From IMG/VR virus record IMGVR_UViG_3300047463_000290, positions 1 through 40,755 of that record: 40,755 nucleotides of DNA. The stretch is one strand, 5' to 3'. Shown in pieces: positions 1 through 40,755 of this stretch; position 1 is the first letter of the stretch, and the number at the start of each line of letters is the position of its first letter. The stretch is from a virus. A program made the translations under genes and the position numbers. The notes beneath the pieces are model-generated. The model was not told where the DNA came from and searched no databases. It saw nothing but the letters and a program-made list of their open reading frames with translations.

Positions 1-715
1 TGCCATTGAAGGTGCCCGTGATGCTCTGTACCTGAAGAAGCCGTGTATTCGCATCCCAATCCCACACCACACCTGTGGCAGTGGCAACTTCCAGATTGGC
101 ACCTTGATAGACGGTTTCGGTTTCGCGATAGGTGCCCGTGCCACCCGACTGCATATTGAGGTTGATGGTGTAGGCAAACCGGCTCGCGGTATTGTTGATG
201 TCTTCGATGCCCGTGGTGATCTTCTCGTTGTTGAAGTTGAACATTTCACACCGCAGTTCGTAGGTGTAGAGGTTGCCCAACTGAAATAGGACTTCTTTGT
301 TTTCCACGAAGCGGATATTGAACAAGTACTTATTGCTCGGCGTCATCTCAATGTAGATGAGATCGTTTTCGCGCGGCCGCTTCATACTGATGCTGCTTTG
401 ATTCATCACCGCATTGCGGAACCGACGCTCGGACACCGTAAGATACATCTGGTCTTCGATGTGCAACCCAAACTTGCCAACAAACTCGGACTGCCCCTGA
501 AACGCGTCAAACGACTTGACGTACATTTCAATTTCAAACGCTTCGCTGAAGTTCGCGAGTGGGTCTTCCCCCAAGAACGCGTCGATGTTGTTGTCGTTGC
601 GTGGCACATAATAGACGCTATGCCCGTACATCGCAATCGACTCGTCGATCAGGTCTTGAACAAGATCCTGTTCGCTTACGACACGCGTATGGTTGAAGTA
701 GGGGTTAACTGGCAT
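1..715 (-). CDS. 14: T4-like neck protein gp14 (3' end outside window)
   Basis: This reads as the neck protein that, with gp13, closes the filled head and forms the platform for tail joining. I translated it by eye: it starts MPVNPYFNHTRVVSEQ, followed by a DLIDESIAMYGHSVYYVPR segment near residues 22-40. That matches the T4 gp14 signature (a helix with AESI or DESI, then a YVPR strand), and the DDLIY-type segment after it also fits. The ATG is at 713-715 and overlaps the TAA of the upstream gene (TAATG), so translation is probably coupled. About 238 codons are present and the frame is open to the window edge, so the C-terminus is missing. Position directly after gp13, with one small gene between them, supports the call. 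Confidence 0.8.
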   Translation of the reverse strand, partial: MPVNPYFNHTRVVSEQDLVQDLIDESIAMYGHSVYYVPRNDNNIDAFLGEDPLANFSEAFEIEMYVKSFDAFQGQSEFVGKFGLHIEDQMYLTVSERRFRNAVMNQSSISMKRPRENDLIYIEMTPSNKYLFNIRFVENKEVLFQLGNLYTYELRCEMFNFNNEKITTGIEDINNTASRFAYTINLNMQSGGTGTYRETETVYQGANLEVATATGVVWDWDANTRLLQVQSITGTFNG

Positions 716-1077
716 TACTGTCCCTGTACATCGGCAATGCGATGGGTCTCGCCCATCTCTAACTTGCTGGTGTTCATGACGAACCGTTCAGCTTGTCCGT
801 CGTAGTAATCGACGCCTTCACGAAACGTGTCGGGCATTTTGATTTCGGTGCAGTATTCGCGGTGGCCACCATAGTTTTCCCACAACCACGGCTGCTGTGA
901 GACGAACAATCCACGCTGACCTTTCGCTTGTGGAATCGTGGAATCCGATGTCACCACGGGAGAAATGCGACGGAGCTTGAACGTCGCATCCTCATGCACA
1001 TGCCACCACGGCAACGGTGCATCAGACTGTGCGGTGTCGTCTGCGGTTTCACGGAGAAAGGCTTTGAACGACAGCAT
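715..1077 (-). CDS. Small protein with capsid-targeting-like N-terminus, between neck genes 13 and 14
   Basis: A 120-residue protein I do not recognise as a whole. Its first ten residues, MLSFKAFLRE, resemble the T4 capsid targeting sequence (MKTYQEFIAE type), which sends internal proteins into the prohead and is removed by the gp21 protease after an (L/I)-x-E motif. Here FLRE followed by Thr would be the cut site. The same kind of N-terminus occurs in two other genes of this window (37393 and 39293). The rest has a SQQPWLWENYGGHREYCTEI segment of unknown role and no membrane helix. A GGGGTAAG stretch lies upstream of the ATG. Internal-protein status is inference; the gene itself is well supported by tight packing (3 bases after gp13, a 1-base overlap with gp14). 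Confidence 0.7.
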   Translation of the reverse strand: MLSFKAFLRETADDTAQSDAPLPWWHVHEDATFKLRRISPVVTSDSTIPQAKGQRGLFVSQQPWLWENYGGHREYCTEIKMPDTFREGVDYYDGQAERFVMNTSKLEMGETHRIADVQGQ

Positions 1078-1080
1078 GAC

Positions 1081-2088
1081 TTACCCCACAATGAACATTG
1101 GCGGTTCTTGGAACTCGTTGCGCACCTGATCTTCGAGCGTGACGATTTCTTGATTCGCTTCACCCAACATCGTGCGTCCGTCCAACTGCACACCGCCGGG
1201 AAGCGAGATGCCGTTGTACTTGGAGAGGTTCATGCCCCACTGCCGCTTGATGAGCGATGTCGCATACCGCTGCAACCAGCGGTCACTCCACACGTCGGTG
1301 AAGCCGTCAGGGTCGATAGTGCGGTAGCCTTCGATGACAATGTGCTGCCCCGGCAGGAACGTCGCATACCAGTTCACGTCCACATACAGACGATTCATGT
1401 GCCGTGAGAACCGCACGGCTGGTCGCCCACGGAACGTATCATTCAACAACTGCTGATACGAACGTCCGATGTGATACGGAATGATGGAGTTCGCGGTAAA
1501 GTTCGACAGGAGCGAGATGTTGAACTGCGACTGTGGATCGAACAGAATGTCGGCCGAGATACGCGAGTCAAACGGCGCGAAGACTTTGGTGATGCCGATG
1601 ACCGACGGGTCCACGGGATACCACTTGTTGTCCATATCCCCGAAGGTAATGCTACTGACGGTGCCCTGTGCGCCCGATGTCTTGCCAACAATGACTTCGC
1701 CATCTTGGAACGTGCGACGAGCGGTATCGCTGTACGTGTCAGCAGGCAACTCGCCGGTATTCGCGGATGTGACGGTGTAGAACAGAATGGCCGTCGAGTT
1801 GATGGTGCTGACGACGTGCCCCTGAATGTTGGAAGTCTGCCCGACGATGACTTCGTTGTTGGTGAAGGCACCCGTGAACGGCGCACTGAACACCATCGTG
1901 CTCGCGGTGACTTCATGACGCATATACGTCTTGACGACCGCATCCATGTGATACTGCTGATAGACGTACAGGGCTTCGTCGATACGATCCTCGACCTGAT
2001 CGTCATCGACGTTGATTTGGAGCACGGGCTTACCCAATGCTCGCAGGCAGTATTCTTTGAAGTCGTCGCGAGATGCGGGAATAGACAT
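1081..2088 (-). CDS. 13: T4-like neck protein gp13
   Basis: Head-completion neck protein, 335 residues (T4 gp13 is 309). The N-terminus has the family pattern of a helix followed by 'VLQINVDDDQVEDRIDEAL' and 'YQQYHMDAV' (residues about 21-50). The C-terminal half has WSDRWLQRYATSLIKRQWG and the LPGGVQLDGR turn, and it ends EPPMFIVG, all typical of gp13. Residues about 66-160 look like an insertion. It contains two copies of a module of the form NEVIVGQTSNIQG / GEVIVGKTSGAQG, which resembles decoration segments in other phage structural proteins. The ATG has no Shine-Dalgarno and lies five bases after a CTAAATA promoter element, so the mRNA may be leaderless. Neck function is known for the family; the role of the insertion is unknown. 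Confidence 0.85.
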   Translation of the reverse strand: MSIPASRDDFKEYCLRALGKPVLQINVDDDQVEDRIDEALYVYQQYHMDAVVKTYMRHEVTASTMVFSAPFTGAFTNNEVIVGQTSNIQGHVVSTINSTAILFYTVTSANTGELPADTYSDTARRTFQDGEVIVGKTSGAQGTVSSITFGDMDNKWYPVDPSVIGITKVFAPFDSRISADILFDPQSQFNISLLSNFTANSIIPYHIGRSYQQLLNDTFRGRPAVRFSRHMNRLYVDVNWYATFLPGQHIVIEGYRTIDPDGFTDVWSDRWLQRYATSLIKRQWGMNLSKYNGISLPGGVQLDGRTMLGEANQEIVTLEDQVRNEFQEPPMFIVG

Positions 2089-2093
2089 ACACG

Positions 2094-2100
2094 TATTTAG
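2094..2100 (-). promoter_or_regulatory. T4-type late promoter element CTAAATA before gene 13
   Basis: Reads CTCTAAATACGTGT then ATG on the minus strand. In T4 late promoters the last A of TATAAATA is at about -6, which puts the predicted +1 on the A of the gp13 start codon (N5 spacing). No Shine-Dalgarno is present. The call rests on recurrence of the motif before other genes in this window. Confidence 0.6.
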
Positions 2101-2107
2101 AGAAGTG

Positions 2108-2620
2108 TTATGGTCCTACGTACACAGGCTGATCATTGTGCGTCACATCTGTATGAGACGCCGCAACATCTGTGTGTGTATCAGAATATGGTTCATCTTC
2201 ATGAGAATAGTCGGGCGGCGGTCCGGGCCCGTCAACGTGGTAGTCTCCATGATTGTCGCCATGTGCGGTTGTCGTATCGGAATGCGGCACGTCGTCATGA
2301 ACCGCATATTCGTTATTGTTTGTTCCGATATACCGAAGTTGTACGTTTCCTGTAGCCGCGCTCGTACCTGACGTATTGGACACCCACAACGAACCAGCTA
2401 CCGATCCGGTGCGTGCTGCAATTGACGCGGCGTTGAGTGTTCGCGCGTATCCACTTGCATCCACATACCGAAGACTGGTACCTTGAACCCAAATTGAGCC
2501 AATTGTGGCACCCGTAGCCAAACCATTGTTGCTTCCAGTGGCATACCATTCAACGCCAGTGCTGTCAACATATCGAATGGTATTACCGGACACCCACAGA
2601 CTACCTGCTGTTTTTGCCAT
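2108..2620 (-). CDS. Virion-type repeat protein with C-terminal His-x-Asp block
   Basis: A 170-residue protein in two parts. Residues 1-107 hold three copies of a beta-type repeat: GSLWVSGNTIRYVDSTG, GSIWVQGTSLRYVDASG and a degenerate GSLWVSNTSGT...LRYIG. This pattern occurs in small structural or fibre proteins of T4-like phages of aquatic bacteria. Residues 108-164 are a histidine/aspartate block in which every His is in an H-x-D triplet (nine in all: HDD, HSD, HGD, HGD, HVD, HED, HTD, HTD, HND), plus one YSD. Pieces such as HGDYHVDGPG and DVAASHTD recur almost unchanged in the protein at 22299-25574. It sits between a fibre-like gene and gp13 and lacks a clear Shine-Dalgarno. Virion location and modification of the block are inference. 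Confidence 0.7.
   Translation of the reverse strand: MAKTAGSLWVSGNTIRYVDSTGVEWYATGSNNGLATGATIGSIWVQGTSLRYVDASGYARTLNAASIAARTGSVAGSLWVSNTSGTSAATGNVQLRYIGTNNNEYAVHDDVPHSDTTTAHGDNHGDYHVDGPGPPPDYSHEDEPYSDTHTDVAASHTDVTHNDQPVYVGP
2129..2299 (-). repeat. His-x-Asp repeat block in the 2108-2620 protein (about 2129-2299)
   Basis: Nine H-x-D triplets and one Y-S-D in about 57 residues, with no histidine in the block outside a triplet. Spacing between triplets is irregular (0-8 residues), so this is a motif-dense segment rather than a strict tandem repeat. Sub-segments are shared with the glycine-rich fibre protein at 24807-24954, which suggests a mobile protein cassette. Confidence 0.75.
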
Positions 2621-2626
2621 ATTCTA

Positions 2627-4219
2627 TTACGTTGCCCACAAGTTAGAACCAACCGGAACGACAAGACGTGCTGCGGTGCCCGTATACCGCACCGCGCCGT
2701 TGACTGTAGACGCGTTATTGACCGTCAACGCACCATTCATGATAGCGGTGCCTGTTAACGTCGTGGTGGTAGACACACTCAATGCACCTGTGAGCGTTGT
2801 GTCACCGAACACACGGAACGCGGTCGAAGCACCACCGGAGACACCAATATTGGCGGTTTGTCCTGCGGCCACCAACAAACCACCACTGGCCGTCAACAGC
2901 GCAGTCACACCCAACGAACTCAACGCGTTTGCGGCACCTGAAATACCAAAGGTGCTCAACGCATTTGCCGCACCTGTCAGCACGGACGCACCAGAGACGG
3001 TTAACCCGGCGCCGATAGATGCTGCACCTGTCGTGGAAAGCGCACCCGTGACACTCGCACCGCCAAGCGCAGACAGCAATCCGGTGACACCCAATGTATT
3101 GAGCGCGTTGGCGGCACCCGTGATGCCGAATGTACCGAGTGCATTTGCAGAACCCGACACCCCGAGGTTGCCGATAACGTTTGCGTTTCCGTTGAAGAAT
3201 GATGCACCCGCAACGTGCAACGGATAGGAAGGTAGGACGTTGATACCGACACGGTTGTTGACGGTATCCACAAAGAGCACATTCGTGTCCACCGCGACGT
3301 TTGATGTGAACGTCGAAAGGCCGGACACCCCGAGCGAACCCCCGATAGTGGCCGCACCCGTGACGGAAAGTGTCGAGACAAGTCCAGACGGTGCCGCAAG
3401 AGGACGCCAGTAACCCGAACTCGCAGCATAGACATAGATAAGCGGAATGATCGTGCCTGCGGGCACATCCACATCGCCGGAACTTGTCTTGATGCGGTTG
3501 GCCGACAACGACCGATTATCGTCGTTCTTGAGCGTGATCTTTGCGGTTCCTGACTTGTTGTTGACGTAGAGGAGCTTGAGTCCTGTTGCGCCAAGGTTGG
3601 TGGGAGCTTCGACACCCGTCAGTTCGATATCCACCGACGCGTCGATGTTGAGCACCATCGCATTCGTGAGTCCACTGACGGTTAAGTCATTTTGCGGTGT
3701 TGTCGTGACAGTGGCCGCAACGATGCTGTCTGCACCCGTGAATACCGCGGCGCGACTATAGACGGTATTACCAGCAACAACGGTGTTGCTGACGCTGACA
3801 CCGTTCTGGAATGTTGCGCTATTTGCGACAGTGAGGGTGTTGTTAATCGTGGCGGCGGCATTTTGCAGCAGCGTAGTATTGATGAGCAGTGAACCGCCGT
3901 TGATGGTGGTGCCACCAACGGGATTGAGCACGGCGGTATTACTCTGAACCGTGAATGCGAGTGCAGATGCGTTGACGGTAACATTCGCACCAAACGTGGC
4001 GTTCCCCGTTAGGAACACTCCACTCAGGTTTGCAACGGTTTTTCCACCGTTAATCGATAGGCTGCTTCCCGTGTGAGACGTATTCCCGATGGTGAACGCC
4101 CCAATAGCGTCCCCCCCGACAATAACGGTATTGCTGTTCAGCAGTCCTATGATGACATTCGTCGTAGCGAGCCACTGACGGAATGTATTGGCAGTTGAGA
4201 GCGTATCGATTAACGGCAT
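2627..4219 (-). CDS. Tail-fibre-like structural protein with beta-repeat body
   Basis: A 530-residue protein. The N-terminus (TANTFRQWLATTNVIIGLLN, about residues 9-28) resembles the anchor segment seen at the start of many T4-like fibre and decoration proteins. The body is a run of Gly/Ala/Val/Thr-rich beta repeats of the form L-x-V-x-G-A-A-x-x-x-G; residues about 350-460 hold near-tandem copies such as SANALGTFGITGAANAL and AANALSTFGISGAANAL. A FVDTVNNRVGINVLPSYPLH segment near the middle resembles the 'VGIGT.P' linkers of trimeric fibre shafts. No catalytic or chaperone domain is visible. The gene begins ten bases after a CTAAATA element and ends six bases before the HxD-repeat gene, so the two proteins may work together. 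Specific receptor or position in the virion is unknown. Confidence 0.7.
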   Translation of the reverse strand: MPLIDTLSTANTFRQWLATTNVIIGLLNSNTVIVGGDAIGAFTIGNTSHTGSSLSINGGKTVANLSGVFLTGNATFGANVTVNASALAFTVQSNTAVLNPVGGTTINGGSLLINTTLLQNAAATINNTLTVANSATFQNGVSVSNTVVAGNTVYSRAAVFTGADSIVAATVTTTPQNDLTVSGLTNAMVLNIDASVDIELTGVEAPTNLGATGLKLLYVNNKSGTAKITLKNDDNRSLSANRIKTSSGDVDVPAGTIIPLIYVYAASSGYWRPLAAPSGLVSTLSVTGAATIGGSLGVSGLSTFTSNVAVDTNVLFVDTVNNRVGINVLPSYPLHVAGASFFNGNANVIGNLGVSGSANALGTFGITGAANALNTLGVTGLLSALGGASVTGALSTTGAASIGAGLTVSGASVLTGAANALSTFGISGAANALSSLGVTALLTASGGLLVAAGQTANIGVSGGASTAFRVFGDTTLTGALSVSTTTTLTGTAIMNGALTVNNASTVNGAVRYTGTAARLVVPVGSNLWAT

Positions 4220-4228
4220 AAGTGCATA

Positions 4229-4235
4229 TATTTAG
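4229..4235 (-). promoter_or_regulatory. Late promoter element CTAAATA before the fibre-like gene
   Basis: Minus strand: ACCTAAATATATGCACTTATG. The TAA stop of the upstream methyltransferase gene (4232-4234) is embedded in the element. Nine bases separate it from the start codon, too few for a normal leader with a Shine-Dalgarno. Confidence 0.55.
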
Positions 4236-5578
4236 GTTTGCGCGGCGATCATTCCCACCTCCAGATTCGTGCTGGTTGAAAGAATGGTCGGCGTTGGGAG
4301 TTGAGTTGTCTCACATAATCCAGTCAAACCCACCGATTGCTGCCAATCACTATACGCATAGGGAAACTGCACGGGGATTTCACCTAACCATTGACGAACA
4401 GTTGTCGCGTCTGCTGAAGACATCTCCAGCAGACGTGCGGGATTGTACAGGACGACGGTCGGCTTCCACGAGCGCCACGTTCCTGACTGGATTGTATCGG
4501 CCCAGAACTTTGCACGCAAATCCATCGGCTGCTGTGCGTGTTCAATGGCTTCAGCATTACTGTCCACTCCCGCAATACGAATATCCGGTCTGTATATAGT
4601 TAGACGACGAAGCAACATTCCATTTCCACACCCCAAGTCCAGCACCCGAGCGTTCTGTGGAATCTTATGATACAGCGCCTCGATCATCTCTTTGTGTGCT
4701 TGGCGCATTCCATCCGCATTCTTGAATCCGTTGTCAGTCCACCATGTCTTCTGTGGCTTGAAGTACGTACCCTGACGCTCGAACGTCTGTTTCGTGGGTG
4801 TCCAATCACTTCGCGTCGAAATTTTGAGAGCGGGCGACACAATCTCCGCAATACCAAATAGTCGCGACCACTGCACGGGCCAGTTCAAGATTTCGCGAGT
4901 CGCAATCATCTCTTCGATGAACCCATGCTTATATCCGAGGTCGTACATACGCTTTCCAATTTCCACGGACGCTTCGCATTGATGCGAACACGGCATGTGC
5001 GATACCAAACGAATACCCATCCAGCGAAACAGTGTCGAAGATTCTGGTGGTCCGTTTGGTGCCGTTCCTTCGTGCGTTTGCTCCCATGTGCTATCGACTT
5101 GCCCGACACCCCATGTCTTGTGGAACGCTGTGCGGCAACATTCTGGATATCCAAGAAGAGTCCCGAGCTTTTCGTTATTGTGCAAATCAAACGCATCGTG
5201 ATAATGTTCAGGGCGCACATACAGGACATGAAACGCATCCTGCGAACCCACCGTCGTGCCGAGATTGACAGACGAGTAATTGTTATTCTTGACTGTGCGT
5301 GTGTACGGAAGACAAACGATGCCGTGCGCTTGCGCCCATTCGACACACTGAATGAGCGTATCGGCACTATCTACCGTTGTGCGCGCCGCAGGACGCAATC
5401 CTTCAACAACAGACAGACGTTCAATCTCGTGCCATGCATTTGACGTAGCTGTGAAAATAGGGCGCCACCAGTCGCGCTCCACCATTCCTGCCCATGCCCA
5501 TCGAGTCCAATCCGGTAAAATGGGTTTCCAATCTACCGCATTATTTGTAGTCTGTGTGGTCACCGTGTCGATCTCCAT
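4232..5578 (-). CDS. Two-domain protein: Cys-box (DUF483-like) domain plus SAM-dependent methyltransferase
   Basis: About 448 residues from the ATG at 5578; a GTG at 5617 with GGAAG upstream would add 13. Residue numbers here use the GTG. The N-terminal half has two cysteine boxes, GYPECC (about 156-161) and PCSHQC (about 209-214), a pattern I associate with DUF483-type domains of unknown chemistry. The C-terminal half is a class I methyltransferase: VLDLGCGNG (motif I, about 325-333), then GVDSN (about 350-354, SAM ribose-binding acidic loop) and VVLYNPARLL (motif IV region). The substrate is not evident. The gene overlaps the 3' end of the radical SAM gene, so the two are translationally linked and probably act on the same target. 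I infer a role in modifying a virion peptide; DNA or small-molecule methylation is not excluded. Confidence 0.75.
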   Translation of the reverse strand: MEIDTVTTQTTNNAVDWKPILPDWTRWAWAGMVERDWWRPIFTATSNAWHEIERLSVVEGLRPAARTTVDSADTLIQCVEWAQAHGIVCLPYTRTVKNNNYSSVNLGTTVGSQDAFHVLYVRPEHYHDAFDLHNNEKLGTLLGYPECCRTAFHKTWGVGQVDSTWEQTHEGTAPNGPPESSTLFRWMGIRLVSHMPCSHQCEASVEIGKRMYDLGYKHGFIEEMIATREILNWPVQWSRLFGIAEIVSPALKISTRSDWTPTKQTFERQGTYFKPQKTWWTDNGFKNADGMRQAHKEMIEALYHKIPQNARVLDLGCGNGMLLRRLTIYRPDIRIAGVDSNAEAIEHAQQPMDLRAKFWADTIQSGTWRSWKPTVVLYNPARLLEMSSADATTVRQWLGEIPVQFPYAYSDWQQSVGLTGLCETTQLPTPTILSTSTNLEVGMIAAQT

Positions 5579-6878
5579 GTCTATCGCCGTGTACTTGACT
5601 ATTGTCGGCGTGATCACTTATCTTCCGAAGCGGGGAATTCGCGTTTGCCTCTCGATCATGAATAATTTGAACAAGAGACGGTAGTGTCGGTATTGATTGT
5701 TGCGACGACCAGATTCGATAGGCTTCTTTTTCCATCTCTATTCGATTCGGATAATCGCACAACGGTACAATCCCGACCGCACGCAAACGCTTCGCACCTT
5801 CCGCGAAGAGCTTTTTATATGTCGCACAATACGATGATCGCATCCGCCAATCGTTATTACTGCCTTCACCGGGGCATTGTCCATAACACATGAGCCAATA
5901 TTCGCACCCCTGACAACCACCATGTTCTTGTGGGGTCACATAAAGTGCGAGTTGACGCTCAAAGTGTTGCGAACCCGGCCATCCGATGAAGTTAGTATAC
6001 CCATACTGCGTATCACCGCTTCCTTCTGCTGGCAGCCAGTTGACACCATCTTTATTTGTGCGGGAGCAATGCGACGGTGAACCGTCATTCTCAATACCCT
6101 TGACGGCACTGGTATTCCACGGATCGCATGGCTTCCAATGACACACCACTTGATCCGCATTTTTGTGCTCGGGATCGAGTAATTTAATGATCTCCTCTAA
6201 CTTTGTGATTTTGATATTGGTGAACGGCTCGTCCCAAAGTTGTATGAGTCGATCTGACAATTCGTCTGTTGGCAAATAAAGAGAGTCCGCTTCGTGATCC
6301 AGTTCCATCACATGCAGATTGACGTGCTTGACGCCTCGCGCGTCGAGTTCATGCAACCACGCAAGAAAGCGTGGCCAGCGTTCTTTGCTCGCGTTGCCGG
6401 CGTGCAGAGTGATGATGAACGACGGCATCAAATGCGGGTATTCTTTCGAGCGTTCGATCAGTCGATTGATTGCCCAATGCGTGCGTGCTGTCTGTTTGCG
6501 TGTGGCTTCGAGCGTTCCTGCCCAACGACTATCGTTCAATTCATCTGGCCCATCCAGCGAGATGCCGATGTGCGTGCGGTACTTGATGAATGCCTCGATA
6601 TGTGCGTCCGTAATCAACGCGGCGTTCGTCTGAAGCCCCGAGGAGCCGCTCTTCTTGTGAGCAATACTCAAAAGCTCTTCGATGTCTTTGAGGGGGAGAA
6701 TGAGGCACTCGCCACCAAACAGAGAAAAATGATCTTTGGGTGCGAGTTTATCAATAGATGCCAAGACGGCTTCACGGTCGTACCGATGGGTACGCTGTTT
6801 CTGCCGCATACCTTCTTCATAGCAATAGGTACATTGAAGCTGGCAACTGACTCCAACTGGGCGGACTTCAATACTCAT
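5541..6878 (-). CDS. Radical SAM/SPASM peptide-modifying enzyme with a His-x-Asp tail
   Basis: A 445-residue protein. The radical SAM cluster motif CxxxCxxC is at C12, C16 and C19 (CQLQCTYC), with FGGE at 54-57 (the GGE motif) and GISLDGP at 105-111. The C-terminal cysteines fit a SPASM domain that holds auxiliary Fe-S clusters: C251 and C271, then C322-x2-C325-x5-C331-x3-C335 and C351 (GCQGCEYWLMCYGQCPGEG). Radical SAM/SPASM enzymes typically install crosslinks or epimers in ribosomal peptides or mature sulfatases. Residues 422-445 contain five H-x-D triplets (HAD, HGD, HGD, HGD, HTD), the same motif as in three virion proteins here. The start has AAGGG five bases upstream. I see no RRE recognition domain and no separate precursor peptide. 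That the HxD proteins are substrates is inference. Confidence 0.88.
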   Translation of the reverse strand: MSIEVRPVGVSCQLQCTYCYEEGMRQKQRTHRYDREAVLASIDKLAPKDHFSLFGGECLILPLKDIEELLSIAHKKSGSSGLQTNAALITDAHIEAFIKYRTHIGISLDGPDELNDSRWAGTLEATRKQTARTHWAINRLIERSKEYPHLMPSFIITLHAGNASKERWPRFLAWLHELDARGVKHVNLHVMELDHEADSLYLPTDELSDRLIQLWDEPFTNIKITKLEEIIKLLDPEHKNADQVVCHWKPCDPWNTSAVKGIENDGSPSHCSRTNKDGVNWLPAEGSGDTQYGYTNFIGWPGSQHFERQLALYVTPQEHGGCQGCEYWLMCYGQCPGEGSNNDWRMRSSYCATYKKLFAEGAKRLRAVGIVPLCDYPNRIEMEKEAYRIWSSQQSIPTLPSLVQIIHDREANANSPLRKISDHADNSQVHGDRHGDRHGDHTDYK

Positions 6879-6892
6879 AACTACCCTTTCAA

Positions 6893-7108
6893 TTACGTGC
6901 GCGATGGATCGATAGCAGGTTCAAGTAAAGCGGCGAGCCGTTGGACTTGTTCACGCAACGCATCTACTTCCAATTGTAGCACATGTGTGCGTTTGGTGGT
7001 AGCACGGTGCGCTCGCGTGCGTTCGAGTGCCACCTTGTCTGTACTTAGCAGCGCATTCGATTCCGTATCGCGAGCGTATCGTCGATCTTCCGTGCGGACT
7101 AATGGCAT
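6893..7108 (-). CDS. Small coiled-coil protein
   Basis: A 71-residue protein starting at the ATG at 7106-7108, one base after the TAG of the gene upstream. The N-terminal segment ARDTESNALLSTDKVALERT resembles a small family found beside baseplate genes of T4-like phages ('S-N-A-(I/L)-(V/L)-(N/S)-T-D'). The C-terminal segment VLQLEVDALREQVQRLAALL has heptad spacing of Leu/Val and should form a coiled coil. It may be a small baseplate or fibre-attachment subunit or a chaperone; no function is established that I can name. The longer upstream start shown by the open frame would overlap the previous gene and has no better ribosome site. Confidence 0.65.
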   Translation of the reverse strand: MPLVRTEDRRYARDTESNALLSTDKVALERTRAHRATTKRTHVLQLEVDALREQVQRLAALLEPAIDPSRT

Positions 7109-7109
7109 A

Positions 7110-10100
7110 CTACTCGTCGAGCGCGATAGCACGGAAGTTGCGCACGCGTGGAATAATGGTCGTATCGTCGCTGGCCATCACCACCTTGACGGCGAACACC
7201 TTGAAGCGATCCGTTGTATCCCCGCTTGCGTCAAATGCCCGATTGTTGGGCGTGCGGAACTCGAACTCACGGAACTGGTTCGGTCCGTTGCTCTTGACCG
7301 AATCGTTGGTGACTTGCGTCATGAGACGCCAGTTCTGATCCTCGAAGCGTGCGGTGTCTGCGGTACCCGGCAGCACCTTGTAGTAGACGTAGAAGTTCGT
7401 CCCCGCTGGGCGCACCGCATCAAAGTATACCTTGATATCGCGGGCGTCAAACCCATCGGCCAACGTTACCTGACGCGTGAAGTACCGTGCTAATCCATTC
7501 CCCGATGACGTGAAGTCTTCACTGTGATACAGCATCGAGGCGCCGTTATTGGTATCCGAGTCCGGCACCGTGATTGTTGGCGATGTGATGTAGCCGCTAC
7601 CTGCACTCGTCACAACCACACCCGTCACCCTACCGCTGGCGTTAGTGCTGCTCACACCAGAAATAACGGCATACGCGGCGGCGGTTTCACCAACATTGCT
7701 GGTGCTAATCGTCAGTGACAAGTTTGCATACGTCGCGTACGCGTTTGCAGAACGAGTATCTGCGGGAAGTGCAGTTGTAGTAAATGAGGTGTCGTTTGCA
7801 ATTGTCGCGACAGTCACAACAAGGTTGCCACCGATAACTACATCACGTCCAACGATCAATGTCGAAAGGAACGCGGTACCAGAACCCGTCACCGTATTTG
7901 ATGACGTGCTACACGAAACGGTACCAGTATACGCTGCTGTATTGGCGTATCCCGTTCCCGGCTTCGTGATGACGAACTCGGTGTTTGACAATCCCATGTT
8001 GTTGATGAGATGACGGATACCCACGACGTTCATCTTCTTCAAGTCAATCGACGGCGCAACATCCGTGCTGCGCGTGGTCAGCGTGATCAGGGCATCAATC
8101 GTGTTGGCAGAGATACCATTCACCACTGTTCCTGTTGGTGCAGAGGTGCTGATGGACGGGTAAAAGACCGGCACATCACTCTCGAACTGTCCTTGCACAA
8201 ACGACCGTGCGGCCAATGTGTATTCTTGGTTCGGGTAGACATCATATGCGACAGCAACCGCCGCATCTTCCGGCTTCACCGCAACGCTGTATGATGTTGA
8301 CGTGGTGTTCGGGAACACTGTTTCATACGGATAGAACACCAAGCTATCCAACGTCTGCGTCTGTGTTGGAAGAATGCCTCGCGCAGAGAGAATGCCTGTA
8401 TTTGCGCCGTTGTCTACATTCCATGTCGCGCGGTTCAGACGGAATGCCAAGTCTTCAAACGGCGATTCCGTCCACGTCGAACCATTCTGCGACTTGAAGA
8501 AGCTACCCGCATACGGCTGCTTCGACACCTTTTGTGTCGTGCCCGGAATGGTTCCGCCAAGTTCCGCCGTCCAGACTGTGTATTCCGCAGAGTCGGAACG
8601 CACAACCACCGCGTATTCGACACCCGGCATCAAATGCACGAGCGACGGGAACGTGAACCGTGTATAGAACTGGCTGTTGCTGAATGCACTGACGACATCC
8701 GTATCGGATACCGTATTGACGGCATCTGGCCGAAGCGTGACCGATGCATCACCCGATGCAGAAATTGTCGGCACCAACTGATGCGACGATGGATAGCCGT
8801 TCACCACCGGACGAAGTTCAACGGTGACGGGGATGTCGAATGCAGGTTTGGATGCAAACGCCAGATCCAACGACTGCACCATGACACCTTGTGGATACCG
8901 TGCCGCATCCACAAGGAATGTTTCGGCAAGCGGGTCCGCCCATCCTTCTGGGCACGCAGTATAAGTGCCGTTGTCGTAGAGACGTGTTTCGCGAACCCCA
9001 CGACGTGTGACATTCACAGTCCGGCTCGTGACAGAGAAGTTTTGTTGTGTTACGATTAGCCCCGATGAAACATAGTTTGTTTCAGCGGTCGTAGTCGCGG
9101 AGGCAATATCGTTCGTGTTACTATCGGTGAGTCGGAACATCCGAGCGCCTGTGGCGAACTGACCTTCCTGAAGATGTACAACACCCGCGCACGTACCAGC
9201 ACCCGCAGCCGTGACGGTGCTGTTGGCCAAGAATCCTTCAGCGACCAATGCACCGATGCTGTAGATAGTTTCACCCGCTGTGATGTCGATCAGCGTGCTG
9301 CTGTTGATTACCGCAGTCTGATTTGCGGTGAAATAATTCGTAATCGTCGCACTCTGTCCCGCACCCGGGCCACCAACAAAGTAGATCACCGCACCATTCG
9401 CGACCTTTGCGTCAGTCACGTCCAGATCCAAACGCAAGTTGTTTGTGCTGTAATCGCGCACCACACCAGAGACGATGACAGCAGAGTTGACGTTTAACGA
9501 CGCTACAACTGAGTTACGTCCCGTTGCAGGCACCAACAAAGTGGCTCCCGCAGAATTCGTACCAGAATCTTTTGCGTTCTTTTCTGGGCGCAAACTACCT
9601 GCACGAATCGCATATGGAATTGCTTCGTCCGCATCTGCGTCACGGTTTGCACGGACCACCTTCAAGGTATAGGCAACCGTGTTTCCGCTATATCGTGGCG
9701 TGATATCCGCAACTGTGACGGCCGTCAACGTAAAGAGATTCGCAGTAGTGAGCGTAACCGGCGCGGTGCTCAACAGTGTCGCAACGGTATTGTTCGAGGT
9801 TGCGCTGATATAGCGGTCGAAAATATTGACACCCGATTCTACGCGCACCAACTGATTGGCAAGAAGCTCAAAGTCGAACTCCGTGCCGTTGCCGGTAATC
9901 GTCGCTGAAGCCGATGCGGTATTGACCGTGCCGGTGAAGGCTTTCTTCACATAGACAGTCTGTCCAATATAGAAAGTGGGCGCATCCACTAAATCAACGG
10001 CATCAAGACGCAGTGTGTTCGCTTGCTGTACATATTTCTGTACGTCGGTACCGTCAAAGAATGGATAGAGGTTCGCGGCTGGGCGCAATCCACTTGCGGC

Positions 10101-10244
10101 AAAGACAACATCGCGGCGACGAGCACTATGAACCACAGTCGTACCCACCACCATATTACCGAAAGATATTGACTGTGGTTCAGATTGAAACTCAAAGCGT
10201 GTGCCCGTGCGCTCCTGAACGTAGGATGAAACAATTTGAGACAT
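7110..10244 (-). CDS. Large tail/baseplate-associated protein (C-terminal part of a DUF4815-type protein)
   Basis: A 1044-residue protein. The middle (WADPLAETFLVDAARYPQG, SLDLAFASKPAFDIPVTVEL, RPVVNGYPSSHQLVP) matches the C-terminal half of DUF4815-type tail proteins of T4-like phages, where it normally follows the N-terminal 'SRELTQLQ' half in one polypeptide. Here that N-terminal half is encoded by the gene just upstream (10259-14182). The start (SFGNMVVGTTVVHSARRRDVVFAASGLRPAANLYPFFDGTDV) is a typical linker to the receptor-facing half. Several Thr/Asn/Ala-rich beta repeats follow (VSGVSSTNASGRVTGVVVTS). The C-terminal segment contains a jelly-roll-like 'NNRAFDASGDTTDRFKVFAVKVV' and ends IIPRVRNFRAIALDE. 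The Shine-Dalgarno AGGA is ahead of the ATG. It is probably part of the baseplate rim or a fibre network; exact position is inference. Confidence 0.7.
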   Translation of the reverse strand: MSQIVSSYVQERTGTRFEFQSEPQSISFGNMVVGTTVVHSARRRDVVFAASGLRPAANLYPFFDGTDVQKYVQQANTLRLDAVDLVDAPTFYIGQTVYVKKAFTGTVNTASASATITGNGTEFDFELLANQLVRVESGVNIFDRYISATSNNTVATLLSTAPVTLTTANLFTLTAVTVADITPRYSGNTVAYTLKVVRANRDADADEAIPYAIRAGSLRPEKNAKDSGTNSAGATLLVPATGRNSVVASLNVNSAVIVSGVVRDYSTNNLRLDLDVTDAKVANGAVIYFVGGPGAGQSATITNYFTANQTAVINSSTLIDITAGETIYSIGALVAEGFLANSTVTAAGAGTCAGVVHLQEGQFATGARMFRLTDSNTNDIASATTTAETNYVSSGLIVTQQNFSVTSRTVNVTRRGVRETRLYDNGTYTACPEGWADPLAETFLVDAARYPQGVMVQSLDLAFASKPAFDIPVTVELRPVVNGYPSSHQLVPTISASGDASVTLRPDAVNTVSDTDVVSAFSNSQFYTRFTFPSLVHLMPGVEYAVVVRSDSAEYTVWTAELGGTIPGTTQKVSKQPYAGSFFKSQNGSTWTESPFEDLAFRLNRATWNVDNGANTGILSARGILPTQTQTLDSLVFYPYETVFPNTTSTSYSVAVKPEDAAVAVAYDVYPNQEYTLAARSFVQGQFESDVPVFYPSISTSAPTGTVVNGISANTIDALITLTTRSTDVAPSIDLKKMNVVGIRHLINNMGLSNTEFVITKPGTGYANTAAYTGTVSCSTSSNTVTGSGTAFLSTLIVGRDVVIGGNLVVTVATIANDTSFTTTALPADTRSANAYATYANLSLTISTSNVGETAAAYAVISGVSSTNASGRVTGVVVTSAGSGYITSPTITVPDSDTNNGASMLYHSEDFTSSGNGLARYFTRQVTLADGFDARDIKVYFDAVRPAGTNFYVYYKVLPGTADTARFEDQNWRLMTQVTNDSVKSNGPNQFREFEFRTPNNRAFDASGDTTDRFKVFAVKVVMASDDTTIIPRVRNFRAIALDE

Positions 10245-10258
10245 AGATTTCCTGATCG

Positions 10259-13200
10259 TTAATATGGGGCGGTGCTAGGTAGTGCTGGGCTTCCGGCAGC
10301 TATCCATTCTTCCCAATCCTTATATCCGTAAGCACCCGCCTTGAGATCCTGACCCTTAAATATTCTCCATTCTTGGCCATTATATTCGTCCTGCGCTGGC
10401 GGTGGATCTGGAATCGTGGTGTATCCCGTCCACGTTGTCTGCCACTCACCCCAATTCGTATACGCGGGCAAGAACGAATCCACCCACGCTTGTGAGGGAC
10501 CACCCAAATCCACAACCTGTGCTGGACGCGTGTCCGTAGACTTCCACGTATCCACAGCGGGCGACAGTTGAATCTTTCCGTAGAATGCGCCGATATCGAA
10601 CGGATTGACGGACACCGCGTGTGTTGCGGTTGGCTGTGTGATGAAGTCGGTCACCTCATACGTCGGCACCACCATGTCGCCCACGATTTTCACACCACTA
10701 GTGGTTGAGTCTGCGTAATCCGTCGCAAACTGCATCGCAAACGTGCGATAGCTCGGATAGAGTTGATGATTGCGCGTGTCCAATGACGCCGCAAAATCTC
10801 CGCGTGCCAAATCTGCTACAGTTCCATCAGTGAATGCATCAACAAGAATACCGTTTTTGAACCGTTCTTGATTGTCGGCATCAGTTTCTGATTGATTCAG
10901 AGTATTTTGTTCAAGCTGCGTAATCGCATTATAGTATTCCAAACGCGACACACGATTCTCGATACGCGACAAATCGTTCATCGTATATCGCTTATAATCG
11001 TAGGATTTCAGTACAACACTTGATGGCACACCAATATCGTTCACCAATGTATACGGTGGTATACTCAACTCAAACATCAACAAACCAGAACCTTCGACCT
11101 GTGGGGTCTTGGGTGTGCGTGACGACTGCCCCTTCGTGACGTGGAATTCTCCATCGGTGCCGAGCGATACCACATCGCGACGGCCAAGATAGTAGTCGTA
11201 ACTACCATTCCAGATATCGTCAGACACCGGAATGAGATACGTGGTGCCGTCAGACACCGCATACGATGTATTGGCACTGTTATCCGTGGATGCAAACACC
11301 AGTGCCACATTGCCGTTTGCAGCACCGTAATGTCCTTGTGCTGGTCGGAAGTCCAATACAGAACGCAGACTTACACTTACGGCGCTACCAAATTTTACTG
11401 ATCGATAGTAGGGAATGTCGTCGTAGGTCATACCCTTGTCGATATTCTGATTGCTCAAGTAGCTGTCAAGGGTAATGTATCCACGGCCAGAATGCATGAA
11501 GTGATCGAAGATGAACAGCAACCGACCTGTTGGTGCGATCACGTTGCTGGCCGATGCTTTGACAATTGCACGCCCATAGTCGTAGCTATTATCACGTTGA
11601 CCTGTATCAAGCGTAAAGTAAGTTGTTACATCGGTATATCCTGATGTGATGCTACCAGCAAACGCAGTATTGCTGCTGTTGTACAGCACCTTACGGAGCT
11701 TTGTCACGTCGTGTGTGCGCAACGAGTAGGCAAATCCCGTTGCGACATTGAGCGTATGGTATTCAACCTGTCCTGCGGTCAACGCTGTCGTGGTGTTCGC
11801 TTGTGCGACGGATGTATTACCCACGACGTAGGTCTTTGTCCGAATCGACTGCCCCGTGACGAGACTCTTGGCAATTGCCACCAATGTGCGTGGATTGCTG
11901 GTCGTTGAGCCGTGATGGTATGTAAGCGTAACGGTGTACTGGCTTCCCACCGGCGAACCCGAGGCAGCGACACTGACATTCGATACGGCACGCTGATCAG
12001 CGGGCACCGAATCCGCAATCTGAATCACCTGTCCACGTCCTACAGCATCAGCCGTGATGTCAAACACGAGGAAATAATCGCGGGCGGCGGATGCGGAGAA
12101 TGTGCCTTCAGGAATACTGAACGCCCCGCCGGTGAAGGTGAGAATGGTAGTATTGGTATTCGCAGACGTGAGGGAAACAGTCGCGTTGGTTGATGAGATC
12201 CACGTCGAAAATTCTGCGTTCGCGATATCAATGGTTCCTGCGTCGATAAACTGTTCAGGAATCTGATAGAACAACTTGTTGTCATTCGTATCAAACACAA
12301 TCGTTGGTCCTGTTGGCGTGCCGTCAGTTTTTCCACTCGGTGCAACATCCGCTTGAAATGCGAGATTGTTGGTATACGGAGGGTTCAACGACAAACTGGT
12401 GGGTGCAGCAAGGCCACCCGACAACAGCGTGAACGAATCCACGTCTTTCGGCTGGAACAACAACCGGAACGTCGTATTGGTGGTTGGAAGCACCGTCAAG
12501 TATTCTTTCAGAACGATATTGGCATACGCGCCGGGCACATCGTTTTCGGCGAGATATTGATCAATCGTGAAAGTTCCTGTAACCGGAGAACTGGCACCTT
12601 CAAGAATGACAGACGCCCCGACAATTGCGCTACTTACATCGGGTGTTCCATTTGCAACGGGTACTTTAATATGTACCTGCCCGTTAACAATATCGGCACT
12701 GGTTACGGTACCCGTCAGCGTATTCGCGAAATTCCAATCGTAGACGAAGAGCTTGTACACGCTGCTGTTTGCGAAGTCACCAATTGCCAATTCACTTGGA
12801 ACTGACTCCGTTTCCACCATTCGGACTTTTGCGGTACCGACTTTGGAATGCTGATACACATCGTTACTTGCGGTATTGATGGTGGCAGCATTCAAACAAT
12901 GAATGTCAACGGTATTCAAGCCCACAAAGTAGGTGTTGGGAATGTCCGCCAACACACGAGTCGCGAGCACGTAGTTGCCGACAGCGGCGGCGATAGAGCG
13001 ATTGTTTGCGCTCTCGGTATCGCGCGCCTTGTCGATAGTCAACCGAATCGGCGCCAGCGACTCGACTTCAAACCCTCGCACATACGCCTTTCCAGACGAC
13101 AGCGACAGACGGAAGTTTGTCAAATCTTCCGAATTGCTAGTGTTGGCGTTTGGATTGCCGTCAATCACGGGAATAAACGGACGCAGAATGTAGCTTCCCG

Positions 13201-14182
13201 ACTCATCGTACGTGCGACGAGCGAGCGTCTGCTTCAGTTCTTCGGCGGTAATGAACTTGGGATTGGCCCGAGTGTAGATCACCTGACCGTCAATGACACG
13301 GGCAATTTCGATGAAGTTTGTATCGGCGGACGATTCAATCGAACGTTTTGCCAACGTCAAGCTGATACGGAAACGGTGCGCACCGACCGCGCCGCGATTC
13401 GCTTCATCCAGCAACGTTTCCCCAACGGTGACATCAGGATCGGCACCAATGACTTCACTCAACTCATCAAGAAACTCTTCGTTGACGACGACGCCGATAC
13501 GGTACGACGGCGCGTTATCGAACGCATCCAACACAATAGTCTGCGGCCGCACGCGCACGTACAGCCCAGAAACGAACATCACACCTTCGTCAATACTGAT
13601 CGTCGAAGCATTGTGGAACACCGTGGTGTTCGCGCCCGCAGCGAACGTCCCTGTTACGGTGTCGTCATCGCGGCCCTGAATGCTGCCACCAGCACCAAAC
13701 AGATTCGTACTCGTGTACTTGAAGATGAGGTAGTTGTTCGTGGTCTGCGATTCACCAGAAATTGCGGCATCATCAATCGAGACATACTGTGTAATGTGCG
13801 CGGCGGTCGTGTAGTCTGCGACACCGGCAACCCGCGCATACACGTACAACCCGGAATTGTTGGTGCGGTCAAAGAAGCTCTGAAGGTTCGTTGAAGGGGT
13901 GACCTGTCCACTGATGGCCGCGGTATCAATCGTCAGTTGTGCGCCGAGAATACGGTCGCCGTCACGGAACTGTGCGGTGCCCAGTCGCTCCATTTGTGCT
14001 TGCAGGAGCGTCTGCAACTGCGTGAGTTCGCGCGACTGAACGCCATACCGGGGGCGGAACAAAATGCGATGAAAGTCGAAGTCCTGCCCGCGCAGCAAAC
14101 CCGTCGCGGTATTGGCAACTTCATAGAAGTCGTCGAAATACTCTGTGCGGAGTGCATTTTGTGTTGTGTTACTGAGTGCCAT
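10259..14182 (-). CDS. Large DUF4815-type tail protein (N-terminal half)
   Basis: About 1307 residues. I chose the ATG at 14180-14182 (MALSNTTQNALRTEYFDDF) because AACGAGA lies 7-10 bases upstream; a TTG further out has no such site. The N-terminal FHRILFRPRYGVQSRELTQLQ (about residues 37-57) with QMERLGTAQFRDGDRILG is the recognisable DUF4815 signature of large T4-like tail proteins. The middle includes QIPEQFIDAGTIDIANAEF and a YTLVNDIGVPSSVVLKSYDYKR / MNDLSRIENRVSRLEYY segment, a conserved helix-rich stretch. The C-terminus is Trp/Pro-rich with a WEEWIAAGSP end. It lies in the T4 gene 9/10/11 region after gene 8, where wedge-attached trimers and fibre connectors are found. That placement is from gene order, not from sequence identity. 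Confidence 0.75.
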   Translation of the reverse strand: MALSNTTQNALRTEYFDDFYEVANTATGLLRGQDFDFHRILFRPRYGVQSRELTQLQTLLQAQMERLGTAQFRDGDRILGAQLTIDTAAISGQVTPSTNLQSFFDRTNNSGLYVYARVAGVADYTTAAHITQYVSIDDAAISGESQTTNNYLIFKYTSTNLFGAGGSIQGRDDDTVTGTFAAGANTTVFHNASTISIDEGVMFVSGLYVRVRPQTIVLDAFDNAPSYRIGVVVNEEFLDELSEVIGADPDVTVGETLLDEANRGAVGAHRFRISLTLAKRSIESSADTNFIEIARVIDGQVIYTRANPKFITAEELKQTLARRTYDESGSYILRPFIPVIDGNPNANTSNSEDLTNFRLSLSSGKAYVRGFEVESLAPIRLTIDKARDTESANNRSIAAAVGNYVLATRVLADIPNTYFVGLNTVDIHCLNAATINTASNDVYQHSKVGTAKVRMVETESVPSELAIGDFANSSVYKLFVYDWNFANTLTGTVTSADIVNGQVHIKVPVANGTPDVSSAIVGASVILEGASSPVTGTFTIDQYLAENDVPGAYANIVLKEYLTVLPTTNTTFRLLFQPKDVDSFTLLSGGLAAPTSLSLNPPYTNNLAFQADVAPSGKTDGTPTGPTIVFDTNDNKLFYQIPEQFIDAGTIDIANAEFSTWISSTNATVSLTSANTNTTILTFTGGAFSIPEGTFSASAARDYFLVFDITADAVGRGQVIQIADSVPADQRAVSNVSVAASGSPVGSQYTVTLTYHHGSTTSNPRTLVAIAKSLVTGQSIRTKTYVVGNTSVAQANTTTALTAGQVEYHTLNVATGFAYSLRTHDVTKLRKVLYNSSNTAFAGSITSGYTDVTTYFTLDTGQRDNSYDYGRAIVKASASNVIAPTGRLLFIFDHFMHSGRGYITLDSYLSNQNIDKGMTYDDIPYYRSVKFGSAVSVSLRSVLDFRPAQGHYGAANGNVALVFASTDNSANTSYAVSDGTTYLIPVSDDIWNGSYDYYLGRRDVVSLGTDGEFHVTKGQSSRTPKTPQVEGSGLLMFELSIPPYTLVNDIGVPSSVVLKSYDYKRYTMNDLSRIENRVSRLEYYNAITQLEQNTLNQSETDADNQERFKNGILVDAFTDGTVADLARGDFAASLDTRNHQLYPSYRTFAMQFATDYADSTTSGVKIVGDMVVPTYEVTDFITQPTATHAVSVNPFDIGAFYGKIQLSPAVDTWKSTDTRPAQVVDLGGPSQAWVDSFLPAYTNWGEWQTTWTGYTTIPDPPPAQDEYNGQEWRIFKGQDLKAGAYGYKDWEEWIAAGSPALPSTAPY

Positions 14183-14233
14183 TCGGTGTCTCGTTGTGGA
14201 TAGAGTCAATTACGGGAACAGAATATCTTGTCA

Positions 14234-14240
14234 TATTTAG
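14234..14240 (-). promoter_or_regulatory. Late promoter element CTAAATA before the DUF4815 gene
   Basis: Minus strand: TAGCTAAATATGACA. The element ends 51 bases before the chosen ATG at 14182, leaving a leader that carries the AACGAGA ribosome site. It sits directly after the gene 8 stop codon. Confidence 0.65.
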
Positions 14241-15710
14241 CTACTGAAACTTGAAGACAAGATTGATCTGCTCTGATTGATTCGGATTCCGGGTGACTGG
14301 CGCACGCTGGTCGACATATAGAATGTCTCCGGTGAACGTAAGCAACTGGCTGTTGTTGACGGCAGCCACGGTTGCTTCGACCCCTTCTTGCGTCAGATCA
14401 ACAATCGTGTCCCCCGCGACAAACGGTGTGGTACGTCCAAAATCGCTGACGTTCGTGACGCGTACAACGGTATTTGCACCCTGTTCGATGACATCCACGA
14501 CGGTGGCACTAACAGGATACGACTCGTTGTCCACTTCTATTGTGTCATCTGGTGCAAATACGCCCGTGTTGCTCGTAAAGGTAAGGTCATAGGTGAGTCG
14601 GTAGAACTCTCCATTTGCTGCCGTATTCGCAGCAGTCATCGGATCGCTCATCAAAAGAATACGACGATAGTTGTTCACCGTCGTCAACCGATCCAGTTCG
14701 TCGTCGTTCAATTCCACCGACAGCATGATTGCAGACGCGCCAAGTTCCATCTGCGGCTTGTAGCCGTGATTGGGATACGGAGGAATAATGGCCCGAGCGG
14801 TCGCGGCTGACGCTCCCACTTGTGCAATCGTGACCGCAGAGAAAGTGGTATATCCGATACCGCCGTTCGCCATTTGAACTTTCGACAACGTATTGGCGGA
14901 GACGGTCAGACTGCTCGCATTGATCACCGCGCCGTTGCCATCACCTGAATACGTGAACGTGAACGTGCCGTTGGGGTTGAACCCATTTCCGCTACTGGTA
15001 ATCACCAACGGTACGGCTTCCCATAGCTGCCCCTGATTGTTTTCTGCACTCGTTTCAACATCAGCATCCGTCTTGACCGGCATCCACGCGTCTGTCAAGA
15101 ACTTATAATCGTCCGGCCGAATGCTGTACAGATACTGCCACACGTAGCCGTCAGAAGTCGTTGCAGGTGTGACGGTGTTACCCGTCAAACTTGGGGCGTT
15201 CGTGCTCGGTGCGCCGTTGTTGTTCCACAAGCACTTGTAGACTTTGTAGGGTAGTTCCGTGCTGTCGAGCACATAGAACTGCGTGTTCGCGAACGTCGCG
15301 TTCGCATTTCCATTTACACCTTGATCGTCGTATTGCGTATAGACGGTATTGGCAGTCCAGTTATACCGCGGCACCACATAGGATGCATCTTCGGCCATCA
15401 CACGCTTGGCGGCCAACAAATCCCGCCAATACTCGAACTCGATGTTCTGTGGAACGTCTGTCGGTGTCGGTGGATTGTTGTCATTCGTCCAATCGGACGG
15501 ACGACCGATGCAGAGGTAGAGACGAGATGTTGCGGCGTCGATATCCGCCAACAAGGTATTCGTCGTTGCAAACGACGCACCATTTGCCAAGTTGGGTGTG
15601 AGACTCGCAATCTCAGCAGACAAACTCTCGTAGGCTTCCTTGACCGTCAACGTCTCCTTGAGACGCCGTGCAAGAAAACTTCGATACTTTGCGGTGTTAA
15701 GTGATGGCAT
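14241..15710 (-). CDS. 8: T4-like baseplate wedge protein gp8
   Basis: A 489-residue baseplate wedge subunit (T4 gp8 is 334). Family features in order: RLYLCIGRPSDWTNDNNPP (residues about 62-80), WRDLLAAKRVMAEDASYVVPRYNW, the strand KVYKCLWNNNGAPST, then SDGYVWQYLYSIRPDDYKFL, which matches the T4 'GDGYVWEYLFEI' core. The C-terminal RAPVTRNPNQSEQINLVFKF corresponds to the T4 'NRPPIIM...TEEINILFTF' end. Extra length is in the C-terminal half, where Gly/Ser-rich repeats (GNGFNPNGTFTFTYSGDGNG, GGIGYTTFSAVTI) are inserted. A CTAAATA element 36 bases upstream supplies a leader with a weak AGGT site. It lies between the gp7-like and DUF4815 genes, as in T4 gene order 6-7-8. Confidence 0.8.
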   Translation of the reverse strand: MPSLNTAKYRSFLARRLKETLTVKEAYESLSAEIASLTPNLANGASFATTNTLLADIDAATSRLYLCIGRPSDWTNDNNPPTPTDVPQNIEFEYWRDLLAAKRVMAEDASYVVPRYNWTANTVYTQYDDQGVNGNANATFANTQFYVLDSTELPYKVYKCLWNNNGAPSTNAPSLTGNTVTPATTSDGYVWQYLYSIRPDDYKFLTDAWMPVKTDADVETSAENNQGQLWEAVPLVITSSGNGFNPNGTFTFTYSGDGNGAVINASSLTVSANTLSKVQMANGGIGYTTFSAVTIAQVGASAATARAIIPPYPNHGYKPQMELGASAIMLSVELNDDELDRLTTVNNYRRILLMSDPMTAANTAANGEFYRLTYDLTFTSNTGVFAPDDTIEVDNESYPVSATVVDVIEQGANTVVRVTNVSDFGRTTPFVAGDTIVDLTQEGVEATVAAVNNSQLLTFTGDILYVDQRAPVTRNPNQSEQINLVFKFQ

Positions 15711-15746
15711 ATATGTTCAACCTATGCAGCAAGACAGGACTCATCG

Positions 15747-15753
15747 TATTTAG
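15747..15753 (-). promoter_or_regulatory. Late promoter element CTAAATA before gene 8
   Basis: Minus strand: CACTAAATACGATG, 36 bases before the gene 8 start. The TAA stop of the upstream gp7-like gene (15750-15752) lies inside the element. Confidence 0.65.
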
Positions 15754-18700
15754 TGAGTGTCCGTGTGATAGTCGCTGTGGCTACTTTCTGGGGCCTGATC
15801 ACCGTGACCATTCTGGTCGGCGTGATCGTCATGACTATTGCACGCCGGATCATTACAAGCGGGATCATTACAACCGGGATCGTTACAACCACCATCATCA
15901 CCGTGATCGGAATAGTAGTCGCTATATCCGTATTCATCACTATAGCTATCATTAAACGTATAATCACTATGCGGAGCATCACAATGCCCCTGATCACAGT
16001 GTGATTGATCACAGTGTGATTGATCACAGTGTCCGTCACCATGATCATCGTGTGCGGCGTAGTCTGTGTGGCTCGCAATATCAACGTGACTATCACCGTG
16101 ATCGGAATACGGCGGTGTTGTCGGACTTGCAGATGCGGACGGACTGACAGAACTGGACAACGAACCCGACGGCGAAATAGACGCGGATGGGCTGACCGAA
16201 CGCGACACAGAACTCGACGGACTGATCGACCGAGATGTCGAACTAGACGGCGACAGCGAACTCGACGGACTCAACGATGCGCTCAACGAACTCGACGGAC
16301 TCAACGAAGCCGATATCGAACTGGATGGGCTGACTGAACTGGATGGCGACGTAGACCGCGATGCTGACGACGACGGGCTGACAGACGCACTCAACGAACT
16401 GGATGGGCTGAATGACCGTGATGCGGAGCTTGACGGACTCACCGAACTCGACGGACTCACCGAACTCGACGGACTGACTGAGGCTGAACTTGACGCCGAA
16501 GGGCTGACTGAACTGGACGGACTCAACGAGGCCGACGGACTCACAGACGCCGATGACGATGCCGACGGTGAGAACGACGGCGATGGACTCAAGGAGTTTG
16601 ATGGACTGACAGATGCCGACGCAGAACTACTTGGGCTGACTGAACTGGACGGGCTGACAGACTGTGACGTTGAACTCGACGGCGACAGCGACCGCGACAC
16701 AGACGCCGACGGACTGACGGACGCCGACGCGGAACTTGACGGACTGACGGATGCTGACGGACTCACCGACCGTGACACGGACGCGGACGGACTCACCGAT
16801 GCAGATGCTGAACTACTCGGGCTGACAGAGGCCGAAATTGAACTGGACGGGCTGACAGAGGCCGACGGGCTGTTAGAAATTGACCGCGACTTGCTCGCCG
16901 AGGGCGATACAGAACCCGATGGGCTAACAGACGCCGAGACACTGCTCGATGGACTGACAGAGGCTGACGGACTGACGGAGGCCGAGGGACTGACAGACCG
17001 CGACTTGGAGCTTGACGCTGAACTGGACGGCGACACCGAGCGCGACGGCGACAATGATGCCGATACTGAACTCGATGGGCTGTGTGAGCTTGACGGACTG
17101 AACGACGCAGACGGGCTGATTGACCGCGACGTGGACGCGGACGGACTCTGCGATGCCGACGGTGACACCGAAGCTGATGGACTCTGTGACGCGGACGGAC
17201 TCTTTGTCGCCGATGGGCTGGCGGACGCTGACGACGAACTCGACGGGCTCACCGATGCAGACGCAGAACTCGATGGTGAAACAGATGCCGACGCAGAACT
17301 CGATGGACTAAATGAATGTGACGCGGACGCAGACGGGCTGAGAGATGCAGACGGTGATTCTGATGACGAACCAGCAACCACAATCGCGCTCTCAACGGTG
17401 CTGCTCACGTTGACGGTAATATCCGTTGTGCTGACAAACTTACCATACGGCCGGAAGCCGGCGGGATGTAGAATCTTCAACAAGATACTACGATACCGAT
17501 CAAACGACTCGGCCGCTTTGACAACATACGTGTAGTCGTTGTAGTAGTCGCCGTCCTGAAGCCGTGTCGTCGAACTGGTGAATCCCTTGTTTGTCAAGAA
17601 CTCGCCGGGATAATTCGTCAACGCACCAATGACCGGCACGAGTGTTGCGTCAGTGCCCGTGCCCCCATTTGCCCGTTCTACCGTAATCGCAATCGAATTT
17701 GGATCACTGTAGAGCACGCCGGTATTCCGCACCCGCACCCGCGCGACTTGTCCGACACCCTGCACGACATCAAGATTCGCGTTTGCAAAAAGTTGCGTGA
17801 CGCGGCCGCTTGTTGGCACGACAACATCGGCGGTGTTGCTGTAATAGAACAGCGTCTGCACGCGTGCATCCATGCTGTCCACATCCACAATCGGCGGCAC
17901 CGCATAGCGACTGCCGATAGACGTGAGCGCCACGGTATTGATCGTACCGTAGGAAGTGATGGTGCGCGGATAGATCGTCCGAATACGCCCGAGCGCGTAG
18001 GTGCCGTACGTGTTCGCTACGCGTGTTGGTGCGGTCCCGTAAATTTTGAGTACCGTGTTACTCTCGATACTCTTGACGACAACATCGTATCCCGAAGAGG
18101 AATTCCCGACACGAAGATGGGCGTTTGCAATCAACGTGCGCTGGAACAGCGTGTTTGCGCCGATAATGGTGTCCGTGCCGTCTGTCGTGACGGTGCCCAG
18201 TTGTGCGTTCGCGTAGTCCTGCTTGATCAACAGGCTGGTGGAAAGTTGATTCAAATTCGCAGTGTTGCGCAAATACAACTTCGTCGCACCACTGGTATGC
18301 GTCAGGTTGCCTGCAAGATCCCCCGCAAAGTATCCAACCGTATTGGACGTAATCGTCGCGGTGAGCACCGTCGTCGTATTATCGAGGGGACCGCCAATGA
18401 CAAATAGTTTGCCGGTATAGCCCAACACGGACGACGCATTGTGATTAAAGAACGGTGCGACAGACAGGTTATCAACGAGCACCGCTGCATTCGCCAATTC
18501 AGCGGTCGTATTCGCATCGTTCGTCCACACCCACGGCGTGTAGAACGGTCGCTGTTCTGCGGCAGAGAAGATGGTCCCGACAGCGGTGTTCTGATCGATA
18601 ATCAGACTGTAGACGTTCGCTGCAAAACTGCCGCTCGCGCCGGCGGATAACGTCAGCGACGTGTTATTCTGAACAGATGCGATAGTGCCGACCGTATTCG

Positions 18701-19946
18701 CAGAATCGTTCCCGACAAGTAGCGTTTCACCGACATACAATTCGGTGGTGAACTTCGTGCCGACACCAGTTACGACGGTGCAACCACTGGTGGTCGATGT
18801 GGTGCCTGTGAGAATGATTCCGAGATTGACACTGACAGCAGTTTCATAGTTGGTATTTGCCACATCGACATCAGCAAACGTATCGATGATGATATCGAGT
18901 GGAATGATCGAGGTGGCGTTAGACAGAGACGCGACGTTGCCTGATGCTCCAGAACCCGACGCACTGTAGAACTGCAACGGCTCTCCGACCGTGAACCCTT
19001 TACCCCCGCTGTAAATCGTGATTCCGCTGATTGCCCCGTTCGAGACGCGTTCGACGACACCGTATGCACTGTAGCCACCACCACGTCCCGGCCCTTCCGA
19101 CACGACCACAAGGTCGCCATTCGCGTAATTGCTTCCACCACTTCCGACCGTAATCTGTGTGATGACGGGAAGAATACGTGTGGTAATGACCTTTTCCGTG
19201 CCGCGTGTATCGACGTTGTGGAGTTCTGCGTTCTCTTCAAACTGTCCACTAACGCTACCATACAACAATGACAGTTCATGCACTACGGTGCGCTGTCCGT
19301 ATTCGACGCCGACAACGAACGTGGTGACGCGCTCGACAATCGCTTCGGCGATGCCGTACGTATTAGAGGTGGAAACCACGCGTGCGCCCGTATAATACGT
19401 CGCGATATCTTCAGAGGTATAGCCGGTATTGAGCGGTGCGCTGACTTTCAGGGTTTGCGGGGCGGACCACGTCGCACTGGAGGCCGCAAACACGTCATCA
19501 CGCGGAAAGTAGACATCCGCGTCTTGATTGAAGAAGACACGGAAGAACCACTTGATGCTGCTTGGCGTGCCCTTCTGTTGATAGAACGCACGCAGACTAC
19601 GGATGAACCAGTCGGTTGACACGTAGCCGTATTGCGGAAACTCTTTGGCAAACTTTGCGAGAAAGTGTGTGCGGAATTCGTCAAGGGTTGTCGCGGTATC
19701 GAGATAGTCGAAGAACTTTCCCGCTTCGTACAGCGGGCCACCAACCGCATCAGTGACGGTGGTGCTCACCGAAGATGGACCGAATCCCGGTGTAATAGAG
19801 GTCTGGGATGTCTCGCGTTCCTGCTCCAAGAAGTGCAGAAACGCCGTGACAAATTCTACAAACGCCGGATACTCGGCTTCTACGAAGTCGGGAATCGCGG
19901 TTTTGATGAGGTTGTAGAATTGCTGTCCGGGCTGGTATTGGCGCAT
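15750..19946 (-). CDS. Giant gp7-position baseplate protein with Ser-x stalk and His-x-Asp tail
   Basis: A 1398-residue protein in three parts. Residues 1 to about 858 are a conserved T4-like wedge-associated protein: ALEYP-like start ([20 protein letters not shown]), [44 protein letters not shown], and near the end [42 protein letters not shown]. Residues about 859-1278 are an almost strict Ser-x-Ser-x run ([15 protein letters not shown] type). Residues 1280-1398 hold 16 H-x-D triplets, four YSD, one FND, and Cys-rich [16 protein letters not shown]. The position between genes 6 and 8 is that of T4 gene 7, but I do not claim homology to gp7. The stalk and tail follow the natural C-terminal HPAG segment, so they look like later additions. 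A weak GGTAAG precedes the ATG. Confidence 0.75.
15753..16109 (-). repeat. His/Tyr-x-Asp and Cys-Asn-Asp block at the C-terminus of the giant protein
   Basis: Codes residues 1280-1398. All 16 non-terminal histidines are in H-x-D triplets. Four tyrosines are in Y-S-D and one phenylalanine in F-N-D. There is a tandem run of four HCD units ([18 protein letters not shown]) and three CND units. The DNA of the first HCD units repeats nearly exactly (TGATCACAGTG on the plus strand), a sign of recent local duplication. Confidence 0.8.
16116..17373 (-). repeat. Ser-x dipeptide stalk (about 420 residues)
   Basis: Serine occupies every second position almost without exception, giving S-P-S-S-S-V and [10 protein letters not shown] units of 18 and 30 bases. 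One clear break is SPSATKSPS. The variable position is Pro, Ser, Ala, Val, Thr, Leu, Arg, Gln, Ile or Phe. A matching segment exists in the gene at 22299-25574. The likely role is an extended spacer, perhaps O-glycosylated, between the baseplate-bound part and the HxD tail. Confidence 0.8.
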
Positions 19947-19949
19947 AGC

Positions 19950-21851
19950 TTACCGTATACGGCCGCCTTGATAGAAGTTCGAGGGAGTCAACGTCGTGGT
20001 ATTGTCGATGAGTTCGACGCTAATCGTGTCGTAGTCAACAGTATATAGACGATTCAAATGTGGGGTTAAATCGCTGTACAGCGGCAATGCACTGATCCAG
20101 ATATCGATTTCTCCACCCTCAATCGCTTCGGGTTTGAAATTGGCTAAGACCATCGTGCCGGTGTCCGCATCGATGGTGCCGACACGGTCGTCCACCACAA
20201 CGAGTGAACGCGTGCCACCCGAATTGACATACCCGACGACACTGACGACGCCATTCGTTTCTTGCAAGAAACAGTTGGTGTAATAGTTGCCGTCGTGATC
20301 GTAATAGTCAAACCGATGAGAAGTCGGCTCCAGCAGCACAGAGGCGTCACCAACTTTATAGAGCGCCGCCCCAAACTTGACGGTGATGGAATTGCTCTTA
20401 CCTACCAACGGCACCACACGCTTCTGCATTTCCACTTGCGTTAACGAACTCGTGATGGACGCATCCGCATCATCAATCGCCCGTCCCAAACGCGAGAAAC
20501 GGAAGGAGGTTTCAAACTTTTCCATGTTCTCGTTGGAGTAGGTATCCACCGCGTCCTTCACCGCAGTGACAAGTTCCTGCTTCGTGAGCACCGTAGCTTT
20601 CGGGTCGTAGCTCACGCGCGTGGAGATAATGAGATACACGTAATCGGGGTCCACAATCTGTGGAATGACGCCGACGATGCTAAACGGCTTGACGGTATTT
20701 TGAATGATCGCATCCTTCGTCGCCTGTGTCAGACGTTCACCATACTTCGGGCGTACCGCGATATAGACACGGCCGTAGGTTGGACGCTCCTTCGCATCAG
20801 TCGGATCACCTTCTTCACCACCAAAGACATTGATGGCAGAGATGTATTCCGTCCAGTCCTGAAGAATGACGGACTTGTAATCCTCCGTCGTCACACAGCG
20901 ATTCTGCGCGGCATAGGTCAGTGGTGCGAGATAGCGAATGTTTTCAATATCCTCGATGTCTGAACCACCGATACTTGGTGTCGTATTCGCGTCGGGTGTG
21001 TCTGTCACACCTTGCTGCAATCCGGCGATGGTGTCGTTGATGCGAAACGGGCCTCGAATATTGTTACCGGCAGCACCACGACTGATATAGTAGTCCACAA
21101 TGATGATGTTGCCGTTTTCCAGTGCTTTTCCGATGACCCCATTGCCAAACTTGAGTTCTGGATAGCCATCATAGGCTTCCGAAACGAGGAAAATGTTTGA
21201 CGTGCTATTTGCAAGAAGAAGATTTGAGGCTTCCGTAAAAGACGTGGTCGTGTTCACGGTGGGACTTACTTGAACGCGAACCGTCAGCCGGCTGAAATCG
21301 ACATTTGCATTGGGAATGATGAATCGCTGCGTCGGGTCATTCGTATCGACCGTGAACCGATATTGTGCCGTACGGCCTTCAACCAACGTAACATTGCTGG
21401 TCGCGTAGATAAACGTATTGGATGTATTCTGTGTTAGTTCTGCGTCTTCCACGTTGTAGAAGGTAAATTGGGTATTCGACTGCAACGCGAACTGCGTGTT
21501 TTTAGGAAGCGTGATAGTCGCAGGAGCGTTATTCGACATCACCATCGTGACGTTGGCGGTATACGTGGCGCTGCGGGTGCCGTGCGAGTTGTATCCGAGC
21601 ATCTTGGCATGGGATACGACAGACGAGCGCAACTGCGCGGTATCAAAAAACGACTCGTTGACGGCGGCGGAAAGATAATAATTGTTGTAGAACGTCACAT
21701 ACGCGAGCACGCGCGATAACAGACGCAAGCCACTGCCGGAAAAATCATAGTCCGAAAACGTCGGATCGGCTTTCATGAATGTAACCAGATTATCAAGAAT
21801 CTGATCATAGTCAAGGTTAGCAATCTGAATTTGTGATGATGGTCCGGCCAT
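19950..21851 (-). CDS. 6: T4-like baseplate wedge protein gp6
   Basis: A 633-residue wedge protein (T4 gp6 is 660) whose dimers form the inner ring that holds the wedges together. Landmarks: LDYDQILDNLVTFMKADPTFSDYDFSGSGLRLLSRVLAYVTFYNNYYLSAAVNE at the N-terminus, IRGPFRINDTIAGL, the EDIENIRYLAPLTYAAQNRCVTTEDYKSVI core, GRVYIAVRPKYGERLT, and VGVIPQIVDPDYVYLIISTRVSYDPKATVLT. These are the most conserved parts of the gp6/Mu gpJ-like family. The ATG follows the gp25 TAA by three bases with no Shine-Dalgarno, so it is probably coupled to gp25 translation. Confidence 0.88.
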   Translation of the reverse strand: MAGPSSQIQIANLDYDQILDNLVTFMKADPTFSDYDFSGSGLRLLSRVLAYVTFYNNYYLSAAVNESFFDTAQLRSSVVSHAKMLGYNSHGTRSATYTANVTMVMSNNAPATITLPKNTQFALQSNTQFTFYNVEDAELTQNTSNTFIYATSNVTLVEGRTAQYRFTVDTNDPTQRFIIPNANVDFSRLTVRVQVSPTVNTTTSFTEASNLLLANSTSNIFLVSEAYDGYPELKFGNGVIGKALENGNIIIVDYYISRGAAGNNIRGPFRINDTIAGLQQGVTDTPDANTTPSIGGSDIEDIENIRYLAPLTYAAQNRCVTTEDYKSVILQDWTEYISAINVFGGEEGDPTDAKERPTYGRVYIAVRPKYGERLTQATKDAIIQNTVKPFSIVGVIPQIVDPDYVYLIISTRVSYDPKATVLTKQELVTAVKDAVDTYSNENMEKFETSFRFSRLGRAIDDADASITSSLTQVEMQKRVVPLVGKSNSITVKFGAALYKVGDASVLLEPTSHRFDYYDHDGNYYTNCFLQETNGVVSVVGYVNSGGTRSLVVVDDRVGTIDADTGTMVLANFKPEAIEGGEIDIWISALPLYSDLTPHLNRLYTVDYDTISVELIDNTTTLTPSNFYQGGRIR

Positions 21852-21854
21852 AGA

Positions 21855-22265
21855 TTATCGCAACCGTGTAAGATAAAGGGTCAACGTTAGTGGAGTCGTT
21901 TGATTTACCAACGCAAACACCAAATTGATTTGATACCGCATTTCATCTACCGTCGGTACAACAGTCAATTGTTGAATTGCCACCCGAGGTTCATATGTTT
22001 GTATGGTTGTTTCTATTTCACGATGCAACAAGACGGTTGTAATCGGATCGATTGGTTCAAACAAATATCGAGAAACGTTTGCACCAAAATTCGGAAAGAA
22101 CGGGACTTCTCCTGAGTTAATTGACAACAAATTCCGTAATGACCGTTTGACCGCATCAGCATCCGTTACCGACACAATATCGTTGGTCACGGGATTCTTC
22201 GCCATCGTAAGCGAGATATCCTTGAATTGACGTGGCGCAGAAACGGTTGTTGAATATTCTGGCAT
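21855..22265 (-). CDS. 25: Baseplate wedge protein gp25
   Basis: A 136-residue protein (T4 gp25 is 132), the sheath-initiating wedge subunit that joins the gp6 and gp53 core and is conserved in contractile machines such as T6SS TssE. Landmarks are VKRSLRNLLSINSGEVPFFPNFGANVSRYLFEP (residues about 40-72), which includes the EPR-like loop region of the family, then LLHREIETTIQTYEPRVAIQQLTV, the 'Y-E-P-R-V' motif. The start codon lies five bases after a CTAAATA element and has no Shine-Dalgarno. Confidence 0.88.
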   Translation of the reverse strand: MPEYSTTVSAPRQFKDISLTMAKNPVTNDIVSVTDADAVKRSLRNLLSINSGEVPFFPNFGANVSRYLFEPIDPITTVLLHREIETTIQTYEPRVAIQQLTVVPTVDEMRYQINLVFALVNQTTPLTLTLYLTRLR

Positions 22266-22270
22266 ATGAC

Positions 22271-22277
22271 TATTTAG
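22271..22277 (-). promoter_or_regulatory. Late promoter element CTAAATA before gene 25
   Basis: Minus strand: AACTAAATAGTCAT then ATG. Five-base spacing places the predicted +1 at the A of the gp25 start codon. No Shine-Dalgarno is visible. Confidence 0.6.
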
Positions 22278-22298
22278 TTCGTCTCTTGATGATGCACG

Positions 22299-25200
22299 TT
22301 ATACGCCATACGGCGGTTCGTCTGGGGTCGATCCGCCACCATCTGGAGTTGATCCGCCACCATATGGCGATTGAATTTCATCTTCGGTTGTGGTTCTTAA
22401 TGTGTCCACGGGTGGCGTATCGAGAACATGTGTTGTTGGATTGAGCGCAGCATCTCGGGCGGACAGAATTTTTAATTCCGTATCGACTGCCGCCAAATCT
22501 TCCTCACGCGTCCGTTTTACTTGCGCCAATTCCTCACCCGTTAACGGTTCGCTCACGTATAATCCATCATAGAACGTGTCATCATAATCCCGCGTGCGCA
22601 CATCCCGACGCAGTTCCTGTGCGTTGAACGAGACGTGAATCCACGACAATTCTGGAGCAGACGAATAGTTCAGAATCAACTGGTCAAACTGAAGATTTTT
22701 GGCGATGTAATCCGCCACTTCATAGAGTGTGGTGGGTGTCTGATTGTTCAACTGAATGTCGGCGGCCTCACCCTTCTCATGCTGACTGATGCCGTTATTG
22801 ACTTGACGGAATGCACTCACAATTGTGATATTGGGATATGCCGCCTTTAATGGACCAAGCACGTTCGCGCACAACAATGACAGGTTATATACCACATCGT
22901 CGGCAAGTAAGCCTCCCTGTGGTGTGATCCCCATCGCGGCTTCTTCTGCCAAAGACGCCGGTGGTGGCTCTGGTGCTGGTGCAGGTTGCGGGAACTCCGT
23001 TGGTAGTGGTTCGGCCACGACTGGTGGTGCCGTAACAAATAACCACGGATACAGGATGCGGCGTTCCCAATAGTAATTGTCGTTTTCTGACCACCCGTAT
23101 TGCGACGGTCCCACATTGACAAGATTCGGATTGAGGCTGCCCCATCCCTCAACGCGACCAATAATCTTGACCATGTAGTAGTCGAGCACTTGTCCACGAG
23201 GCACAAACGAGTACACTTCTCCATTCGGTCCGTCACCCACCCGCGTACGCTGATACCATCCAGCAGCTTGCGCCTCATCGCGATGATAGGCGCGCTTCTG
23301 AAACGCCGCCAACACCGATCTCAATACATACTCTGGATCATATGGGTTTTGTGGACCCGGCGACGGCGATGGTGATGCCGATGATGAACTTGACGGACTG
23401 CGTGAGGCCGACGGGCTCACCGACCGCGAGACAGACGACGACGGGCTTTGCGACCGCGATTGAGACGCGGACGGGCTAACGGACGCTGATGTCGAACTGC
23501 TTGGGCTTCGTGACGCCGACGGACTCTGTGAACTGGACGGGCTGAGCGACCGTGAGGTGGAACTCGACGGGCTGAGTGACGGTGAATCTGAATTAGACGG
23601 GCTAACAGATGCCGAAACGGAACTGCTTGGACTTACTGAACTGCTCGGGCTGACAGACCGCGAGGTAGAACTCGACGGACTCTGTGAACTCGACGGACTC
23701 TGTGAACTCGATGGACTCTGTGAACGTGACGTAGAACTTGACGGGCTGATAGAGGGCGTCGGGCTTGTGGACGCTGATGTTGAACTACTCGGACTGACGG
23801 AGGCCGAGGTTGAACTTGACGGGCTAACAGATGCCGACGGGCTAACCGAAGCACTCGTTGAACTTGACGGACTCACCGAGGCCGACGGGCTGATGGATCG
23901 TGATGACGAACTCGACGGACTCACCGAGGCCGACGGACTGACAGACGCCGATGTGGAACTGGACGGCGACACCGATGCCGATTCTGAACTCGACGGACTC
24001 ACCGAGGCGGACGTTGAACTACTTGGACTCACCGACGCTGACGTTGAACTACTTGGGCTGACAGAGGACGATGGTGATACTGACGCCGATGCAGAACTCG
24101 ACGGACTCGTGGAACTGGATGGCGATATGGAGGCAGATGTTGAACTACTTGGACTGAATGACGCCGATGTGGAACTCGACGGACTGACTGAACTTGACGG
24201 ACTCACCGACGCCGACGCGGAACTCGACGGACTCACTGACGCGGATGTGGAACTGGACGGTGAGACGGAGGCCGACGTGGAACTGGACGGGCTGACAGAC
24301 GCACTCGTCGAGCTTGACGGACTTACTGAGGCCGACTCAGAACTTGACGGACTCACCGAACTGCTCGGACTAACAGACGCCGACAATGACGCCGACGGGC
24401 TCACCGATGCCGACGGACTCACCGACGCGGATGTTGAACTTGACGGCGAGACTGACGACGACGGTGAAACCGAAACCGACGCTGATGCCGACGGACTGAC
24501 TGACGCAGACGGACTCACCGATGCGGAAAGAGAACTGGATGGGCTGACGGAACTCGATGGTGAGGTTGAAAGAGATACCGACGCCGACGGACTCACCGAG
24601 GCCGATGGGCTGACGGATGGTGATGTTGAACTGGACGGACTCTGACTTGGTGTGTCCGTCACAACAAAGTTAGCCGTCGAATTAAATGTGTGAATGGTGT
24701 AGGAGCCGCTGGTCGTGACAGTGCCGCCAGTCGCCGTCATGGTGCCGGTGATATAGCGGATGATGACGACACCAGATCCGCCCGTACCACCCGCAAGTGG
24801 CGTAATGTCGGAATGTGCTACGTCGCTATGCGGCGTTGTGCTGTCGCTGTGTGAGTCGCTATGTGGTCCTGAGTCGTCGTAAAAACCATCACCCGGCCCG
24901 TCCGCGTGATAGTCGCCGTGACTATCGCTGTGTGATGCTGCTACGTCCGAATGCGCGGTGCCCGGATTGTTGCCAGCACCACCACCGCCACCACCACGAT
25001 TAACGGTGCCTGCGGTACCTACAGCACCCAGACCACCTGCACCACCGCCGCCGCTACCAGCACTACCAGCAGCACCTGTGTTGACCGCACCACCACCGCC
25101 ACCACCCGCATACGTAACCGAGGCGCCTGTGATAGACGACGCCGTGCCTGCACCGCCCGCACCGCCCGTATTACCAGACGCCGTTGCACCAACAGCAGAC

Positions 25201-25574
25201 GCACCACCACCACCGCCACCCGCTACCGCAGCAGTACCACCCGCGTATCCTTGCCCGACGGTATTCGCACCACCCGCACCTGTGCGCGAACCACCACCAC
25301 CGCTACCACCCGTTCCACCACCAGCCGAAGCATTCGTGGTGTTTGCACCAAACCCACCACCGACTGATGTGATGCCGTTAAAAACAGAGTTGCTCCCGAC
25401 ACCAACGGCGCCACCACCGCCGACGGTGACGACATACGTACCGACGCTGACGGACACATTTCCAGACAGATATCCACCAGCACCGCCACCACCGGCGCTG
25501 TTCGCGCCGGCGCTAACAGTGTTGCCACCACCACCACCGGCACCGATAATCAGATATTCAACATTGGCTGCCAT
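22299..25574 (-). CDS. Glycine-rich fibre / Ser-x stalk / M15 peptidase fusion with an internal His-x-Asp block
   Basis: A 1091-residue multidomain protein. Residues 1-206 are a glycine-rich domain (EYLIIGAGGGGGNTVS, GGGGAGGY) like receptor-binding tips. Residues 207-256 are a His-x-Asp block (eight H-x-D and one YDD). Residues about 257-300 return to the glycine domain (GGSGVVIIRYITG). Residues about 310-738 are a Ser-x stalk. The rest has the M15 zinc peptidase motif SQHEKGEAAD (His/Asp near 931-938) and WIHVSF (about 973-978), the SxHxxGxAxD and WxHxS ligand pattern of DD- or L,D-endopeptidases. It ends with proline/glycine repeats. It probably degrades peptidoglycan during infection, next to the spike genes. 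A GAG lies upstream of the ATG; the TAA of the spike gene is in the promoter-like GTAAATA. Confidence 0.8.
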   Translation of the reverse strand: MAANVEYLIIGAGGGGGNTVSAGANSAGGGGAGGYLSGNVSVSVGTYVVTVGGGGAVGVGSNSVFNGITSVGGGFGANTTNASAGGGTGGSGGGGSRTGAGGANTVGQGYAGGTAAVAGGGGGGASAVGATASGNTGGAGGAGTASSITGASVTYAGGGGGGAVNTGAAGSAGSGGGGAGGLGAVGTAGTVNRGGGGGGAGNNPGTAHSDVAASHSDSHGDYHADGPGDGFYDDSGPHSDSHSDSTTPHSDVAHSDITPLAGGTGGSGVVIIRYITGTMTATGGTVTTSGSYTIHTFNSTANFVVTDTPSQSPSSSTSPSVSPSASVSPSASVSLSTSPSSSVSPSSSLSASVSPSASVSPSASASVSVSPSSSVSPSSSTSASVSPSASVSPSASLSASVSPSSSVSPSSSESASVSPSSSTSASVSPSSSTSASVSPSSSTSASVSPSSSASASVSPSSSVSPSSSTSASFSPSSSTSASISPSSSTSPSSSASASVSPSSSVSPSSSTSASVSPSSSTSASVSPSSSESASVSPSSSTSASVSPSASVSPSSSSSRSISPSASVSPSSSTSASVSPSASVSPSSSTSASVSPSSSTSASTSPTPSISPSSSTSRSQSPSSSQSPSSSQSPSSSTSRSVSPSSSVSPSSSVSASVSPSNSDSPSLSPSSSTSRSLSPSSSQSPSASRSPSSSTSASVSPSASQSRSQSPSSSVSRSVSPSASRSPSSSSSASPSPSPGPQNPYDPEYVLRSVLAAFQKRAYHRDEAQAAGWYQRTRVGDGPNGEVYSFVPRGQVLDYYMVKIIGRVEGWGSLNPNLVNVGPSQYGWSENDNYYWERRILYPWLFVTAPPVVAEPLPTEFPQPAPAPEPPPASLAEEAAMGITPQGGLLADDVVYNLSLLCANVLGPLKAAYPNITIVSAFRQVNNGISQHEKGEAADIQLNNQTPTTLYEVADYIAKNLQFDQLILNYSSAPELSWIHVSFNAQELRRDVRTRDYDDTFYDGLYVSEPLTGEELAQVKRTREEDLAAVDTELKILSARDAALNPTTHVLDTPPVDTLRTTTEDEIQSPYGGGSTPDGGGSTPDEPPYGV
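23360..24645 (-). repeat. Ser-x dipeptide stalk of the M15 fusion (about 430 residues)
   Basis: Serine at every second position ([17 protein letters not shown] type), like the stalk at 16116-17373. In the units I inspected the Pro-Ser-Ser-Ser core is mostly written CCN-TCN-AGT-TCN in both genes. AGY and TCN serine codons cannot interconvert by one base change, so the two stalks probably share one ancestral unit. Confidence 0.8.
24807..24954 (-). repeat. His-x-Asp block inside the glycine-rich fibre domain
   Basis: About 49 residues with eight H-x-D triplets (HSD, HSD, HGD, HAD, then HSD four times) and one YDD. No histidine lies outside a triplet. Flanked on both sides by glycine-rich sequence, so it interrupts that domain. 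The stretches DVAASHSD and HGDYHADGPG closely match the protein at 2108-2620. Confidence 0.75.
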
Positions 25575-25581
25575 ATATCTC

Positions 25582-25588
25582 TATTTAC
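25582..25588 (-). promoter_or_regulatory. Possible late promoter element GTAAATA before the M15 fusion gene
   Basis: Minus strand: GCGTAAATAGAGATATATG. It differs from CTAAATA at the first base, and the spike gene stop TAA (25585-25587) is embedded. Seven bases separate it from the ATG. Weaker than the CTAAATA sites. Confidence 0.4.
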
Positions 25589-27675
25589 GCGGTGGGTGAT
25601 TTGGGAATGGTGGGATTCGCCACGTCAGGACGCGCGAGCGAATCGGTGAGATCAAACAACGTGAAGGACGTGCCACCAAGTGTCATGCTTGGACTGAACG
25701 AGGCTTGTCCACGATAGTCATCTCGATTGAGGTATTTAACCAACGGCAAGGATGCTGGCGCAACAAGACCCGTCTCGGGTTGTGTTAATCGGCCTTCCAA
25801 CGGGGGTTCCACGGATGGGATATCACCAAGTGCCACACACGTTTCCTTGTGCGCTTGATAAAGTTCCGTATCACCCACTTCTTCAGGCGCCTCAAAGAGC
25901 AGCGCACGATATGACACCGCGGCGGGCGTCGTCGCGTAGTAGACCAGTGGATTGCCTAACGGATTTTTCTTCGGCATCTGATCTTCCGTCAGCACCGGCG
26001 GCTTAATCGTTGGTGGCGCTTGCGCGTCTGTGCCACCGCCGCCCACGTCACCTTCGGTGCTCAACTGCTCGTGTGCTGGTGCGCCTGCCAATCCGTGCAA
26101 CGGGAAGGGACCGCTCTGCAACAGATTCAACATCGTGATGGTGTTGAGAAGATTTTTGGCAGCGGTCTTACCAACTTTCGCGCCGGCGCCCGGGGGCGTG
26201 AGGGCCTTCGAGTCTTCAATGATGTTTTTCACACCTTCACTGACGAGTTTTGCGCGAGCAGCGGCAAGTTTACCGCGATGTTCCGCATCCTTCGCTTCAA
26301 GCAATGTATATGCTTCTTCATAGTCATCTTTGATAGCCGCCATGTTGATACGCGGCGCCCACCCATTCGTGGTCCACACCGGCGCACCGGGGAGCTTCAA
26401 ATAACGCAAATCAATTTCGGTGCCATCTGCACTGAATGTTGTCGAAGCGTGCATATTGATATCTTCCCCTGCCCAAACGTGGAATTGTTTTTCTGCACGT
26501 AGGTGCATGTTGCCGTCTGAGTGAAGATGAATTTCTCGCTTTGAATGGGCGCGCACATCTCCCTCGGCAGCAATATGACATTCACCCTTTGCCACCAAAT
26601 GAATGTCACCGTGACTGACGATGTTTTGATTGCCCATCGACGTAATGACAATTTCTCCTTTCGGATGAATCTCGATACATGTGCCTGAACGATGAAAGAT
26701 GTGAAGACGTTCCGCGCCCGGTGTGTTGTCCATTTCACATCGGTGCCCGGCTTCCGTTTCGATGACGTTGTTGTATGGATTCTGTGGCGCGGCCGGTGTC
26801 GTTGGTTCGCTCCAACTGGATTGATTTTTGCGGTCCTTGAAAACCATGTTCAACTTGACGTTGAATCCCGGTTGGAGCTTAAAGCCGTAGAGGAGGTCTG
26901 TTTTCTTGGGAAGCAATCGCGCCCAACTGCTTGGCTTTCCCATGGCTTTCACTACGCCCTTGATGGTGTGCTTCTTCTTATCCTTGTGAATCGGATCGTC
27001 TTTGAACGCGTCACCACCTTGTGCGGCGCGAGACGAACTAGGAACACCGACTTGATCTTTCCGAGGATAGGGTTTACGGTTGTAGTTCTCCTTGATAAGT
27101 GGACCAAATGCGGAAAATCCATTGAGCGATACGGAGAAGCGCGTCAACATGTTTGTGAGCTTCTCTTTGCGCTGTGCAAGTTGAATGGCTATCGCCGCGG
27201 CCGCCGCGGTTCCTGCAATTGCCGCACCGGGTTTCAGCGAGGAGAACTGCACTAAGTCTGATGCAGAAAAGAAACCACCCGCGGCGACAGACGCAGTGCC
27301 TTCCATTCCGAACACACTGACATCTTTCTGAAATGTCTTTCCGCTTAACAGACCGGCACTTGCGGCATCAAATGCGATTGTAGCGGCACTCAATGATGCA
27401 GTGAGCGTCCCGAGCGACTTCTTGGCTTTAAGGGCAGAATTGATCGCACCAAACGCCGCACCAGACATCGCTGCCGCTTTCGCCACATTACCAAGCGCCT
27501 TACCGAACTTGGGCTTGGAGGGTGGTGGCGTGCGACTTTCTGGTGGCTCTGGACGAAGTGCGGTTTCTGCGGGCGTGCTTCGATCCCGACCGCCATGCTT
27601 CTGAATCACCGCATCAGCAATAGCGGCGGCAGCACTGGCGGTAGCGAGAGATACGGCACTCTTAACGATTCCCAT
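25585..27675 (-). CDS. Spike (gp5 C-terminal-like) beta-helix protein
   Basis: A 696-residue protein. Residues 60-170 are Ala/Gly-rich and hydrophobic (AAIAGTAAAAAIAIQLAQ resembles a membrane helix). Residues about 298-425 are the cell-puncturing spike: NPYNNVIETEAGHRCEMDNTPGAERLHIFHRSGTCIEIHPKGE, then short repeats EIVITS, NIVSHGDIHLVAKGECHIAAEGDVRAH, DGNMHLRAEKQFHVWAGEDINMHA. This matches the gp5/VgrG beta-helix pattern. No gp5 lysozyme domain is seen. The C-terminal 200 residues are helical and Pro-rich and I cannot assign them. The reading frame is the same as that of the OB-fold gene just upstream, separated by one TAA and one codon. There is no good Shine-Dalgarno, so translation may depend on the OB gene. 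Confidence 0.75.
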   Translation of the reverse strand: MGIVKSAVSLATASAAAAIADAVIQKHGGRDRSTPAETALRPEPPESRTPPPSKPKFGKALGNVAKAAAMSGAAFGAINSALKAKKSLGTLTASLSAATIAFDAASAGLLSGKTFQKDVSVFGMEGTASVAAGGFFSASDLVQFSSLKPGAAIAGTAAAAAIAIQLAQRKEKLTNMLTRFSVSLNGFSAFGPLIKENYNRKPYPRKDQVGVPSSSRAAQGGDAFKDDPIHKDKKKHTIKGVVKAMGKPSSWARLLPKKTDLLYGFKLQPGFNVKLNMVFKDRKNQSSWSEPTTPAAPQNPYNNVIETEAGHRCEMDNTPGAERLHIFHRSGTCIEIHPKGEIVITSMGNQNIVSHGDIHLVAKGECHIAAEGDVRAHSKREIHLHSDGNMHLRAEKQFHVWAGEDINMHASTTFSADGTEIDLRYLKLPGAPVWTTNGWAPRINMAAIKDDYEEAYTLLEAKDAEHRGKLAAARAKLVSEGVKNIIEDSKALTPPGAGAKVGKTAAKNLLNTITMLNLLQSGPFPLHGLAGAPAHEQLSTEGDVGGGGTDAQAPPTIKPPVLTEDQMPKKNPLGNPLVYYATTPAAVSYRALLFEAPEEVGDTELYQAHKETCVALGDIPSVEPPLEGRLTQPETGLVAPASLPLVKYLNRDDYRGQASFSPSMTLGGTSFTLFDLTDSLARPDVANPTIPKSPTA

Positions 27676-27678
27676 GTG

Positions 27679-28035
27679 TTATGCTCGTGTGTTTTTTTGC
27701 GAACCGACCCCGGGGTCAGTTGGATATGATGGAAACTTACCGAGAATGACAGGTTGCTGGGCCAACTGTGCATCCATAAAAAACCCGAGCACCCAATCAC
27801 CTTCACACAGATCATGGTTTCCGCGCGAATTTGTGACAGGCAGCAATGGTAACGCCCACGGTAAATCGTCGGTGGACAATTTCTCTACATCCGGTTCATG
27901 ATGCCCGAGAATTCGCACCTTACATCGACCGATTTTCAACGGATCACTCGTGCGGTCCTCCACGATGCCAACAAACCAGACGAACCCATCAAGGCCGACG
28001 TGGTACATCATTGATGTAGTTGAACTATCAAGCAT
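27679..28035 (-). CDS. Spike OB-fold domain protein (gp5 N-terminal-like)
   Basis: A 118-residue protein with the OB-fold of the gp5/VgrG N-terminus: GFVWFVGIVEDRTSDPLKIGRCKVRILGHH, LPWALPLLPVTN, EGDWVLGFFMDAQLAQQPVILGKFPSYP. In T4 this domain joins gp27 to the spike. Here it ends with a TAA, then CAC, and then ATG of the spike in the same frame. The upstream gene (28049-29455) is gp27-like, so the order hub, OB domain, spike is kept. I took the ATG at 28035 because GTAAATA with five-base spacing lies before it; Met9 and Met10 are alternatives. Confidence 0.75.
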   Translation of the reverse strand: MLDSSTTSMMYHVGLDGFVWFVGIVEDRTSDPLKIGRCKVRILGHHEPDVEKLSTDDLPWALPLLPVTNSRGNHDLCEGDWVLGFFMDAQLAQQPVILGKFPSYPTDPGVGSQKNTRA

Positions 28036-28040
28036 ACCCT

Positions 28041-28047
28041 TATTTAC
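28041..28047 (-). promoter_or_regulatory. Possible late promoter element GTAAATA before the spike OB gene
   Basis: Minus strand: AGGGTAAATAAGGGT then ATG. Five-base spacing to the start codon, as at genes 13 and 25. First base G, not C. Confidence 0.4.
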
Positions 28048-28048
28048 C

Positions 28049-29455
28049 CTACACCGATACTGGAGGTTTTGTTGCCTTCACGCGAAGCGGTCGATTCAGC
28101 GAATCATTGACCACGCGAAGGCTCATGCGATAGTCATAATCACCGGGCTGTTTTGTAACGATGATATGATGCACGGATGCGACAAGGTGATAGCCACTAT
28201 ATGGCGATCCAGTGATCGGTGGTGCTGATGATTGAATTGGTGTGTCGTTCCCCGCCATAGCTCGCGTTGGTGGATAGATTATGTTAATAACGCTGCCAGC
28301 ATAAATCTGTGGTTGCCCGGGCAGTTCCAATAACGTCTCCAACTGACGAAGTTCCTTGAGTTGCCGATTGCGAGCCGTCACGGATTCGTGCATGAGTTGT
28401 TCGTTCTGATACGCGGTTTTCCCAACCACAGTCTGTACATTTGCGGTTGACCAAATATTGGTAGGCACAACAAATTGGCGAACATTCGGGCTGAACTCGT
28501 TTTCGTCAGCATATTCAGGAAACAACGGATATGTGTTTAGATGCTTTGATTGTTTGAATGATTCCGTGTAGGACGTATCATCAATCAACGAAAATTTATT
28601 TGAGAGCAAATCAAAATGTAAGGCTCGCGAACGATACAACCCCGAGGCGACACCCCCCAATAAATCAAACGTCTGTTCCTGATGAATGCGAAAAACGGCA
28701 TCGCGTTCCACATCAACATTATCGTCGCTTGTATTTTTCAATGACGGATAAACTTGCAGTGTCGGCACATCTTTTGATTTTCCCAATTGAATGAGTCGGC
28801 GCACACTAGTAAAATGTAGGCCCTCTAGTGTTTCAAAAAATAGATATCCGCCACTAGTTCGGTCTTGACTTTCAAGCGACAACATTGCAAAATAGTTGAT
28901 AGCACGAAGCGGGGTATAATTTGGGATAACAATATCCACTTGTCCCCACGTTGGTAACGGTGATGGTGGAACAAATGATGCAGAGGCCTTCGCATCTATC
29001 GATTTGTCGCGCAGATCATTTTCAAGAATTGATTGCACGGCATCACTGCAAGACATTTGAAATCGACGCGAAATGCGTTTTGACGCACTGGCAAAAAATT
29101 CTTGTGTCACAAATTCAATAGTATACGCTCGCATGCCATTTGATTTCACATATGTTTGCTCGTGGACTTTTGTAACACGAAACAATCGATTATACGTCTT
29201 GGGCGTACTATCTACCCCAACTCCCTGAAGAATGCTGAATGACAAATGCAAAATCTCAATACCCACAAACGGAACGGCTTCAATCCATCCGTCGCTTTCC
29301 GTAACAGAAATGCTTCCCGAAATGGTGTTTTGAAAAATACTTTCATACACATCAATACGAGCCACACCAGATAAGATGTCTAGTCCGGCGTTGAGATTGC
29401 TAGAATAAATGGTACAGGTATGTAAGCGAACTTGTCGCTGTCTCATCGCATCCAT
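28049..29455 (-). CDS. Baseplate hub protein, gp27-like
   Basis: A 468-residue protein (T4 gp27 is 391). The N-terminus has the tube-like hub pattern: VRLHTCTIYSSNLNAGLDILSGVARIDVYESIFQNTISGSISVTESDG, IEILHLSFSI, YNRLFRVTKVHEQ, YTIEFVTQEFFASASKRISRRFQMSCSDAVQSIL. This resembles gp27-type proteins, where the paired beta domains are followed by a helix that starts the next domain. The middle has RAINYFAMLSLESQDRTSGGYLFFETLEG, typical of hub proteins with a second tube domain. The C-terminus is SPYSGYHLVASVHHIIVTKQPGDYDYRMSLRVV. Gene order 53, hub, OB spike supports the call. Start ATG at 29455; Met4 is an alternative. Confidence 0.65.
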   Translation of the reverse strand: MDAMRQRQVRLHTCTIYSSNLNAGLDILSGVARIDVYESIFQNTISGSISVTESDGWIEAVPFVGIEILHLSFSILQGVGVDSTPKTYNRLFRVTKVHEQTYVKSNGMRAYTIEFVTQEFFASASKRISRRFQMSCSDAVQSILENDLRDKSIDAKASASFVPPSPLPTWGQVDIVIPNYTPLRAINYFAMLSLESQDRTSGGYLFFETLEGLHFTSVRRLIQLGKSKDVPTLQVYPSLKNTSDDNVDVERDAVFRIHQEQTFDLLGGVASGLYRSRALHFDLLSNKFSLIDDTSYTESFKQSKHLNTYPLFPEYADENEFSPNVRQFVVPTNIWSTANVQTVVGKTAYQNEQLMHESVTARNRQLKELRQLETLLELPGQPQIYAGSVINIIYPPTRAMAGNDTPIQSSAPPITGSPYSGYHLVASVHHIIVTKQPGDYDYRMSLRVVNDSLNRPLRVKATKPPVSV

Positions 29456-29461
29456 AAAAAT

Positions 29462-29989
29462 TTACCGAAAGAGCGTGCGAAAATCTGCGGCAACTTGATG
29501 TATGAGTGCCGGCGGCACCACCTTGATTCGACGCTTTTGATCATTGTCCTGTATCTCCTGCTCGTAGGAAGACAGCATTACACCACGACGAGCCACAGGA
29601 AGAAGTCCGTATGTCGTGGCATCAACGCGATCACCTTCGATGGTGTAGTAATAGCGCGAACCCGTTTGTGCATTCTCGATGCTCCCATACTTACTGATTA
29701 AGTAATCGACCATTTCATCATTCGACAACGGCCAATCATACAGATTAAAAATATTTGCAACAAACAATATAATCCAAGTATAGTTGGGCGTTTTGTAGAG
29801 CAACTGCGAGACCGTATCGGGCCGTTGTTCGTCACCGATAATGTAGTCATATAGCGCAACCTGTGTTTGCTGAAGTCGCGCGGCAATTTTTGCGCGTGCG
29901 GTAATGTCACGAATGACGACATCATACGTCGTATTATTCGTGTCGGTGTATGTGTAAACGGTCAGTGGAAGGTATTTGAAGTATTCCAT
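29462..29989 (-). CDS. 53: Baseplate wedge protein gp53
   Basis: A 175-residue wedge subunit (T4 gp53 is 196). Conserved core: QRPDTVSQLLYKTPNYTWIILFVANIFNLYDWPLSNDEMVDYLISKYGS (residues about 56-104), which matches the T4 'RPEELANAIYGNPQLYWVLLMCNDNYDPYYGWITSQ' segment. The C-terminus has NDQKRRIKVVPPALIHQVAADFRTLF, the helix typical of the family. With gp6 and gp25 it forms the inner ring of the baseplate. It starts after the gp48 gene, with no clear Shine-Dalgarno. Confidence 0.85.
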   Translation of the reverse strand: MEYFKYLPLTVYTYTDTNNTTYDVVIRDITARAKIAARLQQTQVALYDYIIGDEQRPDTVSQLLYKTPNYTWIILFVANIFNLYDWPLSNDEMVDYLISKYGSIENAQTGSRYYYTIEGDRVDATTYGLLPVARRGVMLSSYEQEIQDNDQKRRIKVVPPALIHQVAADFRTLFR

Positions 29990-30010
29990 AAAGTAATTCT
30001 ACTGAGCCTA

Positions 30011-31315
30011 TCAGCTCTTTGGCCCGGGCCCGGGGCCGGGGCCACCCCCGCGGCCTCCCGACACATTGGGTTTTTGACCAGCGTTTCCGGCGCCGCCTCC
30101 GCGACCGCCGACGGCGGGGGTCTTGTTGGAGGAGTTTGATTGTGTTGATTGTCTTGCCGGCGCGGACACTGTTTGTGGTTGTTCTGGTGATGGTGGAGCT
30201 TCTACTGCATTAGGGTCTTTGCCGGTGTCCTTAAACGCCTTCGCGGTGTTTCCACCAGCACGGTCAATTTCTTCCGAGTCGCGCGCCAACAACCGAATTT
30301 CTTGAAATCGCAACGACAGAGACGTAGCAGCAGGATAGACCTCACCGTTCTTTGCAAAGAACGCTGTTTTACCAGCAGCCGCATGATTAAGAGATACAGA
30401 CGTTAACACGGATCGACCAATTTTATTGATGTGGTGCATGTTGCCGCTGGATTGGGTTTGTGTCCAAAACGTAATTTCAAACTCATACGGAAATCCCATC
30501 AACATACCTGTAAGGTTGTTGTTTAGATTTGGACTATAACTTGGCAACATGTAGTATTGAAAGAAATGAATGATCGTGTCAATAGAACGAGCTTCCTCAA
30601 TCGACCGAGGAATTAACATAAAATCTAAATCATGAGACCGGTATTGGACATGATTAAAAAGAACGTCCGTACGCGGATTGACGCGCTGCCCAAATAACTG
30701 CGTGGCGTTATCACCAAATCCCGTGTTTTCTGCGGCATACAGCACGCCTGCTCTGGTTGCTTGGGCAACACTGTTGGGGTTGGCATTTATCGCAGACGAA
30801 CCGGCTTGCTTAACCTGATTCCAAATCGCCCCGAATGCTGTTTTTCCAGCTTCCCACTCTTTTCGCGCCGTGTCAAGCACACCAGCACCTTGAAAAAGTT
30901 CCGCCACGGCCTTGGTGGCGTCACCAACACCTTTCTGTAATTGATAAAGTTGTTGTCCACCTGTTTGCGCGAAATGTTCCGACAATACACCAGCAAACGG
31001 ACCCAGATCGTGCGTATCGTACCCGACTTCTGTGGTACTTTTAAGAGCACTTTCGGGTAGATATAATGCCACTGCTGCGATTGGTGCGTCTTTTTCTGGT
31101 GACTCACCACCAAGTTTTCCGGCCGCCATTCCACTTCGTCCAACATGTCGTGTTTGCTTAACCTCAAACAGCATCCACTTTTCAAAAGCTCCGGCTTGAC
31201 CAAGTTCCGCCGGATAACGAGCCGCTCCCACTAGTGGACCAAGATTCTGTCCCTGCTGATTGGTGAAATTTACGCCACTACCTGCTGTTGATGGAGTATT
31301 GTCTGTGTCTGCCAT
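30011..31315 (-). CDS. 48: Baseplate tail-tube cap gp48
   Basis: A 434-residue protein that joins the baseplate hub to the tail tube (T4 gp48 is 364). Landmarks: GAFEKWMLFEVKQTRHVG, VALYLPESALKSTTEVGYDTHDLG, the RTDVLFNHVQYRSHDLDFMLIPRSIEEARSIDTIIHFFQYYMLPSY helix pair that matches T4 'RTKVFTWDLTPRSTEDLMAIINIYQYFNYFSYG', and the C-terminal TSLSLRFQEIRLLARDSEEID strand, like T4 'STFTLEITMREIITLNR'. The last 60 residues are a Gly/Pro-rich tail (GGRGGGAGNAG, GPGPGPGPK), extra relative to T4. GGAG lies 8 bases upstream of the ATG, and a CTAAATA element 46 bases upstream gives a normal leader. Confidence 0.85.
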   Translation of the reverse strand: MADTDNTPSTAGSGVNFTNQQGQNLGPLVGAARYPAELGQAGAFEKWMLFEVKQTRHVGRSGMAAGKLGGESPEKDAPIAAVALYLPESALKSTTEVGYDTHDLGPFAGVLSEHFAQTGGQQLYQLQKGVGDATKAVAELFQGAGVLDTARKEWEAGKTAFGAIWNQVKQAGSSAINANPNSVAQATRAGVLYAAENTGFGDNATQLFGQRVNPRTDVLFNHVQYRSHDLDFMLIPRSIEEARSIDTIIHFFQYYMLPSYSPNLNNNLTGMLMGFPYEFEITFWTQTQSSGNMHHINKIGRSVLTSVSLNHAAAGKTAFFAKNGEVYPAATSLSLRFQEIRLLARDSEEIDRAGGNTAKAFKDTGKDPNAVEAPPSPEQPQTVSAPARQSTQSNSSNKTPAVGGRGGGAGNAGQKPNVSGGRGGGPGPGPGPKS

Positions 31316-31329
31316 CTGAACTCCAGTTT

Positions 31330-31336
31330 CTAAATA
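31330..31336 (+). promoter_or_regulatory. Late promoter element CTAAATA (plus) for the gene 4 operon
   Basis: Plus strand: TTTCTAAATACTTGACTAG, 57 bases before the gene 4 ATG. It faces away from the gp48 promoter in the same 77-base gap. Confidence 0.65.
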
Positions 31337-31360
31337 CTTGACTAGGGGAAAACTCTCATC

Positions 31361-31367
31361 TATTTAG
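31361..31367 (-). promoter_or_regulatory. Late promoter element CTAAATA (minus) for gene 48
   Basis: Minus strand: TGCTAAATAGATGAG. The leader contains GGAG before the gp48 ATG. Together with the plus-strand element at 31330-31336 it makes a divergent late control region. Confidence 0.65.
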
Positions 31368-31393
31368 CACGACACTTGAAACCCGACATTACT

Positions 31394-31831
31394 ATGCCAT
31401 ATCAAGGAATCTTCACACCACGCCACCCGCAGAAATACGTCGGGAATGCCGCCAACATCGTCTATCGTTCTAGTTGGGAGCGACGGTTTTTTGACTACTG
31501 CGATAGCACCCCCGGCGTGCTTCGCTGGGCGTCCGAGGAATTGATCATCCCGTATCGACATCCGATTGACGGTCGCGTGCATCGCTACTTTCCTGATGTT
31601 TGGCTAGAGACGCAGACACCAACAGGTCCGCGCGTGTTTCTGGTGGAAATCAAACCTAAAGCGCAAACTGAGGTTCGCACCGTCAAACGGAAGACGCGAA
31701 AATTTCTTCGGGAAGCTGCGATTGTCGCCGTGAATCACGCGAAGTGGGATGCAGCCAAAGCCTACTGCGCCGACCGCAATTGGACGTTTCTCGTGCTCAC
31801 TGAGGAACATCTGTTTCGAGGATTCCACTAA
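31394..31831 (+). CDS. 4: Head completion protein gp4 (PD-(D/E)XK-like)
   Basis: A 145-residue protein (T4 gp4 is about 150) needed to finish filled heads. Start ATG at 31394 chosen over a TTG at 31376. Landmarks: FTPRHPQKYVGNAANIVYRSSWERRFFDYCDSTPGVLRWASEELIIPYRHPIDGRVHRYFPDVWL, which matches the T4 'YSGKFKPSNPKKYKGDPSKIIYRSLWE...NSEEVIIPY.SPVDGR.HRYFVDF'. The catalytic-like residues are E (of SEELIIPY), D (of FPDVW) and ExK (VEIKPK), which is the restriction-endonuclease pattern. The C-terminus DAAKAYCADRNWTFLVLTEEHLF is also typical. The stop overlaps the next ATG (TAATG). Confidence 0.88.
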   Translation: MPYQGIFTPRHPQKYVGNAANIVYRSSWERRFFDYCDSTPGVLRWASEELIIPYRHPIDGRVHRYFPDVWLETQTPTGPRVFLVEIKPKAQTEVRTVKRKTRKFLREAAIVAVNHAKWDAAKAYCADRNWTFLVLTEEHLFRGFH

Positions 31832-32481
31832 TGGCCGATAGCAACATCTTTCAAATGCTGCGTGAGCGCATTCTGACAAGCAAAGGTTTACCCGCCGCCG
31901 AACGTCGCGCGTTATTGTGGTTTCGGAACTATACTTCGGAACTGGCGGCGTGGCAGCGACAGTTTAGCGGCAACATCACCTATGCCAAGCTCGCATCTGA
32001 ACGCGAGGCATTTGCGAAACAGATTGTATCGCCAAGTAAAGCTCGTGCTGGACGCTTGTATTTCTTCATGTACAGTCCCGAGGGCTTTCGTACGCTACCG
32101 TACTACGACAGGTTTCCGTTCATTCTACTCTTGGACAAGTCGCCGGGGCACTTACTTGGGCTGAACTTTCACTATCTCGACAATTTGAACCGTGCAAAAC
32201 TGTTCGATGCGTTGTATACGCGGGCACGTATTCCAAGTGCAACTAATCCGAATGCACCCCTAAATAGCTATATCAATATTGACTACGACATGTTGAGTAG
32301 CGTCAAACGTTTCGCGGCGTATCGCCCGTGCATTCGCTCGTATCGTATCAATCAGATGCGAAGCACGATGCTTCACGTTGGTGAGACAGAGTGGGTCACG
32401 GCGTTGTTTTTGCCTGTGGAAATGTTCAAAAAGTCTACACGCAGCGAAGTGTGGGCCGAATCACGAAAGCAACTATACTAG
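31831..32481 (+). CDS. Conserved T4-like protein with YYDRFPF motif, function unknown to me
   Basis: A 216-residue protein that starts in the TAATG overlap with gene 4. The most marked segment is LPYYDRFPFILLLDKSPGHLLGLNFHYLDNLNRAKLFDAL, a conserved loop-strand pattern I have seen in T4-like structural gene clusters without a settled function. The N-terminus is helical (LRERILTSKGLPAAERRALLWF) and the middle has AGRLYFFMYSPEGFRTL. In T4, gene 2 (DNA end protector) neighbours gene 4, so it could be an equivalent, but I do not see sequence evidence for that. It has no membrane segment or enzyme motif I can name. Confidence 0.65.
   Translation: MADSNIFQMLRERILTSKGLPAAERRALLWFRNYTSELAAWQRQFSGNITYAKLASEREAFAKQIVSPSKARAGRLYFFMYSPEGFRTLPYYDRFPFILLLDKSPGHLLGLNFHYLDNLNRAKLFDALYTRARIPSATNPNAPLNSYINIDYDMLSSVKRFAAYRPCIRSYRINQMRSTMLHVGETEWVTALFLPVEMFKKSTRSEVWAESRKQLY
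32260..32266 (+). promoter_or_regulatory. CTAAATA match inside the YYDRFPF gene
   Basis: Plus strand: CCCCTAAATAGCTATATC, about 220 bases before gene 54. It is inside a coding region and could be a secondary late promoter or chance. The AT content of the surrounding codons is higher than average. Confidence 0.25.
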
Positions 32482-32487
32482 AGAGCT

Positions 32488-33456
32488 ATGTCAATTCTCG
32501 ACGAATTTAGAACTCAAGTCGGACAATACGGCTTCCAAAAGCCCAGTTGGTTTGAATTCCGATTGGTACAACCTCCGACCACAGGTGAAGAACTGCCGCC
32601 GAGGGGCGAGACTTTTCGAGGTGGTGTCGTACTTCATCCCGATCCTTTTCAAGACCTCATGAGTTTGGGTTTGGTGTGTACATCAATGTCTCTGCCGGGG
32701 CGCGGATTCGCAACGGCGGATCAGAGTATCTACGGATTTGAACGAAAGGTGCCATACTTCAACACCTATAATCCACTACAATGCACATTCGTAACACCGA
32801 TTGATAAACTTGGCTTCAACATTGGTCATCGATATTTTCAGAAGTGGCAAGACAGAATATCTGATACGCGAACAATAGGCTCAAAAAGTGGGGGCGGCTT
32901 TGGTAATTACTCGCTCGTTCCCGGCGCGTTTGATATGTCATTTCCAGCCGACTATTACGCTGAAGCTGAAATTTGGCAGTTCAGTCACTTAGAAGATTTT
33001 ACAAAAAGCGGAGTTCGGTTCAAAAACGAGCCACCATCTAAAGAGTTTTATCGCCAAGTCTCGTTGCGTCACCGATTCTTTGAGTTGTATCCCGTATCGG
33101 TTGAGGCAACTGGATTGAATTGGGGTGAAAACGATAGTTTTACACAACTGACGGTAACGTTTAACTACAGTTATTGGGTTGATGTGGGCCCATCGGAAGA
33201 AAAAAACGATAACTTTTTTGCTTTCGGAATAGATTTAGACAAAAACAAAGACCCCAATAACTACTCTGGTAACGCATCACTGGCAGAAATTCAAGCGGGA
33301 GGTCGATGGGACTACGACCCGAACGGTGGTTGGGCAAGTCGAGCACCAATTTGGGAGCCTCCTGCGTCTGCATCCCGCTCGAAGATGGACATTTTTCTCG
33401 GTGTCGTGAAGCAAGCTGCCTATAACACGGCCATTTTTAATGGTTGGATTCGATAA
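32488..33456 (+). CDS. 54: Baseplate tail-tube initiator gp54
   Basis: A 322-residue protein (T4 gp54 is 320) that caps the hub and starts polymerisation of the tail tube. Landmarks: CTSMSLPGRGFATADQSIYGFERKVPYFNTYNPLQCTFVTPID (residues about 62-105), which matches the T4 'YSVKMPENRLSYETDWNYNSPNIRI' tube segment in type, and the C-terminal FFELYPVSVEATGLNWGENDSFTQLTVTFNYSYWVDVG (about 195-232), like T4 'FTGCIPISVSAPELSYDGDNQITTFDVTFAYRVMQ'. AGAG lies upstream of the ATG. It is next to the hub chaperone gene 26. Confidence 0.8.
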   Translation: MSILDEFRTQVGQYGFQKPSWFEFRLVQPPTTGEELPPRGETFRGGVVLHPDPFQDLMSLGLVCTSMSLPGRGFATADQSIYGFERKVPYFNTYNPLQCTFVTPIDKLGFNIGHRYFQKWQDRISDTRTIGSKSGGGFGNYSLVPGAFDMSFPADYYAEAEIWQFSHLEDFTKSGVRFKNEPPSKEFYRQVSLRHRFFELYPVSVEATGLNWGENDSFTQLTVTFNYSYWVDVGPSEEKNDNFFAFGIDLDKNKDPNNYSGNASLAEIQAGGRWDYDPNGGWASRAPIWEPPASASRSKMDIFLGVVKQAAYNTAIFNGWIR

Positions 33457-33480
33457 CGTTCTTTCATGAGGTGAATAGCT

Positions 33481-34233
33481 ATGGCACTCCCAACACTCGT
33501 CGTGCCCGAATATGAAGTGACGCTGCTCAGTCAGTCGAAGCCCGTCAAGTTCCGCCCGTACCTCGTTCGTGAGGAAAAGATCCTGCTCATGGCGCAGCAG
33601 GGTGGTGAGAAGAAAGAAATTGAAAACGCCGTCAAGTCGATCATCCGCAACTGCACCTTTGATAAGATTGATCCAGAAAAGTTGCCATCGTTTGACTTGG
33701 AATATCTCTACGTGCAGCTTCGTGCGAAGTCCGTCAATAATATCGTGGAGACACGCTTTGAATGCCAAAATATCGTGCGATCAGAAGCAGAGCGTCAAGA
33801 AAAAGACGATGGACGGTGCCATGCAGTCGTACCGATCTCAATCAACTTGGATGATGTGAAAATTGTGAAACGCGAAAATCACAGCAAGCAGATTCAAATC
33901 ACGCCAGACGTGGGATTAACGTTGCGATATCCAACCGCTGATGTGCTCAATCTTTTGAGTACAGAAGGCGTGACGCCGTTGACAATTCTGAAAGTGCTCG
34001 AAGAATGTATTGAAAACGTGTACACGGCCGACGGTTCCGTGTATGAGTTCTACGATCAAAGCGAAGACGAACGACAGACGTTCATCGACTCGTTGACGGT
34101 AACGCAGTTGGAGGCGATTCAGCAGTTCTTTGATACGATGCCAATCTTGTCGCACACGACCACGTTCAAATGCCCGAAGTGCAACTATACAGAAGAAATT
34201 ACGTTGCAGGGGTTGGAGAGTTTTTTCGGGTAG
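33481..34233 (+). CDS. 26: Baseplate hub assembly protein gp26-like (zero-frame product)
   Basis: A 250-residue protein (T4 gp26 is 208) of the T4_baseplate family, needed for hub assembly. Landmarks: MALPTLVVPEYEVTLLSQSKPVKFRPYLVREEKILLMAQQGGEKKEIENAVKSIIRNCTF at the N-terminus, KLPSFDLEYLYVQLRAKSVNNIVETRFECQN, and KCPKCNYTEEITL near the C-terminus, a CxxC pair that may be half of a zinc site. A strong GAGGTG lies upstream of the ATG. The 3' end carries the frameshift signal at 34221-34256, so two products are expected: this 250-residue form and a 308-residue form. It lies directly upstream of the tape-measure-like gene, where tail-assembly chaperone genes sit in other phages. Confidence 0.85.
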   Translation: MALPTLVVPEYEVTLLSQSKPVKFRPYLVREEKILLMAQQGGEKKEIENAVKSIIRNCTFDKIDPEKLPSFDLEYLYVQLRAKSVNNIVETRFECQNIVRSEAERQEKDDGRCHAVVPISINLDDVKIVKRENHSKQIQITPDVGLTLRYPTADVLNLLSTEGVTPLTILKVLEECIENVYTADGSVYEFYDQSEDERQTFIDSLTVTQLEAIQQFFDTMPILSHTTTFKCPKCNYTEEITLQGLESFFG

Positions 34234-34256
34234 GGCAGAGCCACGAAACTCTGCCC
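34221..34256 (+). promoter_or_regulatory. -1 programmed ribosomal frameshift signal at the end of gene 26
   Basis: Slippery heptamer T TTT TTC at 34221-34227, read in the zero frame as AGT TTT TTC GGG TAG. A 5-base spacer GGGTA (34228-34232) holds the start of the zero-frame stop. A perfect 8-bp hairpin follows: GGGCAGAG (34233-34240), loop CCACGAAA, CTCTGCCC (34249-34256). The -1 frame is open to 34406. Spacer length and GC-rich stem match established -1 signals. Confidence 0.85.
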
Positions 34257-34406
34257 AACTACTACACGTTGAATTTCAATCTCGTGAAACATCATGGGTT
34301 CTCGTTGACTGAACTGGAAGACATGATACCGTTTGAACGAGATATCTACGTTCTGCTCCTTCGACAGTGGCTCGACGAGCAGGAGAAAAACGCAAAACGC
34401 GGATAG
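34227..34406 (+). CDS. -1 frame extension of gp26 (59 residues)
   Basis: Reached by slippage at T TTT TTC; the codon after TTC becomes CGG, giving RVGQSHETLPNYYTLNF then LVKHHGFSLTELEDMIPFERDIYVLLLRQWLDEQEK. Fused product is 249 + 59 = 308 residues. The segment 'KHHGFSLTELEDMIPFERDIY' resembles the small ORFs found after gene 26 in T4-like phages, and also the T-domain style of tail-assembly chaperones in form. An ATG at 34170 in this frame has no Shine-Dalgarno and its first 20 codons just shadow gene 26, so a separate start is less likely. It ends 6 bases before the tape-measure gene. Confidence 0.75.
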   Translation, partial: RVGQSHETLPNYYTLNFNLVKHHGFSLTELEDMIPFERDIYVLLLRQWLDEQEKNAKRG

Positions 34407-34412
34407 GACGCT

Positions 34413-36920
34413 ATGGCCGACAATAAGACGCAACGGCGATTGTCAGACGAAGAAAAGGAAGACCTGAAACGCAAAAAAGATTTTGCGGCACTTGGTGCGG
34501 CCGTTCGAGCAGCGGAACTTCAAAAGACCATTGCAACTATGCCCAAAGGTCTTAAGAAGATGTCCGCTATTCTTGGCGGTGCAACAAACGACATTACGTC
34601 TGAGATGGGTCGCGCGTACGTTGCGGGGTTAACGTCTCTTATCAATAGCTTGGAACAACTTCCACCGCGTTTGTGGAGAAATGCACTCACTGAAGTTGAA
34701 AGTATTGTTAGTTTTGCAGAATCCGACGAACTTTTGAGTGATGAAGACGCACAAAAGATTAAAGCAGTCGGAAGAGAACTCAGCAAAGAAATTGAGCGAC
34801 AGTCAAGTTTTAGTATTCGAGCGGGAAATGTTGTTGCCAGCGGTGTTAAGAAACTCGGAGTTAGCGCACTTGAACGTGGTGCGGGGTATTATGGCAAAGG
34901 TGGCATGTTGGTGCGAGGGCTCTCAAAGCTCGCATTATTTGGCATCGAGCGCCGGCGCGAAACGCGGGAGGCTGGTTCGTCTTTTAGTATATCTCGCGCC
35001 TCTGCGCTGTCGTCAACCGAGAGCGCACGAAACACTGCGGTTCGATACGGTTCCGAGTCTGTTGACGACATGTCACCGTCGCGATTTGGTGGTCGTGGTA
35101 ATGTTGAAGTCGAACAACTTGGTGAACTGAAGAAGATCAACAGCACGCTTGTTCGTCAAATCAAAGTCGCACAAGATATCGACGCCGGTGAGGACAAAGA
35201 AGACGCTCTGCGCGAAAGTCGTGCGGCGTTTACAGGACAAGAAGCCGCACTCGAAGCTCCATCACGTAGACAAGTGACTGCGTTGATGGCACAGCCTGCG
35301 GCGAAGGAAGGTGGATTCTTCTCCTCACTTTTGAATTCGTTTGGTGGATTGGCGGGGATGACGGCAATACTTCCAGAAGTGTTCGAGATTCTAAGTGGCG
35401 CGGCCATCGTCTTCACCGCATGGAAGTTAATGCCAGAAGGATTGAAGACAGTTCTAGGTAAGATCGCAAACAAACTCACTGGTGGTGCATTTGACACCAA
35501 AGACAATACCTCTCAAGGAACGCAACCAACACAAGACAAAGATCAGACGACGACCAATACGGTAGTCCCGCCAGACGAATCTTGGCGAAGTCTTCAACGC
35601 GAAGCAGAACCGTATGGTTACGGATTACGAGCGGCGGCCAATCCAATACGGACCGCAAAATCGCTTTATGGCGCTGGAGCTAATGTTGTAGCACAATCGA
35701 GCAAATTGAAAGGTATGCGGTTGGGATTCGGTGGTGGTAGCCCAACGACTTTGGGAAGCCTTACATCCGAATTAGAACCGTTGACGGGGAATCAAGTAAC
35801 ATCGTATCTCGCTAAAAAATCACTAACTGGTGTTGCCGATCCGGCAATGGAAGCGCGGATACTACAATTCAATAACGCAGGAAAAGCAATTGAAGCTGCA
35901 AAAACGCCAGTTCAATTTGTCTCCGGCGCAGGCAAAGAAGCGTCGTTTCTTGAGCGGGTTGCGGCATCGCGACTTGGTAAATTTGGAGTAGGGGCAGGGG
36001 AGTATTTTGCGAAGTCTCCAACACTCGCAAGATTAGCTAAAGTGAGTCGAGTCGCAGGAAAAAGTATCGGATATCTTGGCGCAGGAATGGATGCGTATGA
36101 CGCATATAAATCAGGATTTTCCTTACGCGGTGGTCTTAAAGGATTGTCCACTGGATTACAAATTGCTGGATTAGTGGGTGCTCCCGAAACTGTGGGGGCG
36201 TCACTGGCGCTCTCCGCCCTCGGTACTGGATTGAGCATGGCGACCGACTACTTCCTACCTGAACCCGGCAGCAAACCATCTGAAAAGGCTGCAACGTCTA
36301 CCACGCCCACCAAAACTACCAGTGCGTTGCCAAGCAATGTCTCATCAGAACTGACACCAGCCCAATTGACGGAAGAACAGATGAATGCGCTGCTCGACGC
36401 ACAGACCCGATGGGAAGGTGGAAAGCCGGGAGACCGCAACATGCGAAATAATAATCCCGGTAATATCAGACGCGGCAAGGACGATTTTGCCGGTAAACAT
36501 GGAGGCATCGGTTACGATGAAGGAGGATATGCGTTATTTCCGTCAAAGGAAGTGGGACGAGCCGCACAACGCGCATTGTGGTTGTCGCCAACCTACCGAA
36601 ACAGACCGCTAACTGAAGCCATCCACCGATGGGCACCTGACGCATCGCCCGGCTATACGTCAGCACTGTTGAGTTCTGTTGGGGCGCCAGCATCATCTGT
36701 CGCAGCGTTGTCGTCAACACCAAGCTACACGCGTTCGGCGCCCGGTTCAAATGCCGGTGGTATGAGTGGTGGGCAATCGATCATCTATAATGCGCCAGTC
36801 ACCAATACGACAGTAGTCGGTGGTCAGGGAACGCCTGCGCCAACCGTCATTCCGATGCCGATTCGCACAGAGCCTATCGAGAACACGCTCCTCGCGATCA
36901 CGCGACTCAACTACGTCTAA
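34413..36920 (+). CDS. Tape-measure-like tail protein with a C-terminal lytic-transglycosylase-like domain
   Basis: An 835-residue protein. The N-terminal part is helical and rich in Ala/Lys/Glu (ADNKTQRRLSDEEKEDLKRKKDFAALGAAVRAAELQK). A hydrophobic segment FEILSGAAIVFTAWKLMPEGLKTVLGKI (about 330-360) could span a membrane. Residues about 655-750 have NNNPGNIRRGKDDFAGKHGGIGYDEGGYALFPSKEVGRAAQRAL, the 'NNPGNIR ... FPS ... G' pattern of muramidase-like tail domains. The position immediately after the frameshifting gene 26 supports a tape measure (T4 gp29 is 590 residues). AGGACG lies upstream of the ATG. A hairpin terminator follows the stop codon. Whether it is a true gp29 homologue is uncertain. 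Confidence 0.65.
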   Translation: MADNKTQRRLSDEEKEDLKRKKDFAALGAAVRAAELQKTIATMPKGLKKMSAILGGATNDITSEMGRAYVAGLTSLINSLEQLPPRLWRNALTEVESIVSFAESDELLSDEDAQKIKAVGRELSKEIERQSSFSIRAGNVVASGVKKLGVSALERGAGYYGKGGMLVRGLSKLALFGIERRRETREAGSSFSISRASALSSTESARNTAVRYGSESVDDMSPSRFGGRGNVEVEQLGELKKINSTLVRQIKVAQDIDAGEDKEDALRESRAAFTGQEAALEAPSRRQVTALMAQPAAKEGGFFSSLLNSFGGLAGMTAILPEVFEILSGAAIVFTAWKLMPEGLKTVLGKIANKLTGGAFDTKDNTSQGTQPTQDKDQTTTNTVVPPDESWRSLQREAEPYGYGLRAAANPIRTAKSLYGAGANVVAQSSKLKGMRLGFGGGSPTTLGSLTSELEPLTGNQVTSYLAKKSLTGVADPAMEARILQFNNAGKAIEAAKTPVQFVSGAGKEASFLERVAASRLGKFGVGAGEYFAKSPTLARLAKVSRVAGKSIGYLGAGMDAYDAYKSGFSLRGGLKGLSTGLQIAGLVGAPETVGASLALSALGTGLSMATDYFLPEPGSKPSEKAATSTTPTKTTSALPSNVSSELTPAQLTEEQMNALLDAQTRWEGGKPGDRNMRNNNPGNIRRGKDDFAGKHGGIGYDEGGYALFPSKEVGRAAQRALWLSPTYRNRPLTEAIHRWAPDASPGYTSALLSSVGAPASSVAALSSTPSYTRSAPGSNAGGMSGGQSIIYNAPVTNTTVVGGQGTPAPTVIPMPIRTEPIENTLLAITRLNYV

Positions 36921-36926
36921 AACACA

Positions 36927-36952
36927 AACGCCCGTGTCGAAGCACGGGCGTT
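36927..36952. terminator. Bidirectional hairpin terminator between convergent genes
   Basis: Perfect 10-bp stem AACGCCCGTG / CACGGGCGTT with loop TCGAAG. On the minus strand it is followed by TGTGTTTT, a better U-rich end than on the plus strand. It lies 6 bases after the plus-strand stop codon and serves genes ending from both sides. Confidence 0.75.
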
Positions 36953-36976
36953 GTCAAATGCGTTTCAGATGGTGTG

Positions 36977-37393
36977 TTACTCTTTGTATTTCATGTAGTC
37001 GTGAACACACAGCACTGCGGACTCAGCTTCCGTCATCTTCGACTGCACCCACGCGGGTAGCTGCCCCGGCACAATCATCGACTTCAACGCGGTCGCTCGC
37101 TCGATGATCGAGGACAACTGCGCCATGACCATCGAGGTGTCGTCGTCGGGCATAATCGTGCCTTCATTCACCGCCTCGCGCTTCCCCTTCTCGTACATGT
37201 CCCACGCCGTCGCGTAGAGCACTTCATCCCCACGGTCACCGTACTGCTTGCGGAAGCGGGCCTTGTTCTTCTTCACCCAATCTTCCATGCCCGGCGGCGT
37301 CACTTCGGACACGAGCTTGCCCGGCACTGCGGGTTTGACTTCGATGGTTTCGGGTTGCTCAACGACAAACTGCTTGAAAGAGGGAAGTGCCAT
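36977..37393 (-). CDS. Internal-head-protein candidate with capsid-targeting-like N-terminus
   Basis: A 138-residue protein starting MALPSFKQFVVEQ, a capsid-targeting-like peptide with a possible protease site after FVVE. The middle PPGMEDWVKKNKARFRKQYGDRGDEVLYATAWDMY resembles a segment found in many phage structural proteins. The C-terminus LPAWVQSKMTEAESAVLCVHDYMKYKE also recurs in T4-like phage head-associated proteins. ACGAGGACACATCC lies just upstream of the ATG, a good ribosome site. Gene order and N-terminus suggest delivery into the prohead, but that is inference. Its upstream region and first 13 codons are nearly duplicated inside the next gene. Confidence 0.65.
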   Translation of the reverse strand: MALPSFKQFVVEQPETIEVKPAVPGKLVSEVTPPGMEDWVKKNKARFRKQYGDRGDEVLYATAWDMYEKGKREAVNEGTIMPDDDTSMVMAQLSSIIERATALKSMIVPGQLPAWVQSKMTEAESAVLCVHDYMKYKE

Positions 37394-37936
37394 GGATGTG
37401 TCCTCGTGATTAAACTGGAATGATGTTTTTGAACGCGGAGTTGCCTTTGATCCACGGATGCTTTTGAAGAGTCGCGACGGCAGTCATGACATCAACATGA
37501 CCTCCCTCCGACCAATCGGACACGCGAATGCCGAGCTTCTTGGCATTCGGCCAGTAGTAGAGGTCCAACGGAATCGCATGAGAGAAGTCCATGCTCAACT
37601 TTTGTTCGCGAGCAGACCGTTGAACGAAGGCTTCCACATCCATGTGATTGTCCGCTTCGGCGTCCCATACAAAGACATGCTTGCTCGTGACCCACGCGCG
37701 ACACCGATACGCACGGTCGGGTGGAATCGGGAACTTACCTCGTGCGACTTGCCACAGAGTCTTGCGTGAGGCATCTGCTACTTCCCCCGTCGTCGGGTCA
37801 ATCCACACTTCCGTCCATCCGTCATGCCCGTGCCCCTCGAAGCCATCGAAGAACTTTTCGCGCAACGTGTTGGCGTGCGACTGTTCGGCAACAAACTGTT
37901 TGAACGAAGGAAGGGATATCGATGTGTCCTCGTGAT
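37391..37936 (-). repeat. Duplicated ribosome-site and targeting-peptide module (37391-37410 and 37917-37936)
   Basis: The 20 bases before and including the start codon of the gene at 37393 match 37936-37917 at 18 of 20 positions; the start ATG corresponds to an ATA in the second copy. The coding match continues through SLPSFKQFV(V/A)EQ. The copy at 37917-37936 is inside the frame of the gene at 37410-39293, so its ribosome site is now read as codons (HEDTS). Confidence 0.85.
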
Positions 37937-39293
37937 GCTTGAAATACTGCACCTGACGTTCGCGCTTGGCGGCGCCGGCTTTGGTGGGATAGGTGCCGAG
38001 ATTCTTGCCAGTCTTCTTGGAGACGAGTCGGTACCCGCCCTTGACTTTGACGATGTGCTCGTGGACACCACCTACTCGATGAAGTGTGAAACTCACATAA
38101 ATTTCACCGTCAGCATCTTCGCCTTCATCTTTTTTAGCGAGAGTGTATCCCAATGTATGAGCGAACCGCTGCACAAGCGTCGTGTATAACCGTCCACGAG
38201 AATCCGAATCCGATACTTTTTCTGCATCAAAGGTAATGCCATACGGATGGTATTTTTTGATGTAGTCTTTGATTATTTCAATAACCGTCGTAAAGATACC
38301 AAACTTTACTCCGTCACCCAATCCCGTTGTTGACATACGGCCGTCAATTTTGAATATTACTGTGACGACATTTTTGGGATTGTTATATGTCGCGTGCCCT
38401 GACCAGATTTCAACGGTGCCATCTTTGGTGCCCCTCGGACTCGGCACAGAAAACCGATAGGACGAACGAGCAGCAGTATCCAACACGGCATGCCACGGGT
38501 AGACGGTATTGAAGGTTTCTACCATCAAATCTTCTTCGTTCACGGACCGCATCGGCACGAGGTCCATCTGTTCCTCGTAGTCGTCGTCGCTGTCCTTGCC
38601 CCACACGCGGCCTTTATTTTGCTTGACACACGCGGCGCATACGCGGTCCCCACGCTTAAGTTCCGCTGGTGAGAGCTTATGCTTGCACTGCTGACAGTTG
38701 GGGTTCTTCTCCCATGCTTCATGCGTCTCACCCGGCGTGTCATGCTTGTAGATCGCCACGAGCGAGTCGGTGCCCCACTCACGGTCAGCGGGTGTCGATG
38801 TCTGCACCTGTTCGTTCTTCTTGGTGCGCCATCCACCGCCGTGATCCTTGTACCACTTCGCGGCCCAGCCGTTTGCATACGCACTCGGATAGACATCGAA
38901 CTTCGAGCGCGCCATGCTCTTCGCTTTGGACCAGAGACTTGGGTTGGTGGGTTCGTTTTCTTCCTTGATGCGGTTGCTCACCATCTTCGGTGTGTTGCCG
39001 GTGCCGGGACGATCCGTCACAGGGTCCGCTTCCTTCTTGCGCTTCACCGCATTCGCAATCGCTTGCTTGCCGCCCTGAGCACGAAGCTGATTCGCTTTCT
39101 GCGTGGACAAGCACTTGGGTTTGCCTTCACCGTCACCACCACGGTCGTCCGCGTCACCACACTTGCCGATGCGTTCCCCTTTGGTGTTGTAGCGATCCCA
39201 GCCACCACCACCGACGCCGCCTTCTTTGCCCTTGCCAAACCAGTTGCGCAAGTCTTCGTTGAGGAAGTCGGTGAATGAGGGAATCTTGGACAT
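37410..39293 (-). CDS. Multidomain head-type protein, apparent fusion of two targeting-peptide genes
   Basis: A 627-residue protein from the ATG at 39291-39293 (MSKIPSFTDFLNE, capsid-targeting-like); the longer open start upstream lacks support. Order: GGGGWDRYNTKGERIGKCG and KPKCLSTQKANQLRAQ (residues 27-75, DUF5872-like), WSKAKSMARSKFDVYPSAYANGWAAKWYKDHGGGW (121-155, its common partner), C200-x2-C203 and C219-x2-C222 (zinc ribbon-like), then FKIDGRMSTTGLGDGVKFGIFTTVIEIIKDYIKKYHPYGITFDAEK (a domain I do not name), and GYRLVSKKTGKNLGTYPTKAGAAKRERQVQYF (about 420-450). At residue 459 a second targeting peptide SLPSFKQFVAEQ begins and the last 168 residues follow, including an HMDVEAF and SDWSEGGHVDVMTAV region of unknown role. 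A CTAAATA element is five bases before the ATG. Confidence 0.75.
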   Translation of the reverse strand: MSKIPSFTDFLNEDLRNWFGKGKEGGVGGGGWDRYNTKGERIGKCGDADDRGGDGEGKPKCLSTQKANQLRAQGGKQAIANAVKRKKEADPVTDRPGTGNTPKMVSNRIKEENEPTNPSLWSKAKSMARSKFDVYPSAYANGWAAKWYKDHGGGWRTKKNEQVQTSTPADREWGTDSLVAIYKHDTPGETHEAWEKNPNCQQCKHKLSPAELKRGDRVCAACVKQNKGRVWGKDSDDDYEEQMDLVPMRSVNEEDLMVETFNTVYPWHAVLDTAARSSYRFSVPSPRGTKDGTVEIWSGHATYNNPKNVVTVIFKIDGRMSTTGLGDGVKFGIFTTVIEIIKDYIKKYHPYGITFDAEKVSDSDSRGRLYTTLVQRFAHTLGYTLAKKDEGEDADGEIYVSFTLHRVGGVHEHIVKVKGGYRLVSKKTGKNLGTYPTKAGAAKRERQVQYFKHHEDTSISLPSFKQFVAEQSHANTLREKFFDGFEGHGHDGWTEVWIDPTTGEVADASRKTLWQVARGKFPIPPDRAYRCRAWVTSKHVFVWDAEADNHMDVEAFVQRSAREQKLSMDFSHAIPLDLYYWPNAKKLGIRVSDWSEGGHVDVMTAVATLQKHPWIKGNSAFKNIIPV

Positions 39294-39298
39294 ACGAG

Positions 39299-39305
39299 TA
39301 TTTAG
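39299..39305 (-). promoter_or_regulatory. Late promoter element CTAAATA before the fusion gene
   Basis: Minus strand: CTCTAAATACTCGT then ATG. Five-base spacing and no Shine-Dalgarno, as at genes 13 and 25. Confidence 0.6.
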
Positions 39306-39312
39306 AGTTTGT

Positions 39313-40371
39313 TTAATGTCCTGCAATCAATCGCGTTGTTAGCGTTCCTTTTTCGACATAATTGCGTATCGTCAATCCCAGTTTTTTTCCTTTACTATCA
39401 ACGCGATTGCCTTCTAGCTTAACGCGAATCTGAATAAGCAAATTCTTCGAGTCTTTACTACCACCATAAAAAAGAAGTTGCGGAATTTTTTTGCCGGGAA
39501 CTACGTCAGTTGAACCCGTTGAATACTCCACATGCACAGGTACCCCCGTAAGTTTTTTCTTTACTTCTTCAAACATGTAGACGGTCGCTTGACCTTTAGC
39601 CAATTGCACAAGAGCGACATTCGGTTCATTGCGCGTAGCGTGGTACTGCATGAACGCAGCTAAATTTTTTCTGAACCCTATAGCATCTTTTTTGATAATA
39701 GATGCCAGTTGACTATACGCCTCAGAGTATGCAAACGACAACGCTTCGGTAGGTTTTTTGTTCATCAAATATGTTTCAATTTTTTTGGCATGAGTTGACG
39801 TGAACTTAACGCCAAGAGGTTCAAATAAATCCTTCATAGATTCTATCGACGCGCCACCGATTTGTCCAAATTGTTTTACATCACCCGCCTTGAGACTGAC
39901 ACCGATCCCGCATTGCTTACCATCGATAATCACGCGAAGATCGACTTTCGTGCCGCTCTGATCGAGAAGACCTTCCGAACGAACTTCAATGGTATTTTTT
40001 TGGCCATTCCTGTACATCGTATCCGCCCATTCACGCACATGAATTCCATTTGCGTAGGACACCGCCGCAGTGACGAGTTCTTTCACATCCTTATCGCGAT
40101 ATATTTTTGTATCGAGAAACCCTTTCATGTTGACTTCTGCAAGATTCACAAAACAGATTACGGTATCCACAACATTTTTGGCAAGATTTGGCGAGGTAAA
40201 TTTTGTGGTGGAGGAGAACCCCTTTTGTGCTCCTTGACCGGGTTTCAATTTTCCAATGATCGACACCACGTCATTGTCGGTGATCGGCTTGGTTTTAGAC
40301 ACAAAACGAGCGGTGATTGCCGCAGCGAGAATGCCTTCCGATATGTCGCCTTTGTTAAATTTTCCTGCCAT
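39313..40371 (-). CDS. Unrecognised protein, possible nuclease-like fold
   Basis: A 352-residue protein starting at the ATG at 40369-40371 (MAGKFNKGDISEGILAAAITARF), which has AAGGAG seven bases upstream. The frame is open to 40545, but the extension contains the late promoter. The middle IEVRSEGLLDQSGTKVDLRVIIDGKQCGIGVSLKAGDVKQFGQIGGAS (about 165-212) has an acidic residue, a D-L-R strand and an x-L-K-A-G strand, which could be a PD-(D/E)XK core with a changed last motif, but this is a guess. It belongs to a conserved type of phage protein for which I know no function. A TATAAATA late promoter precedes it. Confidence 0.6.
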   Translation of the reverse strand: MAGKFNKGDISEGILAAAITARFVSKTKPITDNDVVSIIGKLKPGQGAQKGFSSTTKFTSPNLAKNVVDTVICFVNLAEVNMKGFLDTKIYRDKDVKELVTAAVSYANGIHVREWADTMYRNGQKNTIEVRSEGLLDQSGTKVDLRVIIDGKQCGIGVSLKAGDVKQFGQIGGASIESMKDLFEPLGVKFTSTHAKKIETYLMNKKPTEALSFAYSEAYSQLASIIKKDAIGFRKNLAAFMQYHATRNEPNVALVQLAKGQATVYMFEEVKKKLTGVPVHVEYSTGSTDVVPGKKIPQLLFYGGSKDSKNLLIQIRVKLEGNRVDSKGKKLGLTIRNYVEKGTLTTRLIAGH

Positions 40372-40387
40372 GCTTGCTCCTTGCCAA

Positions 40388-40395
40388 TATTTATA
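40388..40395 (-). promoter_or_regulatory. Perfect T4 late promoter TATAAATA
   Basis: Minus strand: GGTGCTATAAATATTGGCAAGGAGCAAGCATG. This is the exact T4 late consensus and the leader keeps AAGGAG before the ATG. It is the only exact TATAAATA I found in front of a gene here; the rest are CTAAATA or GTAAATA. Confidence 0.75.
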
Positions 40396-40431
40396 GCACC
40401 CCACGCACCCGCACGCAACGGCAACCATGCC

Positions 40432-40510
40432 GAATTCTCTCGTGAATCGTTTCACGAATTCCCGTAAGTTGTTGCAAACGCAGGACTTACAGGTTTTTTT
40501 TCGTTTCACG
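40432..40510. promoter_or_regulatory. Palindrome and direct repeat between divergent promoters
   Basis: CGTGAA (40441-40446), TCGT loop, TTCACG (40451-40456), with GAATTC on the left flank and AATTC on the right. The 10-base TCGTTTCACG occurs at 40447-40456 and again at 40501-40510, the second copy just before the -35 of the plus-strand promoter. A candidate operator; no regulator is known. Confidence 0.4.
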
Positions 40511-40520
40511 CATTTTCCGC

Positions 40521-40550
40521 TTGACATCGACTTCCGTTTTCCCATACAAT
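40521..40550 (+). promoter_or_regulatory. Sigma70-type promoter (TTGACA, 18 bp, TACAAT)
   Basis: TTGACA at 40521-40526, an 18-base spacer, TACAAT at 40545-40550. It is a strong host-type promoter on the plus strand, as expected for an early gene, and it differs from the late elements elsewhere. Predicted +1 is about 40557, just before the ATG at 40560. Confidence 0.6.
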
Positions 40551-40559
40551 GTATGCATC

Positions 40560-40755
40560 ATGTCAAAGCATCGTTCGTCGTCTGCCGCCATCGAGCGGGA
40601 AACCGTCGCTGATTATCTGGCCCGTGGGGGACGCATTACGCGCGTCAACCCGTCGCTGCCCAATGACCTCGTGCGTCTGTCCGAGTCCGAAGTGATCGAT
40701 GTGATGCTTGGTGCATCCTACGACGATCTGTTCGGTCCCGGCGTGTCGCGGTTCT
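40560..40755 (+). CDS. Unrecognised early-type gene (3' end outside window)
   Basis: The frame reads MSKHRSSSAAIERETVADYL, followed by ARGGRITRVNPSLPNDLVRL and SESEVIDVMLGASYDDLFGP, and runs off the window. The 'ADYLARGGRITRV' segment resembles short phage proteins with a 'YLAxGGxIT(K/R)' turn, which are often basic and small, but no function is clear. The sigma70-type promoter just upstream suggests early expression. No Shine-Dalgarno is visible, and the promoter places +1 only about three bases before the ATG. Confidence 0.55.
   Translation, partial: MSKHRSSSAAIERETVADYLARGGRITRVNPSLPNDLVRLSESEVIDVMLGASYDDLFGPGVSRF

Follow-up and report, generated by a model that had tools for sequence, protein, structure and literature searches.

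A radical SAM/SPASM enzyme encoded with tail and fibre proteins rich in His-x-Asp triplets in viruses of Bacteria and Archaea

We analyzed a stretch of viral DNA of 40,755 nucleotides (IMG/VR record IMGVR_UViG_3300047463_000290), hereafter called the window. A minus-strand cluster encodes a radical SAM/SPASM enzyme (5541..6878, minus strand) that matches Pfam Radical_SAM above the Pfam cut-off (E=5e-13). The two cysteine sets that led a preliminary description of this DNA to call the protein radical SAM/SPASM, CxxxCxxC (C12/C16/C19) and C-x2-C-x5-C-x3-C (C322-x2-C325-x5-C331-x3-C335), are both invariant in 21 relatives, as are the outlying cysteines C246, C251, C271 and C351. The last 23 residues of the enzyme, which had been overlooked, hold five further His-x-Asp (HxD) triplets (HADNSQVHGDRHGDRHGDHTD; 5550..5612, minus strand), and an HGDHxD-like C-terminal tail was found in most phage copies of the enzyme.

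Recounting the HxD blocks gave 33 triplets in three proteins (9 + 16 + 8), the same total as reported before. The first carrier (2108..2620, minus strand) begins with the repeats GSLWVSGNTIRY / GSIWVQGTSLRY, followed by a 9-triplet block at 2132-2299; homologues with the same N-terminal repeats are encoded by the Thermus phage Cumys and by a haloarchaeal plasmid. A baseplate-wedge-like protein (15750..19946, minus strand; phrog_17744 baseplate wedge subunit, E=6e-31) carries a Ser-rich linker and a C-terminal block of 16 triplets (15759-16100) in which YSD, FND and CND also occur. The third carrier (22299..25574, minus strand), a Gly-rich (PF21722) and endolysin-like protein, has its 8 triplets in a single block (24807-24953) placed between Gly-rich repeats and followed by a Ser-rich linker, plus one isolated HRD elsewhere. 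YSD, YDD and FND, all listed previously, are present in the window blocks. The near-absence of His outside triplets was also borne out, with 9/9 His paired in 2108..2620 and 16/17 in the block of 15750..19946.

HxD enrichment was significant for each carrier (binomial p of 2e-10, 2e-15 and 3e-11 for 2108..2620, 15750..19946 and 22299..25574). Shuffling residues within the blocks yielded means of 1.8, 3.9 and 0.3 triplets, respectively, and the observed number was never attained in 5,000 shuffles for any of the three proteins. The His and Asp codons of the blocks are mixed and the middle codon is variable, indicating that the pattern is maintained at the protein level and ruling out recent DNA repeats as its origin.

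The gene adjoining the enzyme (4232..5617, minus strand; probable true start at the ATG at 5578 by alignment inspection) had been described as a Cys-box methyltransferase. A class I methyltransferase domain is indeed present; the Cys-containing motif, GYPECC, however belongs to a DUF483-like domain fused to its N-terminal side. We refer to the protein as DUF483-like because its match to PF04467 (E=8.5e-4, 19.8 bits) lies below the Pfam gathering cut-off of 25 while its homologue in Cumys, 31% identical, is annotated as DUF483. A DUF483 protein was found on 48/50 contigs and is thus the second constant partner of the enzyme. The methyltransferase domain is present in many DUF483 copies and absent from those of the Thermus phages; it is the DUF483 part that is conserved in the partner, the fused methyltransferase being optional. 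A sequence search for relatives of the DUF483 partner with a solved structure found none.

The preliminary description had proposed searching other genomes for HxD blocks and this enzyme family, holding that HxD phages lacking the enzyme, or an enzyme occurring mostly without HxD proteins, would speak against a link. We gathered viral HxD loci by DNA pattern alone and split diverse blocks from low-complexity matches. The same radical SAM family was encoded on the contig in 73/78 viral loci with diverse HxD blocks, and in 58/63 when only loci not previously linked to the enzyme were considered, but in only 3/37 low-complexity contigs matching the same DNA pattern. Conversely, an HxD protein lay nearby in 34/37 enzyme relatives and in 0/112 loci with other radical SAM enzymes. 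Neither of the adverse patterns was therefore seen. Together with the block shuffles, the near-absence of the enzyme from the 37 low-complexity matches rules out chance or low complexity as the origin of the blocks.

The HxD-linked enzymes form one clade (SH-aLRT 96), and the gene order of the module is conserved. The window enzyme is 37-38% identical to those of the Thermus phages Cumys and phiMa, in both of which the gene immediately preceding that of the enzyme codes for an HxD repeat protein of 53-54 triplets, with 54 in Cumys_13; beyond three Thermus phages (Cumys, phiMa and phiLo) no good match was found among cultured phages. In Scytonematopsis and Paenibacillus the module also adjoins an HxD protein, the carriers there being non-phage proteins. 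Two enzyme/DUF483 pairs, one at a cyanobacterial locus (L354) and one on a Halorussus plasmid, had no HxD protein nearby. The triplet block rides on unrelated carriers that have only the triplet and the enzyme in common, and the window carriers alone are proteins of 170 to 1,400 residues (up to 802 for the phiLo carrier). The pairing of enzyme and HxD protein is thus general in viruses of Bacteria and Archaea. Such co-occurrence points to a shared role, but not by itself to an action of the enzyme on the HxD protein.

Enzymes that form three-residue cyclophanes follow an i/i+2 rule and join pairs such as Tyr-Asp, Phe-Asn and Trp-Asn/Asp (PMC11002830). Across 90 non-redundant HxD blocks, Asp was found at +2 of 92% of His. 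When all Asp were included, the preference for +2 of Tyr, Phe and Trp was modest compared with other offsets, since the majority of Asp already have a His partner; a clear signal emerged from unpaired Asp/Asn alone. At -2 of these residues Phe, Tyr and Trp were enriched 5.4, 4.4 and 3.4 fold (p=1.5e-108), no other residue exceeded 1.5 fold, and the aromatic enrichment peaked at the +2 offset only. The aromatic-x-Asp rule suggested before hence extends to Phe, Tyr and Trp. Judged from sequence, these statistics match the substrate rule of three-residue cyclophane synthases: an aromatic residue at i and a residue with a beta carbon at i+2, encoded near the enzyme, as a substrate of the cyclophane type requires. 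We dropped the non-overlap of triplets as a sign of discrete rings, as their spacing largely follows composition.

The structure of the enzyme was predicted with AlphaFold2 (pTM 0.80, with low confidence for parts of the SPASM region). The model shows a radical SAM barrel with a SPASM fold that aligns to ChlB and to anSME, an anaerobic sulfatase-maturating enzyme, with Z of about 25 over about 325 residues. ChlB is the nearest solved fold (Z 25.9, 324 residues, 3.1 A, 19% identity) and anSME, second with Z 25.6, fits the model as well. Among solved proteins the best sequence match is anSME (E=1e-21), and the best matches are mostly peptide-modifying enzymes. Scores far below every cut-off rule out membership in the named cyclophane synthase families (AmcB 65.5 bits, cut-off 425; YhhB 47.8, 445; GrrM/OscB 40.7, 310), and the enzyme belongs neither to anSME (TIGR03942, 64.2 bits, cut-off 349.45) nor to HxsB (TIGR03978, 23.8 bits, cut-off 370). 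The His-Xaa-Ser (Hxs, NCBIfam) system has a repeat protein ending in Ser and two radical SAM genes, and resembles the HxD system in that a His-x-residue repeat protein is encoded with radical SAM genes.

Our analysis strongly supports the central proposal of the preliminary description, in which the phage uses its radical SAM enzyme to modify tail or fibre proteins of its own, with aromatic-x-Asp triplets as the sites. The targeting of the triplets gains from the co-occurrence, the aromatic rule and the ChlB-like fold, while the case for the methyltransferase has become less strong than it first seemed, since the Thermus phage copies lack this domain. We consider it likely that the module matures HxD proteins through a cyclophane-forming enzyme with a DUF483 partner. 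HxD carrier(s), enzyme and DUF483 protein would then form a self-contained unit. In flexible stretches of tail and fibre proteins, the enzyme would recognize triplets whose first residue is His (alternatively Tyr, Phe or Trp) and whose last is Asp (alternatively Asn). The most likely bond would run between the aromatic ring of the first residue and the beta carbon of the third. This would create a row of three-residue cyclophanes, each associated with a loss of 2 Da, and stiffen the segment, which probably lies where the tip of the fibre contacts the host. The DUF483 protein probably acts in substrate presentation or in service of the enzyme; where a methyltransferase domain is fused to it, methylation may be added. 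As for the HGDHTD tail, the enzyme probably modifies it itself or uses it to help bind substrate; docking of the tail in the enzyme's own active site was not seen in the predicted structure, in which its pLDDT is under 50. We see about even chances for a broader idea: that a maturation system widespread among viruses of Bacteria and Archaea installs tens of cyclophanes, His-Asp as well as Tyr/Phe/Trp-Asp/Asn, in tail fibres, and that the resulting cross-linked ladders bear or shape the tip that binds the host.

The triplets might instead undergo another radical reaction that closes no ring from residue 1 to residue 3, such as oxidation or epimerization of Asp or its activation for methylation by the fused methyltransferase. 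We regard this as possible, if rather unlikely: the fold comes as close to that of anSME, which oxidizes a Ser or Cys of its peptide target, as to that of ChlB, many copies carry the methyltransferase domain, and no His-Asp pair appears in the published cyclophane work consulted, but the Thermus phages lack the methyltransferase and position 1 is occupied only by His, Tyr, Phe or Trp. Demand for an aromatic ring at this position fits a ring cross-link and would be unexpected for a reaction on Asp alone. Since metal ions are commonly ligated by His and Asp, and most phage enzyme copies themselves bear an HxD tail, unmodified blocks could also bind metal, for virion stability or as iron for the enzyme, with the enzyme acting elsewhere. 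As the main explanation this is unlikely, and we give it little weight: Phe and Trp, which do not ligate metal, follow the same +2 rule, carriers of unrelated folds share only triplet and enzyme, and diverse HxD blocks hardly ever occur without the enzyme.

Modification of DNA, which a 2024 paper suggests for the radical SAM/DUF483 module of Cumys and phiMa (PMC11437467), appears more improbable still. According to that paper, some cyanobacteria have homologues in the vicinity of genes for deazapurine DNA modification. Also in favour of this reading, the cyanobacterial locus L354 has no HxD neighbour. Against this, the best solved matches of the enzyme mostly modify peptides, the protein with 53-54 triplets directly precedes the enzyme in both phages, and no DNA-modification gene was seen among the neighbouring ORFs at the HxD loci of Scytonematopsis and Paenibacillus. 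The module of Cumys and phiMa is the same as that of the window; the HxD repeats are not mentioned in the passages that our search found in the paper (PMC11437467). Cross-linking of the triplets would offer an alternative explanation for this published module, in phages that are already cultured.

The triceptide synthases (XncB, OscB, MscB, YxdB, HaaB, YhhB) likewise combine a SPASM enzyme with an adjacent aromatic-x-residue repeat protein, and their pairs Tyr-Asp, Phe-Asn and Trp-Asn/Asp also occur in HxD blocks, whereas His-Asp was not found among the published pairs (PMC11002830). Triceptide substrates are small precursor peptides with a leader. In contrast, HxD blocks are carried by long proteins of the tail, fibre or surface, which have about 100 triplets at most and mostly folded N-terminal parts. 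The HxD system further differs by the dominance of His-Asp and by its DUF483 partner. ChlB (PDB 9gm3, 9gmc; cited in PMC12636437) is a multiple cyclophane synthase whose substrate is a short precursor with a leader. A fused hydroxylase partner is described for it, in place of which the HxD enzyme has DUF483. anSME also modifies a residue in a protein, with a different target, and no sulfatase gene lies near the window enzyme.

Our literature search found no publication that describes HxD proteins of phages together with radical SAM enzymes. The data suggest that viruses cross-link their own tail proteins in a manner so far known only from small peptide natural products. If true, structural proteins of viruses, carrying about 10 to 100 sites, would be a new substrate class for radical SAM cross-linking enzymes, His-Asp would be a new bond type, and radical cross-linking chemistry would serve virion structure instead of a small natural product. 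DUF483 would gain a functional context, a widespread protein group, at present largely annotated as hypothetical, would be accounted for, and a genetically encoded route to stiff cross-linked peptides might open up.

Directly before the HxD carrier 2108..2620, the window encodes a fibre-like protein ending in LVVPVGSNLWAT (2627..4219, minus strand). A C-terminal PxGxxxW motif is present in 45/52 upstream neighbours of such HxD carriers, compared with 0.5% of all ORFs.

The window, a 40,755-base virus contig with T4-like baseplate genes, encodes three minus-strand proteins with blocks dense in His-x-Asp (HxD) triplets. Counting confirmed the 33 triplets that a preliminary description had reported: nine in 2108-2620, 16 in the block of 15750-19946 and eight in that of 22299-25574. 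All nine His residues of 2108-2620 and 16 of the 17 in the 15750-19946 block lie within a triplet. Shuffling residues within the three blocks never attained the observed triplet numbers, and codon choice varies for His, for Asp and for the residue between them. Five further triplets, beyond those listed in that description, were found at 5550-5612 (minus strand), the C-terminal end of the radical SAM/SPASM enzyme (5541-6878, minus strand). In the tail proteins 15750-19946 and 22299-25574 the blocks are adjoined by long linkers rich in Ser (SASVSPSSS type), which also occur in locus L244.

Among 28 viral loci found via relatedness to the enzyme, 27 encode an HxD block protein separate from the enzyme; the one locus without it is an 8 kb contig (L019). 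Such a protein is also present in the Thermus phages Cumys, phiMa and phiLo (3/3; 54, 53 and 58+104+75 triplets, respectively, H-x-D or H-x-N counted) and in four of six cellular replicons carrying the enzyme. These are from Scytonematopsis, Paenibacillus harenae, another Paenibacillales genome and a Halomicrococcus plasmid, where the HxD locus is close to a baseplate J gene. Pairs of the enzyme and its DUF483 partner, encoded by the neighbouring gene, had no HxD protein nearby in a cyanobacterium (L354:6987-9180), in which pattern matches were no commoner than in a reversed control, and on a Halorussus plasmid (L368:6001-8206). The preliminary description had regarded an enzyme found mainly without HxD proteins as evidence against its reading; in the viral, Thermus phage and cellular loci together, an HxD protein lies near the enzyme in 34 of 37. 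None of 112 loci of other radical SAM enzymes (L033-L066, L069-L146) has an HxD block nearby. An ORF flagged in L078 was rejected as an irregular His-rich frame.

From the substrate side, two DNA-pattern scans requiring four HxD triplets yielded 78 loci with diverse HxD blocks, 15 of them on contigs previously known to bear the enzyme, and recovered divergent enzymes missed by sequence search. The co-occurrence elsewhere that had been suggested as a check was evident: the enzyme is present in 58 of the remaining 63 loci (47/50 and 11/13) and in 3 of 37 comparison contigs, whose matches are low-complexity, antisense or under thresholds (Fisher p=6e-18, with contigs not fully independent because some are close relatives). 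Of these three, L224 and L287 resemble genuine modules, and the enzyme gene of L189 is broken. Among the five loci lacking the enzyme, the block is at the contig end in L196, L266 and L291, and L175, on a 27 kb fragment, is a short ORF lying about 2.2 kb from the fragment end. The remaining genes of L244, which is 4 kb long, correspond to those that follow the HxD gene in the window, so the enzyme would fall past the end of this fragment.

In the most frequent carrier, two or three N-terminal GSxWVEGxxLHYxD-type repeats precede the HxD block. In 45/52 cases the gene immediately before that of the carrier encodes a protein with a C-terminal PxGxxxW, a terminus shared by 0.5% of all ORFs, and this order is preserved on the Halomicrococcus plasmid. 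In the window, a baseplate-wedge-like protein and a Gly-rich, endolysin-like one are carriers too; elsewhere the block occurs on long proteins in phiLo and, in Scytonematopsis and Paenibacillus harenae, on non-phage proteins. The block is thus a portable cassette carried by unrelated proteins, which suggests that the enzyme is their common factor. Gene order and family matches mark the carriers as putative virion proteins.

The cluster cysteines of the enzyme are invariant in 21 relatives. It scores far under the cut-offs of every named family it resembles, the best two being AmcB, which forms cyclophanes, and sulfatase maturase. Among solved structures, ChlB comes nearest to its AlphaFold2 model (pTM 0.80), with Z 25.9, ahead of anSME with Z 25.6; next are CteB, SuiB and TigE, which are peptide-modifying enzymes. 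A paper cited in PMC12636437 calls ChlB a "multiple cyclophane synthase" in its title. In a tree of 108 proteins the HxD-linked enzymes all fall in one clade (SH-aLRT 96), where the sole other entry is a fragment from L158, itself an HxD contig. In L013-L017 (e.g. L014:10001-13129) the enzyme occurs in two tandem copies, one of which is extended by a long tail of HGDHTD repeats with up to 24 triplets.

In 90 non-redundant blocks (16,146 aa), 92% of 2,838 His residues are followed at +2 by Asp and 5% by Asn; the Asp figure is partly circular because blocks were selected on H-x-D/N, and a test on other residues is not. At -2 of the 1,009 Asp/Asn residues without His there, Phe is enriched 5.4-fold, Tyr 4.4-fold and Trp 3.4-fold, and every other residue at most 1.5-fold (p=1.5e-108). 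Such an Asp/Asn lies at +2 of 35% of aromatic residues, versus 6-11% at each other offset tested. In L025, L028 and L029 (blocks at about 9066-10001) the majority of His triplets end in Asn, and these blocks go with one enzyme clade; Trp-Ser-Asn triplets occur in L255 and L012.

We consider it very probable that the HxD triplets undergo enzymatic modification, and cyclophane chemistry is the likely form. The enzyme would act on aromatic-x-Asp/Asn triplets and most likely cross-link the ring to C-beta; the modified segment may sit at the fibre tip, and the enzyme might modify its own HxD tail. It is known that some phages modify their own virion proteins, and cyclophane chemistry is known as well; the combination of the two would be new. 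Three-residue cyclophane synthases link residues i and i+2, with published pairs Trp-Arg/Asn/Asp, Phe-Asn, Phe-Ser, Tyr-Asp, His-Ala and His-Arg (PMC11002830), relative to which His-Asp would be a new pair. The same module was noted in Cumys and phiMa in 2024, with DNA modification suggested (PMC11437467); the passages found of that paper contain no HxD repeats.

The methyltransferase described next to the enzyme is indeed encoded there (4232..5617, minus strand), but fused to a DUF483-like domain (GYPECC), and the Thermus phage modules lack the methyltransferase. The DUF483 protein probably has a task in the module, and the methyltransferase may have one. The DUF483 partner is present in 48/50 contigs, the enzyme lying close to the contig end in the other two; in Paenibacillus harenae enzyme and DUF483 part form a single protein. 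In a Pyrinomonadaceae MAG (L127:8756-13195), a different radical SAM enzyme adjoins a DUF483-like protein, and a neighbouring protein has C-terminal HDRD/HDRE repeats, i.e. His-x-Arg triplets, a published YhhB cross-link pair. Other tails with His triplets may also be targets of DUF483 modules.

Follow-up and report, generated by a model that had tools for sequence, protein, structure and literature searches.

The gene 26 homologue of this T4-like virus very probably encodes a tail assembly chaperone of two lengths, a short form (TAC-N) and a long form (TAC-NC), the latter made by a -1 slip on the heptamer T TTT TTC. The window, by which we mean the whole stretch of DNA analysed, is the record of an uncultivated IMG/VR virus, 40,755 bases long. 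The 3' end of gene 26 reads AGT TTT TTC GGG TAG, with TTT TTC as zero-frame codons. An earlier note on this DNA had described here an in-frame heptamer, a 5-base spacer, an 8-bp hairpin and a 59-codon -1 frame, and every one of these details is found in the sequence (Table 1). We propose that most ribosomes would stop at the TAG, releasing the short form, and that a minority would slip one base back on the heptamer, the two tRNA-Phe re-pairing with TTT TTT. The slipped ribosomes would then read the -1 frame and give a TAC-NC of 308 residues, with the predicted junction LESFFRVGQ and, at its C-terminus, a helical domain whose homologue lies at the end of T4 gp51.

Table 1. Features of the gene 26 locus, in coordinates of the window
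Feature	Position	Strand	Basis
Gene 26 homologue, short chaperone form TAC-N, 250 aa (very probable)	33481..34233	+	PF12322; phrog_150; model resembles HK97 gp13
Slippery heptamer T TTT TTC	34221..34227	+	in frame; T6 in 102/117 non-redundant loci
Spacer GGGTA, 5 bases	34228..34232	+	read from sequence
Zero-frame stop TAG	34231..34233	+	read from sequence
Hairpin, probable stimulator, lineage-specific	34233..34256	+	fold z -3.85; stem shared with L001, different or absent elsewhere
-1 frame, predicted TAC-C (C-terminal domain of the long form), 59 codons + stop	34227..34406	+	phrog_634; purifying selection; profile match to T4 gp51 207-244
835-aa ORF directly downstream, presumed tape measure gene	34413..36920	+	position and length

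Profile searches bear out the identification of the gene as a T4-like gene 26, which the earlier note had also made. Its product matches PF12322 (E 1.5e-58, residues 9-249 on profile positions 2-218 of 219) and phrog_150 (E 1.1e-62), and is less than 60% identical to every phage record listed. For the downstream 835-aa ORF, family searches gave no match that would mark it as a tape measure protein; its one PHROG match is a weak one, to an endolysin region. The other window genes belong to T4-like baseplate and tail families: baseplate wedge subunits, tail tube cap, hub lysozyme and DNA end protector. Elsewhere in the window, on the minus strand, a gp5-like hub lysozyme looks split (25585-28035): a 118-aa ORF corresponding to the start of phrog_430 ends in TAA and is followed, without a change of frame, by the CAC ATG of the next ORF, which corresponds to a later stretch of phrog_430; these are either two genes or a case of readthrough. 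At 7110-14209, also on the minus strand, two adjoining long ORFs match phrog_358 at 7-1151 and 1317-1607 of 2056, and from these matches they look as if a single gene had been split. The structural genes also have among them one for a radical SAM protein (phrog_1802, E 1.9e-20), at 5541-6878 and again on the minus strand.

In the 23 window genes checked, the T6 heptamer is in frame at one place only, in gene 26; the 12,633 codons of these genes hold 18 in-frame X XXY YYZ sites (Y = A or T), and TTTTTTC occurs six times in the window over both strands. The conservation of the site among relatives is far stronger evidence than this rarity or the fold z of the window. As a check, the earlier note had proposed to ask whether relatives keep the heptamer, and they do: all 80 of the best 80 among at least 598 confirmed IMG/VR relatives have an in-frame T6 heptamer near the gp26 stop, as does the window. 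The gp26 of one locus, L002, is 100% identical to that of the window, and the two may be the same virus. Six more scans and twelve annotated regions brought the set to 223 loci, in which the window figures a single time, its own copy (L093) having been removed; 185 of these loci have T6; the 38 without it are 18 T4-type loci, 16 S115-type loci, SD25, D528, SUMAE and L223. When the loci were clustered at 90% gp26 identity, 117 non-redundant loci were obtained, T6 being present in 102 and the other 15 consisting of nine T4-type and six Ackermann/D528/SUMAE-type loci. T6 was also found in 11 of 11 further named phages, picked by hand from a spread list of tblastn matches; the heptamer is T7 in phiM7, T6G in phiM9 and RHph_N34, and T6C in P-HM1, ACG-2014d, Mosig, S-CRM01, S-B68, DLP6, D527 and S-SRM01. 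In L223 the gp26 is 99.6% identical to that of phage Mendera, yet the T6 heptamer is lost and the end is longer and different, perhaps through a homopolymer indel, whether real or an assembly error.

The distance from heptamer to stop is exactly 3 bases in 96 of the 102 T6 loci (exceptions 0, -6, -9, -24 and -42). A role of this constant distance as a functional signal is not supported, because inheritance explains the distance and exceptions exist. The codon 5' of the heptamer varies (AAT, GAT, AGT, TCT, GGT) and ends in T in all T6 loci. As this follows from the T6 requirement itself, the useful control is the Phe-Phe pairs elsewhere in the same genes, and only 12 of these 112 pairs have the form xxT TTT TTY.

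To judge from sequence comparison, the -1 frame is a real coding region under purifying selection. Its peptide matches phrog_634 (baseplate hub assembly catalyst, T4 gp51 family; E 3.3e-22, profile positions 61-113 of 121), and tblastn with the 59 residues gave matches in 552 of 50,697 phage records. A profile of 98 -1 frame peptides from other loci, searched against 1394 targets, finds the window peptide (E 2.9e-26), residues 207-244 of T4 gp51 (about 1e-4) and the -1 frame of Salmonella phage S115 (1e-3). The same search gave no match at E 1 among these targets for the -1 frames of SD25, D528 and SUMAE, and the homology of these three is therefore judged from where they lie and from a few motif residues recognized by eye. 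Between the window and L001, gp26 is 66% identical and the -1 peptide 83% identical (pS 0.654, pN 0.076). Across 33 cyanophage-type loci the median dN/dS is 0.075 for the -1 frame (466 of 528 pairs computable) and 0.17 for gp26 (526 of 528). None of 22 annotated regions of named phages (for example L083, L084, L085, L091 and L228) has a joined gp26-gp51 CDS; the -1 domain after gp26 is annotated in these regions as a separate gp51, as a hypothetical protein or not at all.

The stem in the window, GGGCAGAG (34233-34240) with CTCTGCCC (34249-34256), is a perfect 8 bp around a loop of 8 nt (34241-34248), and its first base is the G of the TAG stop. The fold of 34221-34300 has an energy of -25.3 kcal/mol (z -3.85, with 0 of 200 shuffles as stable). 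The hairpin described beforehand therefore stands for the window itself, but it is not constant in relatives. Of the 96 aligned loci, 38 have, at the expected distance, a perfect stem that is 7 bp or longer and includes three or more G-C pairs, where mononucleotide shuffles would lead one to expect 1.6, and the remaining 58 are without such a strong stem; over the 102 T6 loci the mean fold z is -0.98, with values below -2 in 35. The stems also differ in sequence and register between the window and L001, L003, L009, a group made up of L025, L037, L046, L059 and L079, and the cyanophages. In 33 cyanophage loci, chosen with a filter biased towards the stem, pairing holds in 93.6% of cells, compared with 40-66% in slid registers, and no two-sided compensation was seen among these loci, where changes are one-sided or pair-breaking. 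We thus reject the hairpin as a universal stimulator. It seems to be lineage-specific rather than a constant part of the signal, and in the lineage of the window, where it lies 6 bases downstream, it probably raises the slip rate.

The model of the window gp26 (pLDDT 93.0) resembles the TAC-N fold of the HK97 tail assembly chaperone gp13 (2ob9). In VIA-align the best chain is 2ob9 with Z 7.7, a value to be read with the tool's own note that a Z below 8 can reflect a common arrangement; it is followed by 3klu (7.3) and 3fgx (7.2), both of which we take to be tail assembly chaperones, and then by an unrelated chain at 2.5. The likeness covers the N-terminal residues 1-85 of gp26 (rmsd 3.9 over 83 residues, 7% identity), whereas gp26 has about 165 further residues. 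Foldseek alone placed 2ob9 only at rank 15 (E 1.4), and a PDB sequence search with the gp26 and gp51 alignments gave no meaningful match. The VIA-align list for a gp51 model holds no tail chaperone, its best Z being 4.9 to C1QBP, though this protein may have the chaperone fold all the same. The suggestion of the earlier note that the hub assembly proteins of this group are chaperones of the lambda G/GT class gains structural support from the gp26 match.

Poly-T turns up readily in A+T-rich phage DNA, as the six copies of TTTTTTC in the window illustrate, and one might suppose that a chance heptamer here precedes a chance open frame. We give this practically no credence: that 185 of 223 loci keep the heptamer already refutes it, and the low dN/dS of the -1 frame speaks against it as well. 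It is also very unlikely that the -1 ORF is a separate small gene, a short gp51 with its own or a coupled start, and that the T run reflects codon usage only. GenBank records often annotate the ORF in this way, and in CZ01, D527, phiM9, RHph_N34 and S-CRM01 an ATG overlaps the gp26 stop, so that both routes are possible there. However, when the -1 frame is followed from the point where it opens until 45 bases beyond the stop, 43 of the 102 T6 loci offer no ATG, GTG or TTG (24 contain an ATG and 35 only GTG or TTG), and in none of the 102 is the second ORF served by an ATG or GTG whose Shine-Dalgarno matches at 4 or more bases. The window itself has two candidate start codons upstream in its -1 frame, ATG at 34170 and GTG at 34179, both without a Shine-Dalgarno. 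The tblastn matches of the -1 peptide often take in its very first residue, which lies ahead of the starts that are annotated, codon usage elsewhere rarely gives the slippery spelling of Phe-Phe, and in T4 gp51 both parts are joined in one protein. The earlier note had set against a frameshift a separate start with a Shine-Dalgarno and the heptamer gone; such a start, as ATG or GTG, was not encountered in the T6 group. We therefore reject a separate gene for most loci, and keep it as a candidate where the ATG overlaps the stop.

Another reading accepts the shift and takes its products to be hub parts or hub assembly catalysts, not tape measure chaperones. The annotation of gp26 as baseplate hub favours it, as do the genetic studies supporting gp26 in the hub that are reported in the available part of a review (PMC3004832). 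The same part of this review, however, lists gp26 and gp51 as hub assembly chaperones, with gp51 absent from the final particle (PMC3004832), and the match of the gp26 model to HK97 gp13, the short and long architecture and the place before a long ORF also argue against it; we consider this reading unlikely. A short and long chaperone pair of the lambda G/GT kind is instead made very probable by the retention of the heptamer, by the likeness to HK97 gp13 and by the make-up of T4 gp51, which is that of the predicted product.

In T4 the two forms can be recognized as separate proteins. Both T4 gp26 and T4 gp51 match PF12322 (E 8.8e-64 and 3.9e-52), and gp51 also covers the end of phrog_150 as well as phrog_634. 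The predicted fusion of the window aligns with T4 gp51 over its whole length at 22% identity. In a T4-type gp51 model (pLDDT 87.5) the elements come in a gp26-like order and are followed by three helices; the alignment behind it misplaced the last residues of the gp26 rows, and the model was used only for this order. T4 gp26 thus corresponds to the short form of the window and T4 gp51 to its predicted long form, and since gp51 combines a gp26-like part with the -1 domain, T4 makes a short and a long form from genes 26 and 51. Unlike in the window, these are two genes on opposite strands, and the T4-type gp26 keeps the Phe-Phe pair but spells it TTC TTT, which is not slippery, where the window has TTT TTC. 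Most likely the group of the window makes both forms by the shift, where T4 uses two genes.

In S115 and SD25 of the Ackermannviridae (L086 and L092), SUMAE (L089) and D528 (L090) the -1 domain follows gp26 without a standard heptamer, the sites being ATT TTC ATT TAA, GTT TTT CGC TAA or CTT TTC (AAG/AGA) TAA. In S115 and SUMAE the -1 frame lacks an ATG close to where it starts. We tentatively suggest, with somewhat less than even confidence, that a single protein ratio has been given many settings: a near-fixed slip site, hairpins invented repeatedly, heptamer-free sites and the gene duplication of T4. The T4C or T5C run one codon before the stop in Ackermannviridae, D528 and SUMAE might then act by single-tRNA slippage or by stop-start coupling. 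If this is true, the T4-like gp26 family is a natural series of ways to set one ratio.

The idea of a frameshifted chaperone is not new. Vladimirov and colleagues are said to have found the shift conserved in several T4-like groups, with T4 using genes 26 and 51. In the parts of the sources available, poly-T -1 signals in the TAC-N genes of T4-like phages are credited to Vladimirov, Gautam and Davidson, Virology 2022 (PMC12846349), and T4-like phages with one short and one long gene to Vladimirov et al. 2022 (PMC10885494). The idea has been in print since 2022 and the window locus is a further member: gp26 is the TAC-N, a poly-T -1 shift site lies near its end and a long TAC-NC would result. 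It differs from those phages in coming from an uncultivated virus with a divergent gp26. An experimental test of a T4-like gene 26 frameshift was not found in the literature searched, which leaves most subscription journals outside. The available text of Sullivan et al. 2010 (PMC3037559) describes the cyanophage gp51 as being without its first ~200 residues, and a -1 domain that is the frameshifted end of gp26 would explain why they are missing. What cyanophages and relatives are said to have as a short 'gp51, baseplate hub assembly catalyst' is thus very probably the frameshifted end of gp26, with no gene of its own, and a widespread annotation can be corrected in this sense. The loci assembled here also provide a large conserved set in which one can test in what ratio the two chaperone forms are made and which signals determine it.

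In phage lambda, G and GT are a short and a long form that arise by a -1 shift on the heptamer GGGAAAG, close to where the gene preceding the tape measure gene ends. In the window, too, the shift site sits close to the end of a gene, the one that precedes the presumed tape measure gene, with a short and a predicted long form. By analogy, TAC-NC would recruit the tape measure protein via its C-terminal domain and TAC-N would coat this protein until the tube polymerises. The heptamer of the window, T TTT TTC, differs from that of lambda and gp26 is larger, and the likeness drawn here between the two systems is one of layout.
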